Positions 1 to 64,000 of a DNA stretch of 64,000 nucleotides are shown here, piece after piece (position 1 is the first letter of the stretch; every line of letters starts with the position of its first letter). The notes under the pieces are model-generated. The model was not told the origin of the DNA. It saw nothing but the letters and a program-made list of their open reading frames with translations, and did no database searches. Location of the stretch: the NCBI RefSeq assembly GCF_023617305.1, contig NZ_CP081485.1:1602501-1666500 (forward strand). The letters are read 5' to 3'. A program made the position numbers and the translations under genes. The DNA is from Methanobrevibacter sp. TLL-48-HuF1 (GTDB lineage Archaea; Methanobacteriota; Methanobacteria; Methanobacteriales; Methanobacteriaceae).

Positions 1-869
1 GAGTCTATACGTAGAGATGGTGTGGCTATTTGAAAGTCTTCACTTTCAAGAGCTTTTGTAAGACCTTCTAAATCATAATAATCTCCAACAGCAGCTCCAA
101 TTAATGTTATTTTATTTAAATTAGTATTTTCTCGTGTTTTTATTGCTATGTTAACTAATTCTTCTATTTTAGTTTCTCTTAATGGTCTGTAAAGATAGCT
201 GGACATGCAGAATCTACAACCTCTTGTACATCCTCTTGAAACATTTAGCATAATTGAATCACTAAACACAGTTTTATAAGCTTCTTCGTCAGTTTTGGTA
301 ATGATTGGCTGTGTTATATGGTATGCATTTTTCATATCATCTATGAGAGCTATTTTTGTATTGTTGTTAAATTTGGGGATGTATACTCCGGGAATATCTA
401 AAAAATTATCTAAATTTTTATTTTCCAGGTATTTATCTAAAAATTTATTTATAGTAACTTCTCCTTCGCCGATTATAAACACATCAATATAATCTGATAA
501 TGGCATTGGATTTGCAGTTGCACAAGGACCTCCAGCTATTATTAAAGGATCATTTTCACTTCTGTCTTTTCTTTTAAGGGGAATTTCAGATTGTTTAATC
601 ATTTCTAAAACATTAAAATAATCTTCTTCAAATTGCAGGGAAAAACTGATTATATCAAAGTGTTTCATAGGAGTATTTGACTCAATAGATTTAGTATTGG
701 GATAAATGATTCGTTCACACCATGTGTCTTGCCTTTCATTAATTAAATTATATAATATATTATAGCCTAATGATGACATAGCTGTTTTATAGATGTTCGG
801 ATATGCAAGTCCAAATCTTAAATCTATGTTTTTATGGTTTTTTTGGAAAATATTTTTTTCATAAATCAT
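1..869 (-). CDS. B12-binding-domain radical SAM protein, 3' end cut by window
   Basis: The complement is open from an ATG at 869 down to base 1, where the window ends, giving 289 codons of an incomplete protein. The N-terminal half (FGLAYPNIY, then DIISFSLQFEED and IIAGGPCATANPMPLSD) looks like the cobalamin-binding type domain that precedes many radical SAM cores. The iron-sulfur motif is CTRGCRFC, with cysteines at about residues 214, 218 and 221 in the usual C-x3-C-x2-C spacing. The family is a set of uncharacterised archaeal and bacterial radical SAM enzymes, so the substrate is unknown. An in-frame stop lies about 40 bases upstream and no other ATG intervenes, so the start is reasonably secure. 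No clear ribosome binding site is visible. Confidence 0.8.
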   Translation of the reverse strand, partial: MIYEKNIFQKNHKNIDLRFGLAYPNIYKTAMSSLGYNILYNLINERQDTWCERIIYPNTKSIESNTPMKHFDIISFSLQFEEDYFNVLEMIKQSEIPLKRKDRSENDPLIIAGGPCATANPMPLSDYIDVFIIGEGEVTINKFLDKYLENKNLDNFLDIPGVYIPKFNNNTKIALIDDMKNAYHITQPIITKTDEEAYKTVFSDSIMLNVSRGCTRGCRFCMSSYLYRPLRETKIEELVNIAIKTRENTNLNKITLIGAAVGDYYDLEGLTKALESEDFQIATPSLRID

Positions 870-1348
870 GGAATCAACTATGAAATTTTTAGGTTTTTTT
901 GGAAAATTTACTTATTTTTTAAATATTTGACTTAAATTCATTATTTTATAATTATTGGATTGTATCGTTGTATTTTTCATTATAAAAATAAATTTTCAAT
1001 GTATTTTCTATTTAAAACTTCAATTGAATTAGATTTTAAATATGCTACTTGATTATATGTAAGATTTATTTTTCATTGTGTGTTTAATTTTTGAATTTAA
1101 ATTGAAGATAGTTTATCCTTTTTTTACTTATTTCAATATTATTTGTTTTTAATTTAAATTTTATAAAACTTTTAATCATTTTCTCACGGATTTAGCTAAT
1201 TTAAATGGGTTTTTTTATCAATGAAGTTGTAAAAACATTTATATAATAATAAATTCTAAATCTATAATTACTCATTATGAATACTATATGTTAGTATAAT
1301 ATAATATTTTTATTAAAATTTTCGTAATGAGAACTAAGAGGTGGAAAA
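870..1348. promoter_or_regulatory. AT-rich intergenic region with adhesin promoter and leader
   Basis: No gene is seen in these 479 bases between divergent genes. A TATA-like box TTTATATAAT sits at 1238-1247, which would put transcription start near 1270 and leave a leader of about 75 bases before the wall-protein gene. In the leader, CTCATTA (1271-1277) can pair with TAATGAG (1325-1331), just upstream of a strong ribosome binding site GAGGTG at 1338-1343. Whether this pairing matters is not known. Confidence 0.4.
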
Positions 1349-4300
1349 ATTTCAAAGATAAATAAAGCATTGTTTATTTCAGTTATATGTGCATTCTTCC
1401 TGATGTTAGGATCTGTATGTGCTGTGGATTTAAACAATGTTTCTGATATCGAAAATTCAAACTTGATACAAGATGATAATCAATTATCTTATCAAAATTT
1501 AGAAGTTTCTAGTAATGGATCTATCTCAGATAATTATTCTTATAACTCTAATATTGATTATTCCAATAGTGGAGTAATTCGATCTAATTATGAGAATAAT
1601 AATGTTATAGAATTACAACAGATTTCAGACAATGGTGTTATTTCTGAAGCTCAAAGTTCTCTTTCAAATACTACTTTAAGTGGTCATAATACAACTTTGT
1701 ACTTTAAAAATGGCACTACTTATGATGTAAAATTAACTGATATTACTGGTAAAGCATTATCTAATCAAACTGTATCATTTTTAATAAATGGTAAACTTTA
1801 TAATCGTACTACTGGTAGTGATGGTGTTGCATCTATGAATATTAACTTGGCTGTTGGTAAGTATAATATTACAGCAAGTTATGCAGGTTCTTCATTGTAT
1901 GGAGGTTCTTCAGTTACAAATTTAGTTGAAGTATTATCTACAATATCTGCAAATGATGTTGTGAAGTTCTATAGAAATGGTACTCAATATTATGCAAAAT
2001 TTGTTGATGGAAATGGAAACCCATTAGTTAATGCAGAAGTTAGATTCAATATTAATGGTGTTTTCTATACTCGTAATACTAATAATGGTGGTATAGCTAA
2101 TTTAAGCATAGCTTTAAATCCTAATAAATATATATTGACAGCAATCCATCCTAATGGTGAAATGTCTGCTAATAATATTACTGTTTTATCTACTATTAAT
2201 AGTAGTGATATAATTAAATACTTCAGGAATGGTACTCAATATTATGCAACTTTTTATGATGCTATGGGTAATCCATTAGTTAATGAAACTGTTAGGTTTA
2301 ATATTAATGGTGTTATCTATGAAAAAAGAACAAATGATAAAGGTACTGCAAATTTAACTATTTCACTTTATCCGGGTAGTTATATATTAACTGCTTATCA
2401 TCCTAATGGTGAATCACATGGTTATAATATTAATGTATTATCTACTTTGATAGATAATAATAATATTACTATGTATTATAGGGATGGTACTGCATTTACT
2501 ATTAAGGTCATTGATGGTCAAGGTAAACCTTTAGCAAATACTACTGTTAAGTTTAATATTAATGGTGTGTTCTATGATAAGGTTACTGATGAAAATGGTA
2601 TTGCAAAGTTAGGTATCAGACTTTATCCAAATAATTATATTATTACAAGTAGTTATAATGGTCTTGAGGTATCTAATAATATTGGTGTTAGCAGTTCAAA
2701 TACTACTATAATTGGTAAAGATGCATATATTATTATAAATAGTATTAATAGTAATTATACTGTAACATTAGTTGATATAAAAGGAAATCCAATTGAAAAT
2801 CAAACAGTTTACTTTAAATATAATAATAAAGAAGTAACTGCCACTACTGATGAAAATGGTAATGCTACTATCACTATTTCTAATTTAGAAAAAGGTGATT
2901 ATAATGTAACTTATGGCTTTAATGGAGTTATAGGTTATTATCCTTCTAAATCAAGTAGCATACTTCATGTTATAAATTCAACTACTATATTAACTGGTAA
3001 TGATGTAAGCATGGTTTATAATGATGGTTCTAAATTTAGAGTTACATTAACAGATTTAAATGGTAAACCTTTAGCTAATAAAATCATTACTTTCTTAATT
3101 AATGGTGTTGCTTATAATCGTACAACTGATTCAAATGGTGTAGCAAGTATAGATATTAGATTATATCCTGGAAATTATGTAATTTCTTATTATTATTCTA
3201 ATAAAGGTGCTTTAGATTATAATGATGGATCAAACAATGTTGTTGTTGCTAAACAAACTTTAAATATTAAAGGAAATGATTTGGTGATGTTACCAAACGA
3301 CGGTTCTGCTTTTGAAGTTGCAATCACTGATAAAGATAAAAACCCCGTTAAAGACATTGCTGTTCTATTTACAGTCTCTGGAGTTACATATACTAAATAT
3401 ACTGATCAATCAGGTATTGCTAAATTAAACATTAATCTTAATGTAGGTTATTACAAGATTTCATATGCAATAAATGATACTCTCTGTAAAGGGTCTGGTT
3501 CAAATATGATTTTGGTTAACGGAACTATACTTACTGCAGATGATATTAACATGAATGTAGGAACTAGTGGAAATTTCAATGTTAAATTAACTGATGCTAA
3601 AAATAATCCAATTAATGGAGCAACTATTAAGTTCTATTATAATGGTATTACTAAAACTGCAATTACTAACAGTGGAGGTATAGCTACAATAACTATTGAT
3701 TCTTTAGAAAAAGGTGATTATCCAATAGCTTATTATTATTATCCTACAATTGGAGGTAATTACTCAAACAGTGGACAAGCATATATTCATGTGTTTGGAA
3801 ATATCTCAATTGTAAATATAATTGATGCATCTAAAGTTGTAAAATCATTTATTGAATCAGAGGGTAAATTACCAGATTCTGTTTTAATTAATGGTGAAAG
3901 TTATACTTTGGCTCAATTTTTATATCTTGCAGCTATAGCAACTGTAAATATAAATAATGGTGATTTAAGCGATTTAAATTCTAAAGATGCAACTAACCCG
4001 TCTAACTACACCAAGTGTGCTAATTTAGGTAATTTGGTAGATTATATTAGTGTTGCACAAGCTATTATAGATTATGTAAATGCTAATGGTAAAGCTCCAG
4101 AATCCATATCCTCTAGTGTAGGAACTGTAACTTTTGATGGTTTGATATATGCATTTGCTCGTGTTGTTGCGTTTTATGGTAATAATCAACAGTTACCTGC
4201 TTATGTTGCTGTTAAGTCAATAGATTCTGACTCTTCTCAATTTGTAATCAATAGAGTCAATGTAAAAGCTACTGAAAGTGAATTAGCGAATATTGATAAA

Positions 4301-4741
4301 TATTTGCAGGCTACTGCTAATTGTCAAGTTGATGACCCTACAATTGTTGCTTTAGCTCAAAAATTAACTGCAGGACTATCAACACCAACACAAAAAGCTA
4401 GTGCAATACTTGATTATGTTATTGATAATGTAGCATATGTGGGTTATTTTGATACTACTCGTGGTGCTAAAAAAACTTTAACTGATAAAAGAGGTAACTG
4501 CTGTGATCAGGCTCATTTGGTTATAGCATTATTTAGAGCAGCAGATCTTCCAGCAAGATATGTTCATGGAACATGTACTTTTTCAAGCGGACCTATAGGT
4601 CATGTTTGGGCACAAGTTTTAATTGATGGTACTTGGGTAGTTGCTGATCCAGTAAGTTCTAGAAACTCATTAGGAGTAGTAAATAATTGGAATATTAATA
4701 CATTTACTTTAAAGAATTATTATATTTCTTTACCATTCTAA
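1349..4741 (+). CDS. Secreted wall protein: Ig-like repeats, pseudomurein-binding repeats, transglutaminase-like domain
   Basis: A surface protein of about 1130 residues. The N-terminus SKINKALFISVICAFF followed by LGSVCA reads as a signal peptide. Eight Ig-like repeats of about 85 residues follow (about residues 105-815), each with a core like D..GNPL.N..V.FNINGV and N.Y.ITA.Y. Two pseudomurein-binding repeats (about 820-870 and 895-947) resemble those of methanogen wall enzymes. The C-terminus is a transglutaminase-like fold with Cys in RGNCCDQAH (about 1049), His in GHVWAQV (about 1084) and Asp in WVVADP (about 1099). That order of wall-binding repeats plus a Cys-His-Asp core matches pseudomurein endoisopeptidases (family C71), so wall remodelling or covalent adhesion is inferred. 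The start is chosen at ATT 1349 because the GAGGTG site lies five bases before it; the first standard start codon (TTG 1370) would drop the charged part of the signal peptide. Confidence 0.85.
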   Translation: MSKINKALFISVICAFFLMLGSVCAVDLNNVSDIENSNLIQDDNQLSYQNLEVSSNGSISDNYSYNSNIDYSNSGVIRSNYENNNVIELQQISDNGVISEAQSSLSNTTLSGHNTTLYFKNGTTYDVKLTDITGKALSNQTVSFLINGKLYNRTTGSDGVASMNINLAVGKYNITASYAGSSLYGGSSVTNLVEVLSTISANDVVKFYRNGTQYYAKFVDGNGNPLVNAEVRFNINGVFYTRNTNNGGIANLSIALNPNKYILTAIHPNGEMSANNITVLSTINSSDIIKYFRNGTQYYATFYDAMGNPLVNETVRFNINGVIYEKRTNDKGTANLTISLYPGSYILTAYHPNGESHGYNINVLSTLIDNNNITMYYRDGTAFTIKVIDGQGKPLANTTVKFNINGVFYDKVTDENGIAKLGIRLYPNNYIITSSYNGLEVSNNIGVSSSNTTIIGKDAYIIINSINSNYTVTLVDIKGNPIENQTVYFKYNNKEVTATTDENGNATITISNLEKGDYNVTYGFNGVIGYYPSKSSSILHVINSTTILTGNDVSMVYNDGSKFRVTLTDLNGKPLANKIITFLINGVAYNRTTDSNGVASIDIRLYPGNYVISYYYSNKGALDYNDGSNNVVVAKQTLNIKGNDLVMLPNDGSAFEVAITDKDKNPVKDIAVLFTVSGVTYTKYTDQSGIAKLNINLNVGYYKISYAINDTLCKGSGSNMILVNGTILTADDINMNVGTSGNFNVKLTDAKNNPINGATIKFYYNGITKTAITNSGGIATITIDSLEKGDYPIAYYYYPTIGGNYSNSGQAYIHVFGNISIVNIIDASKVVKSFIESEGKLPDSVLINGESYTLAQFLYLAAIATVNINNGDLSDLNSKDATNPSNYTKCANLGNLVDYISVAQAIIDYVNANGKAPESISSSVGTVTFDGLIYAFARVVAFYGNNQQLPAYVAVKSIDSDSSQFVINRVNVKATESELANIDKYLQATANCQVDDPTIVALAQKLTAGLSTPTQKASAILDYVIDNVAYVGYFDTTRGAKKTLTDKRGNCCDQAHLVIALFRAADLPARYVHGTCTFSSGPIGHVWAQVLIDGTWVVADPVSSRNSLGVVNNWNINTFTLKNYYISLPF

Positions 4742-4790
4742 TTTTTACTATTTCTTTTTTTTATTTTTCTTTATATTCTTTTTTTAGTTA
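4742..4790 (+). terminator. U-rich terminator after wall protein
   Basis: Right after the stop codon there are several runs of five to eight T on the plus strand without a clear hairpin, the usual form of an archaeal terminator. It lies just before the IS insertion point. Confidence 0.5.
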
Positions 4791-4796
4791 TAACTA

Positions 4797-4804
4797 ATTT
4801 TTTA
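4797..4804. repeat. Target-site duplication, left copy
   Basis: ATTTTTTA, identical to 6163-6170 on the other side of the insertion sequence. An exact 8-bp match directly abutting both inverted ends supports a real and fairly recent insertion. Confidence 0.85.
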
Positions 4805-4828
4805 GGCTCTGTCAAGGACTTTGGTGAT
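4805..4828 (+). repeat. Left terminal inverted repeat of IS
   Basis: Starts GGCTCTGTC and ends ACTTTGGTGAT; pairs with the complement of 6139-6162 at 21 of 24 positions. Confidence 0.85.
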
Positions 4829-4908
4829 TTGAATTTTTAATTTTTAATTTCAAAAAATTTTTTAAATGCTTTTTTGGGTTTTATTTTTTAAAATAAGATA
4901 GTAAATTT

Positions 4909-4934
4909 AATATATTAAGTGGAGCTAATATATT
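4909..4934 (+). promoter_or_regulatory. Hairpin presenting transposase ribosome binding site in its loop
   Basis: AATATATTA (4909-4917) and TAATATATT (4926-4934) are a perfect 9-bp inverted repeat. The 8-base loop contains GTGGAG, the only ribosome binding site before the transposase ATG at 4938. It may limit translation of the transposase. Confidence 0.45.
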
Positions 4935-4937
4935 AAT

Positions 4938-6155
4938 ATGAATAAAGACAATACAAAAGCTCCATGTTCTATATTGGAGGATAAACAACTTAAACTTTTC
5001 GATTTTTTTGAAGAATTTTCTGAATATGAATCTTATGGGGAGAAATTAAGCAATGGATGTTTAAATTCGGATGATAATTTAATTAGGCTTACTAAACATG
5101 GTAATTTTTATTTTAAATATAAATATGCATTTTGTCCTGATTGTTATTCCTCAAATGTTGTTAAAAATGGGAATTATGTTCGTAAATTGTATTTTTTAAA
5201 TGTTGGAGAACAAAAATGTATTATTCAGAAATATAAATGTAAAAAATGTGGTAAAATTTTTTATACTGATATTAAATCTATTGTTGATGAAAATTGCAAT
5301 ATTACAAAGCCTGTAATAGAATATATCAATGAAATATACTCTGTTTCTGGAAATAGTATTTATAAAATTCAGTATATGCTCAAAAGATTCTTCAATGTAG
5401 ATATTTCACATCAAAGTATTGAATCTTGCATAATATCTGATGAAAATGATGATATAAGTGTGAATGAATCTTATTCTGGATATTATTTGTTTGATAGTCT
5501 TTGGACTAAAATTAACGGTGTTTGGAACTATTTTTTAGTCTTATTTGATGTTAAATTGAATTCTGTTGTTTCTATGGATCTGGTGGAATCAGAGGATATT
5601 GGAACTATATATAAGTTTTTAGATGATTCCCTACGTAATCAGCCTAAGATTTGTATTGTATCTGATTTAAAAGATGAGTATCATCCAGCAATTGAAAAAG
5701 TTGGGGTTAGACATCAATTCTGTATGTTTCACACAAAACAAAAGATAAACAGGAACATTAGAGAGGATAAAAAAAGAAATAATTATTCTGATGAAGAATT
5801 GGAATACTTAAATTATTGTAAACAATTAGTTTTTGATGTTTTAGATGCTAATGATTTAGAATCTGCTAAAAAAGGTAGAGATTATCTTATTAGTATACAA
5901 AACAATTTGCCGAAAGTTATTTTTAATTTATTGTGGTTTTTCATCATTCCTTACTTTAAAACAATAACATTTCATCTTGAAAATAGTAATGTTCCAACTA
6001 CAAGTAATAAAATTGAAAATTTCTTTCAAAAAGTTTTCCCTAAGCATATTAAAAAAACATTAAGAACTTTTGAAGGAGCTAGGACAAGATTTTCTCTCAA
6101 AACCAAATACTGGGTGCAGAGAAACTTCCGAGGCATTCATCACCAAAGTTATTGA
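4938..6155 (+). CDS. IS transposase, zinc-ribbon plus DDE type
   Basis: A 405-residue transposase filling the insertion sequence. An N-terminal zinc ribbon (CPDC about residue 66, CKKCGK about 101) precedes a helix-turn-helix-like stretch and an RNase H-fold core. Candidate catalytic residues are D in LFDSLWT (about 185), D in VSDLKDEY (about 242) and E in KIENFFQK (about 359). A C-x2-H pair (CMFH, about 261-264) lies between the second D and E, as in several DDE families. The frame is unbroken, so the element may be active. The stop codon lies inside the right inverted repeat. Confidence 0.88.
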   Translation: MNKDNTKAPCSILEDKQLKLFDFFEEFSEYESYGEKLSNGCLNSDDNLIRLTKHGNFYFKYKYAFCPDCYSSNVVKNGNYVRKLYFLNVGEQKCIIQKYKCKKCGKIFYTDIKSIVDENCNITKPVIEYINEIYSVSGNSIYKIQYMLKRFFNVDISHQSIESCIISDENDDISVNESYSGYYLFDSLWTKINGVWNYFLVLFDVKLNSVVSMDLVESEDIGTIYKFLDDSLRNQPKICIVSDLKDEYHPAIEKVGVRHQFCMFHTKQKINRNIREDKKRNNYSDEELEYLNYCKQLVFDVLDANDLESAKKGRDYLISIQNNLPKVIFNLLWFFIIPYFKTITFHLENSNVPTTSNKIENFFQKVFPKHIKKTLRTFEGARTRFSLKTKYWVQRNFRGIHHQSY

Positions 6156-6162
6156 CAGTGCC
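6139..6162 (-). repeat. Right terminal inverted repeat of IS
   Basis: Inverted partner of 4805-4828. It includes the transposase stop codon TGA at 6153-6155. Confidence 0.85.
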
Positions 6163-6170
6163 ATTTTTTA
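6163..6170. repeat. Target-site duplication, right copy
   Basis: ATTTTTTA, identical to 4797-4804. Confidence 0.85.
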
Positions 6171-6191
6171 ATCGCTAATATTTTATAATAG

Positions 6192-6200
6192 TTTATATAA
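6192..6200 (+). promoter_or_regulatory. TATA box of coaD
   Basis: TTTATATAA lies about 40 bases before the coaD start codon and about 30 bases beyond the insertion sequence, so coaD keeps its own promoter. Confidence 0.5.
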
Positions 6201-6233
6201 AGTTATATTAGCAAACTAATTTAGGACAATATT

Positions 6234-6692
6234 ATGGATCATAAAAAATATAAGAAAATAGCTGTTGGAGGAACTTTTGATAAGTTTCATGATGGTCATA
6301 AAAAGTTACTTACAACTGCTTTTGAGTTAGGTGAAAAAGTTGAAATTGGTGTAACTTCTAATGCTTTTGGTGGTCTTAAGGGGGATATTGACTCTTGTGA
6401 AGATCGGATGAAATGTCTTAAAGAATTTTTTGATGATAAATTAAATTATACTGTTATGGTTTTGGATGATGCATATGGAACTACTGTTTTTGATGAGGAA
6501 TTTGATGCAATTGTAGTTAGTGAAGAAACTGAACCAGTAGCAGTTGAAATTAATGAAATTAGAGATTCTAAAGGAATGTCTCCATTAGATATTGTTGTTG
6601 TTAGCTTTGTTTTAGCAGATGATGGTCATCCTATTTCGTCTACACGAATTAGGAGTGGTGAAATTAATAAAAAAGGAAATATTTTAAGATAG
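6234..6692 (+). CDS. coaD: Archaeal phosphopantetheine adenylyltransferase
   Basis: A 152-residue nucleotidyltransferase that adenylylates 4'-phosphopantetheine to dephospho-CoA, the fourth step of coenzyme A synthesis. The N-terminus AVGGTFDKFHDGHKKLL holds the T/HxGH nucleotide-binding motif (here HDGH, about residues 20-23) and the C-terminal part holds ISSTRIRSGEI, the second conserved motif of the cytidylyltransferase fold. Length fits the archaeal form, which differs from the bacterial enzyme. The gene is monocistronic in appearance, with its own TATA box upstream. Confidence 0.9.
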   Translation: MDHKKYKKIAVGGTFDKFHDGHKKLLTTAFELGEKVEIGVTSNAFGGLKGDIDSCEDRMKCLKEFFDDKLNYTVMVLDDAYGTTVFDEEFDAIVVSEETEPVAVEINEIRDSKGMSPLDIVVVSFVLADDGHPISSTRIRSGEINKKGNILR

Positions 6693-6720
6693 TATTTTAT
6701 TATTAAATTAAATCGACATG

Positions 6721-6729
6721 TTTATATAT
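6721..6729 (+). promoter_or_regulatory. TATA box of ferredoxin/polyferredoxin operon
   Basis: TTTATATAT about 80 bases before the ferredoxin ATG; implies a leader of about 60 bases. Confidence 0.45.
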
Positions 6730-6809
6730 GCATTTCGACAATGTATTAATTGATATTAAAATATTATTTTTTCATAAAATAATTTTCATATCAAATTTGA
6801 GGTGGTTAT

Positions 6810-7001
6810 ATGGCAGTAAAAATAGATTCAGATCTCTGTGGTCACATTGAAAATTGTCCAGTACAAGGTTTATGTGTAAAGATTTGTGAACAAGGTGCTC
6901 TCATCGAAGAAGATGGCGATGTAACTGTTGTCCCTGAAAAATGTGATGACTGTGACCTTTGTATTCAAAACTGTCCTAATCAAGCTATATCTAAAGCATG
7001 A
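6810..7001 (+). CDS. Small 2[4Fe-4S] ferredoxin, FwdG/FwdH-like
   Basis: A 63-residue iron-sulfur protein with eight cysteines in two groups: CGHIENC with GLC and KIC in the first half, and CDDCDLCIQNCP in the second, enough for two [4Fe-4S] clusters. A ribosome binding site GAGGTGG precedes the ATG. It ends nine bases before the polyferredoxin gene and is almost surely co-transcribed with it, which suggests it passes electrons in the same complex, as the small ferredoxin subunits of formylmethanofuran dehydrogenase do. Assignment to G or H is not possible from this sequence alone. Confidence 0.75.
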   Translation: MAVKIDSDLCGHIENCPVQGLCVKICEQGALIEEDGDVTVVPEKCDDCDLCIQNCPNQAISKA

Positions 7002-7010
7002 GGGATTTTA

Positions 7011-8018
7011 ATGTTTAATGTTGAGAGGAGCGGGGAAGAAACCCGTAAGTTATCACATAACAATGATAGGTGTGTAGGTTGTGGAATTTGTACTGATGTG
7101 TGTCCAACATCTTCTTTAAGGTTAGGACCTATTGTACCAATTGCACGTGGTTTAATTGAAATGGATTTAGTTTCTGTAACTCCTAATACTTGTGTTTTAT
7201 GCGGATTATGTTCTGTTGCATGTCCATTTGATGCTTTATCATTAACCATTAATGGTGAAGATATTAAAGAAACCGGAAATTATCCTGTATGGGAAGTTGA
7301 ATCAGAAATTAATGATGATGATTGTATATATTGTGGAAGATGTTATTCTGTTTGTCCTAGAGACACTATATTGTTTAAAAGAGAGTTGCCATCTAGAGAA
7401 GATTTAGTTATTGGTGAAATTAGTGTCGATGAGGATAAATGTGTTTACTGCAGTATCTGTTCAGAAATGTGTCCTGCAGGAGCTATTAGTTTAACTAATA
7501 ATTCAAAGTTCTCTAATGATTGTCTTAACAACACTATTGAGATAGATACTTCTAAATGTATTTACTGTGGTGTTTGTAAGAGAGCTTGTCCTCAAGATGC
7601 AATTAAAGCAGTATGTTCAACATGTATGTTCCAAGATCAAATTAAAGCTCCTGAAATTAATGGTACAGCATCCATTCTTAAAGATGACTGTGTAAACTGT
7701 TCATGGTGTAAGGAAGTTTGTCCTGTTGATACAATTAATGTAACTAAACCATTTGAAGGAACTTTAAAATTAGTTGAAACAGAAGAAGCAATATGTAAAG
7801 GGGATGCTTGTCACGCATGTCAAGATGTTTGTCCATGTGATGCAGTAGAAATTATTGACAATAAAGCGGTTACTAATTTAGATTACTGTAATTTATGTGG
7901 TGCTTGTGTCAATGCATGTCCACAAAACATTAGAGAAGTTACAAGAACTTCAATGAAATTAGATAATATCAATTCAGAGTCTTGGAAAGATATTTTAACT
8001 TCTAATCTTTTAAGTTAG
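7011..8018 (+). CDS. fwdF: Polyferredoxin with eight [4Fe-4S] motifs, formylmethanofuran dehydrogenase subunit F type
   Basis: A 335-residue protein with eight C-x2-C-x2-C-x3-CP type motifs, among them CVGCGICTDVCP, CVLCGLCSVACP, CIYCGRCYSVCP, CVYCSICSEMCP, CIYCGVCKRACP, CVNCSWCKEVCP and CNLCGACVNACP, plus a variant CKGDACHACQDVCP. Eight clusters and this length match FwdF, the electron-wire subunit of tungsten formylmethanofuran dehydrogenase, which carries out the first step of CO2 reduction in methanogenesis. The MvhB polyferredoxin is larger with about twelve clusters and fits less well. The catalytic subunits are not beside it here, so the role is inferred from the family. Confidence 0.78.
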   Translation: MFNVERSGEETRKLSHNNDRCVGCGICTDVCPTSSLRLGPIVPIARGLIEMDLVSVTPNTCVLCGLCSVACPFDALSLTINGEDIKETGNYPVWEVESEINDDDCIYCGRCYSVCPRDTILFKRELPSREDLVIGEISVDEDKCVYCSICSEMCPAGAISLTNNSKFSNDCLNNTIEIDTSKCIYCGVCKRACPQDAIKAVCSTCMFQDQIKAPEINGTASILKDDCVNCSWCKEVCPVDTINVTKPFEGTLKLVETEEAICKGDACHACQDVCPCDAVEIIDNKAVTNLDYCNLCGACVNACPQNIREVTRTSMKLDNINSESWKDILTSNLLS

Positions 8019-8042
8019 AAAGAGAGATTTCATACTCTCTTT
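8019..8042. terminator. Bidirectional hairpin terminator between convergent genes
   Basis: AAAGAGAG (8019-8026) and CTCTCTTT (8035-8042) form a perfect 8-bp stem with an 8-base loop, placed between the fwdF stop and the stop of the convergent small pilin gene. Confidence 0.55.
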
Positions 8043-8043
8043 T

Positions 8044-8217
8044 CTAAATTTTATTTATTAAAAAGTTTCGTTCTTTTGTTATTACTGTTTTTAGTTTATT
8101 TTGAGTAGTACTTGTTATGTTGGAGATATAAGTTCCAATGAATAGTATTATTATAATTAAACCTCCAACAATTAAAATTAATTCGGCACTACTTTGTCCT
8201 TTGTTGTCTGTTTTCAT
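8044..8217 (-). CDS. Very small class III-signal pilin-like protein
   Basis: A 57-residue reading frame from ATG at 8217 to TAG at 8044-8046, easily missed because of its size. The N-terminus KTDNKGQSSAELILIVGG has the short basic leader, the conserved Q-x-S-x-E-like core and the hydrophobic helix of archaeal class III signal peptides processed by EppA-like peptidases. It starts three bases after the stop of the next pilin gene and repeats its pattern, so the two are one transcript. Likely a minor pilin or a membrane-anchored assembly factor; no partner pilus genes are in view. Confidence 0.7.
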   Translation of the reverse strand: MKTDNKGQSSAELILIVGGLIIIILFIGTYISNITSTTQNKLKTVITKERNFLINKI

Positions 8218-8220
8218 TTT

Positions 8221-8430
8221 TTATCCTAATATGCTGTTGTTTTCACGAACTGTTGTTCTAACCTCGGATATATCGTCTTTTACTTTTAAATTGTTATCAC
8301 TTGTTTGCATATATGATTTGTATATGGTTAAAGCAAAAATAGCTATAACTATCACTCCTCCAAACAGTAATATGTATTCTGCTGCGCCTTGTCCTGATTT
8401 TTCATTGTTGATTTTTTTTAAAATTTTCAT
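8221..8430 (-). CDS. Class III-signal pilin-like protein
   Basis: A 69-residue protein whose N-terminus [15 protein letters not shown] is a textbook archaeal class III signal: charged leader, GQGAAEY processing and recognition region, then one hydrophobic helix. The remaining 40 residues are polar. A GGTG-type ribosome binding site lies upstream of the ATG at 8428-8430. It is the first gene of a two-pilin unit. Such proteins form thin pili in Methanococcus and relatives; no pilus ATPase or peptidase gene lies in the window. Confidence 0.8.
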
Positions 8431-8613
8431 ATTTTCACCAGTAGTAATACTTATTTTTCATATTATATTAATATTACTATTTTTATAAAAATTATTATGC
8501 TATCTTTTTTTCTAAATTTCTCTTAAAAAACAGCATTTTTATCAACATCTTTATTAACTCTATTATACAAAGTTTAATTAATAGAATGGTTATAATTATT
8601 AATAGGTGAGATA

Positions 8614-9738
8614 GTGGGAAACACATTGAAATTAATTTCAGGTTTTATTTTATTTGTAGTTGGGGTTCTCATAATATATGAGGCAAATGTTTATAATTTG
8701 ATAGACATTCTGCTAGTTATTGGTTTTATTATTGCAATAGTTGGCATAATCATGATTATCAGTTATTTTGTTGATGCTAATGCTGATAGAACATCTTCTA
8801 TCGTTAAAGAATTTTTAGAATCTAATGATATTAGAACTCCATCATTTAATAAAAATTCTGATACCTCTAATGGTCCTTTAAAAATTAGAGATACTTTTGA
8901 TAATTATTATGAAGATGACCTTCCAGAATATGAAGAGGAGTACTATGAAGAAACTCCTGACGAATACTTTGATTTTAATCAGGAAGATAACTCTAAAGCA
9001 GTTTTAAGGGTTCATAATGATAAATCCACAACTAATTTCGGTAATAATCTTAAATTCACTCCAAATTATGATAAACCTTTAAAAATCACTAGAAAACCTA
9101 AAAAACGTTCCCATAATTACGCTCAAAATGGATATGATAAGTCTGAAGAAATTAAAAGGGCACTACGTCAAGATGATGATTATATAAAAAATGATACATT
9201 CGTTCCACCTAAACCTAGAAAAATTACTGAACCAAGAAATATTAAAATAGATGTTAATCATCCTGAAAGTTTGCCTGTTCCTAAGTTGCTTAGAAGCTTT
9301 GTTGTTTATGGGGATGGTTTAATAACTTCCAGTGAAGCATTTGATAAACTGGCTACTGATGTAAATAAAGAGATAATGCTGGAAATCCCATCTTTAAATG
9401 ATTTGTCTGACAGGTTTTTATCACATGTTCCAACAATTTATTCAAGAGTAATTATCAATGATTTTGATGTATCTGATATGTCTTATATGATTTTAGTTTC
9501 TTCACTTCTTAAACAGGGAGTACAAATTAAAACAGTTCCTCAAGTACATTCAATTAACTTGATTACTGATGATGATTATGCTATGATTATTTCTAAAGGT
9601 AGTGGTAACAGTGATGTGGAATATGGTGCTATTTATGAAGATAGGAAATCTATTTCAGAAATTAGAAATAGCTTTGAGAAAACATGGGATATTGCAGCAA
9701 ATTTAGATGAAAATTTAGTTGCAGATTATATGAAATAG
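8614..9738 (+). CDS. Membrane-anchored protein of unknown function
   Basis: A 374-residue protein starting with GTG, with AGGTGAG seven bases upstream. Two membrane helices occupy about residues 5-50 (ISGFILFVVGVLIIYE and LLVIGFIIAIVGIIMIIS). A charged, acidic, low-complexity linker follows, rich in D, E, Y, K and N to about residue 225. The last 150 residues form a folded domain with LLRSFVVYGDGLITSSEAF and SRVIINDFDVSDMSYMI. I do not recognise the family. It is 12 bases upstream of the hydrolase gene and probably shares its transcript. Confidence 0.7.
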   Translation: MGNTLKLISGFILFVVGVLIIYEANVYNLIDILLVIGFIIAIVGIIMIISYFVDANADRTSSIVKEFLESNDIRTPSFNKNSDTSNGPLKIRDTFDNYYEDDLPEYEEEYYEETPDEYFDFNQEDNSKAVLRVHNDKSTTNFGNNLKFTPNYDKPLKITRKPKKRSHNYAQNGYDKSEEIKRALRQDDDYIKNDTFVPPKPRKITEPRNIKIDVNHPESLPVPKLLRSFVVYGDGLITSSEAFDKLATDVNKEIMLEIPSLNDLSDRFLSHVPTIYSRVIINDFDVSDMSYMILVSSLLKQGVQIKTVPQVHSINLITDDDYAMIISKGSGNSDVEYGAIYEDRKSISEIRNSFEKTWDIAANLDENLVADYMK

Positions 9739-9750
9739 AGGTGGATTCAA

Positions 9751-10470
9751 ATGGAAATTAGATGGTTAGGTCATTCAGCTTTTGAAATAATAACTGATGA
9801 GGGTTTAAATATTTTAATTGACCCTTTTATTAGTAACAATCCTGCTTGTCAAATACCTGTTGAAGAATTTAATCCGGATATTATATTGGTTACTCATGGT
9901 CATTCTGATCATTTAGGTGATGCAATGGAACTGTCCAATAAAAATAATGTTCCTGTAGCAGCAATTCATGAAATTTCTTTATTTTTATCAAAACAGGGAA
10001 TTAACAATATTGGTGTAAATATTGGGGGATCATTCATATATCGAGGAGTTAAATTCACTATGCTTGATGCTAAACATTCTTCAGTATTGGACATTGTTGA
10101 AGAACCGCTTCCTGCTGGAGATGCAGCCAGTTTTTTAATAACTCTTGAAGACGGAACTAAACTCTTCCATGCAGGGGATACTGGATTATTTGGGGATATG
10201 AAAACAATTATTGGTGAAATTTATAAACCTGATATTGCATTGCTTCCAATTGGGGATAAGTTTACAATGGGTCCTTTTGAAGCAGCATTAGCTACAAGAT
10301 GGATTAATCCAAAAGTAGCTCTTCCAATGCATTATAATACATTTCCACCAATTGAACAGGACCCATCTATTTATGCTAACTTTGTTAGTCAGTTAAATCC
10401 GAATATTGATGTGGTTATTTTAAATCCTGGTGAATATTTTGAATATAATCCTGAAAATTATCAGGATTAA
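9751..10470 (+). CDS. UPF0173 metallo-beta-lactamase-fold hydrolase
   Basis: A 239-residue protein of the metal-dependent hydrolase family COG2220. The zinc motif is THGHSDH (about residues 48-54); HAGDTGLFGD, GPFEAALA and ALPMHYNTFPPI supply further metal-binding and conserved positions. The substrate of UPF0173 proteins is unknown. A ribosome binding site GAGGTGG precedes the ATG. The gene overlaps the convergent rqcH-like gene by four bases at its 3' end. Confidence 0.85.
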   Translation: MEIRWLGHSAFEIITDEGLNILIDPFISNNPACQIPVEEFNPDIILVTHGHSDHLGDAMELSNKNNVPVAAIHEISLFLSKQGINNIGVNIGGSFIYRGVKFTMLDAKHSSVLDIVEEPLPAGDAASFLITLEDGTKLFHAGDTGLFGDMKTIIGEIYKPDIALLPIGDKFTMGPFEAALATRWINPKVALPMHYNTFPPIEQDPSIYANFVSQLNPNIDVVILNPGEYFEYNPENYQD

Positions 10471-12473
10471 TTTTTTTCATATTTTTTTCTTAAGTGATAT
10501 TCTTCGTCAATATCGCATTTTCCAGATGGCAACACTCTGATTATATCATCTAAAGTTATTAAGTCATCTTCGTTTATTTCATGAAGTATTTTTTTAGCTA
10601 TTGCTGTTTTTTTAGTATATCCTGGTTTTAACACAATAAAATTGTCACAATGTGCTTCTAAAGCATCAACAGGACCTGCCATTAATCTTTTTCCTTCATA
10701 ATCAACGATTCCAATAGCAATTCTTACTTTTGCACTGCGGATATAATTACGATTTCCTCTTATTACAAATGATCCTTTAGGCAGAAATTCTCCGGCTTCC
10801 GGTGTTTTTGTAACCTGCTCTGGGTTAACCCAAAATACATCCTGTGTTGTGAAACCTTTTGACCAAGCAGTTGAAAATGATGCTGCAAACTCTCCAGATT
10901 CTTTAAGGATACTGTCATTTATTTTACTGCCTTCTAGTTTTATCACTGTTGATGTTGCTCCATGTATATCTGCATGTAAATAAATGTCATTATTGTCCAT
11001 ATATTTTTTTACAACAGCTTCATTAGTGCCTGCATCTCTTCCTCCGATTACTAAAACATTGTCTGAAGTTACAAACCATCTTAATTTCTCATACCATTTA
11101 AGATTTTTCTTAACTCTCTTTTTAGGAATTGATATGTGTTCCATAGCTACTTCTTTTTTAGCTTTGATTTTTTCAAGTTGCTTTTTAGTATTTTCAATAG
11201 CTATTTCAGCACCTTTTGTTTTCTTTTTAGCTTTTTTAGCTTTTTCATAGTAAATTTCAGCATTTTCAGGAATAGTTAATTTTGGATCAATGTTTATTGA
11301 AGTTTCATTTAGTTTAAGTGTTAAAACACCCATTTTATCAATGGATTCAAAGATTTCTGCTTCTTTCAAACCATTTTTTTTAGCTTCTTTCAGAGTTTTT
11401 CCAATTTCTTTGTAAGAATAATCTTTACTTATAGCATCATTCACTACTTTTACTAAATTTTCTATGGCAGTATAATTAGAATAAATTACTTCTCCTTTAT
11501 GTTGGCTAGTTTCAATTGTTTTATGGAAATTATCAAGTGTTTCTTCCTGTAGCTTCAACCTTTTTTCGAATTTGTTTACCTTTTTATTCCATGCAGCTTC
11601 TTTAATATTTTTAATATCACTATTTACCTTTTTGGAATAAAATTCATCACAGGCTTCATTAAAGTTATCGAAGTATGTTTTTTCAAATCCGTCATATTTT
11701 ATCAAATCAAAAGCAACTACATCTTCGTTATTGTCTTTTTTAACAATTTGCGGTTTGAAATGTTCTTCTTGCAGGTTATCAAACAATAAATGAATTGCTT
11801 TATTTAAGTTAGCTATTTGACTTTCACTTAAATCAGCTGAAGGAGTATGTTTGTCAATTTCCTCAAATTCATTAGCCCTTTTAATAATTTCTTCAGCATA
11901 TAAGCTTCCTAAATTGTTCATAGCTAATGTTCTAACTAAATCTTTGTCAGAATTAGCAAACAATTCTTTTAATTCACTTTTACTTGTATTGATAGGGTCA
12001 ATTCCTCTTTTTTCAGGAAACTGGTATTCTTTTTTAGAACTGATGTCCCTATCACTGAAACGTTTTCTTTTAAGAGGCAATATAATGTTTGCATCTTCGT
12101 CTAAAAGAATAATATTTCCTTTATCAAATAATTCAACAACAATTGTATAATATTTGTCTTTTTTAACTTTAATTTCAATAATTCTATCAAAATTGTGCTG
12201 AGTTATACTAACTACATTAGCTCCTTTTATCCTTTTTCTTAAAAGCATAGGGAAAACAGGAGGATTGATAGGATTTTCAAGAGGATATTTGCTTGTATGA
12301 ATTCTTTTACCGCATTCCATTACAAGATCAATCCTTCCGGTTCCCGCTACATGAAATCTCATTACAACAATATCTTTAGTTGGTTGAAATGATTTGTCTA
12401 CTCTTGCACCGGTTAATAAATTATTTAATTCATCAGTTATTGTAAAAATGTCTACATTAGACATAGGTTTCAT
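10467..12473 (-). CDS. rqcH: RqcH/NEMF-type ribosome quality-control protein (NFACT, FbpA-like)
   Basis: A 668-residue NFACT protein. The N-terminal domain starts with MSNVDIFTITDELNNLLTGARVDK and contains conserved GRIDLVMECG and NPPVFPMLLRKRIKGA. A long Lys/Glu-rich coiled coil fills about residues 280-450. The NFACT-R domain follows with WFVTSDNVLVIGGRDA and DIYLHADIHGA. Eukaryotic NEMF/Rqc2 and bacterial RqcH bind stalled 60S or 50S subunits and add C-terminal tails; archaeal homologues are often annotated as fibronectin-binding protein. Full length for the family. Confidence 0.9.
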   Translation of the reverse strand: MKPMSNVDIFTITDELNNLLTGARVDKSFQPTKDIVVMRFHVAGTGRIDLVMECGKRIHTSKYPLENPINPPVFPMLLRKRIKGANVVSITQHNFDRIIEIKVKKDKYYTIVVELFDKGNIILLDEDANIILPLKRKRFSDRDISSKKEYQFPEKRGIDPINTSKSELKELFANSDKDLVRTLAMNNLGSLYAEEIIKRANEFEEIDKHTPSADLSESQIANLNKAIHLLFDNLQEEHFKPQIVKKDNNEDVVAFDLIKYDGFEKTYFDNFNEACDEFYSKKVNSDIKNIKEAAWNKKVNKFEKRLKLQEETLDNFHKTIETSQHKGEVIYSNYTAIENLVKVVNDAISKDYSYKEIGKTLKEAKKNGLKEAEIFESIDKMGVLTLKLNETSINIDPKLTIPENAEIYYEKAKKAKKKTKGAEIAIENTKKQLEKIKAKKEVAMEHISIPKKRVKKNLKWYEKLRWFVTSDNVLVIGGRDAGTNEAVVKKYMDNNDIYLHADIHGATSTVIKLEGSKINDSILKESGEFAASFSTAWSKGFTTQDVFWVNPEQVTKTPEAGEFLPKGSFVIRGNRNYIRSAKVRIAIGIVDYEGKRLMAGPVDALEAHCDNFIVLKPGYTKKTAIAKKILHEINEDDLITLDDIIRVLPSGKCDIDEEYHLRKKYEKN

Positions 12474-12561
12474 TGTTTACACCTTTTATTATAAATATCA
12501 ATAGTTTAATATAGTATAATTAATAATAATTATATTTATTTAATTTTTTCGGAGGAAATAA

Positions 12562-12834
12562 ATGGACACTACAATTAAAATAACAAGTCTTCATTTAGTA
12601 GTTGGTATCATTACAGGTATTATCTCTACTGGATTTACATTAAGCTGGTTTGGAATTAAAAATGATGTTTTTGCAACAGCACTTGCATTTATTATATTAT
12701 ATTTTGTTGGGCAATTTGCTCAAAAACAATTTGGAGATGAAATCTCCGGTTTTTCCCAATGGTTATGGGATGGAATAATGCCTTTCCTTGTTGGATGGAT
12801 TATGACATATACTTTATTGGTGGCATATTTATAA
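12562..12834 (+). CDS. Small three-helix membrane protein, archaeal EMC6-like
   Basis: A 90-residue protein with three predicted membrane helices: LHLVVGIITGIISTGFTL, FATALAFIILYFVG and DGIMPFLVGWIMTYTLLV. The layout and the loop ending FSQWLWDGIMPFL resemble the small archaeal proteins compared with subunit 6 of the eukaryotic ER membrane complex. This is a tentative likeness by eye. A ribosome binding site CGGAGG lies upstream. Its stop overlaps the convergent DUF2070 gene by six bases. Confidence 0.6.
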   Translation: MDTTIKITSLHLVVGIITGIISTGFTLSWFGIKNDVFATALAFIILYFVGQFAQKQFGDEISGFSQWLWDGIMPFLVGWIMTYTLLVAYL

Positions 12835-14649
12835 ACCACCATAAAATATCCAAATAAATACAATTACTAATGCAGTAATTAATAAAACTGGAGCTATAAT
12901 TTTACTAACTGCAACAATTGAACTGATTGTTGATATTAACTCTGTTGAATTATTGGGGCCGAATGTATTAAGGTTTTTAATTCTTTTTGTTCCAGTTCCA
13001 ACTTCAACTTCTTCTAAATCTTTTATAGCTTCGTTAATACTGATTTTTACATATTCAATAATTTCATCTCTTTTTACAATTCCAATTGGATTATATCCTC
13101 TTGATATTGTGTTAACTGTATGGGTATCAGTTGTCATTACTTCTATTTCATCAATATCCAAATCTTTTGTAGCTTCAATTATTTCTTGTCTAAATCCAAT
13201 TTCCATATTGTTTGAATCAAATAGAACATATGCAGTTCTCTGATTAGCTACTTCTACAATCATGGTTTTAATACCGCTTTCACCAACACCCTCATTTTTA
13301 TTTAAATCACTCATTGTGTCTTCATAACATCCTATTTTCAGATTGTCTCTTTGCTGATTACATTGAATTTTATCAATAACATCAATTAACTGGAATACCT
13401 CTTCATTTCCAGGCAGAACTTCTCCACTTTCTGGAGCAAAGGAATTGTGGCAGTCTACAATGACAGAATCTTTAACATTACATTTGCTTTTACTTTGAGT
13501 CATCATTGTAAGACCTACACCAAATTCAATATCATCACTGTCATTTGGTGCAAATGTACTTAAAATAACCATACCTTTATTAAAGAATTGCACTCCTATG
13601 TTTGCTTTTTCTGAGTGGTATCTGGTAAAAATACTTGCATCTTTTGTGTATTCAATTTCTTCCAATCCTTCTTTTATTGCATTTTCTATTTTGTCAATTT
13701 CAGTTGTTCTAACTGGATTGAAGTCATGAGTTGAAGGTCCGTGAGCTACCATAGTAAAATGGTCAAACTTATTTGCAAGTATTGTTGGCATATTTGAACC
13801 ACCTAAATCTCCTAGAGGTCCCGGATGAACAAACGGTGAAACAAATAATGATTTTATCCCATTTTTCCCTTTGAAACTAATAAATGTAACCATTGTTTCA
13901 ACAGTTTCACTCATGTTTTCAAATAATGATTCAAGAGAGTTGGATCCTTCATTCATATGAGCAATAAACAGACTAAGCAAATCCAGCATTCCAATACCAA
14001 GATTTTTCTTTAAAGGAGATCCGGCTATTGTAATAAATGAGTAAATAGCTAATATGAAAATAATACTTGCTATTATTACTTTTATTGTCATTTGAATTAA
14101 ATCAGAACCTAAAAAGCTAGTGTCAGTTACTAAAAAAGTAATTAAAACATACATGGCCAATATAATCAATGGTTGGATTATTCCGACAGTTGCTGCTTTT
14201 GTAAAACTGATTTTGGACGTTGTCCAAAATACTAAAGTATTGACTCCGTAAATCAGAACACATCCGAATAATAATGAATTCAAAAAGAGGTCTGTTTCAA
14301 AAAAGTGTGTAAGAATTCCACCAATTATTAAAAGAATGCAGATAATAGTCATAGAAAGTGCTGATAAAAACATGGAATGTTTGATTTTTAAGTTAATACC
14401 ATGTAAGCCACTTACAATTTGCTGATTAACTCCTCCACCAATTATTGAACTGATTCCAAGTATTATTAAGCTGAATAATCCTCCTAAAATAATATTCTCT
14501 ATTATACCAAGTTCTGGACTTGGATTAATTATAAAGTAGACTGCTCCTGATATGAAGCTTATAATAAACATAGCCATTATTGATTTTTCAGTTTTGGGCA
14601 AGGTTGTAATATATTTAGATAGTCCGGCAACACTACTCATACTTGACAT
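12829..14649 (-). CDS. DUF2070 integral membrane protein
   Basis: A 606-residue archaeal membrane protein. About six or seven hydrophobic helices fill residues 25-220 and a last helix lies at about 575-600. Between them is a large soluble domain with GIKSLFVSPFVHPGPLGDLGG, AHGPSTHDFNPV, DCHNSFAPESGEVLPG and TTDTHTVN, conserved in DUF2070 and rich in His, Asp and Ser, which suggests a metal or hydrolytic site. No function has been assigned to the family. It is convergent with the small membrane gene at 12562. Confidence 0.85.
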   Translation of the reverse strand: MSSMSSVAGLSKYITTLPKTEKSIMAMFIISFISGAVYFIINPSPELGIIENIILGGLFSLIILGISSIIGGGVNQQIVSGLHGINLKIKHSMFLSALSMTIICILLIIGGILTHFFETDLFLNSLLFGCVLIYGVNTLVFWTTSKISFTKAATVGIIQPLIILAMYVLITFLVTDTSFLGSDLIQMTIKVIIASIIFILAIYSFITIAGSPLKKNLGIGMLDLLSLFIAHMNEGSNSLESLFENMSETVETMVTFISFKGKNGIKSLFVSPFVHPGPLGDLGGSNMPTILANKFDHFTMVAHGPSTHDFNPVRTTEIDKIENAIKEGLEEIEYTKDASIFTRYHSEKANIGVQFFNKGMVILSTFAPNDSDDIEFGVGLTMMTQSKSKCNVKDSVIVDCHNSFAPESGEVLPGNEEVFQLIDVIDKIQCNQQRDNLKIGCYEDTMSDLNKNEGVGESGIKTMIVEVANQRTAYVLFDSNNMEIGFRQEIIEATKDLDIDEIEVMTTDTHTVNTISRGYNPIGIVKRDEIIEYVKISINEAIKDLEEVEVGTGTKRIKNLNTFGPNNSTELISTISSIVAVSKIIAPVLLITALVIVFIWIFYGGL

Positions 14650-14813
14650 GGTAATTTATCCTTTTTTTTTGTTTTATACTCATATAAAAGTTGGTCCTAC
14701 AAATATATTAAATTTGTCAAAATAGAAAACATTTTACTAATCGACCAGAGCATACTTTATTTAATTAAAATTTTGTCACGGCAGTATATTAAATTTAACA
14801 TTGATTAGTTAAT

Positions 14814-15803
14814 GTGGTGTATGTTGAAATGTTTTATATCAGGGCAGATATAATTAAAGGCATGAATGAAAATCTTTTTGAATTATTTGGTGATGTGTTT
14901 GTCACTGACTTTTCTATAACTGGAGACGACTATAAAAAAATCATTGATTTGGGTGAATATGGGCAGTTTGAAACATATTCATTATTTCCAGGAATCGTCT
15001 TAGCATTTATTGACATTAATTTGCAAAATCATGAAAAAATATATGTTGAAGAAAAAATTTCTTCAAGATTGCTTATGATAAATCATTGTTTGGACGGTAG
15101 ATATGCTTATAGTGTTGGTGATAATGAAATAATTTATTTTGGAAAAGGAGATTTGTGCATTAATGTTTATGATATGACAAAAACATGTTCTGACTTTCCA
15201 TTAGAATTTTATAATGGTTTGGAGATTTTCATTGATGTTGATATGGCTAATGATTATGTTAAGCAGTATATTCCTGATTTTGACTTGATTGAATTTTATG
15301 AAATTCTGAAAAAATCTCATGGATATGTATTGCTTCGTTCAAATAATAAAATTGACCATGTTATCGGTGAATTGTACCATGTTGACAATAGAATTAAATT
15401 ATCTTATTTTAAATTAAAATGTCTTGAATTGTTATTGTTCTTTTCGATTACAAACTTTGATGTTCATGAAAATATTTCACTTACCAAGCAGCAGGTTAAA
15501 ATTGTTGATGATGTAAAAAATGAGCTGATTAATGATTTGGAAAATAAAATTACTATAGATGAACTTGCAGATAATTATGGCATCAGCAAAACGACTTTAA
15601 AAAATTGTTTTAAAAAAGTTCACGGCAAACCTATTTTTAAATGGAGAAAGGAATATAAATTGGAATATGCCTGCAAACTAATCGAAGAGGGTTCATATAC
15701 AATTTCGGATATATCAAAAATGGTGGGTTATTCATCACCTTCGAAATTCACTCAGGCATTTAAAGAATATATAGGTTGCACTCCGTCAGAGTATAAAAAA
15801 TAG
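14814..15803 (+). CDS. AraC-family transcriptional regulator
   Basis: A 329-residue regulator. The N-terminal 220 residues are a sensing domain without clear motifs. The last about 100 residues are a double helix-turn-helix of AraC type: ITIDELADNYGISKTTLKNCFKKVHG then SDISKMVGYSSPSKFTQAFK and GCTPSEYKK. AraC regulators are mostly bacterial. It lies just upstream of, and in the same direction as, the ABC/ECF transporter genes and likely controls them. The start is uncertain: GTG 14814 is given here, ATG 14829 is possible, and no good ribosome binding site distinguishes them. Confidence 0.85.
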   Translation: MVYVEMFYIRADIIKGMNENLFELFGDVFVTDFSITGDDYKKIIDLGEYGQFETYSLFPGIVLAFIDINLQNHEKIYVEEKISSRLLMINHCLDGRYAYSVGDNEIIYFGKGDLCINVYDMTKTCSDFPLEFYNGLEIFIDVDMANDYVKQYIPDFDLIEFYEILKKSHGYVLLRSNNKIDHVIGELYHVDNRIKLSYFKLKCLELLLFFSITNFDVHENISLTKQQVKIVDDVKNELINDLENKITIDELADNYGISKTTLKNCFKKVHGKPIFKWRKEYKLEYACKLIEEGSYTISDISKMVGYSSPSKFTQAFKEYIGCTPSEYKK

Positions 15804-16024
15804 ATTTTGTCTTTTTGGTATATTTATTGTCTTTTTAGTTCAAAAATATTTATATATTTAATTAAATAATACTTTATAGTAAATATTAGGTTATCTAGTT
15901 ATTTTTAATTAAAATACATTAAATTATTTCTTAATTGTTTTTTTAGAATATTTTTAGTGTTTTGTCCTTTCAGATTAATTTTAAATTTTTAGGTAAACCT
16001 AAATTATTATTTGAGGCGATAATA

Positions 16025-17815
16025 ATGCCAGAAACTCAAAATAAAAATAAATTTATTAGATTATTGAATTACTCGGGTAATTATAAATATTTGACAATTA
16101 TAGGTATGTTTTTATCAGCTTTAAGTGCAATATGTTTATTGGTTCCGTTTATTTATATATGGGATGTAGTCAATGCCCTATTGGCGGTTGCCCCTGATTT
16201 TACAAAAGCCCAAAACTTGGATGTTTATGCGATAAATGCATTTACATTTGCAATACTGGGGATAACTTTAAACTTTTTTGGTCTGATGGGTACGCACTTG
16301 TCTGCATTTAAAAATGAGAAAAACATGAAAGATGCAGCTATAAACCATTTACTTAAGCTACCTTTAGGTTATTTTTCAAACCATACAAGTGGAGGTCTTA
16401 GAAAGATAATTGATTACAGTACTGCAAAAACTGAAGTGTTCCTTGCCCATCAATTGTTTGATTTAACAGGAGCTATCGTAACTCCAATAGTATTTTTAAT
16501 TTTGTTATTTAGTTTTGATTGGCTTTTAGGGTTAATCTGTTTGATTCCAATCATATTGTGTTTTGTATTCATGTATCCTATGTTTTCAAAAGAATCCCGA
16601 AATAGTATGGAAAAATACGAGAAATATTTGGAGGAAATGAATGGGGAAGCAGTAGAATATGTAAGAGGAATTCCAGTTACAAAAGCATTTCAACAAAGTA
16701 TTTACTCATTTAAAAACTTTATCAATGCCATTAAAAACTACGGAAAATTTTCGGCAGAATATTCTATGTCAACTCACATTCCGATGACTGCATTTACAGT
16801 ATCCATCAACGGATTTTTTGCATTGTTAATTCCTGCAGGAATACTGCTTGCAGGATCAGTTGTAGATGTAAAATTCTTTGCAAACTTCATGTTTTACATT
16901 ATTTTCACACCAATCTGCGCTGTAATGATGATGAAAATAATGACAGTTTCACAGGATTGGATGTTGGCAAGTTGTGCTTTAGACAGTATAGAGGCTATTC
17001 TAAATGAATGCCCTTTAGTTGACCCAATAAATCCTCAAAAACCTAAAAATCATTCAATAGAGTTTGAAGGGGTTTATTTTGATTATGAAAATGTTGATGG
17101 TGATGAACATATTTTAAATGATGTGAATTTAAAAATTAATGAAAATGAAACTGTTGCATTAGTTGGCCCTTCTGGAGGGGGCAAAACCACAATTGCATCA
17201 TTAATTCCAAGATTTTGGGATGTTAATAAGGGTTCAATTAAAGTTGGGGATGTTGATGTAAGAGATATTTCAACAAAGGAATTGATGGAAAATATTTCTT
17301 TCGTATTCCAGAATACAACATTATTTAAAGATTCAATTTACAATAATGTCGCAATTGGTCGTAAGGGAGCATCAAGAGAGGATGTTAAAAAAGCATTGAG
17401 TTTAACCCAATGTGATGATATTATTGATGAGCTTCCAGATGGAATAGATACTGTAATAGGAAGTGAAGGAACATATCTTTCAGGAGGTCAACAGCAAAGG
17501 ATTGCACTTGCAAGAGCGGTTCTTAAGGATGCTCCAATAATTATTTTGGATGAGGCAACTGCACTTGCAGATCCAGAAAATGAATACCTGATTCAAAAAG
17601 CAATTTCAGAAATTACTAAAGACAAAACAGTCATTATGATTGCACACAGATTGTCTTCAGTTAAAAATGTAGACAAAATTTATGTGGTTGAAAATGGAAG
17701 AATTGTTGAAGAGGGCAACCACCATACACTGGTTGATAGTGAAGGCATTTACTCTAGAATGTGGGATGAATTTAACCAATCAATTCAGTGGAAAGTTAAA
17801 AGTGAGGTGATATGA
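16025..17815 (+). CDS. ABC transporter half-molecule, permease-ATPase fusion, first partner
   Basis: A 596-residue exporter-type ABC half transporter. Six membrane helices occupy the first about 310 residues. The ATPase has Walker A GPSGGGKTT (about 380), signature LSGGQQQR (about 485) and Walker B IIILDEATA (about 507). The start is set at ATG 16025 because GAGGCGAT lies six bases upstream; an in-frame TTG at 15962 has no such site. It overlaps the second partner by four bases, so the two form a heterodimer. The pair resembles the YbtP/YbtQ and IrtA/IrtB type, which moves siderophores inward despite its exporter fold; that role is inferred from the ECF genes downstream. Confidence 0.88.
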   Translation: MPETQNKNKFIRLLNYSGNYKYLTIIGMFLSALSAICLLVPFIYIWDVVNALLAVAPDFTKAQNLDVYAINAFTFAILGITLNFFGLMGTHLSAFKNEKNMKDAAINHLLKLPLGYFSNHTSGGLRKIIDYSTAKTEVFLAHQLFDLTGAIVTPIVFLILLFSFDWLLGLICLIPIILCFVFMYPMFSKESRNSMEKYEKYLEEMNGEAVEYVRGIPVTKAFQQSIYSFKNFINAIKNYGKFSAEYSMSTHIPMTAFTVSINGFFALLIPAGILLAGSVVDVKFFANFMFYIIFTPICAVMMMKIMTVSQDWMLASCALDSIEAILNECPLVDPINPQKPKNHSIEFEGVYFDYENVDGDEHILNDVNLKINENETVALVGPSGGGKTTIASLIPRFWDVNKGSIKVGDVDVRDISTKELMENISFVFQNTTLFKDSIYNNVAIGRKGASREDVKKALSLTQCDDIIDELPDGIDTVIGSEGTYLSGGQQQRIALARAVLKDAPIIILDEATALADPENEYLIQKAISEITKDKTVIMIAHRLSSVKNVDKIYVVENGRIVEEGNHHTLVDSEGIYSRMWDEFNQSIQWKVKSEVI

Positions 17816-19560
17816 TGTTATCTGAGTTTTTTACTAAAAGATTTGGACTTACAAAAGAGGGTTCCGACAATTTGATTAAAGGAATTTTCTATACTGCACT
17901 TTTGAATATATCATTTATGTTTCCCGTTTCTTTATATGCATTACTTATTTATCTGTGGGTGGAGCAATTAACAGGTGGTGAAATAATTGATCCAAATCTT
18001 GGAATATTTATTTTATTGATACTGATTGTTTTAGGAATTATTTTTGCCTTTGCATGGAAGCAGTATCACTTTGTATTCAATACAACATATGTTGAAAGTG
18101 GAAACAGAAGAATCAACCTTGGTGAGAATTTAAGGAAACTTCCATTATCCTTTTTTGAAAATAGGGATTTGGCTGATTTGACTGCAACAATAATGAATGA
18201 TTGTACTGATTTGGAGCATGTTTTCTCACATGCGGTTCCGCAATTGCTGGGTTCAATCATTTCACTATGTATTGTTTCAGTGGGGATGTTCCTATTTGAC
18301 TGGAGATTGGCTATTGCGCTTTTATGGGTAGTTCCTGTTGCATTCATAATCTTATTTATCTCCAAAAGACTTATTTATACTGGTGGGGATAGAATAATGG
18401 CTGATTTGCTTAATTGTGGGGATGCAGTGCAGGAATGCATTGAATCAATTGAGGATTTGAAATCCTACAATTGTGAAGAGGAATATTATGGAAAAATTGG
18501 CAGTTTAACTTCAACAATTGAAAAATCAAGAATTAATGCTGAATTAATGGCTACCTCAGGAGTAATAGTTGGAAAAGTTGTATTAAATTTAGGAATTGTA
18601 TCTGTAATCCTTTTAGGTTCATATCTAATAATAAATTCGCAAATATCAATTTTTACCTTTTTAATATTCTTGATAGCATCTGCAACAGTTTATTCTCCAC
18701 TGGAAAACGGATTGATATTTTTGGCAGAAATATTTATGATGGACAATAAAATTACAAGGGCTCAGGAAATTGAAAGTCTTGTAGTTGAAGGAGGTTTGGC
18801 TGATTATTCTTTGGACAGTTATGATGTCGAATTTGAAAATGTCAGTTTTAATTACGATGATTTGAAGGATGTTTTAACTGATATTTCATTTACTGCAAAG
18901 CAGGGTGAAGTTACAGCTCTTGTAGGGCCGTCCGGCGGAGGTAAAAGTACAGTTTCAAAGCTTGCCGCAAGATTTTGGGATCCTGTATCAGGTACAGTAT
19001 CACTTGGAGGTCAAGATTTATCAAAATTGGACTCAGAAAAGCTTCTGGAAAACTTTTCAATTGTTTTTCAGGACGTAATATTGTTCAACAATTCAATTTT
19101 GGAAAATATTCGTGTTGGAAGAAAAGATGCAACTGATGAAGAAGTGATTGAAGCTGCCCGTCTTGCAGAATGTGAAGAGTTTGTTTTTAAACTTCCAAAT
19201 GGATATGATACTGTAATTGGTGAAAATGGTGAGTTGCTCTCAGGCGGTCAAAGACAAAGAATTTCAATTGCAAGGGCACTTCTAAAAGATGCAAATGTAA
19301 TTTTATTGGATGAAGCAACTTCATTTTTAGATGTTGAAAATGAATCTAAAATCCAAAAAGCATTGTCTGAGTTGATTAAAAACAAGACAGTCATCATCAT
19401 TGCTCATAGGATGAGAACAATAGCTAATGCTGATAGAATTGTTGTTTTAGATGATGGCAAAATTGTGGAGCAGGGAATGCCTGAAGAACTAATTGCAGAT
19501 AATGGTTTGTTTAAAAAGATGGTTGATTTACAGAACTTAAGTGGAGAATGGCAAATTTAG
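17812..19560 (+). CDS. ABC transporter half-molecule, permease-ATPase fusion, second partner
   Basis: A 582-residue half transporter translated from ATG 17812, overlapping its partner's stop codon (ATGA). Membrane helices fill the first about 300 residues. Walker A is GPSGGGKST (about 372), signature LSGGQRQRIS (about 475) and Walker B VILLDEATS (about 498). All nucleotide-binding motifs are complete in both partners. See the first partner for the inferred substrate class. Confidence 0.88.
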   Translation: MMLSEFFTKRFGLTKEGSDNLIKGIFYTALLNISFMFPVSLYALLIYLWVEQLTGGEIIDPNLGIFILLILIVLGIIFAFAWKQYHFVFNTTYVESGNRRINLGENLRKLPLSFFENRDLADLTATIMNDCTDLEHVFSHAVPQLLGSIISLCIVSVGMFLFDWRLAIALLWVVPVAFIILFISKRLIYTGGDRIMADLLNCGDAVQECIESIEDLKSYNCEEEYYGKIGSLTSTIEKSRINAELMATSGVIVGKVVLNLGIVSVILLGSYLIINSQISIFTFLIFLIASATVYSPLENGLIFLAEIFMMDNKITRAQEIESLVVEGGLADYSLDSYDVEFENVSFNYDDLKDVLTDISFTAKQGEVTALVGPSGGGKSTVSKLAARFWDPVSGTVSLGGQDLSKLDSEKLLENFSIVFQDVILFNNSILENIRVGRKDATDEEVIEAARLAECEEFVFKLPNGYDTVIGENGELLSGGQRQRISIARALLKDANVILLDEATSFLDVENESKIQKALSELIKNKTVIIIAHRMRTIANADRIVVLDDGKIVEQGMPEELIADNGLFKKMVDLQNLSGEWQI

Positions 19561-19610
19561 ATTCTCCGGATTATTTTCATTAGTATAATATAAAATAGGA
19601 GGTAATATTA

Positions 19611-20192
19611 ATGAGTAAAATGTTAAATGTAAAAGATTTAATCACTGTAGGTATTTTTGCAGTGATACTGACAGTTTCAATTTTTATTTTTGGAATGCTG
19701 GGATATATCCCAATACTGATGATTGCATTGCCGGTCATTGTAGCATTAATTGCAGGAATTCCATATATGCTGTTTTTAACAAGAGTTGATAAATTTGGAA
19801 TGACTTCATTGTTGGGTTTGGTTTTGGGAATTGTAATGTTTTTAAGCGGTCACACATGGATTCCAATTGTAGTCTATACGCTTTGTGGATTGATGGCTGA
19901 TGTAGTTTTAAAAATTGGAGATTATTCTTCTATTAAAAATTCAATTATCAGTTATGGATTTTTCTCATTGGGAATATTTGGTAATATGCTACCGTTTTAC
20001 ATTTTAAGAGATTATTTTGTTGAATCAATTCGTGCATCAATGGGAACTGACTATGTAAATGTAATTTTACCGTTTTTAACAAATGAAATGCTGATTATTT
20101 TGATAATTGCTACATTTGTTGTTGCTTTAATCGGTGCATATATTGGAAAAATTGTTTTGAAAAAACATTTTGAAAAAGCAGGTATTGCCTAA
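19611..20192 (+). CDS. ECF-type substrate-binding membrane component, Trep_Strep/MptaA-like
   Basis: A 193-residue protein with five or six hydrophobic helices and few charged residues. N-terminus MLNVKDLITVGIFAVIL and a helix ending in LCGLMADVVLKIGDYSSIKN resemble the Trep_Strep family of ECF S components. The ribosome binding site AGGAGG precedes ATG 19611. It is followed after nine bases by the T component, so with the fused A-A' protein a whole ECF importer is encoded. The substrate is unknown. Confidence 0.75.
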   Translation: MSKMLNVKDLITVGIFAVILTVSIFIFGMLGYIPILMIALPVIVALIAGIPYMLFLTRVDKFGMTSLLGLVLGIVMFLSGHTWIPIVVYTLCGLMADVVLKIGDYSSIKNSIISYGFFSLGIFGNMLPFYILRDYFVESIRASMGTDYVNVILPFLTNEMLIILIIATFVVALIGAYIGKIVLKKHFEKAGIA

Positions 20193-20201
20193 GGTGATAT
20201 T

Positions 20202-20921
20202 ATGGGATTAAAACTAAATTTTAAATTGGATCCAAGAACTAAAATTATAATTTTGGTTTTGATAAGTTTCATGGTTTTTAATGAAGTGCCGTTATACATT
20301 AGTGGAATTTTAGTTTTAATTCCATTTATTTGTTTATTTTTTTCAAATCGTATCGGTATTGCTTTAAGTTATATTTTAATGTATATTGTTGCAAAATATA
20401 TTCAGATTTATCTTCTTCCAACTGCAACAGGCATAATTGCAATATTGATGATAATGTTTAGTTATACGACCACTAGAATGTTGCCTGTTTTGATGATGGG
20501 ATATTATACAGTCACAACAACAAAAGTGAGTGAATTTATAGCTTCTATGGAAAAAAGCAATATTCCAAAAGAGGTCACTATTCCGCTTTCAGTTATCTTT
20601 AGGTATATTCCGTCAGTTTATGAAGAAATTAAATCAATAACCAATGCAATGAAAATGAGAGGTTTTGGTTTGAATGTTAAATCATTGAAAAATCCTTTAA
20701 AACTGGTGGAATTTTATATGATTCCTATTCTGGTCAGCGCTATTAAAACAGCAGATGAACTTTCTGCAGCTTCTTTAACAAGAGGATTAAGTAATCCTGA
20801 ATCCAGAACTCATTTTATGGAAGTTAAATTAAATAAAATAGATTATACATTACTGACGGTTTCATTAATCGGTTTGGGAGTTTATGCATATTATTTTTTA
20901 GGTGGTGTCTTTTTTGCTTAA
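20202..20921 (+). CDS. ecfT: ECF transporter T component (EcfT, CbiQ-like)
   Basis: A 239-residue membrane protein starting GLKLNFKLDPRTKIIIL, the typical opening of CbiQ/EcfT proteins. Four hydrophobic segments are followed by ITNAMKMRGFGLN (about residue 146) and SAASLTRGLSNPESRTH, the two alanine/arginine-glycine motifs that couple EcfT to the ATPases. The 3' end overlaps the start of the ATPase gene, in keeping with one operon. Confidence 0.88.
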   Translation: MGLKLNFKLDPRTKIIILVLISFMVFNEVPLYISGILVLIPFICLFFSNRIGIALSYILMYIVAKYIQIYLLPTATGIIAILMIMFSYTTTRMLPVLMMGYYTVTTTKVSEFIASMEKSNIPKEVTIPLSVIFRYIPSVYEEIKSITNAMKMRGFGLNVKSLKNPLKLVEFYMIPILVSAIKTADELSAASLTRGLSNPESRTHFMEVKLNKIDYTLLTVSLIGLGVYAYYFLGGVFFA

Positions 20922-22359
20922 AATAGATAATGTTTCATTTTCATATGACAACAGTAAGAATAACTGTAATCTGGCAGATATTAATCAGAATATTGAAAAA
21001 GGTGAGGTCATTTTGCTTTGTGGTGAATCAGGTTGCGGAAAAACAACATTAACGCGTATGATAAATGGAATTATTCCCAACTTTTTTGATGGAACAAGAC
21101 ATGGAAATGTATATTTGGATGGTAATTTAATAAGTGAAATGCCAATTTATGAAATATCAAGATATGTCGGTTCTGTTTTTCAAAATCCAAAAACACAATT
21201 CTTCAATGTGGATACAACAAGTGAAATAGTTTTTGGGTGTGAAAATCTTGCAATGAATACTGATGAAATAAAAAATAGATTGAATTATGTTGTAAACGAC
21301 TTTAGATTACAGCATCTTCTTGATAAAAATATTTTTAAATTATCTGGTGGTGAAAAGCAAAAAATTGCAGGAGCATCAGTATCTGCAGTTTTCCCAGACA
21401 TATTTGTTCTTGATGAACCTTCATCAAATTTAGATTCGGAATCTAGCTGGGATTTGGAGGACATTATTAAGAAATGGAAAGAATCCGGAAAAACGGTTAT
21501 TATAGCTGAACATAAACTGTTCTTTTTAAGTAATGTTGTTGATAGAGTTATATTTATGGAAAAAGGGCAAATTACTAATGAATGGTCTATTGACCAGTTC
21601 AGACATATTGACCATAGGGATTACGGTTTAAGACAAATAAATTTGAAAAAATTGGATGTTAATCATAGTGAGTATTATTCAAATAATCATGAAATGATTG
21701 AACTTAAAAATTTTAATTTTAAATATGGTAAAAATCAGGTATTAAGTATTGATGGAGTTAAAATCCCAAAAAATGAAATAATTGCAGTCATCGGAAAAAA
21801 TGGTGCTGGAAAATCTACTTTTGCAAATTGTTTATGCGGACTTAAAAAGTCTTGTAAAGGGGAAATTATTTGGGGAGATAATCATTTGAAAAGAAAAAAC
21901 TTGCTTAAAAAGACATATATGGTGATGCAGGATGTTAATCATCAATTATTCACTGAAAGTGTACTTGATGAAGTATTGCTGAGTATGGATGATGAAAATA
22001 CAGATCGTGCTGAGGAAATATTAACAAACTTAAATCTGATTCATCTAAAAGAAGTGCACCCTATGGCATTGTCTGGCGGTGAAAAACAAAGAGTTGCTAT
22101 TGCATCAGCTATTGCTTCAGATAAGGAATTTCTGATTTTTGATGAACCGACAAGCGGGCTTGATTTGAAGAATATGGTGAAAGTTAGTGAAAATTTAGTT
22201 TATCTTCAAAAATTAGGCATTACTTCATTTATCATTACTCATGATTTTGAATTAATAATGGAAGTGTGTTCCCATGTTTTGCATATGGAAGACGGAAAAA
22301 TTATTGATAATTATAAAATAAATGAAGAAAAACTAGGAAATTTTTTCTTAAAAAATTGA
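20914..22359 (+). CDS. ECF transporter ATPase, fused A-A' (two ABC domains)
   Basis: About 481 residues with two complete ABC ATPase domains. Domain 1: Walker A GESGCGKTT (about 36), LSGGEKQK (about 143), FVLDEPSSNLD. Domain 2: Walker A GKNGAGKST (about 293), LSGGEKQR (about 387), FDEPTSGLD. The start is set at TTG 20914, giving LKIDNVSFSYD, the normal opening of an ABC domain; AGGTGG lies eight bases before it. GTG 20902 is an alternative start. It powers the T and S components encoded just upstream. Confidence 0.88.
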   Translation: MLKIDNVSFSYDNSKNNCNLADINQNIEKGEVILLCGESGCGKTTLTRMINGIIPNFFDGTRHGNVYLDGNLISEMPIYEISRYVGSVFQNPKTQFFNVDTTSEIVFGCENLAMNTDEIKNRLNYVVNDFRLQHLLDKNIFKLSGGEKQKIAGASVSAVFPDIFVLDEPSSNLDSESSWDLEDIIKKWKESGKTVIIAEHKLFFLSNVVDRVIFMEKGQITNEWSIDQFRHIDHRDYGLRQINLKKLDVNHSEYYSNNHEMIELKNFNFKYGKNQVLSIDGVKIPKNEIIAVIGKNGAGKSTFANCLCGLKKSCKGEIIWGDNHLKRKNLLKKTYMVMQDVNHQLFTESVLDEVLLSMDDENTDRAEEILTNLNLIHLKEVHPMALSGGEKQRVAIASAIASDKEFLIFDEPTSGLDLKNMVKVSENLVYLQKLGITSFIITHDFELIMEVCSHVLHMEDGKIIDNYKINEEKLGNFFLKN

Positions 22360-22545
22360 TTTGAAACATAATATACCATTAATTCTGATTATTTCAAGTT
22401 TTTAAACAGAATTAAAAATTTTAAACTAATTTTCATCAAAAAATTTTAAATCAACAAAGTTTTTGAAAAGAGCATCGGTGTCTACCCATTAAATTTATAA
22501 AAGCTAAAAATTTTATATATTTATAATAATTTACAAGGTGACCAA

Positions 22546-23067
22546 ATGGAAAAAAATATTAAAGTGCCGGTTAAAAACGAAGATTTGACTGATTTGAAAA
22601 TTGGAGATGTAATTACATTAACTGGAAACATTATAACTGCAAGAGATCAGGCGCATAAAAGAATTTTAGAACAGGGTGCCCCATTAGATATTGAAGGTGC
22701 AGCTATATTTCATGCAGGACCAATTATATCCAAAGATGAAAACGGATATAAAATGGTAGCTGTAGGTCCGACTACTTCTATGAGAATGAATCCTTATCAA
22801 AGTGATGTTATTGATATGGGTCCTAAAATAGTAATAGGTAAAGGAGGAATGGATGATACAGTAAGAAAAGCTTTAGTTAAAAACAATGCATTATATGTTG
22901 TAGCTACTGGCGGATGCGCAGCACTTTATGTTGATGCAGTTGAAGAAATTGAAAGTGTTGACTGGTTGGATTTAGGAATGCCTGAAGCTATGTGGAATTT
23001 AAAAGTTAAAGATTTTGGACCACTTATAGTAGCTATGGACAGTGATGGTAACAGTTTATACGACTAA
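22546..23067 (+). CDS. fumB: Class I fumarate hydratase, beta subunit
   Basis: A 173-residue protein corresponding to the C-terminal part of class I iron-sulfur fumarases, a separate subunit in archaea. Conserved stretches are [35 protein letters not shown] and [10 protein letters not shown]. It interconverts malate and fumarate in the incomplete reductive citric acid pathway of methanogens. The alpha subunit is not in this window. A ribosome binding site AAGGTGA precedes the ATG. Confidence 0.9.
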
Positions 23068-23157
23068 TTTTTAAATCAAATAAGAATGCTTATATAATAT
23101 GTGAATTTTAACTATAATTTAGATTATATATAAATAAAGTTTCAGGATGTGTTATAA

Positions 23158-23484
23158 ATGCCAGATATAAATGAACTTGCTGAAAAAAAATTGAAATCCA
23201 GAGTAAGAAAAATTAAAAAAGTAAATAAAAGTGATGAAGAAAAAGAAAAGTTTTTTGTACAGTTAGGAGCTTCTGTGGAAATATTTTTCCCTAATAAAAA
23301 ACCTGAAGAATTAAGTGACAGTTTAATTTTATGGACAACTCCTGAAGGTAAAATTACTGATGCAGAATATTCTTATGAAGAACCTGAAAATGAACAGTTT
23401 GTTCAAATGCCAGTACCTGAAAAAGATTTAAAAGCATTTGTTGAAGCTTTCAAAGACTTTAAATTAGAATTTGACTCTGATTAG
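23158..23484 (+). CDS. Hypothetical protein linked to PLP enzyme gene
   Basis: A 108-residue soluble protein with a basic N-terminus (KKLKSRVRKIKKVNK) and an acidic rest ending in FKLEFDSD. Middle motifs are QLGASVEIFFPNKKPEEL and LILWTTPEGKITDAEY. I do not recognise the family. The next gene begins directly after its stop codon without a spacer, so the two are translated as a coupled pair. Confidence 0.7.
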   Translation: MPDINELAEKKLKSRVRKIKKVNKSDEEKEKFFVQLGASVEIFFPNKKPEELSDSLILWTTPEGKITDAEYSYEEPENEQFVQMPVPEKDLKAFVEAFKDFKLEFDSD

Positions 23485-24639
23485 ATGATAGTTAACAATT
23501 CTTTAGATGAAGTTAAAAAAAGAGAAAATGCTTTATCTATTATAAAAAACATCATTGAAACTGAAGGTCGCAGTGGATTATATGATTTAACTGGTTTGGC
23601 TGGAGGATTTATTGCTTCATCATCCCAATTAAGTTTACTTGAAACTTATGTAGGACCAGCTATTTTTGAAGATGAAATTCAGGAAGTTGGAAAAAGACAT
23701 TTAGGTGGGGAAAAAATTCTTCCACTTAACAGAACCTCTTCAGGTATTTTAGCTACTGTTCTTTCATTAGTTGATAAAGGGTCTAATGTTGTGCATTACC
23801 TTGCCCAATTACCTGCCCATCCTTCCATTCCGAGAAGCTGTGAATTGGTTGGAGCTAATTATTTTGAAACTGATGATTTTGATAAATTTGAAATACCTGA
23901 AAATACTTCTTTAGTTGTTGTAACAGGTTCAACAATGGATCATAAAGTCATTGATGAAGATATTTTTAAAAAAGTCATTGAAATGGCTCACAAACAGAAT
24001 ATTCCTGTTATGGTTGATGATGCATCAGGAGCCAGACTTAGAACTGTTGTATTTAAACAGAAAAAAGCCTGTGATTTAGGTGCAGATATTGCAATTACCA
24101 GTACTGATAAATTAATGCCGGGTCCTAGAGGCGGATTAATGGCAGGTCGTGAAGATTTAGTTGATAAAATCAAAGTTAAAGCTAATCAATTTGGTCTTGA
24201 AGCACAGCCTCCAGCTATTTTAGCTATGATTAACGGTATTAAAAATTTTAATGGTGAAAATTTAATTAAAGGATTTTCAAGAAAAGAAGAACTGTTTAAA
24301 TTATTAAGTAAGAATTTTAATGCTTTTAGTGAAACTCCAACAGGAGTCATGATTTCATCTCATGGTTTAGCTAGTGAAGTTAAAGTTTCACATAATTTAT
24401 CTGATAATGATTTGGCATTTATTTTTGCATTTATATTATTAAAAGACTATGGAATTATTACAATTCCTCCAGTTTCAATGCCCGGTGCATCTACAACAAT
24501 AAGATTTGATTTGTCTACAAAAGATGCATTTAATTTAGATTTAAATGATTTAAATAAAAAAATAGAATCTTCATTTAATAAGCTACAGGAAGTAGTTACA
24601 AATGAAGATAAATGCAGGGAGATTGTATTTACTTCTTAA
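23485..24639 (+). CDS. PLP-dependent enzyme, MJ0158 (SelA-like) family
   Basis: A 384-residue fold-type I PLP enzyme. The lysine of STDKLMPGPRGG (K209) is the likely Schiff-base residue, preceded by VMVDDASGAR with the PLP-binding aspartate. An N-terminal GLYDLTGLAGGF and LNRTSSGILATVLS fit the archaeal MJ0158-like group, which resembles selenocysteine synthase SelA but is not thought to make selenocysteine. The true reaction is unknown. The ATG abuts the preceding stop codon. The 3' end overlaps the convergent birA gene by 11 bases. Confidence 0.85.
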   Translation: MIVNNSLDEVKKRENALSIIKNIIETEGRSGLYDLTGLAGGFIASSSQLSLLETYVGPAIFEDEIQEVGKRHLGGEKILPLNRTSSGILATVLSLVDKGSNVVHYLAQLPAHPSIPRSCELVGANYFETDDFDKFEIPENTSLVVVTGSTMDHKVIDEDIFKKVIEMAHKQNIPVMVDDASGARLRTVVFKQKKACDLGADIAITSTDKLMPGPRGGLMAGREDLVDKIKVKANQFGLEAQPPAILAMINGIKNFNGENLIKGFSRKEELFKLLSKNFNAFSETPTGVMISSHGLASEVKVSHNLSDNDLAFIFAFILLKDYGIITIPPVSMPGASTTIRFDLSTKDAFNLDLNDLNKKIESSFNKLQEVVTNEDKCREIVFTS

Positions 24640-25546
24640 TTATACATTCTCCAGATATTACTTTTTCTAAAGTTCCATCAATTTTTTCCACAACTAATGA
24701 TCCGTCTCTGCTGATACCTAAAACATAACCGTCATAAGGTTTGCTGAATGGTTCGTGTACTTCTACGATTTTTCCAATAGTGTAGGAGTTTTTTCTCCAT
24801 TCTTTTAAGATAGTTTCGTATTCTTCATTTATGAACTGTTCGCTGATTTTTTCAAATTCTTCTAGGAATAATTTAATTAGAAGGTTTTCATCGACTTTTT
24901 CACCAATTTCATCATTTAATGTTGTCATGTTTTCCCGTAATTCTTCAGGGAAGTTTTCAATGCTTATGTTTGCATCAATTCCAACACCAATAATAACACT
25001 TTCAATAGTGTTAAAGCTGGTTATTGCTTCAGTCAGTATTCCACAGACTTTTTTGCCATGAATTAAAATGTCATTAGGCCATTTTATTTCGGCATTTTTA
25101 ACACCTATTCTTTTTAAGGTATTTTCAACAGCCACACCAGTTGCAAGGGTAATTAATGGGATTTTGGAGTGGTTTACATTTGGATTTAATATAATTGATA
25201 ACCAGACACCACCCAGAGGAGATTCCCAGTTTTTACCTGATCTGCCTCTAGCTTTTGTTTGCTTTTCAGAAATTACAACTGCTCCGTTTCCAACACCATT
25301 CATTGATAAAAATTTAGCTATTGTGTTTGTAGACATTACTTCATTAAATATATAGATATCTTTACCTATGTATTTGGTGTTTAAGTTTTTTGAGATTTCA
25401 TCTCTTTTAATGTGTTCAGTTTCTTCTTTTCCAAGTTCTCTGACTAAATCAGAAAAATCACCAATCTCAATATTGCTTATTTCATCAATAGTTTTTTCAG
25501 ATAATTTTCCCTCTTTTTTCAATAGCTTTACTATTTCATTTTGCAT
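24629..25546 (-). CDS. birA: Biotin-protein ligase
   Basis: A 305-residue ligase that attaches biotin to the carrier lysine of pyruvate carboxylase. The adenylate-binding motif is KARGRSGKNWESPLGG (about residue 95) and KWPNDILIHGKKVCGIL lies at about 153-169, with a small C-terminal SH3-like domain (DGSLVVEKIDGTLEK). The first 70 residues are an N-terminal region that might be a winged helix, but no clear helix-turn-helix is seen. It starts 15 bases after pycA, giving the pycA-birA operon known from Methanothermobacter. Confidence 0.9.
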   Translation of the reverse strand: MQNEIVKLLKKEGKLSEKTIDEISNIEIGDFSDLVRELGKEETEHIKRDEISKNLNTKYIGKDIYIFNEVMSTNTIAKFLSMNGVGNGAVVISEKQTKARGRSGKNWESPLGGVWLSIILNPNVNHSKIPLITLATGVAVENTLKRIGVKNAEIKWPNDILIHGKKVCGILTEAITSFNTIESVIIGVGIDANISIENFPEELRENMTTLNDEIGEKVDENLLIKLFLEEFEKISEQFINEEYETILKEWRKNSYTIGKIVEVHEPFSKPYDGYVLGISRDGSLVVEKIDGTLEKVISGECIIKK

Positions 25547-25561
25547 TTCTAAATCCCCAAT

Positions 25562-27055
25562 TTATTTTTTATTCATTTGTTGGTTTTTAGCAGTATTTAA
25601 ATAAGATCCAACAGCAGCAGAAATTGCAGCTATTTTTTTACTTGGCATAAAAGTGGATTTCATTTTATTTACATTTTCCAAATCTTCTGCAATCACATTA
25701 ACCATTTCACTTTCAATACCGTTTTTGTATTGGTCAATAAAGTGAGTGTTTAAGTCACCACTAATAAAGTTAGGATTTCTTAAAATAGCTTTATGGAACG
25801 GAATTGTAGTTTTAACTCCTAAAATAATGTATTCGCTTAATGCTCTTTTCATTCTGGCTATGGAGTCATCTCTAGTTCTTCCCCAGGTTACTAGTTTTGA
25901 AATCATGGAATCATAGAAAGTAGGAATTGTATAATTCATATAAACTCCACTATCTAAACGTACACCAGGTCCTCCAGGAGATCTGTAACCGGTAATTTTA
26001 CCAGGATTTGGTGCAAAATCGTTTAACGGATCTTCTGCATTAATACGACATTCTATTGCATGACCTGATACTTGTATATCTTTCTGTTCGTAACTGAGTT
26101 CATCACCATTAGCTATTCTGATTTGTTCTTTAATCAAATCGGTATTTGTAACAAGTTCGGTAATTGGGTGTTCTACTTGAATACGGGTGTTCATTTCAAG
26201 GAAGTAATATTGGCCATTGTCATATAAGAATTCAACAGTACCTGCACTGGTATAACCGATATATTCAGCAGCTTTTACTGCACTTGCTCCCATTTCAGCT
26301 CTAAGTTCTTCAGTCATAATTGGGGAAGGTGCCTCTTCAAGTAATTTCTGATGTCTTCTTTGGATAGAACATTCCCTATCAGCTACATGAATAACATTTC
26401 CATGTTCATCAGCTAATAACTGGAATTCAATATGTCTAGGTTTTTCAAGGTATTTTTCAATAAATACAGTTGAATCTCCAAAGTTTGTAGAAGCAACAGA
26501 TTGTGTAGATTCAATTGCGCGCACTAATTCGTCTTCTTCATAAACAGCACGCATACCAATTCCTCCACCACCTGCAGAAGCTTTTACAATTACAGGATAT
26601 CCAATTTGTCTAGCTATTTCTTTAGCTTCTTCAATGTCTGTAACTCCTTCAGGAGTACCTTCGATAACAGGAACTCCAGCTTTTTTCATAAGAGCTTTTG
26701 AAGTTATTTTATCTCCCATTTGATGGATCACGTCACCGGTAGGTCCTATAAGTTTAATTCCATTTTTTTCACATGCTTCACCAAATTTAGGGTTTTCAGC
26801 TAAAAATCCGTATCCTGGGTGAATAGCATCGGCTCCAGATTCAAGTGCAATATCTATGATTTTTTCTATATTTAAATAAGACTTGGCTGGGGAAGGATTA
26901 CCTAAAGGGTAGCTTTCATCAGCATAGTTTGTATAAAGGGATGTTGTATCTGCATCAGAGTATATAGCTACGCTTTGGATATCAAGCTCACGACAGGCAC
27001 GCATAACTCTTATTGCAATTTCTCCTCTATTTGCAATTAATATCTTTTCAAACAT
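25562..27055 (-). CDS. pycA: Pyruvate carboxylase subunit A (biotin carboxylase)
   Basis: A 497-residue ATP-grasp enzyme that carboxylates biotin, the first half of pyruvate to oxaloacetate conversion. The N-terminus [20 protein letters not shown] is standard. The glycine-rich ATP loop is [10 protein letters not shown] (about 160-170), and [20 protein letters not shown] and [14 protein letters not shown] form the active site. Length matches free-standing biotin carboxylase subunits of methanogens; the biotin-bearing PycB lies elsewhere. It is the first gene of an operon with birA. Confidence 0.92.
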
Positions 27056-27125
27056 TCGAAACCTCTTTTTAATTTTTATTAATAATATAATTATATAAGA
27101 AATAATAATTAAATATGTTGTTTAG

Positions 27126-27740
27126 ATGAAAAAAATTACTAAAAAGAAACATTTGGAAATGGCTATACAAAATGTTCCCAGTCATCCAAATCCGAAAGTA
27201 GACCTTGAACAGTATTCTACTCCTGCTGTTATTGCATCAGATTTGTTATGGAATGCATATTCTTTAGATGATATAGTAGATAAAAAAGTAATGGATTTAG
27301 GCTGTGGAACTGGAATATTTGCAATTGCATCTATGTTATTAGGTGCTACTTCTGCTGTTGGTGTTGATATTGATAAAGAATCCATTGATTTAGCCAGCAG
27401 TTACTGTGGGGATGTTGAATTTATATGTGGTGATGTTTGTGATTTGGAAAATGACTTTGATGTTGATACTATTTTTCAAAATCCACCATTCGGATCACAA
27501 AAAAATGCAAAAAAGGGGTCTGATTTAAAATTTATCAATAAGGCTATTGAACTGTCTCCAAAAGTTTTGTATTCCTTTCATATGGCATCAACTGAGGAGT
27601 TTTTAATTAGCTATTTTGAAAAAAATGATTTGGAAATTACCCATATTTTCAGATATAATTTTCCCATTCCTAAAATTTATGAATTTCATACAAAGGAATC
27701 TGCAAATGTTGAAATAATAGTAATTCGAGCTTTACTTTAA
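27126..27740 (+). CDS. METTL5-type adenine-N6 RNA methyltransferase
   Basis: A 204-residue SAM-dependent methyltransferase. VMDLGCGTGIFAIAS binds SAM, GVDIDKESI is motif II and NPPFGSQ (N at residue 119) is the catalytic NPPF motif of adenine-N6 methyltransferases. The N-terminal LEQYSTPAVIASDLL is also typical. Human METTL5 modifies 18S rRNA, so an rRNA target is likely here. TTATATA lies about 30 bases before the ATG and no ribosome binding site is seen, so the mRNA may be leaderless. Divergent from pycA. Confidence 0.85.
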   Translation: MKKITKKKHLEMAIQNVPSHPNPKVDLEQYSTPAVIASDLLWNAYSLDDIVDKKVMDLGCGTGIFAIASMLLGATSAVGVDIDKESIDLASSYCGDVEFICGDVCDLENDFDVDTIFQNPPFGSQKNAKKGSDLKFINKAIELSPKVLYSFHMASTEEFLISYFEKNDLEITHIFRYNFPIPKIYEFHTKESANVEIIVIRALL

Positions 27741-27925
27741 ATTTTACTTATTTTAAATAGAAAAACAATACCTTTATATACTACATAATCTATATATTAT
27801 ATTAATATATTCCTTATGAGTATAAAAGTTGGTAGCATAATAAGATGGCTACAGATATTATAATTGATATAATATTTATAAAATGTATAAGTCTATTAGT
27901 GATAGCTATGTAAATGTAGGGAAAT

Positions 27926-27936
27926 CTTTATATACT
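27926..27936 (+). promoter_or_regulatory. TATA box of SPOUT methyltransferase gene, leaderless transcript
   Basis: CTTTATATACT ends 22 bases before the ATG at 27959, with no ribosome binding site between, as expected for a leaderless mRNA. The same 11-base string occurs at 27772-27782. Confidence 0.5.
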
Positions 27937-27958
27937 TTATTTTACTAATATTAAAATA

Positions 27959-28786
27959 ATGTATAAAGATGAGCTATCTGTATTTATTCCGAATTCTTTT
28001 CTATCTGAATCTAAAGATCTTAAAGTTCGTACTTTTAAAGTGGGAGTTTTAGGTAGAGCTTTAGCAGTATTTCAGATTGATAATGTTGTTATTTATAATG
28101 ATGACCACATTAAAAATGAAAATGGGGAAGAAGATGGAGAATTTATTGCTGAAGTTTTAAATTATATGAACACTCCTCAGTATTTGAGGAAAAGTGCATT
28201 TCCTATAATGCCAGAACTTAAGCATGTAGGTATTCTTCCACCACTTAGAGCTCCTCATCATCCAGTTAATAGTCAACCAGACGTGGGCGACTATAGACAG
28301 GGATTTACTGTTAAAAGAAATAAGAAAGGAACTTTTGTGGATATAGGTATGGATAAACTTGCATTCTGCAAAGAGCAACTTACTGTTAAGAAAATTTTTA
28401 ACTTTAAGATTACAAAAATTGCTAAGAAAGAAGTAATAGTCACACCTGATAAACCAGATGACATTTACTGGGGATATAATGTAATATCCTCTAATAAGAG
28501 TCTTAAAAATAGCTTAAAATTAATTAAACCAGATTTTGTTGTTGAAACTACAAGATATGGGGATTATATTGATTCTATTTTTGATGAATTAAAACTTAAA
28601 GTAGATGAATTTAAAAATATTGCTATTTTGTTTGGTGGCCCATATTCTTCAATTTCAGAGGATGTTTCTAGCAGTAATTGGGAACATATTAAGTTAAATA
28701 CTATCCCTAACCAAGGAACTGAAACTGTTAGAACTGAAGAGGCAGTTGTCGCTACACTTTCTTTATTCAACATTTTGAGATTTTAA
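27959..28786 (+). CDS. SPOUT-family RNA methyltransferase (DUF171, C9orf114-like)
   Basis: A 275-residue protein of the family that precedes rpl3 in many euryarchaea. The first half has LYNYM-like and RKSAFPIMPELKHVGILPPLRAPHH, a signature of this family, around an inserted OB-like domain. The C-terminal half has the SPOUT knot: AILFGGPYSS, then LNTIPNQGTETVRTEEAV. Family members are putative uridine-N3 methyltransferases of ribosomal RNA. Linkage to ribosomal genes fits this. Confidence 0.85.
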   Translation: MYKDELSVFIPNSFLSESKDLKVRTFKVGVLGRALAVFQIDNVVIYNDDHIKNENGEEDGEFIAEVLNYMNTPQYLRKSAFPIMPELKHVGILPPLRAPHHPVNSQPDVGDYRQGFTVKRNKKGTFVDIGMDKLAFCKEQLTVKKIFNFKITKIAKKEVIVTPDKPDDIYWGYNVISSNKSLKNSLKLIKPDFVVETTRYGDYIDSIFDELKLKVDEFKNIAILFGGPYSSISEDVSSSNWEHIKLNTIPNQGTETVRTEEAVVATLSLFNILRF

Positions 28787-29123
28787 TTCTCTTTATTAAT
28801 TATTAGTTTTTATACATGGCTAATAGATAATTTGCTCAACTTTTTATACATTGATGTTTTTAGGACTCTCCTAAAAATTACTTAGCGCAGAATGGTTTAT
28901 ACATTAAACGAGCGCTTAATTATGTTTCAATTAATTTCGCTCAAAAGAATATATTAAACTTTGATGTTTATTTAACTGTGATTTTATTGCGGTTATTTAT
29001 TACTCGGATAATATTATACTTGGTGTAATATTACCCAAATCTGAAAATAGCTATTTATAGCTATTATTTAAAAATTTGAATATAATAAAATAAAGGAAAA
29101 TATTAGTTAAGGAGGTAAAATAA
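28787..29123 (+). promoter_or_regulatory. Structured leader and promoter region of ribosomal super-operon
   Basis: No gene is seen in these 337 bases. TATACAT occurs three times, at 28811-28817, 28845-28851 and 28898-28904, as possible TATA boxes. Four inverted repeats follow: TTTTTAGGA/TCCTAAAAA (28857-28865/28869-28877, 3-base loop), GAGCG/CGCTC (28910-28914/28938-28942) around TTAATT/AATTAA, TAATATTA/TAATATTA (29009-29016/29026-29033), and AATAGCTA/TAGCTATT (29046-29053/29058-29065, 4-base loop). The ribosome binding site GGAGGT is at 29111-29116. The first hairpin could end upstream transcription; the others may form a control leader. Confidence 0.5.
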
Positions 29124-30134
29124 ATGGTAAGACATCACCAGCCAAGAAAAGGGTCTGTTGCTTTTAGTCCAAGGAAAAGAGCAGCTAAAGAAACCCCTAG
29201 GATAAAATCTTGGCCACAAAATGATGAACCAAAATTACTCGGCCTCGCAGGTTATAAAGTCGGTATGACTCACGCGTTAGTGACTGATTCTGACAAAAAC
29301 TCTCCAACTAATGGTATGGATGTTTTCACTCCAGTAACCGTATTGGAAGTACCTCCAGTCGTAGTAATGGGAATTAGAGCATACGAAAAAACTTCTCGTG
29401 GATTAAAAGTGATCACCGAAGTACTTGCAGATAATTTAGATGAAGAACTCTCAAGGAAAATTTCTCTTCCTAAAGAATACAATAAATCTGAAGCTATTGC
29501 AAAAATACAAGGTGTATTAGACAAAACTGAAGATATTAAAGTTTTAGTCCATACTAATCCAAAAGTAACTAGCGTACCTAAGAAAAAACCGGACATATTT
29601 GAATGTGGTATTGGAGGAGCAAATCCTGAAGAAAAATTAAATACTGCATTAGAATTATTAGGTAATGAAGTAAAAGCTAGTGATATCTTAAACGAAGGTC
29701 AATTTGTAGATGCAATTGCAACTACTAAAGGAAAAGGATTCCAAGGTGTAGTTAAAAGATGGGGAATCAGAATTCAATATGGTAAAGCTGTAAGAGCAGG
29801 TAAAGGAAGACATGTAGGTTCTATTGGACCTTGGACTCCATCAAGAACCATGTGGACTGTAGCACAAGCAGGTCAAATGGGATACCATAAAAGAACTGAG
29901 TTTAATAAAAAAATCTTAAAAATCGCATCTGCTGATGAAGTTGATCAAATTAATCCAGATGGAGGATTTGTAAAATATGGTCTTGTTAAAAATGACTATG
30001 TTTTAGTAAAAGGTTCATTACCAGGTCCATCTAAAAGATTAGTTATTTTAAGACAACCTATTAGACCTAATAAAAAGTCTGAGGATATGCCTCAAATAAA
30101 CTACATAAGTACAAAATCTAAACAAGGGGTCTAA
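29124..30134 (+). CDS. rpl3: 50S ribosomal protein L3
   Basis: A 336-residue archaeal uL3, first gene of the super-operon. N-terminus [18 protein letters not shown] and the tip region [14 protein letters not shown] and [17 protein letters not shown], which reaches the peptidyl transferase centre, are conserved. The ribosome binding site GGAGGT lies seven bases before the ATG. It is followed two bases later by rpl4. Confidence 0.96.
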
Positions 30135-30136
30135 TC

Positions 30137-30901
30137 ATGAAAGCAAACGTTTATTCAATGGAAGGGGAAGTTAAAGAAGAAATCGAACTTCCAGCTATTT
30201 TTAATGAAGAATACAGACCTGATTTAATAAAAAGGGCTGTTATTTCAGCACAAACCGCTAGAGTACAACCATGGGGTAATGATCCTAAAGCAGGTAAAAG
30301 AACTTCTGCAAAAGGTTGGGGATCCGGTAGAGGTACAGCTAGAGTACCTAGGATTAAAAACGGTTCCAAAGCAGCATTTGTACCAATGGCTGTTGGTGGT
30401 AGACGTGCACATCCTACAAGAGCTGAAAAAAATCATCACGAAAAAATCAACATAAAAGAAAGAAGATTTGCAATCAGATCTGCTGTAGCAGCTACTGCAA
30501 ATAAAGAACTTGTTGAAAACAGAGGTCACAAATTAGGAGACCTTGAACAAGTACCTATTATTGTTGAAGATGATATTTGTTCTGTAAAAACTACTAAACA
30601 AACTCGTGAAATTTTCCAAAACTTAGGAGTTTACGATGACATTACCCGTGCTAAAGAAGGTAAAAGAATAAGAGCGGGTAGGGGTAAAACCAGAGGAAGA
30701 AAATACAAAAAAGTAAAAGGACCTCTTTTAGTAGTCGGTGAAGATAACGGTATCAAATTAGGTGCAAGAAACCATGCTGGTGTAGATGTAGTAACTGTTG
30801 AAAACTTAAATGCAGAATTATTAGCACCAGGTACTCACCCAGGAAGACTCACTATTTTCACTAAATCAGCTGTTGAAAAATTAGGAGGTTTATTCCAATA
30901 A
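30137..30901 (+). CDS. rpl4: 50S ribosomal protein L4
   Basis: A 254-residue archaeal/eukaryotic-type uL4. It shows the internal loop [20 protein letters not shown] that enters the exit tunnel and [16 protein letters not shown]. It lies two bases after rpl3. In some organisms L4 autoregulates its operon; nothing in the sequence shows this directly here. Confidence 0.96.
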
Positions 30902-30925
30902 TTTTGGATAAATAAGGTGATTATT

Positions 30926-31186
30926 ATGGATTCATACTCAATTATTATTAAACCTCATGTTACTGAAAAAACCATGAATTTAATCGATAAAAATAATGAG
31001 ATTACTTTTGTTGTAAAACGTAGTGCTAACAAAGGTCAAATTAAAAGGGCTTTTGAAGAGTTATACGAAGAAAAAGTAGCTAGAGTAACTACTCATATCA
31101 CTCCTCGTGGTAATAAAGTAGCATTTATTAAACTTGTTGAAGAAGAAATGGCAGAAGAACTCGCTGTCAAAATAGGAGTATTCTAA
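30926..31186 (+). CDS. rpl23: 50S ribosomal protein L23
   Basis: An 86-residue uL23 at the tunnel exit, where SRP docks. Conserved IIKPHVTEKTMNL and ANKGQIKRAFEELYEEKV. The start is placed at ATG 30926, because AAGGTGA (30914-30920) is its ribosome binding site; the in-frame GTG at 30917 is part of that site. Confidence 0.93.
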   Translation: MDSYSIIIKPHVTEKTMNLIDKNNEITFVVKRSANKGQIKRAFEELYEEKVARVTTHITPRGNKVAFIKLVEEEMAEELAVKIGVF

Positions 31187-31198
31187 GGAGGAATTATA

Positions 31199-31924
31199 AT
31201 GGGAAAACGATTAATAATTCAAAGAAGAGGAAGAGGAACTCCTGCTCACCGTGTTGCTTCTCATCGTTTTAAAGATAAAATCAGATACAGGTCTTACGAT
31301 GCATTAGAAAAAGAAGGTAGTATTAAAGGAATTGTTACTGATATTGTACACGATCCAGCAAGAACTGCTCCAATTGCAGAAGTAAAATTTGAAAATGGTG
31401 AAAAGAAATTTATCTTAGCACCTGAAAGCATTCAAATTGATGATGAAATTGAATGTGGTATTTCTGCTCCTATTAAATTTGGTAATACTTTACCTCTTGC
31501 TGAAATTCCAGAAGGAACTCCTATTTATGATATTGAAAACACTCCTGGAGACGGAGGTCGTTTTGTAAGATCATCTGGAACTTATGCTTCTTTAATTACT
31601 CATGATGCTAATCAATCTGTTGTAGAATTACCATCTGGTGAATTAAAATATCTTAACCCAAGATGCCGTGCAAGTATCGGTGTTGTAGCTGGAGGAGGAA
31701 GAAAAGAAAAACCATTCCTTAAAGCTGGTAACAGATGGCATGCTTACAAAGCTAAAGGTAAGAAATTCATGACTGTAAGAGGAGTAGCTATGAACGCTGT
31801 TGATCACCCTCACGGGGGAGGTAACAGGCAACATCCTGGTCGTCCAACTACTGTTTCAAGACATGCACCACCAGGAAGAAAAGTTGGTTCAATTGCAGCT
31901 AAAAGAACAGGATTAAAAAGATAG
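31199..31924 (+). CDS. rpl2: 50S ribosomal protein L2
   Basis: A 241-residue archaeal uL2 with GKRLIIQRRGRGTPAHRV at the start and the conserved MNAVDHPHGGGNRQHPGRP near residue 200, including the histidine important for peptidyl transfer. AAGGAGG precedes the ATG. Confidence 0.96.
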   Translation: MGKRLIIQRRGRGTPAHRVASHRFKDKIRYRSYDALEKEGSIKGIVTDIVHDPARTAPIAEVKFENGEKKFILAPESIQIDDEIECGISAPIKFGNTLPLAEIPEGTPIYDIENTPGDGGRFVRSSGTYASLITHDANQSVVELPSGELKYLNPRCRASIGVVAGGGRKEKPFLKAGNRWHAYKAKGKKFMTVRGVAMNAVDHPHGGGNRQHPGRPTTVSRHAPPGRKVGSIAAKRTGLKR

Positions 31925-31939
31925 ATAGAGGGTGTTTCA

Positions 31940-32350
31940 TTGGCAAGAAAAATATTTAAATATAAAGGTTATACTCTTGAAGAATTACAAGACATGTCTT
32001 TAGAGGAAGTAATGGAATTATTCCCTGCAAGACAAAGAAGGTCTTTAAAAAGAGGATTTTTACCAAGACAACAAATTGTTTTGGATAAAATGAGAAAGTT
32101 AAATAAAGAAGGCAGCAAAGATGGTAGGCCTGTTGTAATCAGGACCCATTGTAGGGATATGATTGTTTTACCTGAAATGGTTGGAACAACTTTCGGTATT
32201 TACAATGGTCAAAACTTTGTTGAAGTTACAATCGAACCAGAAATGATTGGTTGTTACTTTGGTGAATTTGCACCAACAAGACAAAAAGTTCAACATGGAG
32301 ACCCAGGTATGGGAGCTACAAGATCATCTATGTTTGTACCACTTAAATAG
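31940..32350 (+). CDS. rps19: 30S ribosomal protein S19
   Basis: A 136-residue archaeal uS19 translated from TTG with GAGGGTG upstream. Conserved [27 protein letters not shown] and [13 protein letters not shown]. The protein is longer at its N-terminus than the bacterial form, as usual in archaea. Confidence 0.95.
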
Positions 32351-32362
32351 GGAGATTAGATC

Positions 32363-32827
32363 ATGGCTAATAAATATGCTTATAATAAAGAAACTAATGA
32401 AGCAAAAACTGCACGTGCTATGGCAAAATCTCTTAAGATTTCTCCAAAACACTGTGTTGAAATTTGCAATGCAATAAGAGGAATGGAAGTAACTAAAGCT
32501 AAAAATTATTTAGAAGATGTTATTGATATGAAAAAATCTGTTCCTTTCAAAAGACACAACAGACAAGTTGGTCATAGAAAAGGACAAGAAGGATGGGCAG
32601 CAGGTAGATACCCTGTAAAAGCAGCAGAACAAGTATTAAAAGTTTTAGAAAATGCTGAAGCTAATGCTGAATACAAAGGTATGGACACTGAAAACTTATT
32701 CATTGAACATATCTCCAGCCACAGAGGAGTTGTACTTCCTGGAGTTATTCCAAGAGCATTCGGTAGGATGACCCCATTTAACACTCCAACTACTCATATT
32801 CAAATAGTATTACAGGAGGCTAACTAA
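32363..32827 (+). CDS. rpl22: 50S ribosomal protein L22
   Basis: A 154-residue archaeal uL22. Conserved [18 protein letters not shown] near the start, a beta-hairpin arm [21 protein letters not shown], and [18 protein letters not shown] at the end. It shares its last base with the first base of rps3. Confidence 0.95.
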
Positions 32828-33579
32828 TGATAGAAAAAGATTTTGTCACTGAGGGCCTTAAAAGAACCAGAATTGATGAATACTTAGAAAAAGAACTTGA
32901 AAGAGCAGGATACGGGGGTATGGATGTTCAAATTACACCTTTAGGTACTATGGTCGTTGTTTATGCAGAAAGACCAGGTATGGTAATTGGTAGAGGTGGA
33001 AAAAACGTAAGGGCTATTACAAATACTCTTAAAAACGAATTTGGTTTAGATAATCCTCAAATTGAAGTTAAAGAAGTAAATGTTCCTGAACTCAACCCAA
33101 AAATCATGGCTTACAAAATAGCTAACATGTTACAAAGAGGTATGCATTTCAGAAGAGTTGCTTACTCTACTATTCGTAGAATTATGGGTGCTGGAGCTCA
33201 AGGTGTAGAAGTTACTATTTCTGGTAAAATCAGAGGTTCAAGATCTGCTGTAGCTAAATTTGTTGAAGGTTACATCAAAAAATGTGGTGAACCATCAATC
33301 AGATTAGTTGAAGAAGGATTTGCTACAGTTCAATTAAAACCAGGTGTACTTGGTATTTATGTAAGAATCATGCCTCCAGAAACTGTATTACCTGATTCAG
33401 TCGAAATCATCGAACCTAAAATAACTGAAGAAATCATCGAAGACGACGAAGTAGTTGAAGAACTTGATGATATTGATGAAATCGTTGAAGATGAAATTGT
33501 TGAAGAAGTAGAAGATCTCGATGAATTAGAAGAGATTGTTGAAGAGGAATCTGCTGAAGAAGCAAAAGAGGATAGTTAA
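32827..33579 (+). CDS. rps3: 30S ribosomal protein S3 with acidic C-terminal tail
   Basis: A 250-residue archaeal uS3. The KH domain has VVYAERPGMVIGRGGKNVRAI and the C-terminal domain has AQGVEVTISGKIRGSRSA. The last about 50 residues are a strongly acidic tail rich in E, D, I and V (for example EEVEDLDELEEIVEEE), an archaeal-type extension that is unusually long and repetitive here. Start codon overlaps the rpl22 stop by one base. Confidence 0.95.
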   Translation: MIEKDFVTEGLKRTRIDEYLEKELERAGYGGMDVQITPLGTMVVVYAERPGMVIGRGGKNVRAITNTLKNEFGLDNPQIEVKEVNVPELNPKIMAYKIANMLQRGMHFRRVAYSTIRRIMGAGAQGVEVTISGKIRGSRSAVAKFVEGYIKKCGEPSIRLVEEGFATVQLKPGVLGIYVRIMPPETVLPDSVEIIEPKITEEIIEDDEVVEELDDIDEIVEDEIVEEVEDLDELEEIVEEESAEEAKEDS

Positions 33580-33617
33580 ATTATTAAAAATTTAATTATT
33601 TCAAAAGAGTTGGAACA

Positions 33618-33824
33618 ATGGCGATTTTAAGAAGTAAAGAAATTTGGGACATGGAAGTTGATGAGATTCAAGATAAATTAGTTGAACTCAGAGCTGAATT
33701 ATCCAAAAATGTTTCTAAAAGTGCAGCTGCTGGGGTAATTGAAAACCCAGGAAAAATTAGAGAATTGAAAAGAACAATTGCTCGTGTTCTTACAATATTG
33801 AATGAAAAACAGAAGGAGAATTAA
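33618..33824 (+). CDS. rpl29: 50S ribosomal protein L29
   Basis: A 68-residue two-helix uL29: ILRSKEIWDMEVDEIQDKL then NPGKIRELKRTIARVLTIL. It binds next to L23 at the tunnel exit. Its stop codon directly abuts the next start codon. Confidence 0.94.
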   Translation: MAILRSKEIWDMEVDEIQDKLVELRAELSKNVSKSAAAGVIENPGKIRELKRTIARVLTILNEKQKEN

Positions 33825-34166
33825 ATGTCAAAAATCTGTGATGTCTGTGGGCTTCCGGAAGAACTTTGTGTGTGTGAAGAGATTGCACGTGAAGTTCAAA
33901 CTGTTAAAGTATTTACAGTAAGGAGAAGATTCGGAAAACTCATGACTATTATCGAAGTTATAGATGAACACGATATTGATATCAAAGAACTTACAAAAAC
34001 TCTTAAAGCAAAATGTGCTTGTGGAGGTACTTCTAAAAACGGTCAAATAGAACTTCAAGGGGATCATAAAGTAAGAGTCAAAGAAGTTTTATCTGACATG
34101 GGTTTTTCATCAGATACAATAGAAATTCGTGAATCTAAGAAGAATAATAAAAAAAGAAGAAGGTAA
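33825..34166 (+). CDS. eIF1/SUI1-type translation initiation factor
   Basis: A 113-residue aIF1 homologue. The N-terminus has a short zinc-binding motif CDVCGLPEELCVC; the SUI1 core has VRRRFGKLMTIIEV, LKAKCACGGTSKNGQIELQG and KEVLSDMGF. The factor helps choose the start codon on the 30S subunit. Coupled to rpl29 without spacer. Confidence 0.92.
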   Translation: MSKICDVCGLPEELCVCEEIAREVQTVKVFTVRRRFGKLMTIIEVIDEHDIDIKELTKTLKAKCACGGTSKNGQIELQGDHKVRVKEVLSDMGFSSDTIEIRESKKNNKKRRR

Positions 34167-34168
34167 TT

Positions 34169-34234
34169 CATCTCTTCGATACATTTCAATAAAAATTTTA
34201 TAATTTTTTGCTGATTACAGTTTTTTAAGAGATG
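34169..34234 (+). promoter_or_regulatory. Long-range inverted repeat covering Rpp29 ribosome binding site
   Basis: CATCTCTT (34169-34176) is the exact complement of AAGAGATG (34227-34234). The right arm contains GAGATG, the only ribosome binding site before the Rpp29 ATG at 34240. Pairing would hide it. The loop of 50 bases is long and AT-rich. Confidence 0.4.
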
Positions 34235-34239
34235 CAAAT

Positions 34240-34515
34240 ATGATTACGGTAAATAATTTAGTCCATCATGAGTTCATAGGATTAAGTGTAAGTGTTACTA
34301 GTGTATCTAACAAGTCTCTTAGATTAAAAGGAACTGTTATTGATGAGACAAAGAATACCATTAAAATTGAAGTTGATGATGTTGAAAAAATAATTCCAAA
34401 AAAGGGTTCAATATTTATATTCGAACTTCCAACTGGAGAGAAAGTTGAAATTAATGGTAATATTTTGTCAATTCGTCCTGAAGATAGAATAAAAAAAAGA
34501 TTTAAAAAAATATAA
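34240..34515 (+). CDS. rnp1: Ribonuclease P protein component 1 (Rpp29/Pop4)
   Basis: A 91-residue Sm-like barrel protein, the archaeal Rpp29 subunit of RNase P, which trims the 5' ends of tRNAs. Conserved [13 protein letters not shown] at the start and [16 protein letters not shown], then [12 protein letters not shown]. It sits between the SUI1 gene and rps17 as in most euryarchaea. Confidence 0.92.
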
Positions 34516-34528
34516 ATACGGTGATAAT

Positions 34529-34846
34529 ATGGTTGGGCTTAATGTTCAAGAACCAGAAACTACATGTGATGATCCTAACTGCCCATTTCATGGAACTTTA
34601 CCTTTAAGAGGTCAAGTTCTTGAAGGAATTGTAGTGAGTAACAAAGCAGAAAGGACCATTAGTGTTGAACGTAGTTACTATAAATTCATAAAAAAATATG
34701 AAAGATATGAAAAAAGAAAATCCAAAATTAACGTTCACAAGCCAGATTGCTTAAGTGTGAATGTTGGAGATTCTGTAAAAGTTGCAGAATGCAGACCATT
34801 AAGTAAAACTAAACATTTTGTTTTAGTTGAAGTAAAAGGAGAGTAA
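34529..34846 (+). CDS. rps17: 30S ribosomal protein S17
   Basis: A 105-residue archaeal uS17. N-terminal [21 protein letters not shown] and core [29 protein letters not shown] are conserved. GGTGAT precedes the ATG. Confidence 0.95.
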
Positions 34847-34851
34847 TTGTT

Positions 34852-35250
34852 ATGAAAGCATTAACATCAAATGTATCTAAAGCATTACCAATTGGAGCTA
34901 CTCTCCAATGTGTAGACAATACCGGTGCACGTGAAATCCAAATTATATCTGTAAAAGGTTTCAAAGGTGTAAGGAGGAGATTAGATGTTGCTGGTGTTGG
35001 AGATTTAGTTGTTGCTTCTGTTAAAAAAGGAACTGCTGACATGAGAAGAGAAGTTGTAAACGCTGTTGTAATCAGACAAAAAAAGGAATACATGCGTGCT
35101 GATGGACTTCGTGTTAAATTTGAAGATAATGCAGCAGTTATCATCACTCCGGAAGGAATCTTAAAAGGATCTGAAGTAAGAGGTCCTGTTGCTAAAGAAG
35201 CAGCTGACAGATGGCCTAGTGTAGGTAGTGCAGCAAGTATTTTAGTATAG
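34852..35250 (+). CDS. rpl14: 50S ribosomal protein L14
   Basis: A 132-residue uL14 that binds at the subunit interface. Conserved [33 protein letters not shown] and [23 protein letters not shown] (in part). GGAGAG upstream. Confidence 0.95.
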
Positions 35251-35258
35251 GTGAAAAA

Positions 35259-35612
35259 ATGTCAAAACAACCAAGAAAACAAAGAAAAGCTCTTTACAAT
35301 GCTCCTGCTCATGCACGTGGAAAACACATGAGCGCTACTTTAAGTAAAGACTTAAGAGCAGACATTGGTAAAAGGTCTTTACCTATTAGGAAAGGAGACA
35401 AAGTTCAAGTTCTCCGTGGAGATTTTAAAGGACATGAAGGTGCAGTTTTAGGTGTGGACTATGGTTCATACAAAATAACTATTGAAGAAGTAACTTTATC
35501 AAAACCTGACGGAACTGCAGTTTTCCTTCCAGTAGATCCATCTAACGTAATGATTATTGATGCAGATATGGATGACGATAGAAGAATTAAAAATGTAACA
35601 GGAGACAATTAA
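35259..35612 (+). CDS. rpl24: 50S ribosomal protein L24
   Basis: A 117-residue archaeal uL24 with KOW motif. Conserved [20 protein letters not shown] at the start and [20 protein letters not shown] in the core. Ends one base before the rps4e start codon. Confidence 0.95.
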
Positions 35613-35613
35613 A

Positions 35614-36342
35614 ATGGCTAAAATGGGATCTAGAAAACATTTAAAAACATACAAAGCACCAAAAACTTGGCCTATTCATCCTAAAGAAGATACCTGGACT
35701 GTCAAACCTTCAGCAGGTTCACATTCTATTGAGAATTCTTTATCTTTAACTTTAGTTATTAGAGATATTTTAAAATTAGCTGATAATTCTAGAGAAGCTA
35801 AAAGAATCATCAACTCAGGTAATGTTCTTGTAGATGGAAGAGTAATTAAAGATTATAAATTCCCAGTTGGTTTCATGGATATTATTGAAATCCCAAAAAC
35901 TGGTGAAGTTTATAGGGTGCTTTTAGATAAAAAAGGAAGATTACAATTAAATAAAATTGAAGAAAACGATTCTAAATTATGTAAAATAGTTAATAAATCT
36001 ACTATCAAAGGTGGAAAAATCCAAGTAAACCTTCATGATGGTAAAAACGTAATTATTGATGAAAATGATTACAATGTAGGAGATGTTATTGACTTAAAAG
36101 TACCTGATCACGAAATCAATGAAGTTTTCGAATTAAAAGAAGGTGCTTGTGTACTCATTACTGGTGGTAAACACACTGGTGAATTAGGTACCGTTTCTGA
36201 AATTATTGTAAACGAATCTTCTAATCCGAACACTATTCTTATTGAAAATAGTGCTAAAGATGAATTTTTAACTTTAAAAGATTATGCATTTGTAGTTGGT
36301 GAAGATGCACCAGCAATATCTTTATTGGAGGTTAATAAATGA
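35614..36342 (+). CDS. rps4e: 30S ribosomal protein S4e
   Basis: A 242-residue eS4, found only in archaea and eukaryotes. N-terminal [18 protein letters not shown], an S4-like RNA-binding domain (about 40-110) with [14 protein letters not shown], and a C-terminal KOW domain with [15 protein letters not shown]. Overlaps rpl5 by four bases. Confidence 0.95.
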
Positions 36343-36851
36343 ATCCAATGAACGAAGTACAAATTTCTAAAGCTACTGTCAGCATTGGTGTCGGTGAAGC
36401 AGGTGAAAAATTATCCCGTGCTATTACCCTTTTAGAACAAATGTTCGATCAAACTCCAGTTAAAACATTTTCTAAAGTTACCAACCCTGAATTTGGTATT
36501 AGAAAACGTCAACCAATCGCATGTAAATTAACTTTACGTGGGGAAAAAGCTGATAAAGCTATTGAAATGGTTTTAGAAGGAATTAATAAAAATATCAAAC
36601 CTACTCAATTTGATGCTCAAGGAAACCTTTCCTTCGGTATTAAAGAACATATTGATATTCCAGGTATGAAATATAATCCTGATATTGGTATTTTTGGTAT
36701 GAATGTATCTGTTACTTTTGAAAAACCAGGTTACAGGATTGCTAAAAGAAGAATCCAACAAAAGAAAGTTCCAGCAAAACATAGAATTTCTAAAGAAGAA
36801 ACTATGAAATACATGGAAGATAATTTTAATGTCAATTACGTGACTGAATAA
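36339..36851 (+). CDS. rpl5: 50S ribosomal protein L5
   Basis: A 170-residue archaeal uL5 that binds 5S rRNA. Conserved [36 protein letters not shown] and [20 protein letters not shown]. Starts within the rps4e stop (ATGA overlap). Confidence 0.95.
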
Positions 36852-36867
36852 ATGTTAAGGTGATATT

Positions 36868-37011
36868 TTGCCAAGAAAATATGGAAAAGCTGCAAAAAAA
36901 TGTACTCGTTGTGGAGACCACTCTGCTATGATTAGCAGGTACGGTCTTAGCTTATGCAGACAATGTTTTAGGGAAATAGCTCCTAAAATAGGTTTTAAAA
37001 AATATAATTAG
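36868..37011 (+). CDS. rps14: 30S ribosomal protein S14, zinc-binding form
   Basis: A 47-residue uS14 read from TTG 36868 to TAG 37011, short enough to be overlooked. It has [19 protein letters not shown] and [20 protein letters not shown], with two CxxC pairs for zinc (cysteines 12, 15, 30, 33). AAGGTGAT lies six bases before the TTG. Its place between rpl5 and rps8 is the standard one. Confidence 0.95.
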
Positions 37012-37023
37012 AGGTGTTTTAAT

Positions 37024-37416
37024 ATGAGTCTCATGGATCCACTTGCTGATGCTTTAACTAATATTAGAAATAACGAATTACAAGTAAAAGACTCTTGTGT
37101 TATTTCACCTGCATCCAAATTAATTGGAGAAGTTTTAAGCACAATGCAAAAAGAAAATTACATTGGTAATTTTGAATATATTGATGATAACAGAGCAGGT
37201 CAATTCAAAGTAGAATTAGAAGGTAACATTAACAAATGTGGTGTTATTAAACCTCGTCATGCTGTTAAAAAAGATGAATTTGAGAAATTTGAAAAAAGAT
37301 ATTTGCCAGCAAAAAACTTTGGTATTTTAATCGTTACAACTCCTGAAGGAATTATGACTCATTATGAGGCAAAAGAAAGAGGAATTGGTGGACGTTTGTT
37401 GGCTTACATGTATTAG
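37024..37416 (+). CDS. rps8: 30S ribosomal protein S8
   Basis: A 130-residue archaeal uS8. Conserved [15 protein letters not shown] at the start and [20 protein letters not shown] with GGRLLAYMY at the end. GAGGTG precedes the ATG. Confidence 0.95.
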
Positions 37417-37424
37417 GTGATAAA

Positions 37425-37961
37425 ATGGTAGTAGCTGCAGCTATAAGGGAAGAAATTGAAATCCCTGAAGGCGTTGAAGTTATAATTAATAATAATGAGG
37501 TCACTGTAAAAGGACCTAATGGAGAAGACTCCAGAAAATTCACATATCCTAATGTGGATATTAGTGAAGTTGAAAACAATGTTGTTTTAGAAACTTCATT
37601 CCCAAGAAAAAAAGATAAAGCAATGATTGGAACCACAAAAGCTCACATTAGTAATATGATTACTGGTGTTACTGACGGTTTCGAATATCATATGAAAATT
37701 GTATTTGCTCACTTTCCAATGACTGTGAAAGTAAACAAAGACATTGTAGTAATTGACAATTTCCTCGGGGAAAGACATCCAAGAACTGCTAAAATAGTAG
37801 GTAGTGCTAAAGTAGTAGTTAAAGGTGATGAGGTAACAATTACTGGTATCAATAAGGAACATGTTGGTCAAACCATGGCTAACTTAGAACAAGCAACTAA
37901 AATTAGGGGAAGAGATCCTAGAGTATTCCAAGATGGAATATATTTAATTAGCAAAGAATAA
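37425..37961 (+). CDS. rpl6: 50S ribosomal protein L6
   Basis: A 178-residue uL6 with two related halves; [20 protein letters not shown] opens the first and [19 protein letters not shown] lies in the second. [18 protein letters not shown] ends the protein, as in other archaea. Confidence 0.95.
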
Positions 37962-37976
37962 GGAATTGGTGATTAA

Positions 37977-38306
37977 ATGGCTAATAAAAGATTTAAAAGA
38001 CAAGAATATGCTCGTTATAAAAAACTTGGAATCAAATGGAGACGTCCTAGGGGTAAAACCAGTAAAATGAGAAGATATGAAGCAGGAAAACCTGATATGC
38101 CTGCTATCGGTTACAGAACTCCTAGAGCGGTTAGGGATTTACATCCTTCAGGTTATAATGATGTTCTTGTTCATAATATGATGGAATTAGAAGACTTAAA
38201 CCCAGCTACTGATGCTGCAAGAATAAGTGCTTCTATTGGTAAAAGGAAAAAAGATTTGATGTTAGAAAAAGCATCAGAATTAGGTATTAAAGTTTTAAAT
38301 AAATAA
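37977..38306 (+). CDS. rpl32e: 50S ribosomal protein L32e
   Basis: A 109-residue eL32. Conserved FKRQEYARYKKLGIKWRRPR, GYRTPRAVRDLHPSGY and AARISASIGKRKK. No bacterial counterpart. A 126-base structured spacer follows before rpl19e. Confidence 0.95.
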   Translation: MANKRFKRQEYARYKKLGIKWRRPRGKTSKMRRYEAGKPDMPAIGYRTPRAVRDLHPSGYNDVLVHNMMELEDLNPATDAARISASIGKRKKDLMLEKASELGIKVLNK

Positions 38307-38333
38307 ATATTATATTCACATTTATTCAAGTTG

Positions 38334-38412
38334 AATCAATTCCGGGTTTTATGAATTGATTTTTCTGATTTAAAGGGAATTTAGATTTTTATCTAAATTT
38401 ATCAGCTATGCT
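38334..38412 (+). promoter_or_regulatory. Structured leader before rpl19e
   Basis: Two perfect 9-bp hairpins lie in tandem in an otherwise tightly packed operon: AATCAATTC/GAATTGATT (38334-38342/38353-38361, 10-base loop) and AATTTAGAT/ATCTAAATT (38378-38386/38391-38399, TTTT loop). Around the second, CTGAT (38365-38369) can pair with ATCAG (38401-38405), while TCAGC (38402-38406) can instead pair with GCTGA (38408-38412). These two pairings exclude each other and lie just before the GGAGG site of rpl19e. Confidence 0.5.
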
Positions 38413-38432
38413 GAAAATGGAGGATTATATAT

Positions 38433-38879
38433 ATGAATCTTACAACTCAAAAAAGATTAGCTGCTAGTATACTTAAAGTAGGACTCAATCGTGTATGGAT
38501 TGATCCTGAAAGAATGGAAGAAGTATCCATGGCAATTACTAGGGAAGGTGTAAAGCAGTTAATAGATAATGGAGCTATTAAAGCTAAACCTCAAAAAGGT
38601 ATTAGTAGCTACAGGTCTAAAAAATTAGCAGAACAAAAGAAAAAAGGAAAAAGGAAAGGTAGAGGTAGTGTAAAAGGAGCTAAAAAAGCTCGTAATCCTA
38701 AAAAACAAGAATGGATGACTACAATTAGAGCTTTAAGAAAAGATCTTAAAGACATGCGTGATGCAAACGAAATTGATGCTACTACATACCGTAAATTATA
38801 TAAAATGGCTAAGGGTGGTGCTTTCAGAAGTAAATCTTACATGAAAACATATGCTCGTGACCATGATTTAATTAAATAG
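38433..38879 (+). CDS. rpl19e: 50S ribosomal protein L19e
   Basis: A 148-residue eL19, archaeal/eukaryotic only. Conserved LTTQKRLAASILKVGLNRVW, then KGISSYRSKKLAEQKKKGKR and a basic helix ending in KMAKGGAFRSKSYMKTY. GGAGG precedes the ATG. Confidence 0.95.
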   Translation: MNLTTQKRLAASILKVGLNRVWIDPERMEEVSMAITREGVKQLIDNGAIKAKPQKGISSYRSKKLAEQKKKGKRKGRGSVKGAKKARNPKKQEWMTTIRALRKDLKDMRDANEIDATTYRKLYKMAKGGAFRSKSYMKTYARDHDLIK

Positions 38880-38890
38880 GAGGAATAAAC

Positions 38891-39472
38891 GTGGCTCAAG
38901 GATCAAATTATAAAGTACCATTTAGAAGGAGAAGAGAAGGAAAAACTGATTACGCAGCTAGGATGAAATTAGTCGATTATGACAAATCTCGTTTAGTTGT
39001 AAGACTTTCTAATGCTCATGCAACTGTTCAAGTTATTGATTATGCTCCTGAAGGAGATATTACATTAGCATCTGCAGTAAGTAAACAATTAGCTAATTAC
39101 GGTTATTTAGGTGGAGCAAGTAATACTTCTGCAGTATATTTAACTGCTTACCTTTGTGCTAAAAGAGCATTAGCTAAAGGTATTGACTCTGCAATTTTAG
39201 ACATTGGTTTAAAATCTGCTATTAAAGGATCTAAAGTATTTGCAGCTCTTAAAGGTGCTGTAGATGCAGGTTTAGATATCCCTTATGGTGAAGCTGTTTT
39301 ACCAGATGAATCCCGTATTAATGGAGAACATGTAGCAAACTATGCTGAGTCTTTAGATGATGATGAAATTGCAAAATTATTCTCAAAGTATTTAGAAAGA
39401 GGCCTTCAACCAGCAGATTTACCTAAAAACTTTGAAGAAACCAAAAAGAATATCGATGAGGCAGAGGAATAA
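38891..39472 (+). CDS. rpl18: 50S ribosomal protein L18
   Basis: A 193-residue archaeal uL18 (eukaryotic L5 type), started by GTG behind AGGAGGA. It binds 5S rRNA. Conserved [20 protein letters not shown] and [13 protein letters not shown]; the C-terminal extension is archaeal. Confidence 0.94.
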
Positions 39473-39474
39473 CT

Positions 39475-40116
39475 ATGAGTTTTAATATAGATGAATGGGA
39501 ACCTAAAACTAAAATGGGTAAATTAGTTAAAGAAGGAACCATTACAGATATTGATGAAATCTTTGAAAAAGGTCTTCCTATAATGGAATTAGAAATTGTA
39601 GATGCTTTAGTTCCAGATTTAGAAGAAGAAGTAATGGATGTTAACTTAGTTCAAAGAATGCACAAATCTGGTAGAAAAGTTAACTTCAGAGTAATTGTTG
39701 CTGTAGGTAACAAAAACGGTTATGTTGGATTAGGTCAAGGAAAAGCTAAAGAAGTAGGTCCAGCTATCAGAAAAGCTGTTGACAATGCTAAATACAACCT
39801 TATTAAAGTAAGAAGAGGTTGTGGAGATTGGGGTTGTGTTTGTGGTAAAGAACACACTGTACCTTTCAAAGTACAAGGTAAAGCAAGTAGTGTAAATGTT
39901 TCCCTTATGCCTGCACCTGCTGGAGTAGGTTTAGTAATTGGAGATGTTGGTAAAACAATCTTAAATCTTGCTGGTATTAAAGATGTATGGTCTCAATCTT
40001 TCGGTCAAACTCAAACTACTGTAAACTTTGCTAATGCTATATTTGATGCTTTAAAAACTTTAAGTGCAGTTAAAGCTAGTGAAGCTGACCTTAAGAAAAT
40101 GGGAGTTAAATATTAG
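39475..40116 (+). CDS. rps5: 30S ribosomal protein S5
   Basis: A 213-residue archaeal uS5. Conserved [20 protein letters not shown] in the RNA-binding domain, and [20 protein letters not shown] then [14 protein letters not shown]. Starts two bases after the rpl18 stop. Confidence 0.95.
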
Positions 40117-40129
40117 ACGGTGATTAAAT

Positions 40130-40588
40130 ATGTTTTTAGTTATAAGAGTTAGAGGAACTACTGGTGTTATTAAAAACATCGCTGATACTTTAGACATGTT
40201 AAGACTTAACAGAATTAGCCATGCAGTTTTAGTTGAAGATACTCCAAGTTACAATGGTATGCTTCAAAAAGCTAAGGATTACATCACTTGGGGTGAAATT
40301 GATGCAGACCTTTTAGCTGAAATTATTGCTAAAAGAGGTAAATTCACAGGTAACAACAAAGTTACTGATGAATATGTAGCTGAAAATTCTGATTACAAAA
40401 ATATTGAAGAATTGGCTAAAGCTGTAATTGCTGGCGAAGTTAAATTAATGGACTTAGATATTAAACCTGTATTCCGTTTACACCCTCCAAGGAAAGGATA
40501 TGAAGACATCCGTCTTTCTGTTAAAGAAGGAGGATCCTTAGGTTACAGGGGAGAAAATATTAAAGATCTTGCAGAAAGAATGCTTTAG
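40130..40588 (+). CDS. rpl30: 50S ribosomal protein L30
   Basis: A 152-residue archaeal uL30 (eukaryotic L7 type), with [38 protein letters not shown] and a C-terminal [14 protein letters not shown]. Confidence 0.95.
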
Positions 40589-40597
40589 GTGTATAAG

Positions 40598-41035
40598 ATG
40601 ATTAGATCAAAACGTAAAATTAATAAACTCAGAGGTTCTAGATCCAACGGTGGAGGCTGTACCAAAAAATGTAGAGGTGCAGGTAACAAAGGTGGTAGAG
40701 GTAATGCAGGAGCTTCCAAACAACATTGGACTTGGACTGCAAAATTTGACCCAGACCATTATGGTAAACATGGTTTCAAAAGACCTCAAAAAATGATTAA
40801 AAAAACAAATCCTGTTAACTTAAGTTACTTGGAAGAGCAAGCTGATAAGTTAATTGAAAGTGGTAAAGCATCTAAAGATGGAGATTCCATTGTTATTGAT
40901 GTTACTGAATTAGGTTATGATAAAGTTTTAGCTAAAGGTAAAATAACTAAATCTTTCATTATTTCAGCACCTCAATTTTCTGCTTCAGCTATTGAAAAAA
41001 TTGAAGAAATGGGAGGAGAAGCTATCGAGTTATAG
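40598..41035 (+). CDS. rpl15: 50S ribosomal protein L15
   Basis: A 145-residue archaeal uL15. Glycine-rich N-terminus with KINKLRGSRSNGGGCTKKCR and GNKGGRGNAGASKQHW. The start is set at ATG 40598 because AGGTG at 40587-40591 serves as its ribosome binding site; the in-frame GTG at 40589 is part of that site. Confidence 0.94.
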   Translation: MIRSKRKINKLRGSRSNGGGCTKKCRGAGNKGGRGNAGASKQHWTWTAKFDPDHYGKHGFKRPQKMIKKTNPVNLSYLEEQADKLIESGKASKDGDSIVIDVTELGYDKVLAKGKITKSFIISAPQFSASAIEKIEEMGGEAIEL

Positions 41036-41062
41036 TTTCTTTTTTCTTTTTATTAGAGGAAT
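41036..41062 (+). terminator. U-rich spacer between rpl15 and secY
   Basis: TTTC followed by runs of five and six T separates rpl15 from secY. It may cause partial termination and lower secY expression relative to the ribosomal genes. Confidence 0.35.
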
Positions 41063-41065
41063 AAA

Positions 41066-42430
41066 ATGTCATCATTAAAAGTTTTAGAGCCATTATTTAG
41101 GTTTTTACCAGAAGTAAAATCTCCTGTGCATCATGAAGATTTTAATGAAAAACTTAAATGGACTGCTCTTATTTTGGTATTATACTTCATATTAACTGAA
41201 ATACCATTATATGGTTTGAGTTCTGCAGCAGTGGACCAGTTTGCTCAATTAAGAGCAGTTATGGCGGGAAGTTTCGGTTCAATTTTAACATTAGGAATTG
41301 GGCCTATTGTAACTGCGTCAATTGTATTGCAATTATTAGTTGGTTCCAAATTGTTAGATTTAGATTTGTCTTCTCCAGAGGATAAATCCCAGTATCAGGC
41401 CACACAAAAAATATTATCCATAGTCTTCACAATGTTTGAAGCTGGTGTATTGGTATTGACAGGAAGTTTAGTACCAATTGATAATTCATATCTTGGTGTG
41501 TTATTCCTTCAACTTGTTATTGGAGCAATATTGATAATTTATCTTGATGAAGTTATCTCCAAATGGGGATTTGGTAGTGGTATTGGTTTATTTATTGCAG
41601 CTGGTGTTTGTGAAGCTATTCTTGTAGGTACCTTCAGTTTCATACCTGGATCTGACGGTATTTATGGTGGTGCAATTCCTGCATTTATCCAATCCTTCTG
41701 GTCAAGTTCTATTGACTTTTCAGTATTAATTCCATTAATTGCAACAGCAGCTGTATTCTTTGTTGTTGTATACGGTGAATCTATGAGAGTGGAAATTCCT
41801 ATCTCTCATGGTTCAGTAAGAGGACATGGAAGAATTAGAGGGTCTGTTGGTAAATATCCATTAAAATTTGTATATGCAAGTAACATGCCTGTTATTTTAA
41901 CCAGTGCATTACTTGTAAACGTTTCCCTTCTTGCAAGTGTCTTCCAAAAAATTGGTTACCCGATTTTCGGTGAAATTGTTAATGGTAAAGCTGTAAGCGG
42001 TATTGCATTATACTTATCTACACCAAATGATGTTAGTTTGTTAGTAACTGACCCTGTTCGTGTAATTATATATGCAATTTTCTTCTTGCTTTGTTCAATT
42101 TTATTCTCATATCTTTGGGTTGAAATTAGTGGATTAAATGCTAAGAAAATTTCAGAACAACTTTACAAGTCAGGTATTCAAATACCGGGTTTCAGAAGCA
42201 GTAAACGTCAATTATATAAAATATTGAAAAAATACATTCCAGCACTTACTATTATAAGTGGTCTTTATGTAGGTATAATTGCATTTTGTGCAGACTTAAC
42301 TGGAGCATTAGGTGGAGGTACTGGTGTATTGCTTACTGTTGGTATTATACATAAAATATACGAGGAAATGGCTGAGGAACAACTCATGTCAGCAAATCCA
42401 GTACTCAGGAAATTTTTAGGAGGAGAATAA
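41066..42430 (+). CDS. secY: Preprotein translocase subunit SecY
   Basis: A 454-residue protein-conducting channel with about ten membrane helices. Conserved plug and pore features include YGLSSAAVDQFAQLRAVMAG, GIGPIVTASIVLQLLVG and the cytosolic loop VEIPISHGSVRGHGRIRG that contacts ribosomes. It sits in the usual place after rpl15 and before adkA. Confidence 0.95.
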   Translation: MSSLKVLEPLFRFLPEVKSPVHHEDFNEKLKWTALILVLYFILTEIPLYGLSSAAVDQFAQLRAVMAGSFGSILTLGIGPIVTASIVLQLLVGSKLLDLDLSSPEDKSQYQATQKILSIVFTMFEAGVLVLTGSLVPIDNSYLGVLFLQLVIGAILIIYLDEVISKWGFGSGIGLFIAAGVCEAILVGTFSFIPGSDGIYGGAIPAFIQSFWSSSIDFSVLIPLIATAAVFFVVVYGESMRVEIPISHGSVRGHGRIRGSVGKYPLKFVYASNMPVILTSALLVNVSLLASVFQKIGYPIFGEIVNGKAVSGIALYLSTPNDVSLLVTDPVRVIIYAIFFLLCSILFSYLWVEISGLNAKKISEQLYKSGIQIPGFRSSKRQLYKILKKYIPALTIISGLYVGIIAFCADLTGALGGGTGVLLTVGIIHKIYEEMAEEQLMSANPVLRKFLGGE

Positions 42431-42471
42431 TTATTCTTCTTCATCAATCTTTTTAAAAATGGGGGATTAAA

Positions 42472-43032
42472 TTGAAATTGGTAGTATTAACAGGTATTCC
42501 AGGTTCTGGAAGTACCACTTTGCTTAATAAAGCACTTGAAGAAGTAGATTATATTCATTTAAATTATGGAGATATAATGACTGAAATCGCAATTGAAGAG
42601 AAAATTGTTGATGATAGAGATGCTTTAAGAAAATTATCTCCAGATGTTCAAAAAGAAATTCAAGAAAAAGCAGCAAAAAGAATTAAAGAAAGATCTGAAA
42701 ATGAAAATATTATTGTAGATACTCATTGTACTATAAATACTCCATCTGGGTTTTTACCAGGTCTTCCAATTTGGGTTTTAAATGAATTGCAACCTAATCT
42801 TTTTGTCATGATTGAAGCTAATCCTGATGAAATTATTTACAGAAGATTAAATGATGATACTCGTTCTAGAGATATTGAAAGAGCAAAAGATATTCAATTA
42901 CATCAAGAAATGAATAGGGCAGCATCTATGGCTTATGCTACATTAACTGGTGCTACCGTAAAAATTATTGAAAATCACGATAATCATTTACCTTCTACAG
43001 TTTCAAAATTAGTGGATGTTTTAAATAAATAG
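42472..43032 (+). CDS. adkA: Archaeal adenylate kinase
   Basis: A 186-residue archaeal-type adenylate kinase (AMP + ATP to 2 ADP), started from TTG behind GGGGGAT. The P-loop is GIPGSGSTT at residues 7-15; YIHLNYGDIM and VDTHCTINTPSGFLPGLP follow. Linkage to secY is typical in archaea. Confidence 0.92.
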   Translation: MKLVVLTGIPGSGSTTLLNKALEEVDYIHLNYGDIMTEIAIEEKIVDDRDALRKLSPDVQKEIQEKAAKRIKERSENENIIVDTHCTINTPSGFLPGLPIWVLNELQPNLFVMIEANPDEIIYRRLNDDTRSRDIERAKDIQLHQEMNRAASMAYATLTGATVKIIENHDNHLPSTVSKLVDVLNK

Positions 43033-43041
43033 AGGAATTTC

Positions 43042-43617
43042 ATGATTGACATATTTAACATGGTATTTGAGGCACTAAATGCAATATTCAGTCCATTGCT
43101 TGCTTTAGATCCGAATCCTCAAAATCCAGCATTAACTGTTTTGGTTATTGCATTCATTGTTTCATTAATAACTACAATAGCTAATAAATTATTAGTTGAC
43201 CAAGACGAAATGAATGAAATACAACAGAAAATGAAAGACTACCAAAAAGAGGTTAGGGAAGCTCAAAAATCTGGTGACGGGAAGAAATTAGCTAAACTTC
43301 AAGCTCAACAAGCTGAAATTATGCAAAATCAAAGTAAGATGATGACTAATTCTTTCAAGCCGATGATTGTTACTTTTATTCCAATTATTTTGATATTCTT
43401 TTGGATGAGAGCTTCTCCAATTAGTGGTTTAGTTATCTCTATGCCTCCTGGTGCATTTTATGTATCATTAGCTCCAATTTGGCATTTTATTGGTAGTTTT
43501 ATGTATGGAGGCCATTCTGTCGGATATAATATTGGATGGTTATTCTGGTATTTCATATGTACTTTTGGTATGAGTCAAATATTAAGGAAATTTTTAGGTT
43601 TCAAACAAGGATTTTAA
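43042..43617 (+). CDS. DUF106 membrane insertase (Oxa1/YidC/EMC3 superfamily)
   Basis: A 191-residue membrane protein of the DUF106 family, shown in other archaea to belong to the Oxa1 superfamily of insertases. It has an N-terminal helix LTVLVIAFIVSLITTIANKLL, a Lys/Gln-rich cytosolic coiled coil (about 55-105) and two or three helices with FKPMIVTFIPIILIFFWMR and IGWLFWYFICTFGMSQILRK. It follows adkA by nine bases, so it shares the secY transcript. Confidence 0.88.
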   Translation: MIDIFNMVFEALNAIFSPLLALDPNPQNPALTVLVIAFIVSLITTIANKLLVDQDEMNEIQQKMKDYQKEVREAQKSGDGKKLAKLQAQQAEIMQNQSKMMTNSFKPMIVTFIPIILIFFWMRASPISGLVISMPPGAFYVSLAPIWHFIGSFMYGGHSVGYNIGWLFWYFICTFGMSQILRKFLGFKQGF

Positions 43618-43734
43618 TTAATCCTTAACCTATGTATTTATTAATAATGAAAACAATATAGTATAATATTCTATTTTGAATACGCTATTACACAATTATT
43701 AAATTTATTATTTAAAATTAATTTAGGTGATTAA

Positions 43735-44001
43735 ATGCCTGCAAACAGATATAGATCAAGATCATATAAAAGAGTTTATAAAAACACTCCTGGCGGAGAA
43801 AATGTTTTAAGATATAAAAAGAAAAAACCATCTAAGCATGTTTGTGCTGAATGTGGTAAATTATTACATGGAGTTCCACGTGGACGCCCATATGAAATTA
43901 ACAAATTAGCAAAATCCCATAAAAGACCTAATCGTCCATATGGTGGGTATTTATGCTCAAGCTGTGCTCGTAAACATTTCAAAAACGAGGCTAGAAAATA
44001 A
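43735..44001 (+). CDS. rpl34e: 50S ribosomal protein L34e
   Basis: An 88-residue eL34 with a zinc ribbon: [16 protein letters not shown] then [12 protein letters not shown]. Start [16 protein letters not shown]-like N-terminus is typical. It is preceded by 117 bases with GTATAATATT near 43660 as a possible promoter, and shares one base with cmk. Confidence 0.94.
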
Positions 44002-44519
44002 TGATAATTACTGTTGGTGGACTGGCTGGAACTGGAACCACGACAACTGCAGAGCTGTTGTCTGAAAAATTGGATATTCCTTTTGTTTCTTCAGGCTCTA
44101 TTTTTAGGGCTATGGCTAAAGAAAAAGGTATGTCTGTTCTTGAATTCAGTGAGTTTGCTGAAAGTAATGATAATATCGATAAAGAAATTGATAAAAGACA
44201 AGCTGAACTTGCTAAATCTTCAGAGAATTTAATATTGGAAGGAAGACTATCAGCTTATTTTGTTGAAGCTGATTTAAAACTTTGGTTAATGGCACCACTT
44301 GATGTTCGTGCTCAAAGGATTAGTCAAAGAGAATCTAAATCTGTTGATGTGGCTAAAAAAGAAATTAAAATTCGTGAAGAAAGTGAAGCTTTAAGATATT
44401 TAGATATTCATAACATAGATATTAGTAATTTAGATATCTATGACTTAATGATTAATACTGACAGTTTTGATCCTGAAAGTATAACAAAAATTATTCTAAC
44501 AACATTAAAGGTGATATAA
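44001..44519 (+). CDS. cmk: Cytidylate kinase, archaeal type
   Basis: A 172-residue kinase that phosphorylates CMP or dCMP. The P-loop is GLAGTGTTT (about 6-14), followed by PFVSSGSIFRAMAKEKGMSV and LILEGRLSAYF. Linkage L34e-cmk-L14e-cbf5 is a conserved archaeal block. Overlaps both neighbours by one base. Confidence 0.92.
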   Translation: MIITVGGLAGTGTTTTAELLSEKLDIPFVSSGSIFRAMAKEKGMSVLEFSEFAESNDNIDKEIDKRQAELAKSSENLILEGRLSAYFVEADLKLWLMAPLDVRAQRISQRESKSVDVAKKEIKIREESEALRYLDIHNIDISNLDIYDLMINTDSFDPESITKIILTTLKVI

Positions 44520-44740
44520 TGGCAGCAATTGAAGTAGGAAGAGTTTGTGTTAAAACCGCTGGTAGAGAAGCTGGTGAAAAATGTGCAATCGTAGAAATCA
44601 TCGATGAAAACTTCGTTGAAGTAATCGGTGAATCTGTTAAAAATAGAAGATGTAACATTGCTCATTTAGAACCAACTGCAGATTCTGTAGATGTTTCTGG
44701 TGATGCTGACTCTATTAAAGCAGCTTTAGCTGATTTATAA
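44519..44740 (+). CDS. rpl14e: 50S ribosomal protein L14e
   Basis: A 73-residue eL14 with a KOW fold: AIEVGRVCVKTAGREAGEKC and VEVIGESVKNRRCNIAHLEP. The shorter archaeal form. Overlaps cmk by one base and is followed by T-runs before cbf5. Confidence 0.93.
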   Translation: MAAIEVGRVCVKTAGREAGEKCAIVEIIDENFVEVIGESVKNRRCNIAHLEPTADSVDVSGDADSIKAALADL

Positions 44741-44818
44741 ATGGATAATTAATTAAATTATTCATTACTTATTTTTATTTACTTATTTTTTTTATTTATT
44801 GATTTTTAGTGATTTTTC

Positions 44819-45781
44819 ATGAAAGACTTTCTTACAAAATCCAAAAGTTTTACAAATCCTGAATACGGATGCGCTCCTGAAGAACGTGAAATTTCAGATT
44901 ATATTTCTCATGGTGTTATTAATTTAGACAAACCCTCTGGACCAACTTCTCATGAAATTGATTCATGGGTAAAGCGTATTTTAAATTTGGAAAAATCAGG
45001 ACACGGCGGAACTTTGGATCCAAAAGTTACAGGTGTTTTGCCTGTAGGGCTTGGAGATGCAACAAGAGCTATTCAACTTCTTTTAACAGCTCCTAAAGAA
45101 TATGTTTGTGTAATGACTTTTCATCATGATGTGGATGAGGATAAAATTCGTGAAGTATTTAATGAGTTTACCGGTAAAATTTTCCAGCTTCCTCCAGTTA
45201 AATCAGCAGTTAAACGTGAATTAAGATCTCGTAATGTTTATTATTCCACCATCTATGAAATTAATGGTAGGGATGTTTTATTTAGGATAGGCTGTGAAGC
45301 TGGAACTTATGTTAGAACTTATTGTCATAATATAGGTGAAGCCATTGGTGTTGGTGCGCATATGGCGGAGCTTAGAAGAACACAGGTAGGTTCATTTACA
45401 GAAGATAATCATTTATCCACTCTTCAGGATGTTACTGACGCATATCATTTCTACAAAGAAGATGAAGATGAATCATTTTTAAGAAATGCTATTATGCCAA
45501 TGGAGAGGGCTGCAGATTACCTGCCAAAAGTAGTTATTAAAGATTCTGCAGTTGATGCAATCTGTCATGGTGCTAACTTAGCCAGTGGCGGAATAGCTTA
45601 TTTATCTGATAATATTCAAAAAAATTCCATAGTAGCTATTGAAACACTTAAAGGTGAACTGGTTGCTTCAGGTAATTCTTTATTTAGCAGTGATGAGATT
45701 TTAAATTTGGAATCCGGGTTTGCTGTTAATGTTTCTAAAGTTTTTATGAAAACAGATATTTATCCTAAAATGTGGAAATAA
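44819..45781 (+). CDS. cbf5: Pseudouridine synthase Cbf5 (TruB family, H/ACA RNP)
   Basis: A 320-residue archaeal Cbf5, the catalytic part of H/ACA guide ribonucleoproteins that pseudouridylate rRNA. GHGGTLDPKVTGVLPVG (about residues 61-77) holds the catalytic aspartate; RIGCEAGTYVRTYCHNIGE is motif II. The last about 75 residues are a PUA domain (LPKVVIKDSAVDAICHGANL). Last gene of the super-operon. Confidence 0.93.
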   Translation: MKDFLTKSKSFTNPEYGCAPEEREISDYISHGVINLDKPSGPTSHEIDSWVKRILNLEKSGHGGTLDPKVTGVLPVGLGDATRAIQLLLTAPKEYVCVMTFHHDVDEDKIREVFNEFTGKIFQLPPVKSAVKRELRSRNVYYSTIYEINGRDVLFRIGCEAGTYVRTYCHNIGEAIGVGAHMAELRRTQVGSFTEDNHLSTLQDVTDAYHFYKEDEDESFLRNAIMPMERAADYLPKVVIKDSAVDAICHGANLASGGIAYLSDNIQKNSIVAIETLKGELVASGNSLFSSDEILNLESGFAVNVSKVFMKTDIYPKMWK

Positions 45782-45834
45782 CTTTTTAAACCTTTACTTT
45801 TTTTATTTTTAATTAAATTTACTTTTTTTTCTAA
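45782..45834 (+). terminator. U-rich terminator after super-operon
   Basis: Several runs of five to eight T follow the cbf5 stop codon, with no clear stem. A separate gene with its own leader begins 150 bases downstream. Confidence 0.5.
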
Positions 45835-45934
45835 GAGTCAGATTAATAACTTTCAAATTACTTATATACATTAAATAAGAAAAATAAATGTAATTGAATG
45901 TATATATTGATTATTTGGTATTGAGGGATAATAA

Positions 45935-48900
45935 ATGGTTATGGAGTGTCCAATATGTTCTAAAGTTTTAAATAATGAAGAAATTTGCCCATATTGTGGA
46001 ACTAATATTAATGAGGATATTTTTGTTGATTTTACATCATTTCAAAAACTTAAAAATTCATTTTCAGGTACTTTCGGTAAAGGTTTGTCTAAAAGCGATA
46101 AAAAAGATTTAAATGAATTTTTATTAAATAATGAAAGCAAAATAGCTGATTTTATAAGTAAATATCAGAGTTCTTTTGAAAATTTGGTTTTGGATATTCC
46201 AGCTATTAAGGAAGAAAATAAGTCTATTTATGAAATGATTTGTAAATTAACTGATTATTTTGAAGAAAAGAAGTTTAATTTATCTATAAATCAAAGAAAG
46301 TCTTGTTATACATTTAAAAGAATTTATGATGAATTAGCAGATATTATTCCTAAAAAGAATAATGAATACTGTATTAATACATTTGACAGCATTAAATTAA
46401 ATTTAGAAAAGTTAAATGATTTTTTTTCAGTTTCAATTCCTAATGAACGCATTTCTAAAGATAAATTATCTTATAAAAATCAGTTTAAAGATAATTATGA
46501 TTTAATTAAGCCAATTAAAGATTATGCTTTAAATAATTCAGATGTTTTTAATGAATTTCAGGAGGAAATTATATCTAATTTTATTTCAAATTTCGATAAC
46601 TTTAACCAGAATGTAGATGATTTAAACAATAATTATGATATGGACCAAAAGTTAAATTTAATAATAAAATTATCTTCTGAAATTTCAAGGTCCAATAATC
46701 TTGATGAGCTTCTAAAAGAAAAAGAAAATTATAAAGGGCTTTATAATTTAGCTATTGAAATGCTTGATGATAATGAGTCATTTTATTATTTAAAAAATAA
46801 GATTGAACTTAACAGAAATAATTTACACAATTTCAAAAAGGCTTATAAAAAATTAAACAGTAAAATAAAATTGCTTCGATCTGAAAATTGGATTAAAGAT
46901 AATTTTAACATATTGGAATCTATAAAAAATTATGAAACTAAATTTCCTAAAGAGTTTATAGATAATTTTAAATTTAAAGAATTATGCTCTGATTTTAAAA
47001 TGGTCCTAGTTAATGTAGATTGTATCCTGAATAATGATATTAATATTAGCAATCAATATAAAAATTTATTAAATGATTTTATAAAATATTATATGAAATT
47101 TCCATATATTGTTGAAGAATCTAATTGTTATTTTAAAATTAATAGTAAAACAGCTAATTTTAACAATATTAAACATTTCAAATCAGAAATTTTGCATAAA
47201 TTTGAAAATAATTTATCGTTTAAGTATGATTGTATAAAAAATGATTATGAATTATTGGATAATAAACTTGATGATGCCATATATGTTGATGATAATTGGA
47301 GTAATTTAGTTTATTTCAATGGCTTAAAAAAGTCTTCCAGTATAAAAATAACTGACAAAAAGAGTTTTGAGAAAAAATATGCTGATTTGAATGAAAAAGT
47401 TATTAATGTTCAGGAGTTTATAACTGATGATAATAAAATAGACATTGATGATTTTATTTTTAATTTTTCACATATTGCAGAGTATATTGATGAAATTAAT
47501 TTTCATTATGAGTTAAATTCATATCTGATTAAAATTAATAAAATTGAGCAGGTTTGTGAGTTAGATGATCTTGTAAATCAGCTATTGGAATTTAAGGAAG
47601 CTTATATTTATTCAAAAGATGCAATTGCCAATTTTTCAAAATGGTTATCTAAAAAGAATGAAGAAATATTGATTGATTTTATAGATTATTATGATTCTTT
47701 AGATGCTAAGATTCAAGAGAAGAGGAAAGAACAGATTAAGAAGTGGTTGAATGATAATAGAAGTGATTTTGTTAGGTTTAATGCTTTGAGGGATTCTGAG
47801 ATTACTGGTCATCTTGATGCTGATGTAATTAGGGAAGATTATAAGCAGTTGTATGGTGTCTGTCTTGATTTAAATTGGGATTTACTTGATATTGATGATT
47901 TTAAGTTAGTTAATGAATTTAAATCTAATTATGAGGGTATTGATGCTATTGTTTCTTATTTGAATAATCGTTTTGATATTAAAGATTTTTTAGGTTCTGT
48001 TTCTGGTTTTGTTTTAGGTAGTTCTGTTGATGTTTTGGAAAAGCAGAAGGAAGATTTTAAAGTTTTCTTTGATAAATGTGATTCTTTTGTTTCACGTGTT
48101 AGTGATGATTTGTTAGAGTCTGAAAAAGTTAAGATTAATGAGTTTAAGGATGTTTATTCTTCTATTGATGGTAAAATTTATAAAATTAAAGTTCATAACT
48201 GGTTGGATTTTAATAAAAATAAATTAGCAGATTTTAATAATGAAATGAGTGAAGAAATTTCTGCTTTTATTTTGGATGATGATGTTGAAGATTTAAAAAA
48301 GCAAACTGAAGGTTTGTATAATAAGATTGTTGAATTTAGAGATAATTGTCCTTTTTTATCTCAGGATGAGGTTGTGTCTTCTTTTGTTTATAATTTTGAA
48401 AATTTAGATGATATAATTGCTGATAAGAATTGTAAATTTAGGATTAAACAAATTTTAAACGAAGTAAATAAGAGAGATTTTGAAAATGGTTCTCCTGAGT
48501 TTTTGGAAAAACAAAAAGAGCTGTTTTCTAAGTATTATGTTATTTCCAAAAGAATCATTGATTCATTTGATGATAAAATTACTGATTCTCAAAAAGATGA
48601 ATTTTTAAAGTTTATTGAAGAATATGGTAATTTAGATAATGAAATTTGTAATTTGAGAATAGCTTCTTTTTTTAATAAACATTTAAAAGAAATTAATGAA
48701 TTTATTCTGTTTACAAAAGGAACTAAAAAATATGAAATTTCTGATAGGAACAGAGATGATTGTAAAAAAGGGGTTAATTATCTTTATGATATTCTTTTAA
48801 AAATTAGAGATGTTTTTAACCAAAATCCCAATATTAAACAAAATAGGAAAAATTTAACATTGGAATTCATTGAAATATATGAAAATTTCGAGAATATAGT

Positions 48901-51900
48901 TCAAAGAATTAATTATCAGACATGGTTTTCTAATAATTTAAATGATATTAACAATTTCATAGGTATAAAATCTAAAACTATCACTTCTTATATATTTGAA
49001 GAAGAAAAAGACACTTTAAAAGCATCTGAAGACTGTTATAATAAATTAAATGAAATAGTTGATTTTCATAATAATGTATTTCCATCAAATCTTGATTTAG
49101 ATATTATATGTGAATTTATTGAGGATTATGATAATTATGATGATATAATTACCAGATTAAATGTTGAGTTTTTCTTTAAGGATAATTATGAAATTATTTT
49201 GTGGGGTGCATCTTTGAATAATGTTAATCCTTTTTATTTTATAAAAAATGAAGAAAAGGAAAGGTATAAAATATCTATTCAAAAAATTTATTCAAATTTA
49301 ACTAAAGTTAAACAGTATTGTGTCAAAAAACATATTTTCAGCGATGATAAACTTGATTTGATGGAAGATGTTATCAGAAACTATGAGAATATTGATGATT
49401 TGGTAATTAGATGGAATGTAAGTTACTATTTAAATGCTGTTGTTAAAAAATTTGCTAAAATCGGAGAATATGCTCCGGATAATTATTTTTCTCATAACTG
49501 GAAAGAGAAATTGTTGCTTTGGCATAAAAACGCAATTCCTAAAGTTAAAAAATTTAAAGAAGATTATGCAGAATACATTTCTTCAGAAGATGAAAAATTT
49601 TTTGAAAAATTTTATAATAAACCTCAAACTTTTGAAATGGACACTAAACAAGCTAATGAATTGTATATAAATCAGGAATTAAACGACAACTCTGATTTAT
49701 TTGATGATTTAGATGGAAAATCATTAGATTCTCAACAAAGAAACGCTATTGTTGTTGATGAAGATGCAGTAAGAGTTATTGCAGGTGCTGGAAGCGGTAA
49801 GACATTTACAATTCAAGGTAAAGTTAGATATTTAACTGAAAAAAGAGATGTTGATCCTAGTGAGATTTTAGCAATTTCATTTTCCAATGCATCTGTTAAT
49901 GATTTGGAAGAAAGAATTGCTGAACCGATTGATATTAAAACATTTCATAAAGTTGGAAAAGATATTTTAACACAGTATAATCAGTATTCTAGACAGGATA
50001 CTTCTGCTCTTAAACGTATTATTAAAAGATATTTAACTAAAAAAGCATTGAAAAGTGAGGATATAAGTAAAAAGTTAATTGAATTTTTCAGTTTTTATAT
50101 AAATGTCCCTCCATCTGAAGAGGATATTAAATATGAAGGGGATTTGCTTGACTGGCAGGAAGGAGTAGATTTCTCAACATTAAAAAGACGGTTTAAAAAT
50201 AAACAGAGGGAAACATTAAACAATGAGATTGTAAGAAGTTATGAAGAGTTATATATAGCTAATTTCCTGTTTATTCATGGAATTAATTATACTTATGAAA
50301 AGATTTATTCATATCCTAATAAAAACTTTGAAAGAGAATTTAATAAATTTAAAGAATTTTTATTTTCTTTTGATGAAGAGATTCCTGATGAATTAAAAAA
50401 TGATATTGCAAAGGGTTTGCTTAATTTAACAGATATCTGTGAGGAATATGAAATTAAAGATTATTTTCCTGATTTTTACTTGAATGATTATAATATTTAT
50501 ATAGAACATTTTGGATTAAACCGTAACTGTGAAAATCATTTAATTGGTGGAAAATCATCTGAAGAATACGTTAAAGAAATGGAATGGAAAAGGAAAGTAC
50601 ATAAAAAATATGAAACTACTTTAATTGAAACTTTTTCATATTATCAATCAGAAAACAGATTGTTAACACGTTTGGCAGAAAAATTACAAGCTCAAGGTGT
50701 TGAATTTAATGAAATTGATTATAGGCAAGTTTATGCAATATTATTGGAAAATAAAACTATAAAAGAATGGGAAGATTTCATTGTATTGTTAAAGACATTT
50801 ATTGAGTTATTTAAAGGAAACAATTATGATGGAGATAAATTTAAAGAATTCTATGAATATGTTGATGGATTTAAAAGTAGTTTTTCAAAAGATAGGACAA
50901 TAGCATTTTTAAAAATTGTTGAAGAGATTTACAATGACTATGAAGCATATTTATTAAAAATTAAAAAAATTGATTTTAATGATATGATTAATAAAGCTAG
51001 TGATTGTATTGTGAAAAATGGGTTGAATTTACCTTATAAATATATAATTGTTGATGAATATCAGGACACTTCATTTACTAGATATAATTTGTTAAGAAAT
51101 ATCTGTGATAATATTGGTGCCAAGATAATGGTTGTAGGTGATGATTGGCAATCTATTTACAGTTTCAGCGGTTGTGATGTAAATATTTTTACCAAATTTG
51201 ATAATTTCTTTGATGTTTGTGAAACCCGATATGTTGAAAAAACATACAGGAATTCTCAACAGTTAATTGATGCTTCAAGTAACTTTGTAATGAAAAATCC
51301 CGATCAATCTAGAAAGGAATTAAAATCTTCTAAATCATTGGAATGTCCAATTAAAATTGTTAAGTTTGATAATGATTTTGATGAAATATTAAAATTCGAA
51401 TTGATAATAAAAAATATCATAAATCAATCAAAGTTTGAAAACAAAAAGATTCTGATTTTAGGTAGGAATAATAAGGACATATTTAATTTGCTGAAGAATT
51501 TCAATGTAAAAAATGAAGACGGAAAAAGAAAATTTGAAATTTTGGGAGATGAAGATAAATTAAGAAGAGATAAATTTGTAAAAATTGTTTATAGGTATAA
51601 TCCGGATGTTAACATTGAATATCGTACTGTTCATCAGTCTAAAGGTTTAGAATGTGATAATGTAATTTTGATAAATTTGAAAAATTGGAAGGCAGGTTTT
51701 CCAAATAAAATGGTTGATGATCCTGTTTTAAATTTTGTTAAAAGGAATGGGGATTCTTTTAGTTATGCTGAAGAAAGAAGATTGTTTTATGTTGCATTAA
51801 CTAGAACAAAAAACAATGTTTATCTGTTAGCTCCTTATTTTAAAAGTTCTGTTTTCATTCAGGAGCTGGAAAATGATGTAAATGTTGAATTGCTTAATTT

Positions 51901-52390
51901 GGAAAATAATAAGCTTGAAACTCTTAAAAATATTGAAAAAAATGGTGAACGTTATGCGATTCCAACTAAATTAAAATGTCCTGTTTGTAAAACAGGTATA
52001 GTTTTGCTGGAATCTTTTTGGAATAATGGTAAACTTAATAGGGTCCTTAAATGTTCTCATAATATGGCACCTCCATTTAATCGATGTAATTGGAAAGGGG
52101 GTTATTATGGAAGTGAACTTAAGGATTTAGATGATATAAAACATTGTCCGAACTGTGATGGAATACTTATAAAACGTCGCAGACATAGTGACGGGCATCC
52201 ATTTTTAGGATGTACAAATTTTAAAGAAACAGGATGTAGGGGAAAAAGTAAACTTGAGTATATTGGTAAAAACTGTCCTAAGTGTAGTAAACCTCTTGTA
52301 AAAAGGCATAATGGTGAAGATAATAGTTTATTTATAGGGTGCAGTGGTTTTCCTAAATGTAGACACACAGAACCATTTGAAGAAAAATAG
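45935..52390 (+). CDS. Giant SF1 helicase with helical repeats, nuclease-like insert and zinc ribbons
   Basis: A 2151-residue protein. An N-terminal zinc ribbon (CPICSKVL, CPYCGT) is followed by about 1200 helical residues with tandem degenerate repeats of about 80 residues (about 560-1230). The helicase begins at LDSQQRNAIVV (about 1264): Walker A GAGSGKT (about 1285), VDEYQDT (about 1706), GDDWQSIYSF (about 1734), TVHQSKGLE (about 1897), YVALTRTKN (about 1951), all as in UvrD/HelD helicases. Inside domain 1B is a nuclease-like block: EELYIANFLF (about 1435), PDFYL (about 1512) and YIEHFG (about 1523). Three topoisomerase-type zinc ribbons end the protein (from about 2015, 2070, 2112). DNA repair or defence is inferred; the architecture is not one I can name. 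GAGGGAT precedes the ATG. Confidence 0.88.
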   Translation: MVMECPICSKVLNNEEICPYCGTNINEDIFVDFTSFQKLKNSFSGTFGKGLSKSDKKDLNEFLLNNESKIADFISKYQSSFENLVLDIPAIKEENKSIYEMICKLTDYFEEKKFNLSINQRKSCYTFKRIYDELADIIPKKNNEYCINTFDSIKLNLEKLNDFFSVSIPNERISKDKLSYKNQFKDNYDLIKPIKDYALNNSDVFNEFQEEIISNFISNFDNFNQNVDDLNNNYDMDQKLNLIIKLSSEISRSNNLDELLKEKENYKGLYNLAIEMLDDNESFYYLKNKIELNRNNLHNFKKAYKKLNSKIKLLRSENWIKDNFNILESIKNYETKFPKEFIDNFKFKELCSDFKMVLVNVDCILNNDINISNQYKNLLNDFIKYYMKFPYIVEESNCYFKINSKTANFNNIKHFKSEILHKFENNLSFKYDCIKNDYELLDNKLDDAIYVDDNWSNLVYFNGLKKSSSIKITDKKSFEKKYADLNEKVINVQEFITDDNKIDIDDFIFNFSHIAEYIDEINFHYELNSYLIKINKIEQVCELDDLVNQLLEFKEAYIYSKDAIANFSKWLSKKNEEILIDFIDYYDSLDAKIQEKRKEQIKKWLNDNRSDFVRFNALRDSEITGHLDADVIREDYKQLYGVCLDLNWDLLDIDDFKLVNEFKSNYEGIDAIVSYLNNRFDIKDFLGSVSGFVLGSSVDVLEKQKEDFKVFFDKCDSFVSRVSDDLLESEKVKINEFKDVYSSIDGKIYKIKVHNWLDFNKNKLADFNNEMSEEISAFILDDDVEDLKKQTEGLYNKIVEFRDNCPFLSQDEVVSSFVYNFENLDDIIADKNCKFRIKQILNEVNKRDFENGSPEFLEKQKELFSKYYVISKRIIDSFDDKITDSQKDEFLKFIEEYGNLDNEICNLRIASFFNKHLKEINEFILFTKGTKKYEISDRNRDDCKKGVNYLYDILLKIRDVFNQNPNIKQNRKNLTLEFIEIYENFENIVQRINYQTWFSNNLNDINNFIGIKSKTITSYIFEEEKDTLKASEDCYNKLNEIVDFHNNVFPSNLDLDIICEFIEDYDNYDDIITRLNVEFFFKDNYEIILWGASLNNVNPFYFIKNEEKERYKISIQKIYSNLTKVKQYCVKKHIFSDDKLDLMEDVIRNYENIDDLVIRWNVSYYLNAVVKKFAKIGEYAPDNYFSHNWKEKLLLWHKNAIPKVKKFKEDYAEYISSEDEKFFEKFYNKPQTFEMDTKQANELYINQELNDNSDLFDDLDGKSLDSQQRNAIVVDEDAVRVIAGAGSGKTFTIQGKVRYLTEKRDVDPSEILAISFSNASVNDLEERIAEPIDIKTFHKVGKDILTQYNQYSRQDTSALKRIIKRYLTKKALKSEDISKKLIEFFSFYINVPPSEEDIKYEGDLLDWQEGVDFSTLKRRFKNKQRETLNNEIVRSYEELYIANFLFIHGINYTYEKIYSYPNKNFEREFNKFKEFLFSFDEEIPDELKNDIAKGLLNLTDICEEYEIKDYFPDFYLNDYNIYIEHFGLNRNCENHLIGGKSSEEYVKEMEWKRKVHKKYETTLIETFSYYQSENRLLTRLAEKLQAQGVEFNEIDYRQVYAILLENKTIKEWEDFIVLLKTFIELFKGNNYDGDKFKEFYEYVDGFKSSFSKDRTIAFLKIVEEIYNDYEAYLLKIKKIDFNDMINKASDCIVKNGLNLPYKYIIVDEYQDTSFTRYNLLRNICDNIGAKIMVVGDDWQSIYSFSGCDVNIFTKFDNFFDVCETRYVEKTYRNSQQLIDASSNFVMKNPDQSRKELKSSKSLECPIKIVKFDNDFDEILKFELIIKNIINQSKFENKKILILGRNNKDIFNLLKNFNVKNEDGKRKFEILGDEDKLRRDKFVKIVYRYNPDVNIEYRTVHQSKGLECDNVILINLKNWKAGFPNKMVDDPVLNFVKRNGDSFSYAEERRLFYVALTRTKNNVYLLAPYFKSSVFIQELENDVNVELLNLENNKLETLKNIEKNGERYAIPTKLKCPVCKTGIVLLESFWNNGKLNRVLKCSHNMAPPFNRCNWKGGYYGSELKDLDDIKHCPNCDGILIKRRRHSDGHPFLGCTNFKETGCRGKSKLEYIGKNCPKCSKPLVKRHNGEDNSLFIGCSGFPKCRHTEPFEEK

Positions 52391-52398
52391 ATGGGAAG

Positions 52399-54183
52399 CT
52401 AAAATGCCCCTCCACCTCCTCCACCGGAACCTCCACCAATGTCACCAAAGCCGGAGCTGTCAGTATTTGCATTTGCTGTTTGTATTCCTGTATCTATTGC
52501 AGTATGCATCATGTAATATCCTGTTCCATAATAATAGTATGAATCAAGATAATCGTCATCAATGTTTCCTTCACCAACATGGAGTTTCATGGATTCGTAA
52601 ACCTTATCAGCTACTCCAAGAGCTGTTGCATATACAAGGTATTGATTCCATATAACTATTGATTCCGGAGGGTGTTCTTTCATTAAACTATTGTCGCTTA
52701 AAAACTTCTTAAAGTTTTTCCACTTTAGCATATATACTCTGCCTTCTTTTGTCCATTGCCCAAAGATATCTTCAGGCAATATGTAAATCACAAATCCAGA
52801 AATGAATAAAAATACTGATCCTATAAGTCCGATTATTCCTCCTGTTGTATTTAAACCAGTTACCATATAGAATAATGCAGCAAACAGAACTCCAATAATT
52901 ATGCAGGCTATTGAATAGTAAAGAGCTATTTTATTTCCTTTATTATTAAAGAATTGCTTTAATCTGGATTTTGATAAATGTTCGTAGACAACATCATTTT
53001 TCCAGGATTTGATTCTGTTATTGAACCATTCTGCATTATGTTCATCAGATAAGTAATCTTTGACATTACTTAAATCCAAGAGATTATCTTTAGCTATTGT
53101 TTTGAAGATATCGAAAACATCTTTTTCATCTAATGTTAAGCTGCTGTAGTTTGTTTCATCTAATTCTATGATTAGATGTTTTTCTTCATTTGATTTAATT
53201 TTAAATATTTTACGATTGATTAAATCCATTATTGTAGCTTCAAATCCTTTTAAATCTGGAGTTCCAATATTGTCTCTTTTTTGGATTAATGCATTAACTA
53301 CAGCTGGAGGGTCGTTACTTGGAAGATCCCTTTCATAAATTCCTTCATAATTCACTTTAGGTTCCACGCCATATTTGCGGTAAATAAAAAATGGAATTAC
53401 TGGACTTATAATAAACAGTATTCCGATAAGTGATCCGATATTATCCCACATCTTTTCATTTGCCTGATAATCATTGTAGCGTTGTTCTATTTCTTTTTTA
53501 GCCGTTTTATCAATATGGATTGCATTTGGTGAGTTTTCAAAGTCGTTTTCAGGCATTAAAACTTCAATTTCGTAAAAGTTTCCGGAATCTATGTAATTGC
53601 TGGTTGAAGTTATTGTATTTCCATCTAATGAGCTGGTTTTGGTATATTTTGTAGGATTTAACCAGTACTCATTACCGTTATCATTAGGTAAATGTATAGT
53701 TGTTATTAATTCATCAACTCCAACTGCCCATTGGTCTCCCCAAAGCTGATATTGCAGGGATGCAGTATCCTGATAAACAGTCACTACATTTTTCATATCA
53801 TAGCTGATATGGACTTTAACATTTGTATCACTTATTGGCTGGGTTTTGGCAGCATCTGAATATAAATAAATTTTTATATGCTGAGTTCCATCTTCCTGAT
53901 GTTGCTCTACTTTTGTATAGGCACCTTCTGCTGATACATGAATATTTGAAATACTTTCTCCATCTTTTAGGGGAATATCTCTATAAACTCCATTAAATGT
54001 TCCGTCAAAGGAATAGTCAAAGGTTTCATTTATATGAAGCATTCCATTTGTATCAACTACAATGTCTACAAGTGCCTGTGTAATGGAATAGCTTCTGTCA
54101 TCGTCATCTGCATAAACGCAGGAGACTGTTGATGTTATTAAAAAAAGTAGAAGGAAGATGGTTATTATCTTTTTATTAACCAT
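52399..54183 (-). CDS. DUF2207 membrane protein with glycine-rich tail
   Basis: A 594-residue protein. A signal peptide (KKIITIFLLLFLITSTVS) leads into an extracytoplasmic DUF2207 domain (about 30-230) with INETFDYSFDGTFNGVYRDIPL. One membrane helix near 240-260, a cytoplasmic portion with two further helices (about 415-465), and a C-terminus GGGSGGGGGGAF complete it. DUF2207 proteins often pair with LemA, as here, where lemA is 14 bases upstream. Function is unknown; envelope maintenance is a guess. Confidence 0.87.
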   Translation of the reverse strand: MVNKKIITIFLLLFLITSTVSCVYADDDDRSYSITQALVDIVVDTNGMLHINETFDYSFDGTFNGVYRDIPLKDGESISNIHVSAEGAYTKVEQHQEDGTQHIKIYLYSDAAKTQPISDTNVKVHISYDMKNVVTVYQDTASLQYQLWGDQWAVGVDELITTIHLPNDNGNEYWLNPTKYTKTSSLDGNTITSTSNYIDSGNFYEIEVLMPENDFENSPNAIHIDKTAKKEIEQRYNDYQANEKMWDNIGSLIGILFIISPVIPFFIYRKYGVEPKVNYEGIYERDLPSNDPPAVVNALIQKRDNIGTPDLKGFEATIMDLINRKIFKIKSNEEKHLIIELDETNYSSLTLDEKDVFDIFKTIAKDNLLDLSNVKDYLSDEHNAEWFNNRIKSWKNDVVYEHLSKSRLKQFFNNKGNKIALYYSIACIIIGVLFAALFYMVTGLNTTGGIIGLIGSVFLFISGFVIYILPEDIFGQWTKEGRVYMLKWKNFKKFLSDNSLMKEHPPESIVIWNQYLVYATALGVADKVYESMKLHVGEGNIDDDYLDSYYYYGTGYYMMHTAIDTGIQTANANTDSSGFGDIGGGSGGGGGGAF

Positions 54184-54197
54184 GTATTTAATCTCCC

Positions 54198-54761
54198 TTA
54201 AAATTGCACTTTAGGTGCTTCTCTCTCACCACTGGCTATTTCAAAAAAGTCAGCTTCTTTAAAATTAAACATTCCTGCAATAATATTGCTTGGAAACTGT
54301 TCGCATTTGTTATTGTACATTAAAACAGCATCATTATAGAATTGTCTTGAGTAAGAGATTTTATCTTCAGTTTCTGTTATCTCTGATTGTAATTCTTTGA
54401 AATTCTGATCAGCTTTTAATTCAGGATAATTTTCAGCAATAGCGAATAATGATGTTAATGCACCTGTTAAAGCATTGTTAGCTTCACTAACTTCTTTAAC
54501 GCTGCTGGCATTCATCAAACCGCTTCTTGCTTTGGTTACATTTTCAAATACTCCTTTTTCATGACTTGCATAACCTTTAACAGTTTCAACAAGATTTGGT
54601 ATTAAGTCATTTCTCCTTTTGAGCTGAACATCAATTTGAGAATAACTGTTTTTAACTCTGTTTCTTGCATTAACAAGGCCATTATATCCACTAATAAGAT
54701 ATAACACAATAGCAAGTATGATTATTATAATTACTACTAAAATAATCATGGTTGTATCCAT
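54198..54761 (-). CDS. lemA: LemA family protein
   Basis: A 187-residue protein with one N-terminal membrane helix ([19 protein letters not shown]) and a helical-bundle domain: [45 protein letters not shown] and [17 protein letters not shown]. LemA proteins are common but without firm function. GGAG-type ribosome binding site upstream; first gene of an operon with the DUF2207 gene. Confidence 0.9.
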
Positions 54762-54841
54762 ATTTTTTGCTCCTTTTTTATTAATTTATATATTGATTTA
54801 AGTTTTATTAATATGTTGTTAATGGATTGTATTATTTGTTA

Positions 54842-54860
54842 GACTCTGTTGAAATCCTAT
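54842..54860 (+). repeat. Left terminal inverted repeat of IS5-like element
   Basis: Perfect 19-bp inverted match to 56011-56029. It contains the transposase stop codon on the minus strand (54857-54859). Confidence 0.85.
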
Positions 54861-55677
54861 TTTTCTATTTTGATTGATTGAAGAATATTGTAAATTGTTG
54901 TTTTGAGTCTTGTTTCTTTGTTTTGTAGTCTTGTACTTTTACTTTTGTTGTTTCCGTTTAATTTTCTTTTTATAACACTAAATACGCTTTCTACATTGTT
55001 TCTTAGTGAGTATATTTCTTTGTTGAATGTTTTTTGGCTTAATCGTCTGTACCAACCGTGTCTGAAGTTGGATTTGAGTGGTATTTGGTCGGATGCTTTT
55101 ATTTCTTTGTTTATGCATTCCCTTATTTTTTCTGTGTCATATGCTTTGTCTGCTATTACATATTCCGGTTTATGTTTTTTTAAACTTCTAATGGATGCTA
55201 TTGCAAAGGTTGTATCGTGTTTAGGTCCTCTTGCTGCTTGTGAATACAATATTAATCTTGAATCAACATCGATTGCAATGTGTGATTTGGTGTAAGTGTT
55301 TTCGTTCGTTATTGCGTATTTTTGCGTAATAATTTGTCTGCATTGTCGCTAGTGAATCCAGTACCATCAAGAGCCACATATTTAACTTTAATTTCCAAAT
55401 TATTAAGTATTAATGTTGTTATTTTTTCAAACATGTTTGTAGGCATTCTTTTAAAGAATTTCTGCAATGTTGATGGATCCAGAGCATTTTTAATACTTAA
55501 ATAACTCCTTAATCTATCTGAAAACTCCAAATATTCACTTATTTGACGATAAGTTAATTTTAAATAAATTTTTAACACCAAAATAGTCAAAAGTGCAGGT
55601 TGAGAATATAATTGCTTCGAATAACGACTGGAATACTTATTTAAAGATAATTTAGCATAAACTATAGGTGTATTCAA
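54857..55677 (-). pseudogene. IS5-like DDE transposase broken by frameshifts
   Basis: Two fragments form one transposase. The upstream part (55677 to 55309) starts MNTPIVYAKLSLNKYSS and includes the first catalytic Asp region VALDGTGF. The downstream part (to 54857) has IADKAYDTEKIR with the second Asp and NNVESVFSVIKRK with the Glu. Between them the bases read YYAKIRNNERKH in a third frame. An extra base near 55332 and another near 55295 would explain both shifts. Removing both gives one protein of about 270 residues. The product is unlikely to be active as it stands. Confidence 0.8.
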
Positions 55678-56010
55678 TTAATTTAATCAATTCATTGGTC
55701 TTATAACAGTTTTTACTCTTATTTTTAATTTTTTTGAAAAATTTTCGTGTACTGCTTTTTGAACCCAAAATCCAAAAGAGTTTCATACTTTAAACGACTA
55801 ATTAATGATTGGAGAATGTTTATTTTCGTTGTTCATATATATAAATATTCTCCATTATACTATATAAAACTTATTAGAAACTATTTTTAAATATCGCTGA
55901 TTAATTTAAAATTATACTAAATTTAACAAATAAATAACAAGATATAATTAAAATAACTAAAAATTCTTCAAAAAATCATAGTCGATGTGCAACTTCAATT
56001 GTAAAAAATT
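55678..56010. other. Non-coding interior of IS5-like element
   Basis: No reading frame is seen in these 333 bases between the transposase start and the right inverted end. An imperfect inverted repeat, GGAGAATGTTTA (55811-55822) against TAAATATTCTCC (55842-55853), has 11 of 12 pairs and a 19-base loop. It could be a terminator that shields the transposase or a control site. Confidence 0.5.
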
Positions 56011-56029
56011 ATAGGATTTCAACAGAGTC
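56011..56029 (-). repeat. Right terminal inverted repeat of IS5-like element
   Basis: Perfect inverted partner of 54842-54860. Confidence 0.85.
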
Positions 56030-56146
56030 GAAAAATCAAAAAATCAAACCAAAAATAATATAACAAGCTTATTAGATAAAAAAATAATTAAAAAATTTCA
56101 TCAAAAAAATCTTAAGTTTCTAGGAATGTCGTATTATGAAAAATTT

Positions 56147-56156
56147 TATATACTAT
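56147..56156 (+). promoter_or_regulatory. TATA box of poly-G adhesin gene
   Basis: TTTATATACT lies about 50 bases before the ATG at 56202, giving an expected leader of about 20 bases. Confidence 0.45.
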
Positions 56157-56201
56157 TTTGTTGTTATATAAATATTAATAAATAGTTTGATGGTTATTTT
56201 T

Positions 56202-59200
56202 ATGAATAAATTTAAAATAGGTATTATTAGTTTATTTTTCTTATTAATAAGTATGAGTTTTGTTAATGCAGAACATTCTAATATGGCTAATGGTACTGTT
56301 ATTGTAGATGATAACAATTTTGATTCTTATTTTGATAATGATGGTTGTTTAATTAATAATTCAATAGATACGATTTATTTTGGAGATATGTCTAATAAAA
56401 GTATTGTTATTGATAAATCTTTGAGTATTTATTCTTTAAATTCTTCAACAACAATTTTAAATTCATGTTTTAAAATTACTGAAGATGGTTCTAATTCTAT
56501 TTTAAAAAATTTAAATTTTGTTGTTAATTATTCTAAAGGTGATTTTTTACCTCCAATTTACATAGATCAATCATCAAATAATGTAATTGCTGAAAATAAT
56601 ATTAATATTAATTTTAATAATGCTAGTTATACAAATGTAGTTGGAATTTATAATTTTGGTGAATGTATAAATAATATTATTTCTTATAATAAAATTGCTA
56701 TAACTTATTCTAGTCCTGGTAATCATTATGTTTATGGTATAGAATTTACAGGGTCTTCCATGGGGGGGGGCAAAAAGTTATGGTAATTCTAAATTTAATA
56801 AAATCTGTGGAAATACAATAAAAATTAATTCTTACAATTATGTATCTGGAATTTATATTTCTTGTGGTTCTGATGCTATTGTAAGTAATAATGATATTAA
56901 TTTATTTTCAAAAAATTTTGCATATGGTATTGTTGCAGAGTATTCTGAATTACTTGGTTCAATAAATAATTGTAGCAATATAACTATTAGTGCCAATACT
57001 ATTGATGCTACTTCGAGTATGGTTTATGGTATTGAATTATTTAATATTTTTAATGTTAATATTGCAAGTAATATTATAACTACTTTATCTAATGCTAGTT
57101 ATGGTATTGTAGGATATGGTTGTTATAATCATAATGTCATATGGAATGATATTTCAATTAATGGTAGTGATATTTCAATTATCACTAATAATTTTGATGT
57201 TATAGGTACTGGACATGCAGGTATTTGTTATATAAAAAATTCCAATAATTTAACTATTTCTAATAATAATATTTTATCTTATTATGTTCTTGGTGGAGAT
57301 TATGCTATTCGTTTTGATGATAGTAGTTTAACAAGGATATATGTAACATATAATAATTTAACTTCTAATAAATTTACATATATTGGTGATAATGCTGTTA
57401 ATGGTAAAGTTAGATTAGTTAATAATAAAGCATATGTTGTAGATAATATTACTTTTAATGCTATTAATTATACTAGTGTTAATATTTATGTTAATTTAAA
57501 TGGTAGTGATAGTAATGGTAATGGTTCTTTTAAGAAACCATTTTTAACTATTAATAAAGCATTAATGTATTTAAAAAATTTAAAAATTTCTAATAAAACT
57601 GCAAATATTAAAGGCATTATATATATTGGTGAAGGTACTTTTGATGGATTTAAATTAAATCTTAGGGATTTTGTAGTTGATTTTATAGGTTATAATACTA
57701 TTATTGATGGAAAATCTAATTGGTTTTTACAAACATCATCAAAGTCAATAATCAATATTAAAAATGTAACTTTTATTAATGGTGTTTTTAATCAAGACGA
57801 TGCCGGTTTATTTAATAATAAAGGGATATTGAATTTTTATGATTGTAAGTTTTATAATTCAAATTTGTTTGCTAAATCAGGAATTATTTATAATAATGGT
57901 GTGATGGAAGTAAATAATTGTATATTTGATAAATTAATTATATCAAATAAATCATCTATTATTTGTAATGTTGGTATCTTAAAACTTAAAAATAATTCTA
58001 TGAGTTTCCATGGTGGAGGTTATTCTATTTACAATAGTGGTAAAATAGATAATGTTGTATTAAATATATTTAAAGATAGTTCAATTGATGATGATAGAAT
58101 TATTAAATTAAATTCTCCATATATTGAACTAGTTGCTTATCTTCATGATGATAATGGTAATTGTATATCTGGAGGTATTGTTAAATTTTTCATAGAATCT
58201 AAAGAAATTTCATTAAACACAACTTTTAATCATGGAAAAGCATCTATATCTACTTTTGTTTCATCAATTAATGATTTTAGAGTTTCAGCATCTTATTTAA
58301 ATGCATATGCAAATATTGTTATTAATTACGGATATGTTGTCAGTAATTTATCTTCTAATGATGTTAAAATTTATGTTAATGAAAGTGCATTAATTGATGG
58401 TGATGGATCTATAAATAATCCTTATAATTCTATTAATAAACCACTATCTTTAATTAATTCTTCTATTGGGCATTGGAGTATTATTTTATTAGATGGTTAT
58501 TATCAAAATTCTTTGAATAGTTTTGATGCTAAGTATGGTGTAACTTTTGAAGGAATAGGGAATGTTTATATCTTGAATGATTGGGTGTTTAATACAACTT
58601 CAAATATTGAACTTAATAACTTGATATTTTATAAATCTTCTATTGTTAATTTTTATTCAAATATCACAATTAAAAAATGTTTGTTTACAAATTCATCTAA
58701 AACAGCTTTATATTCAAGCCAAGGGAATGTAAAAATTTCAGATTCTAATTTTACATTTAATAATATTCATGATTATCATTATGTTTTTAAAACAGGACAT
58801 GTTGTTGTAGATAAAGGAGGAGCGATATTCAATACAGGTGGATTTTTAATGATTTTTGATTCAATGTTTATGGGCAACGAAGCATGTCATGGTGGTGCCA
58901 TTTTTAACACATATGCTGATTTGCATATTTCTAGTTGTAAATTTATAGATAATCTTGCTTTTGGTGGATTTAATGATGATAGACTTTCTTATTCTGTAGG
59001 TGGTGCAATTTGCCAATTATTGGGTAATGAAATTATAGTTTCAGATACTATATTTTTTAATAATACTGCTAATGGTCAAGGTGGTGCATTTTATTATACT
59101 GGTAGCAATCTTCAATATATTTGGGGTGTTTTTAGTAATACTGGATTAGCTGATGATGGTGTTTTGAATGAGAATCTTCAAGATCTTTATTTCATTAACT

Positions 59201-60351
59201 GTAATTTTACAAATAATTTAGCTCCATTATCTGGAGGTGCTGTTTATATATTTTACAATTCTTTAACTAATTATATTAATTGTATTTTTTCACAGAACCT
59301 TGTTTATACTTATGATATTATTCAATTATTGGCGCAGGGGTCTATGGGTCGTAATTGGTTTTATCCCAATGAAGTAAGTTCACTTAGTTCAATCTCATTA
59401 CTGCCTATTAATAATGGTGGAGCTATTTATGATGATAATGTGATTATAATTGGCAGTACTTTTGAAGGTAATACTGCAGAATCTGGAGGATTACTTGTTG
59501 TTCCATCATTGCTATCTTCAGCAAAGGAGTTGAAATTATTAAATAAACATTATGTGGGAATTACTTTTCTTACATATCATAATAATAATGAAAGAATATA
59601 TGTTGAAGATTCTTCATTATTGACAAGTAGGGATTCTAAATTTATTGGAATTGGTAAATGGGTGGGAAAATATGATGGTCCATCTATTAGTAAGTATATT
59701 AAGGAGTATTATGATGCTCAAGGTTCTTATCCATCTTCTCCACCGGGGAACGGTAATGGTGGTTTTGGAACTGGTGGGAGTAGTGGTTATGCAAATGGTT
59801 CAAAACCTGGTACGGGAAGTGGTGGTCAATCTAATTTAAATATATTTGGATCTTTAACTTGGGGTCAAATTCTTAATTATTTGAACTCACAGGGGAGTAA
59901 TATTGCTATAAATAATGGGAATCATATTACTATTGAAGATATTATTAGTAAACTAAATCAAAATTCTAACAATCAAAATAATAACTCTCAAAGTAGTGAT
60001 TCAAGCGATTCTCATGATACAATTAAAATAAATGGGACTACTAATAAGGATTCTGATAATTCGGGAGGACATATAGTTAATGATGGTGTTGCCGTATCTG
60101 TAGGTGTTAGCTCTAATAGTTTAAATGGTGTTGTAAATGATGGGGATGAATTTTCTTCAAAAGATTCTTCAAGAGATAAAAGTTACTCATCATCTTCAGA
60201 TTCATCATCTGGGAGTCCATACAATTCTTATGAAATTTTAAAAGATGTGAATAAAGAAGTTATTCATCAGAATAATGAATATTTTATTCTCATTTTAATT
60301 ATTTTATTTATATTATTGATAATTGGATTTTATAAAAATAATAAAAGGTAG
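56202..60351 (+). CDS. Giant adhesin-like surface protein, frame interrupted at a G9 tract (probable phase-variable gene)
   Basis: The frame starts at ATG 56202 with a signal peptide (MNKFKIGIISLFFLLISMSF) and stops at 56786, 14 bases after a run of nine G (56762-56770). The +1 frame is open straight through the run and continues to 60351. With eight G the two join as one protein of about 1382 residues. The protein is a right-handed beta-helix adhesin: N/S/I-rich repeats, two YVN..GSD.NGNGS.K.PF.TI-type modules (near 57480 and 58375), an Ig-like domain (58111-58340), GGAIFNT repeats (58820-59080), a Gly/Ser linker (59735-59830), a Ser/Asp-rich stalk and a C-terminal membrane anchor (YFILILIILFILLIIGFY) with a basic tail. 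As sequenced the gene is OFF. Confidence 0.85.
56762..56770 (+). repeat. Homopolymeric G9 tract
   Basis: Nine G in a row inside an adhesin gene that is otherwise very AT-rich. The run lies exactly where the two halves of the gene change frame. Eight or eleven G would restore the frame. Confidence 0.9.
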
Positions 60352-60363
60352 GGGGTTTTTTAA

Positions 60364-63300
60364 TTGAAAAAATATTTAAAGTTATTTATATTAATAATAT
60401 TGTTTGTTTTATCAATTGGTTGTGTAAATGCATCAGATAACTTACTAAATGATATAAATGACACAATTTATGTTAGTGGGGATGGAAATGATTTAAATAA
60501 TGGTTTGACTCAGAATAGTTCTTTTAAAACAATAGATAAAGCATTAAATGTAGGGAATTCTGATAAAGTTATTTATATTGGTGAAGGGAATTACTCTGGG
60601 AAATTAAATACTAATTTATCCATTAATTCAAGTAATATTTATTTGATTGGTGAAAAAGTTAATAAAACCATTATTGATGGGGATAATTTAAATAGACTTT
60701 TGGTAATTTCTTCTAACTCTAATGTTGTTTTAATTAATTTGACTTTTATTAATGGTCATGATTTATATAAAGGTGGAGCTATATTTAATTCAGGAAATTT
60801 GACATTAATTAATTGTACTTTTTTAAGTAATACAGTTTCTAATTCCTTTGTTTTTAAGAATTATGATATTGGTAATGAATGGGATTATGTTTATGGTGCT
60901 GCAATTTATAATGAAGGTTATTTAAATATTAAAAACTCCTATTTTGTTAATAATATATTAGGTAGTGCAAATCAGAAATTTGCTTTTGGAGGAGCTGTTG
61001 CGAGTTATGGTAAAATAATTATTGATAATTCTTTATTTGATAATAATGTTATTATCACTTATAAAAATTGGAATTATTCTAATCAGCATAGTTCTAAAAA
61101 TTATGTTAGTGATATTCAAGCATTTCAAAAAGGAGGGGCAATATTTTGTATAGCTAATTCTTCAATAATCAGTAATTCTGTTTTTAATTATAATAAATTA
61201 ATATTTTTTGAAAATTGTCCATCAAATCATACGATGTTTTTTGTATATTCTGAAGGAGGAGCAATTTATTTCAAAGGTAATAATTGGAGTTTTACCAATT
61301 GTTCTTTTTTAAATAATGCTGCGGATGTTGGAGGAGCAATTTATTTTGAAGGTAATAATACATTATTTGATTCATGTAATTTTGAGTTTAATTCTGCTTA
61401 TTTAGGATGTGCAATTCTTTCATGGGATTTTAATCATAATAAAATGTCATCTAAAGTTCATTATATTGATGGGTTAAATAAATATTATAATGTATTTATT
61501 TTAAATTCTAGTTTTAGAAATAATTATTTCACATGCAGTAAAAATGATAATATTGATGAAATTTTTTTCCGTATGGGTTATGGTGCAGGAGCATGTTATT
61601 TAAAGTTAAATAATATTATGATTAATAATTCAATTTTTGAGAGTAATGGGATGATTTATAGTAAACAATTTGCACATCTATATCAAGAGTGTAATGGGGG
61701 AGCTTTATATCTTTTTGGAAATAATTCTAAAATATCTAATTCTTTATTTAAAGATAATTATGCAGAAATGGGTGGGGCTATATCAAGTTCAGGTTTTAAC
61801 AATTGCATAAGTAATTCTTCATTTTTAAATAATTTTGCTCTTTCAAAAGATGGAGGTGCTATTTGTAATTCTCTTGGAAATATTCATATTAATAATTCTA
61901 ATTTTACCTCTAACTTTGCTTTAAAAAGGGGAGGTGGAGTTTATTCAGCTTCATTTTGGAATAATGGTGATGGAAATCAGGTTTATTCAACATATGAAAA
62001 TTCTAAATTTATAAATAATGTTGTTAATGGTTATGGGGGCGCTATTGATGATAGTAGTAGCCATATTAATTATAAAAATTTAGAATTTGTAGGAAATGTT
62101 GCCTATTGGGGTGGTGCTGTTTATTCATCGGGTAATGGTAATATTTTCAATGAATCTAAGTTTATAAATAATATAGCTAAAAATGATGATTATTCTAATG
62201 GTGGTGCAATATTTAGCCAAGGTTCCGATTGTGAGTATCTTTCTTGCGTATTTTTGAATAATTCTGCAAATTTAAATGGTGGAGCAATTTATAGTGCTGG
62301 AAACAATATTTATTGTGTTAATTCATTTTTTAATAATAATCATGCATTTAAAGGAGGAGCAATTTGGTTATCTGGAAGTGGAGGCAAAATTCAAAATAAT
62401 ACATTTAATTCAAATGGTGCGATATATGGGGGAGCAATTTATACTATCACTAATGAGTTGATTGTTGATTATAATCTATTTAAACAAGACAATGCTAATA
62501 TTTCTGGAGGAGCTATTTATAATGGGGGTATTAATTTAACATTATATTCAAATAGTATGCTTGATTGTGTTGCTAGATTAAATGGTTATGGTTATGGCCA
62601 TTATATATTCACAACATCTACTATTTCCTATTTGGTTGTTTCATTTTTAAATGATACTTTTGTTTCTTCAGATAGTAATAAATTCTATGTTAATGTAACA
62701 GACAATTTTGGAAACCCTATTACTGGCGGAAATGTCACTTTTGTTTTATATAATGAGTTATCTGGTGAAACAATTGATTTAGGAATTGGTGAAGTTATTG
62801 AGGGTTTTGCTTCAGTTGATTATTCTAAAAAATTAGATTATGGGGAATATTATTTAATGGGTAGTTATTCTTATGCAGCAAATCCTATTCTATTAAATAA
62901 AGGAAATTTATTATCTGTAAAATTATCTAAATTAAATATTTATTATTATAATAATCCAAATAATTTTAGTTTAGGCAATAATTTTACATTTTATTTAACT
63001 TTGGTGGATTTAAATGGTGATTTTATTCCAAATGCAGAAATTAAGGTTTATGAAAATGGAGTTTATTCTCATTCTTTAATCACGGATAATTCTGGTTTTG
63101 TTAATTCATCATTTGATAATTTAAACACTTTAGGCACTCATTATTTTAATTTTGTTTATAATGGTGATTTAATTCATTCCCGTACATTTAATAATTTAAG
63201 TATTACAATTTATCCGGATGATAATGACAAATTTAAAGATGTTATTTTCTTTTCTTATTATCCTATTGTTATTGCATCTGTTGGTGATCAGATTCCGTTT

Positions 63301-64000
63301 GAGTTTTTCATAGGGGTTGATGGAAATAAACCATTATTTAATATATCTACTTTAAGATACTTTTCAGTATATAAAAACGGTGAATTAATAAAATGTGAAA
63401 ATTATAGGGATTATTTGGGAAAATGTGTTAGTTCTGGTAAATTGTATAATTATAAATCAGTTAATAATTTAACATTTATTGATTTTTTAGTTTCTGATTA
63501 CGGTGAATTTTGTATGCCGATTATTGAAAATGAATCTGGTGTTTTTGTTTATACTATTTTATTCAATGGGGGATTAATAAAACAATATAATGCTTCTAAA
63601 GAATATTTGCCTCTTGTTAATGATGAAGATTATTATTATAATTCTGCTAATGTTTCTGTGATTGTTATTATAAATCAAAAAGGAGTTAATTTAAATACTA
63701 AAATCACTACTGGAAGTTCAATTACTATTAATGAAGTTCAGAACCTTAATTTTACATCTAATTTATCTTATCTTAATGGGACTGGTTTGGATAATAAAAA
63801 AATTTTAGTTTATAATAATGGAAATTTTGTAGGTTCATTTGTAACTGATAATTTGGGTGTTGGATCATTTAAGCTTGATGATACATTGAATAAAGGAGAA
63901 CATATATTTGAATTAGTTTTTGCAGGCGATAGCGAGAATTCTAGTTGTTATACTTTTTTGACAGTGAATGTTGTTGATAATCCTGATAAAATCGATACTT
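60364..64000 (+). CDS. Second giant adhesin-like protein, beta-helix with GGAI repeats, 3' end cut by window
   Basis: The frame is open from TTG 60364 to the window end, at least 1212 codons. AGGGGGT lies seven bases before the TTG. A signal peptide (KKYLKLFILIILFVLSIG) is followed by a YVSGDGNDLNNG module and a long parallel beta-helix with many GGAI(F/Y) and F.NN motifs to about 62560, a pattern like chlamydial polymorphic membrane proteins. From about 62640 Ig-like repeats take over (VTDNFGNPITGGNVTF, LVDLNGDFIPNAEIKV, NNKKILVYNNGNFVGSF). It starts 12 bases after the poly-G adhesin and probably shares its transcript. Confidence 0.87.
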   Translation, partial: MKKYLKLFILIILFVLSIGCVNASDNLLNDINDTIYVSGDGNDLNNGLTQNSSFKTIDKALNVGNSDKVIYIGEGNYSGKLNTNLSINSSNIYLIGEKVNKTIIDGDNLNRLLVISSNSNVVLINLTFINGHDLYKGGAIFNSGNLTLINCTFLSNTVSNSFVFKNYDIGNEWDYVYGAAIYNEGYLNIKNSYFVNNILGSANQKFAFGGAVASYGKIIIDNSLFDNNVIITYKNWNYSNQHSSKNYVSDIQAFQKGGAIFCIANSSIISNSVFNYNKLIFFENCPSNHTMFFVYSEGGAIYFKGNNWSFTNCSFLNNAADVGGAIYFEGNNTLFDSCNFEFNSAYLGCAILSWDFNHNKMSSKVHYIDGLNKYYNVFILNSSFRNNYFTCSKNDNIDEIFFRMGYGAGACYLKLNNIMINNSIFESNGMIYSKQFAHLYQECNGGALYLFGNNSKISNSLFKDNYAEMGGAISSSGFNNCISNSSFLNNFALSKDGGAICNSLGNIHINNSNFTSNFALKRGGGVYSASFWNNGDGNQVYSTYENSKFINNVVNGYGGAIDDSSSHINYKNLEFVGNVAYWGGAVYSSGNGNIFNESKFINNIAKNDDYSNGGAIFSQGSDCEYLSCVFLNNSANLNGGAIYSAGNNIYCVNSFFNNNHAFKGGAIWLSGSGGKIQNNTFNSNGAIYGGAIYTITNELIVDYNLFKQDNANISGGAIYNGGINLTLYSNSMLDCVARLNGYGYGHYIFTTSTISYLVVSFLNDTFVSSDSNKFYVNVTDNFGNPITGGNVTFVLYNELSGETIDLGIGEVIEGFASVDYSKKLDYGEYYLMGSYSYAANPILLNKGNLLSVKLSKLNIYYYNNPNNFSLGNNFTFYLTLVDLNGDFIPNAEIKVYENGVYSHSLITDNSGFVNSSFDNLNTLGTHYFNFVYNGDLIHSRTFNNLSITIYPDDNDKFKDVIFFSYYPIVIASVGDQIPFEFFIGVDGNKPLFNISTLRYFSVYKNGELIKCENYRDYLGKCVSSGKLYNYKSVNNLTFIDFLVSDYGEFCMPIIENESGVFVYTILFNGGLIKQYNASKEYLPLVNDEDYYYNSANVSVIVIINQKGVNLNTKITTGSSITINEVQNLNFTSNLSYLNGTGLDNKKILVYNNGNFVGSFVTDNLGVGSFKLDDTLNKGEHIFELVFAGDSENSSCYTFLTVNVVDNPDKIDT

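What the first reader, a model, noticed from the sequence alone, without database searches (positions are those of the whole stretch)
56762..56770. G9 tract splits a 1380-residue adhesin gene: probable phase-variation switch in a methanogen
Seen directly: nine consecutive G in an otherwise very AT-rich gene, with the upstream frame ending 14 bases later and the +1 frame open on both sides for over 3500 bases. Eight or eleven G would restore one adhesin from signal peptide to membrane anchor. Poly-G slippage is the classic ON/OFF mechanism of bacterial contingency genes such as those of Campylobacter; I know of no well-described archaeal example. The target is a surface adhesin of a gut-type archaeon, where antigen switching makes sense. 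The downstream adhesin may be affected by polarity.
Basis: partly seen in the sequence, partly recalled or inferred. Interest (0 to 1): 0.85.

Follow-up and report, generated by a model that had tools for sequence, protein, structure and literature searches.

The report
Poly-G switch in a methanogen adhesin
A run of nine Gs breaks the reading frame of a large surface-adhesin gene in a gut methanogen, and related methanogens carry similar G runs in or just before adhesin, DNA-methylase and sugar-transferase genes, which suggests that these archaea use the on/off slippage switches so far known from bacteria, although no switching has been observed yet.

Summary
The G9 tract (56762-56770) is real in the sequence and is the only thing breaking one adhesin gene of 1382 codons. 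It is the only G run of six or more in the window. Intact paralogs in the same genome align in one frame straight across the break, so this is one split gene. Strain or read data for this tract were not available, so switching itself is not shown. The genus context supports the switch reading. Extrapolated run lengths predict 0.1-0.3 tracts of nine or more Gs per genome; this genome has four. In the genus, 14 of 23 other coding tracts fall in restriction-modification, adhesin or sugar-transfer genes, most frame-broken at the tract. Many intergenic tracts lie upstream of signal-peptide adhesins. Two intergenic tracts shared with Methanobrevibacter smithii differ in length (8 vs 12, 11 vs 8) in flanks at least 92% identical. 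In a second genus a poly-G promoter module recurs before paralogous adhesins with G10-G15. Best reading: a slipped-strand translational contingency locus, deposited OFF, within a wider set of archaeal poly-G loci. I found no archaeal precedent in the papers searched. Rivals: a fixed pseudogene, a one-base tract-length error, or slippage during transcription.

The parts
56762..56770 (+). G9 homopolymer: putative slippage tract that sets the frame
   Evidence: only G/C run of six or more in the window
56202..56786 (+). Upstream open frame (194 codons plus stop): signal peptide and first part of the beta-helix; stop codon at 56784-56786
   Evidence: stop read
56202..56270 (+). Probable signal peptide (residues 1-23, MNKFKIGIISLFFLLISMSFVNA)
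   Evidence: read from the translation; cleavage site inferred, no predictor run
56743..60351 (+). Downstream open frame (+1 relative to the upstream one): rest of the adhesin; Chlam_PMP repeats, weak beta-helix match
   Evidence: intact paralogs align colinearly across the junction
60283..60333 (+). Hydrophobic C-terminal helix followed by basic residues: probable membrane anchor
   Evidence: inferred from sequence
56144..56152 (+). TTTTATATA, possible TATA box of the adhesin promoter about 50 bases before the ATG
   Evidence: sequence; resemblance only, not tested
60364..64000 (+). Second adhesin, starting (TTG) 13 bases after the stop of the first; runs beyond the window
54842..56048 (-). 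Insertion sequence with a split transposase, at the left border of the adhesin cluster
   Evidence: many similar copies in genome G005; the same transposase break in another copy of this genome

Best explanation
The G9 tract is a contingency (phase-variation) tract. During replication it gains or loses Gs by slipped-strand mispairing. With 8 or 11 Gs a single 1382-residue surface adhesin is made, from signal peptide to C-terminal anchor; with 9 or 10 Gs the full adhesin is not made (with 9, translation stops 14 bases after the tract and only a secreted fragment of about 194 residues could result). The deposited sequence is an OFF state. The locus belongs to a wider set of poly-G loci in Methanobacteriaceae that act either in coding frames (adhesins, restriction-modification genes, sugar transferases) or upstream of adhesin and transferase genes. 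Shown: the tract, the single break, one ancestral gene, the enrichment, and length differences of orthologous intergenic tracts between species. Inferred: slippage in living cells, reversibility, surface switching.
For: One gene with one break at the tract; intact paralogs align in one frame across it. Tracts in excess: four of nine or more Gs in this genome against 0.1-0.3 expected. 14 of 23 other coding tracts of the genus in restriction-modification, adhesin and sugar-transfer genes, 11 of them broken at the tract and 3 in frame. Intergenic tracts upstream of adhesins. Orthologous tracts of different length in this genome and M. smithii. Repeated poly-G promoter module with G10-G15 in genus g8. 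No canonical MutS1 found: the only MutS_V match is a MutS-like protein far below the MutS1 cutoff.
Against: No length variation of this tract was observed, because no strain or read data were available. Tract length 9 is at the short end for known hypermutable tracts. Many tracts in the family are intergenic without an obvious contingency gene, so some poly-G may be neutral. Some draft-genome tracts are artefacts. The background share of contingency genes was assumed, not measured.
Confidence: 0.7

Rival explanations
1. Fixed pseudogene: the frame was broken once in the tract and the adhesin is decaying, without switching.
For: The gene is out of frame in the only sequence at hand; the cluster is lineage-specific and bordered by insertion sequences.
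Against: No second lesion in about 4.1 kb; related adhesins of the genome lie in intact frames; the break is in the kind of tract that recurs in the same gene classes elsewhere.
Confidence: 0.13
2. Assembly or sequencing error: the true tract has 8 Gs and the gene is intact and constant.
For: Homopolymer length is the classic error of long-read assemblies, and draft genomes of the family do contain poly-G artefacts.
Against: The genome is one contig and the window shows no other unexplained frame break; the transposase break recurs in another copy. Even a G8 tract here would be a candidate switch, and G8 tracts occur at an orthologous length-variable site.
Confidence: 0.12
3. Transcriptional slippage or programmed frameshifting at the tract makes some full-length adhesin from the G9 gene, so the tract tunes expression without genetic switching.
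For: Long G runs followed by A runs (GGGGGGGGGCAAAAAG) are slippery for polymerases and ribosomes (general knowledge).
Against: It does not explain tract-length differences between orthologous loci or tracts in promoter regions; tracts are also found in frame (L103, L109). It does not exclude genetic switching.
Confidence: 0.05

Closest known systems
Intragenic poly-G/C phase-variable genes of Campylobacter (PMC8355987, PMC4965091) and Neisseria autotransporters NalP and MspA (PMC3723659)
   Same: A G homopolymer inside the reading frame of a secreted surface protein, whose length decides between full-length and truncated product; relatives use the same tract type in other surface and modification genes.
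   Different: Archaeal gene and cell surface; length variation among cells has not been shown here; the window tract is shorter (9) than several of the family's tracts.
Phase-variable restriction-modification systems (phasevarions), for example in Helicobacter pylori (PMC4209511)
   Same: Relatives carry G9-G12 tracts that break HsdS, HsdM and DNA methylase genes.
   Different: Only an analogy for the wider set; the window gene itself is an adhesin, and no methylation data exist here.
Promoter-tract phase variation, for example NadA of Neisseria meningitidis (PMC2791445)
   Same: The intergenic poly-G tracts of this family sit upstream of adhesin starts in repeated promoter modules with varying tract length.
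   Different: A homopolymer tract and archaeal promoters; the effect on transcription is untested; the window's own tract is coding, not promoter.

Membership tests
Simple-sequence-repeat (poly-G) contingency locus, translational type | Homopolymeric G/C tract longer than chance within the reading frame | tested here: met
   G9, no other run of six or more in the window; expected 0.06-0.17 such tracts per Mb
Simple-sequence-repeat (poly-G) contingency locus, translational type | Otherwise intact gene on both sides, restored by a change of tract length | tested here: met
Simple-sequence-repeat (poly-G) contingency locus, translational type | Gene of a surface, modification or defence class | tested here: met
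   signal peptide, Chlam_PMP / beta-helix repeats, adhesin paralogs
Simple-sequence-repeat (poly-G) contingency locus, translational type | Tract length varies among cells or strains at high frequency and reversibly | not testable with these tools
   one genome per species; no other copy found. Only indirect: two orthologous intergenic tracts differ between species
Simple-sequence-repeat (poly-G) contingency locus, translational type | Expression follows tract length | not testable with these tools
   needs RNA or protein data
Methanobrevibacter adhesin-like proteins | Signal peptide, right-handed beta-helix / Chlamydia PMP-type repeats, large size, genomic paralogs | tested here: met
   adhesive function itself not tested

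The most novel reading that the evidence does not exclude
Methanobacteriaceae possess a true archaeal phasome: many poly-G contingency loci, in coding frames of adhesins, restriction-modification genes and sugar transferases and in repeated adhesin promoter modules, that switch surface proteins and DNA methylation stochastically in gut methanogens.
Probability: 0.6. Interest if true: 0.88.

Novelty: new variant of a known kind. Interest (0 to 1): 0.77.

Why it matters
Slippage-driven phase variation is documented for many bacteria; a 2025 review (PMC11868660) leaves its distribution in archaea to future work. If gut methanogens switch adhesins and DNA methylases in this way, it would help explain their highly variable adhesin repertoires, give them a bet-hedging answer to host immunity and archaeal viruses, and let known bacterial theory be tested in another domain of life. 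It also means that some adhesin and methylase 'pseudogenes' in methanogen genomes may be switched-off genes.

Tried and rejected
DNA ortholog of the tract region in 67 genus genomes: none except the genome itself. Named relatives by protein: nothing. Strain-level pattern scans of viral and genome collections: nothing; close records may be left out there. Chance run of Gs: rejected by the run-length distribution. Two neighbouring genes instead of one split gene: rejected by colinear intact paralogs. Structure of the joined N-terminal 462 residues from a single sequence: mean pLDDT 43, too poor to use beyond weak support for a loop at residues 184-198; no fold search was made. Very high tract counts of some draft genomes (G118, G137) were not used because they include clear artefacts. 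Tracts near contig ends are in excess (16 of 61 within 500 bases against 4.5 expected), which would fit mixed tract lengths but also sequencing artefacts, so no weight is put on it.

Full report
WHAT IS THERE. Nine Gs lie at 56762-56770, the only G/C run of six or more in the 64 kb window. Upstream, a frame opens at ATG 56202 with a signal peptide and ends at TAA 56784-56786, 14 bases after the tract; downstream, the +1 frame runs from 56743 to 60351 and ends in a hydrophobic helix. With 8 or 11 Gs the two join into 1382 codons. The off-frame stop density makes a chance open frame of 1190 codons negligible (log10 P about -35), and both parts have the low third-position GC of coding frames here. 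Pfam finds Chlam_PMP repeats and a weak right-handed beta-helix match in the downstream part, no family in the N-terminal 186 residues, and Chlam_PMP repeats in the next gene.

ONE GENE, NOT TWO. At the junction the window protein reads YVYGIEFTGSSMGGAKSYGNSKFNKICGN and L235 reads YLYGMGVIGSETGSGSSKYSSNNKFVDN, so the tract encodes glycines in a stretch that paralogs fill with ordinary codons. Other paralog matches lie in open frames of 1082-3047 residues without stops.

SETTING. The genome is one contig of 1,951,395 bases. Window 52001-54841 is 94% identical to genome G006, whose contig of 1,853,160 bases has the size of M. smithii ATCC 35061 (from memory); 'M. smithii' below means G006. The organism is therefore probably the sister species of M. 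smithii (Methanobrevibacter intestini lineage). A complete genome of that lineage was built from Illumina and Nanopore reads (PMC9431525), but I could not establish that it is this record. In G006 the LemA-type gene is followed directly by exopolyphosphatase-like and polyphosphate-kinase-like ORFs (named from the sequence); here an insertion sequence and three adhesins follow, then more transposases. The ORF map shows no other unexplained frame break in the window; the transposase break at 55309 recurs at the same residue in a second copy.

IS THE TRACT EXCEPTIONAL? Run lengths in 633 kb of genus DNA fall off roughly geometrically (702, 123, 14, 4 for lengths 4-7) and predict 0.06-0.17 tracts of nine or more Gs per Mb. 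This genome has four (and two of eight): 359275 G11, 786565 G9, 830177 G10 and the window's G9. The window tract is the only one clearly inside a gene; 786565 lies directly upstream of a start codon, and the G8 at 284105 lies 198 bases upstream of a 1969-residue adhesin.

THE GENUS. 37 of 67 species genomes carry G9 or longer. I fetched most of the tracts and read the frames on both sides. Of 23 coding tracts besides the window's, 14 fall in restriction-modification genes (HsdS in L055 and L100, HsdM in L075, N6/N4 methylases in L062 and L073, C5 methylase in L068, D12 methylase in L070), adhesins (L057, L146, L103), glycosyltransferases (L109 twice, L110) and a hexapeptide transferase (L074), with Pfam support for the enzyme classes and repeat, DUF11 or Ig-like matches for the adhesins. 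Eleven of the 14 are broken exactly at the tract and three are in frame, compatible with the two-thirds OFF expected at random. Against an assumed 10% of genes in such classes this has P about 3e-9, against 20% about 2e-5; the background was not measured. Intergenic tracts often lie about 75-350 bases upstream of adhesins (L054, L061, L077, L078, L149, L151, L152, L154) or glycosyltransferases (L110, L111, L156). In L149, L151 and L154 the C9 stands close to a TTTTTTATA-like box.

LENGTH VARIATION. Two intergenic tracts of this genome have an ortholog in M. smithii and both differ in length: G8 against G12 upstream of the same adhesin with near-identical flanks, and G11 against G8 in a 92% identical stretch. 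A third site has G9 here and an interrupted run in M. smithii. These are differences between species, not switching within a clone.

THE FAMILY. G10 or longer tracts are far commoner in several other genera. In the closed genome G079 and the draft G078 (genus g8) most lie 130-280 bases upstream of paralogous adhesins, in a conserved module with Gn followed by (T/C)(A/G)GCTATTGTTT; the module has G11 in G079 and G10-G15 in G078. In genus g12 (closed genome G117) tracts are numerous but mostly intergenic, some upstream of adhesins. Some draft genomes contain obvious poly-G artefacts, so closed genomes and tracts in meaningful contexts carry the weight.

MECHANISM. Slipped-strand mispairing is the simplest process that explains a single break at the tract, the recurrence in the same gene classes, the mixture of in-frame and out-of-frame tracts and the length differences. 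The only MutS-domain hit of the genome is a MutS-like helix-hairpin-helix protein far below MutS1 cutoffs, which would leave slippage errors less repaired; MutL and NucS were not tested. In the OFF state a secreted fragment without anchor could be made; in the ON state a long surface adhesin. Whether the next adhesin, 13 bases downstream, is affected was not tested.

COMPARISON AND NOVELTY. The architecture matches bacterial translational poly-G contingency genes (PMC8355987, PMC3723659) and, in relatives, phase-variable methylases (PMC4209511) and promoter-tract switches (PMC2791445). It works like them; full membership needs the untested variability. Searches of the held open-access library found no report of such loci in archaea. 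A survey of homopolymers in 99 genomes included 18 archaea, centres on poly-A and poly-T, and its main text names neither Methanobrevibacter nor Methanosphaera (PMC2831843); a 2025 review leaves archaea to the future (PMC11868660). Subscription journals and preprints were not searched.

Noticed in passing
L163-L170 (G079) and L171-L179, L238-L257 (G078): A conserved promoter-like module (poly-G, then GCTATTGTTT, then AGTGAGTGTTCAT nearer the start) precedes many paralogous adhesins; tract length is G11 in G079 and G10-G15 in G078.
   Followed up: partly
L055 (3699-3708), L100 (4109-4118), L075, L062, L068, L070, L073: G9-G12 tracts break HsdS, HsdM and DNA methylase genes in other species of the genus: candidate archaeal phasevarions; in HsdS the break lies between the two specificity halves.
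   Followed up: partly
L017 6106-6113 and L058 4675-4686: Orthologous intergenic tract upstream of the same adhesin: G8 in this genome, G12 in M. smithii (G006), with near-identical flanks.
   Followed up: yes
L018 7276-7286 and L223 489-496: Second orthologous tract: G11 here, G8 in M. smithii, 194 bases upstream of a MarR-type regulator gene.
   Followed up: partly
window 54842-56048 and L227 16439-16807: Insertion sequence whose transposase is split at the same residue (LLRKNTQ) in two copies; either programmed frameshifting or an element-wide lesion.
   Followed up: no
window 54842 onward through L227 to about 11634: Cluster of three adhesins with insertion sequences that M. smithii (G006) lacks at this site.
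   Followed up: partly
L315 97-2046 (G000:C1 about 634-636 kb): MutS-like protein with a helix-hairpin-helix N-terminus, the only MutS domain V match in the genome.
   Followed up: partly
G118:C1, G118:C41, G137 (L271, L281, L274): Runs of 52-53 Gs at contig ends and G19-G22 clusters with Ns are probably assembly or sequencing artefacts in draft genomes and inflate tract counts.
   Followed up: yes
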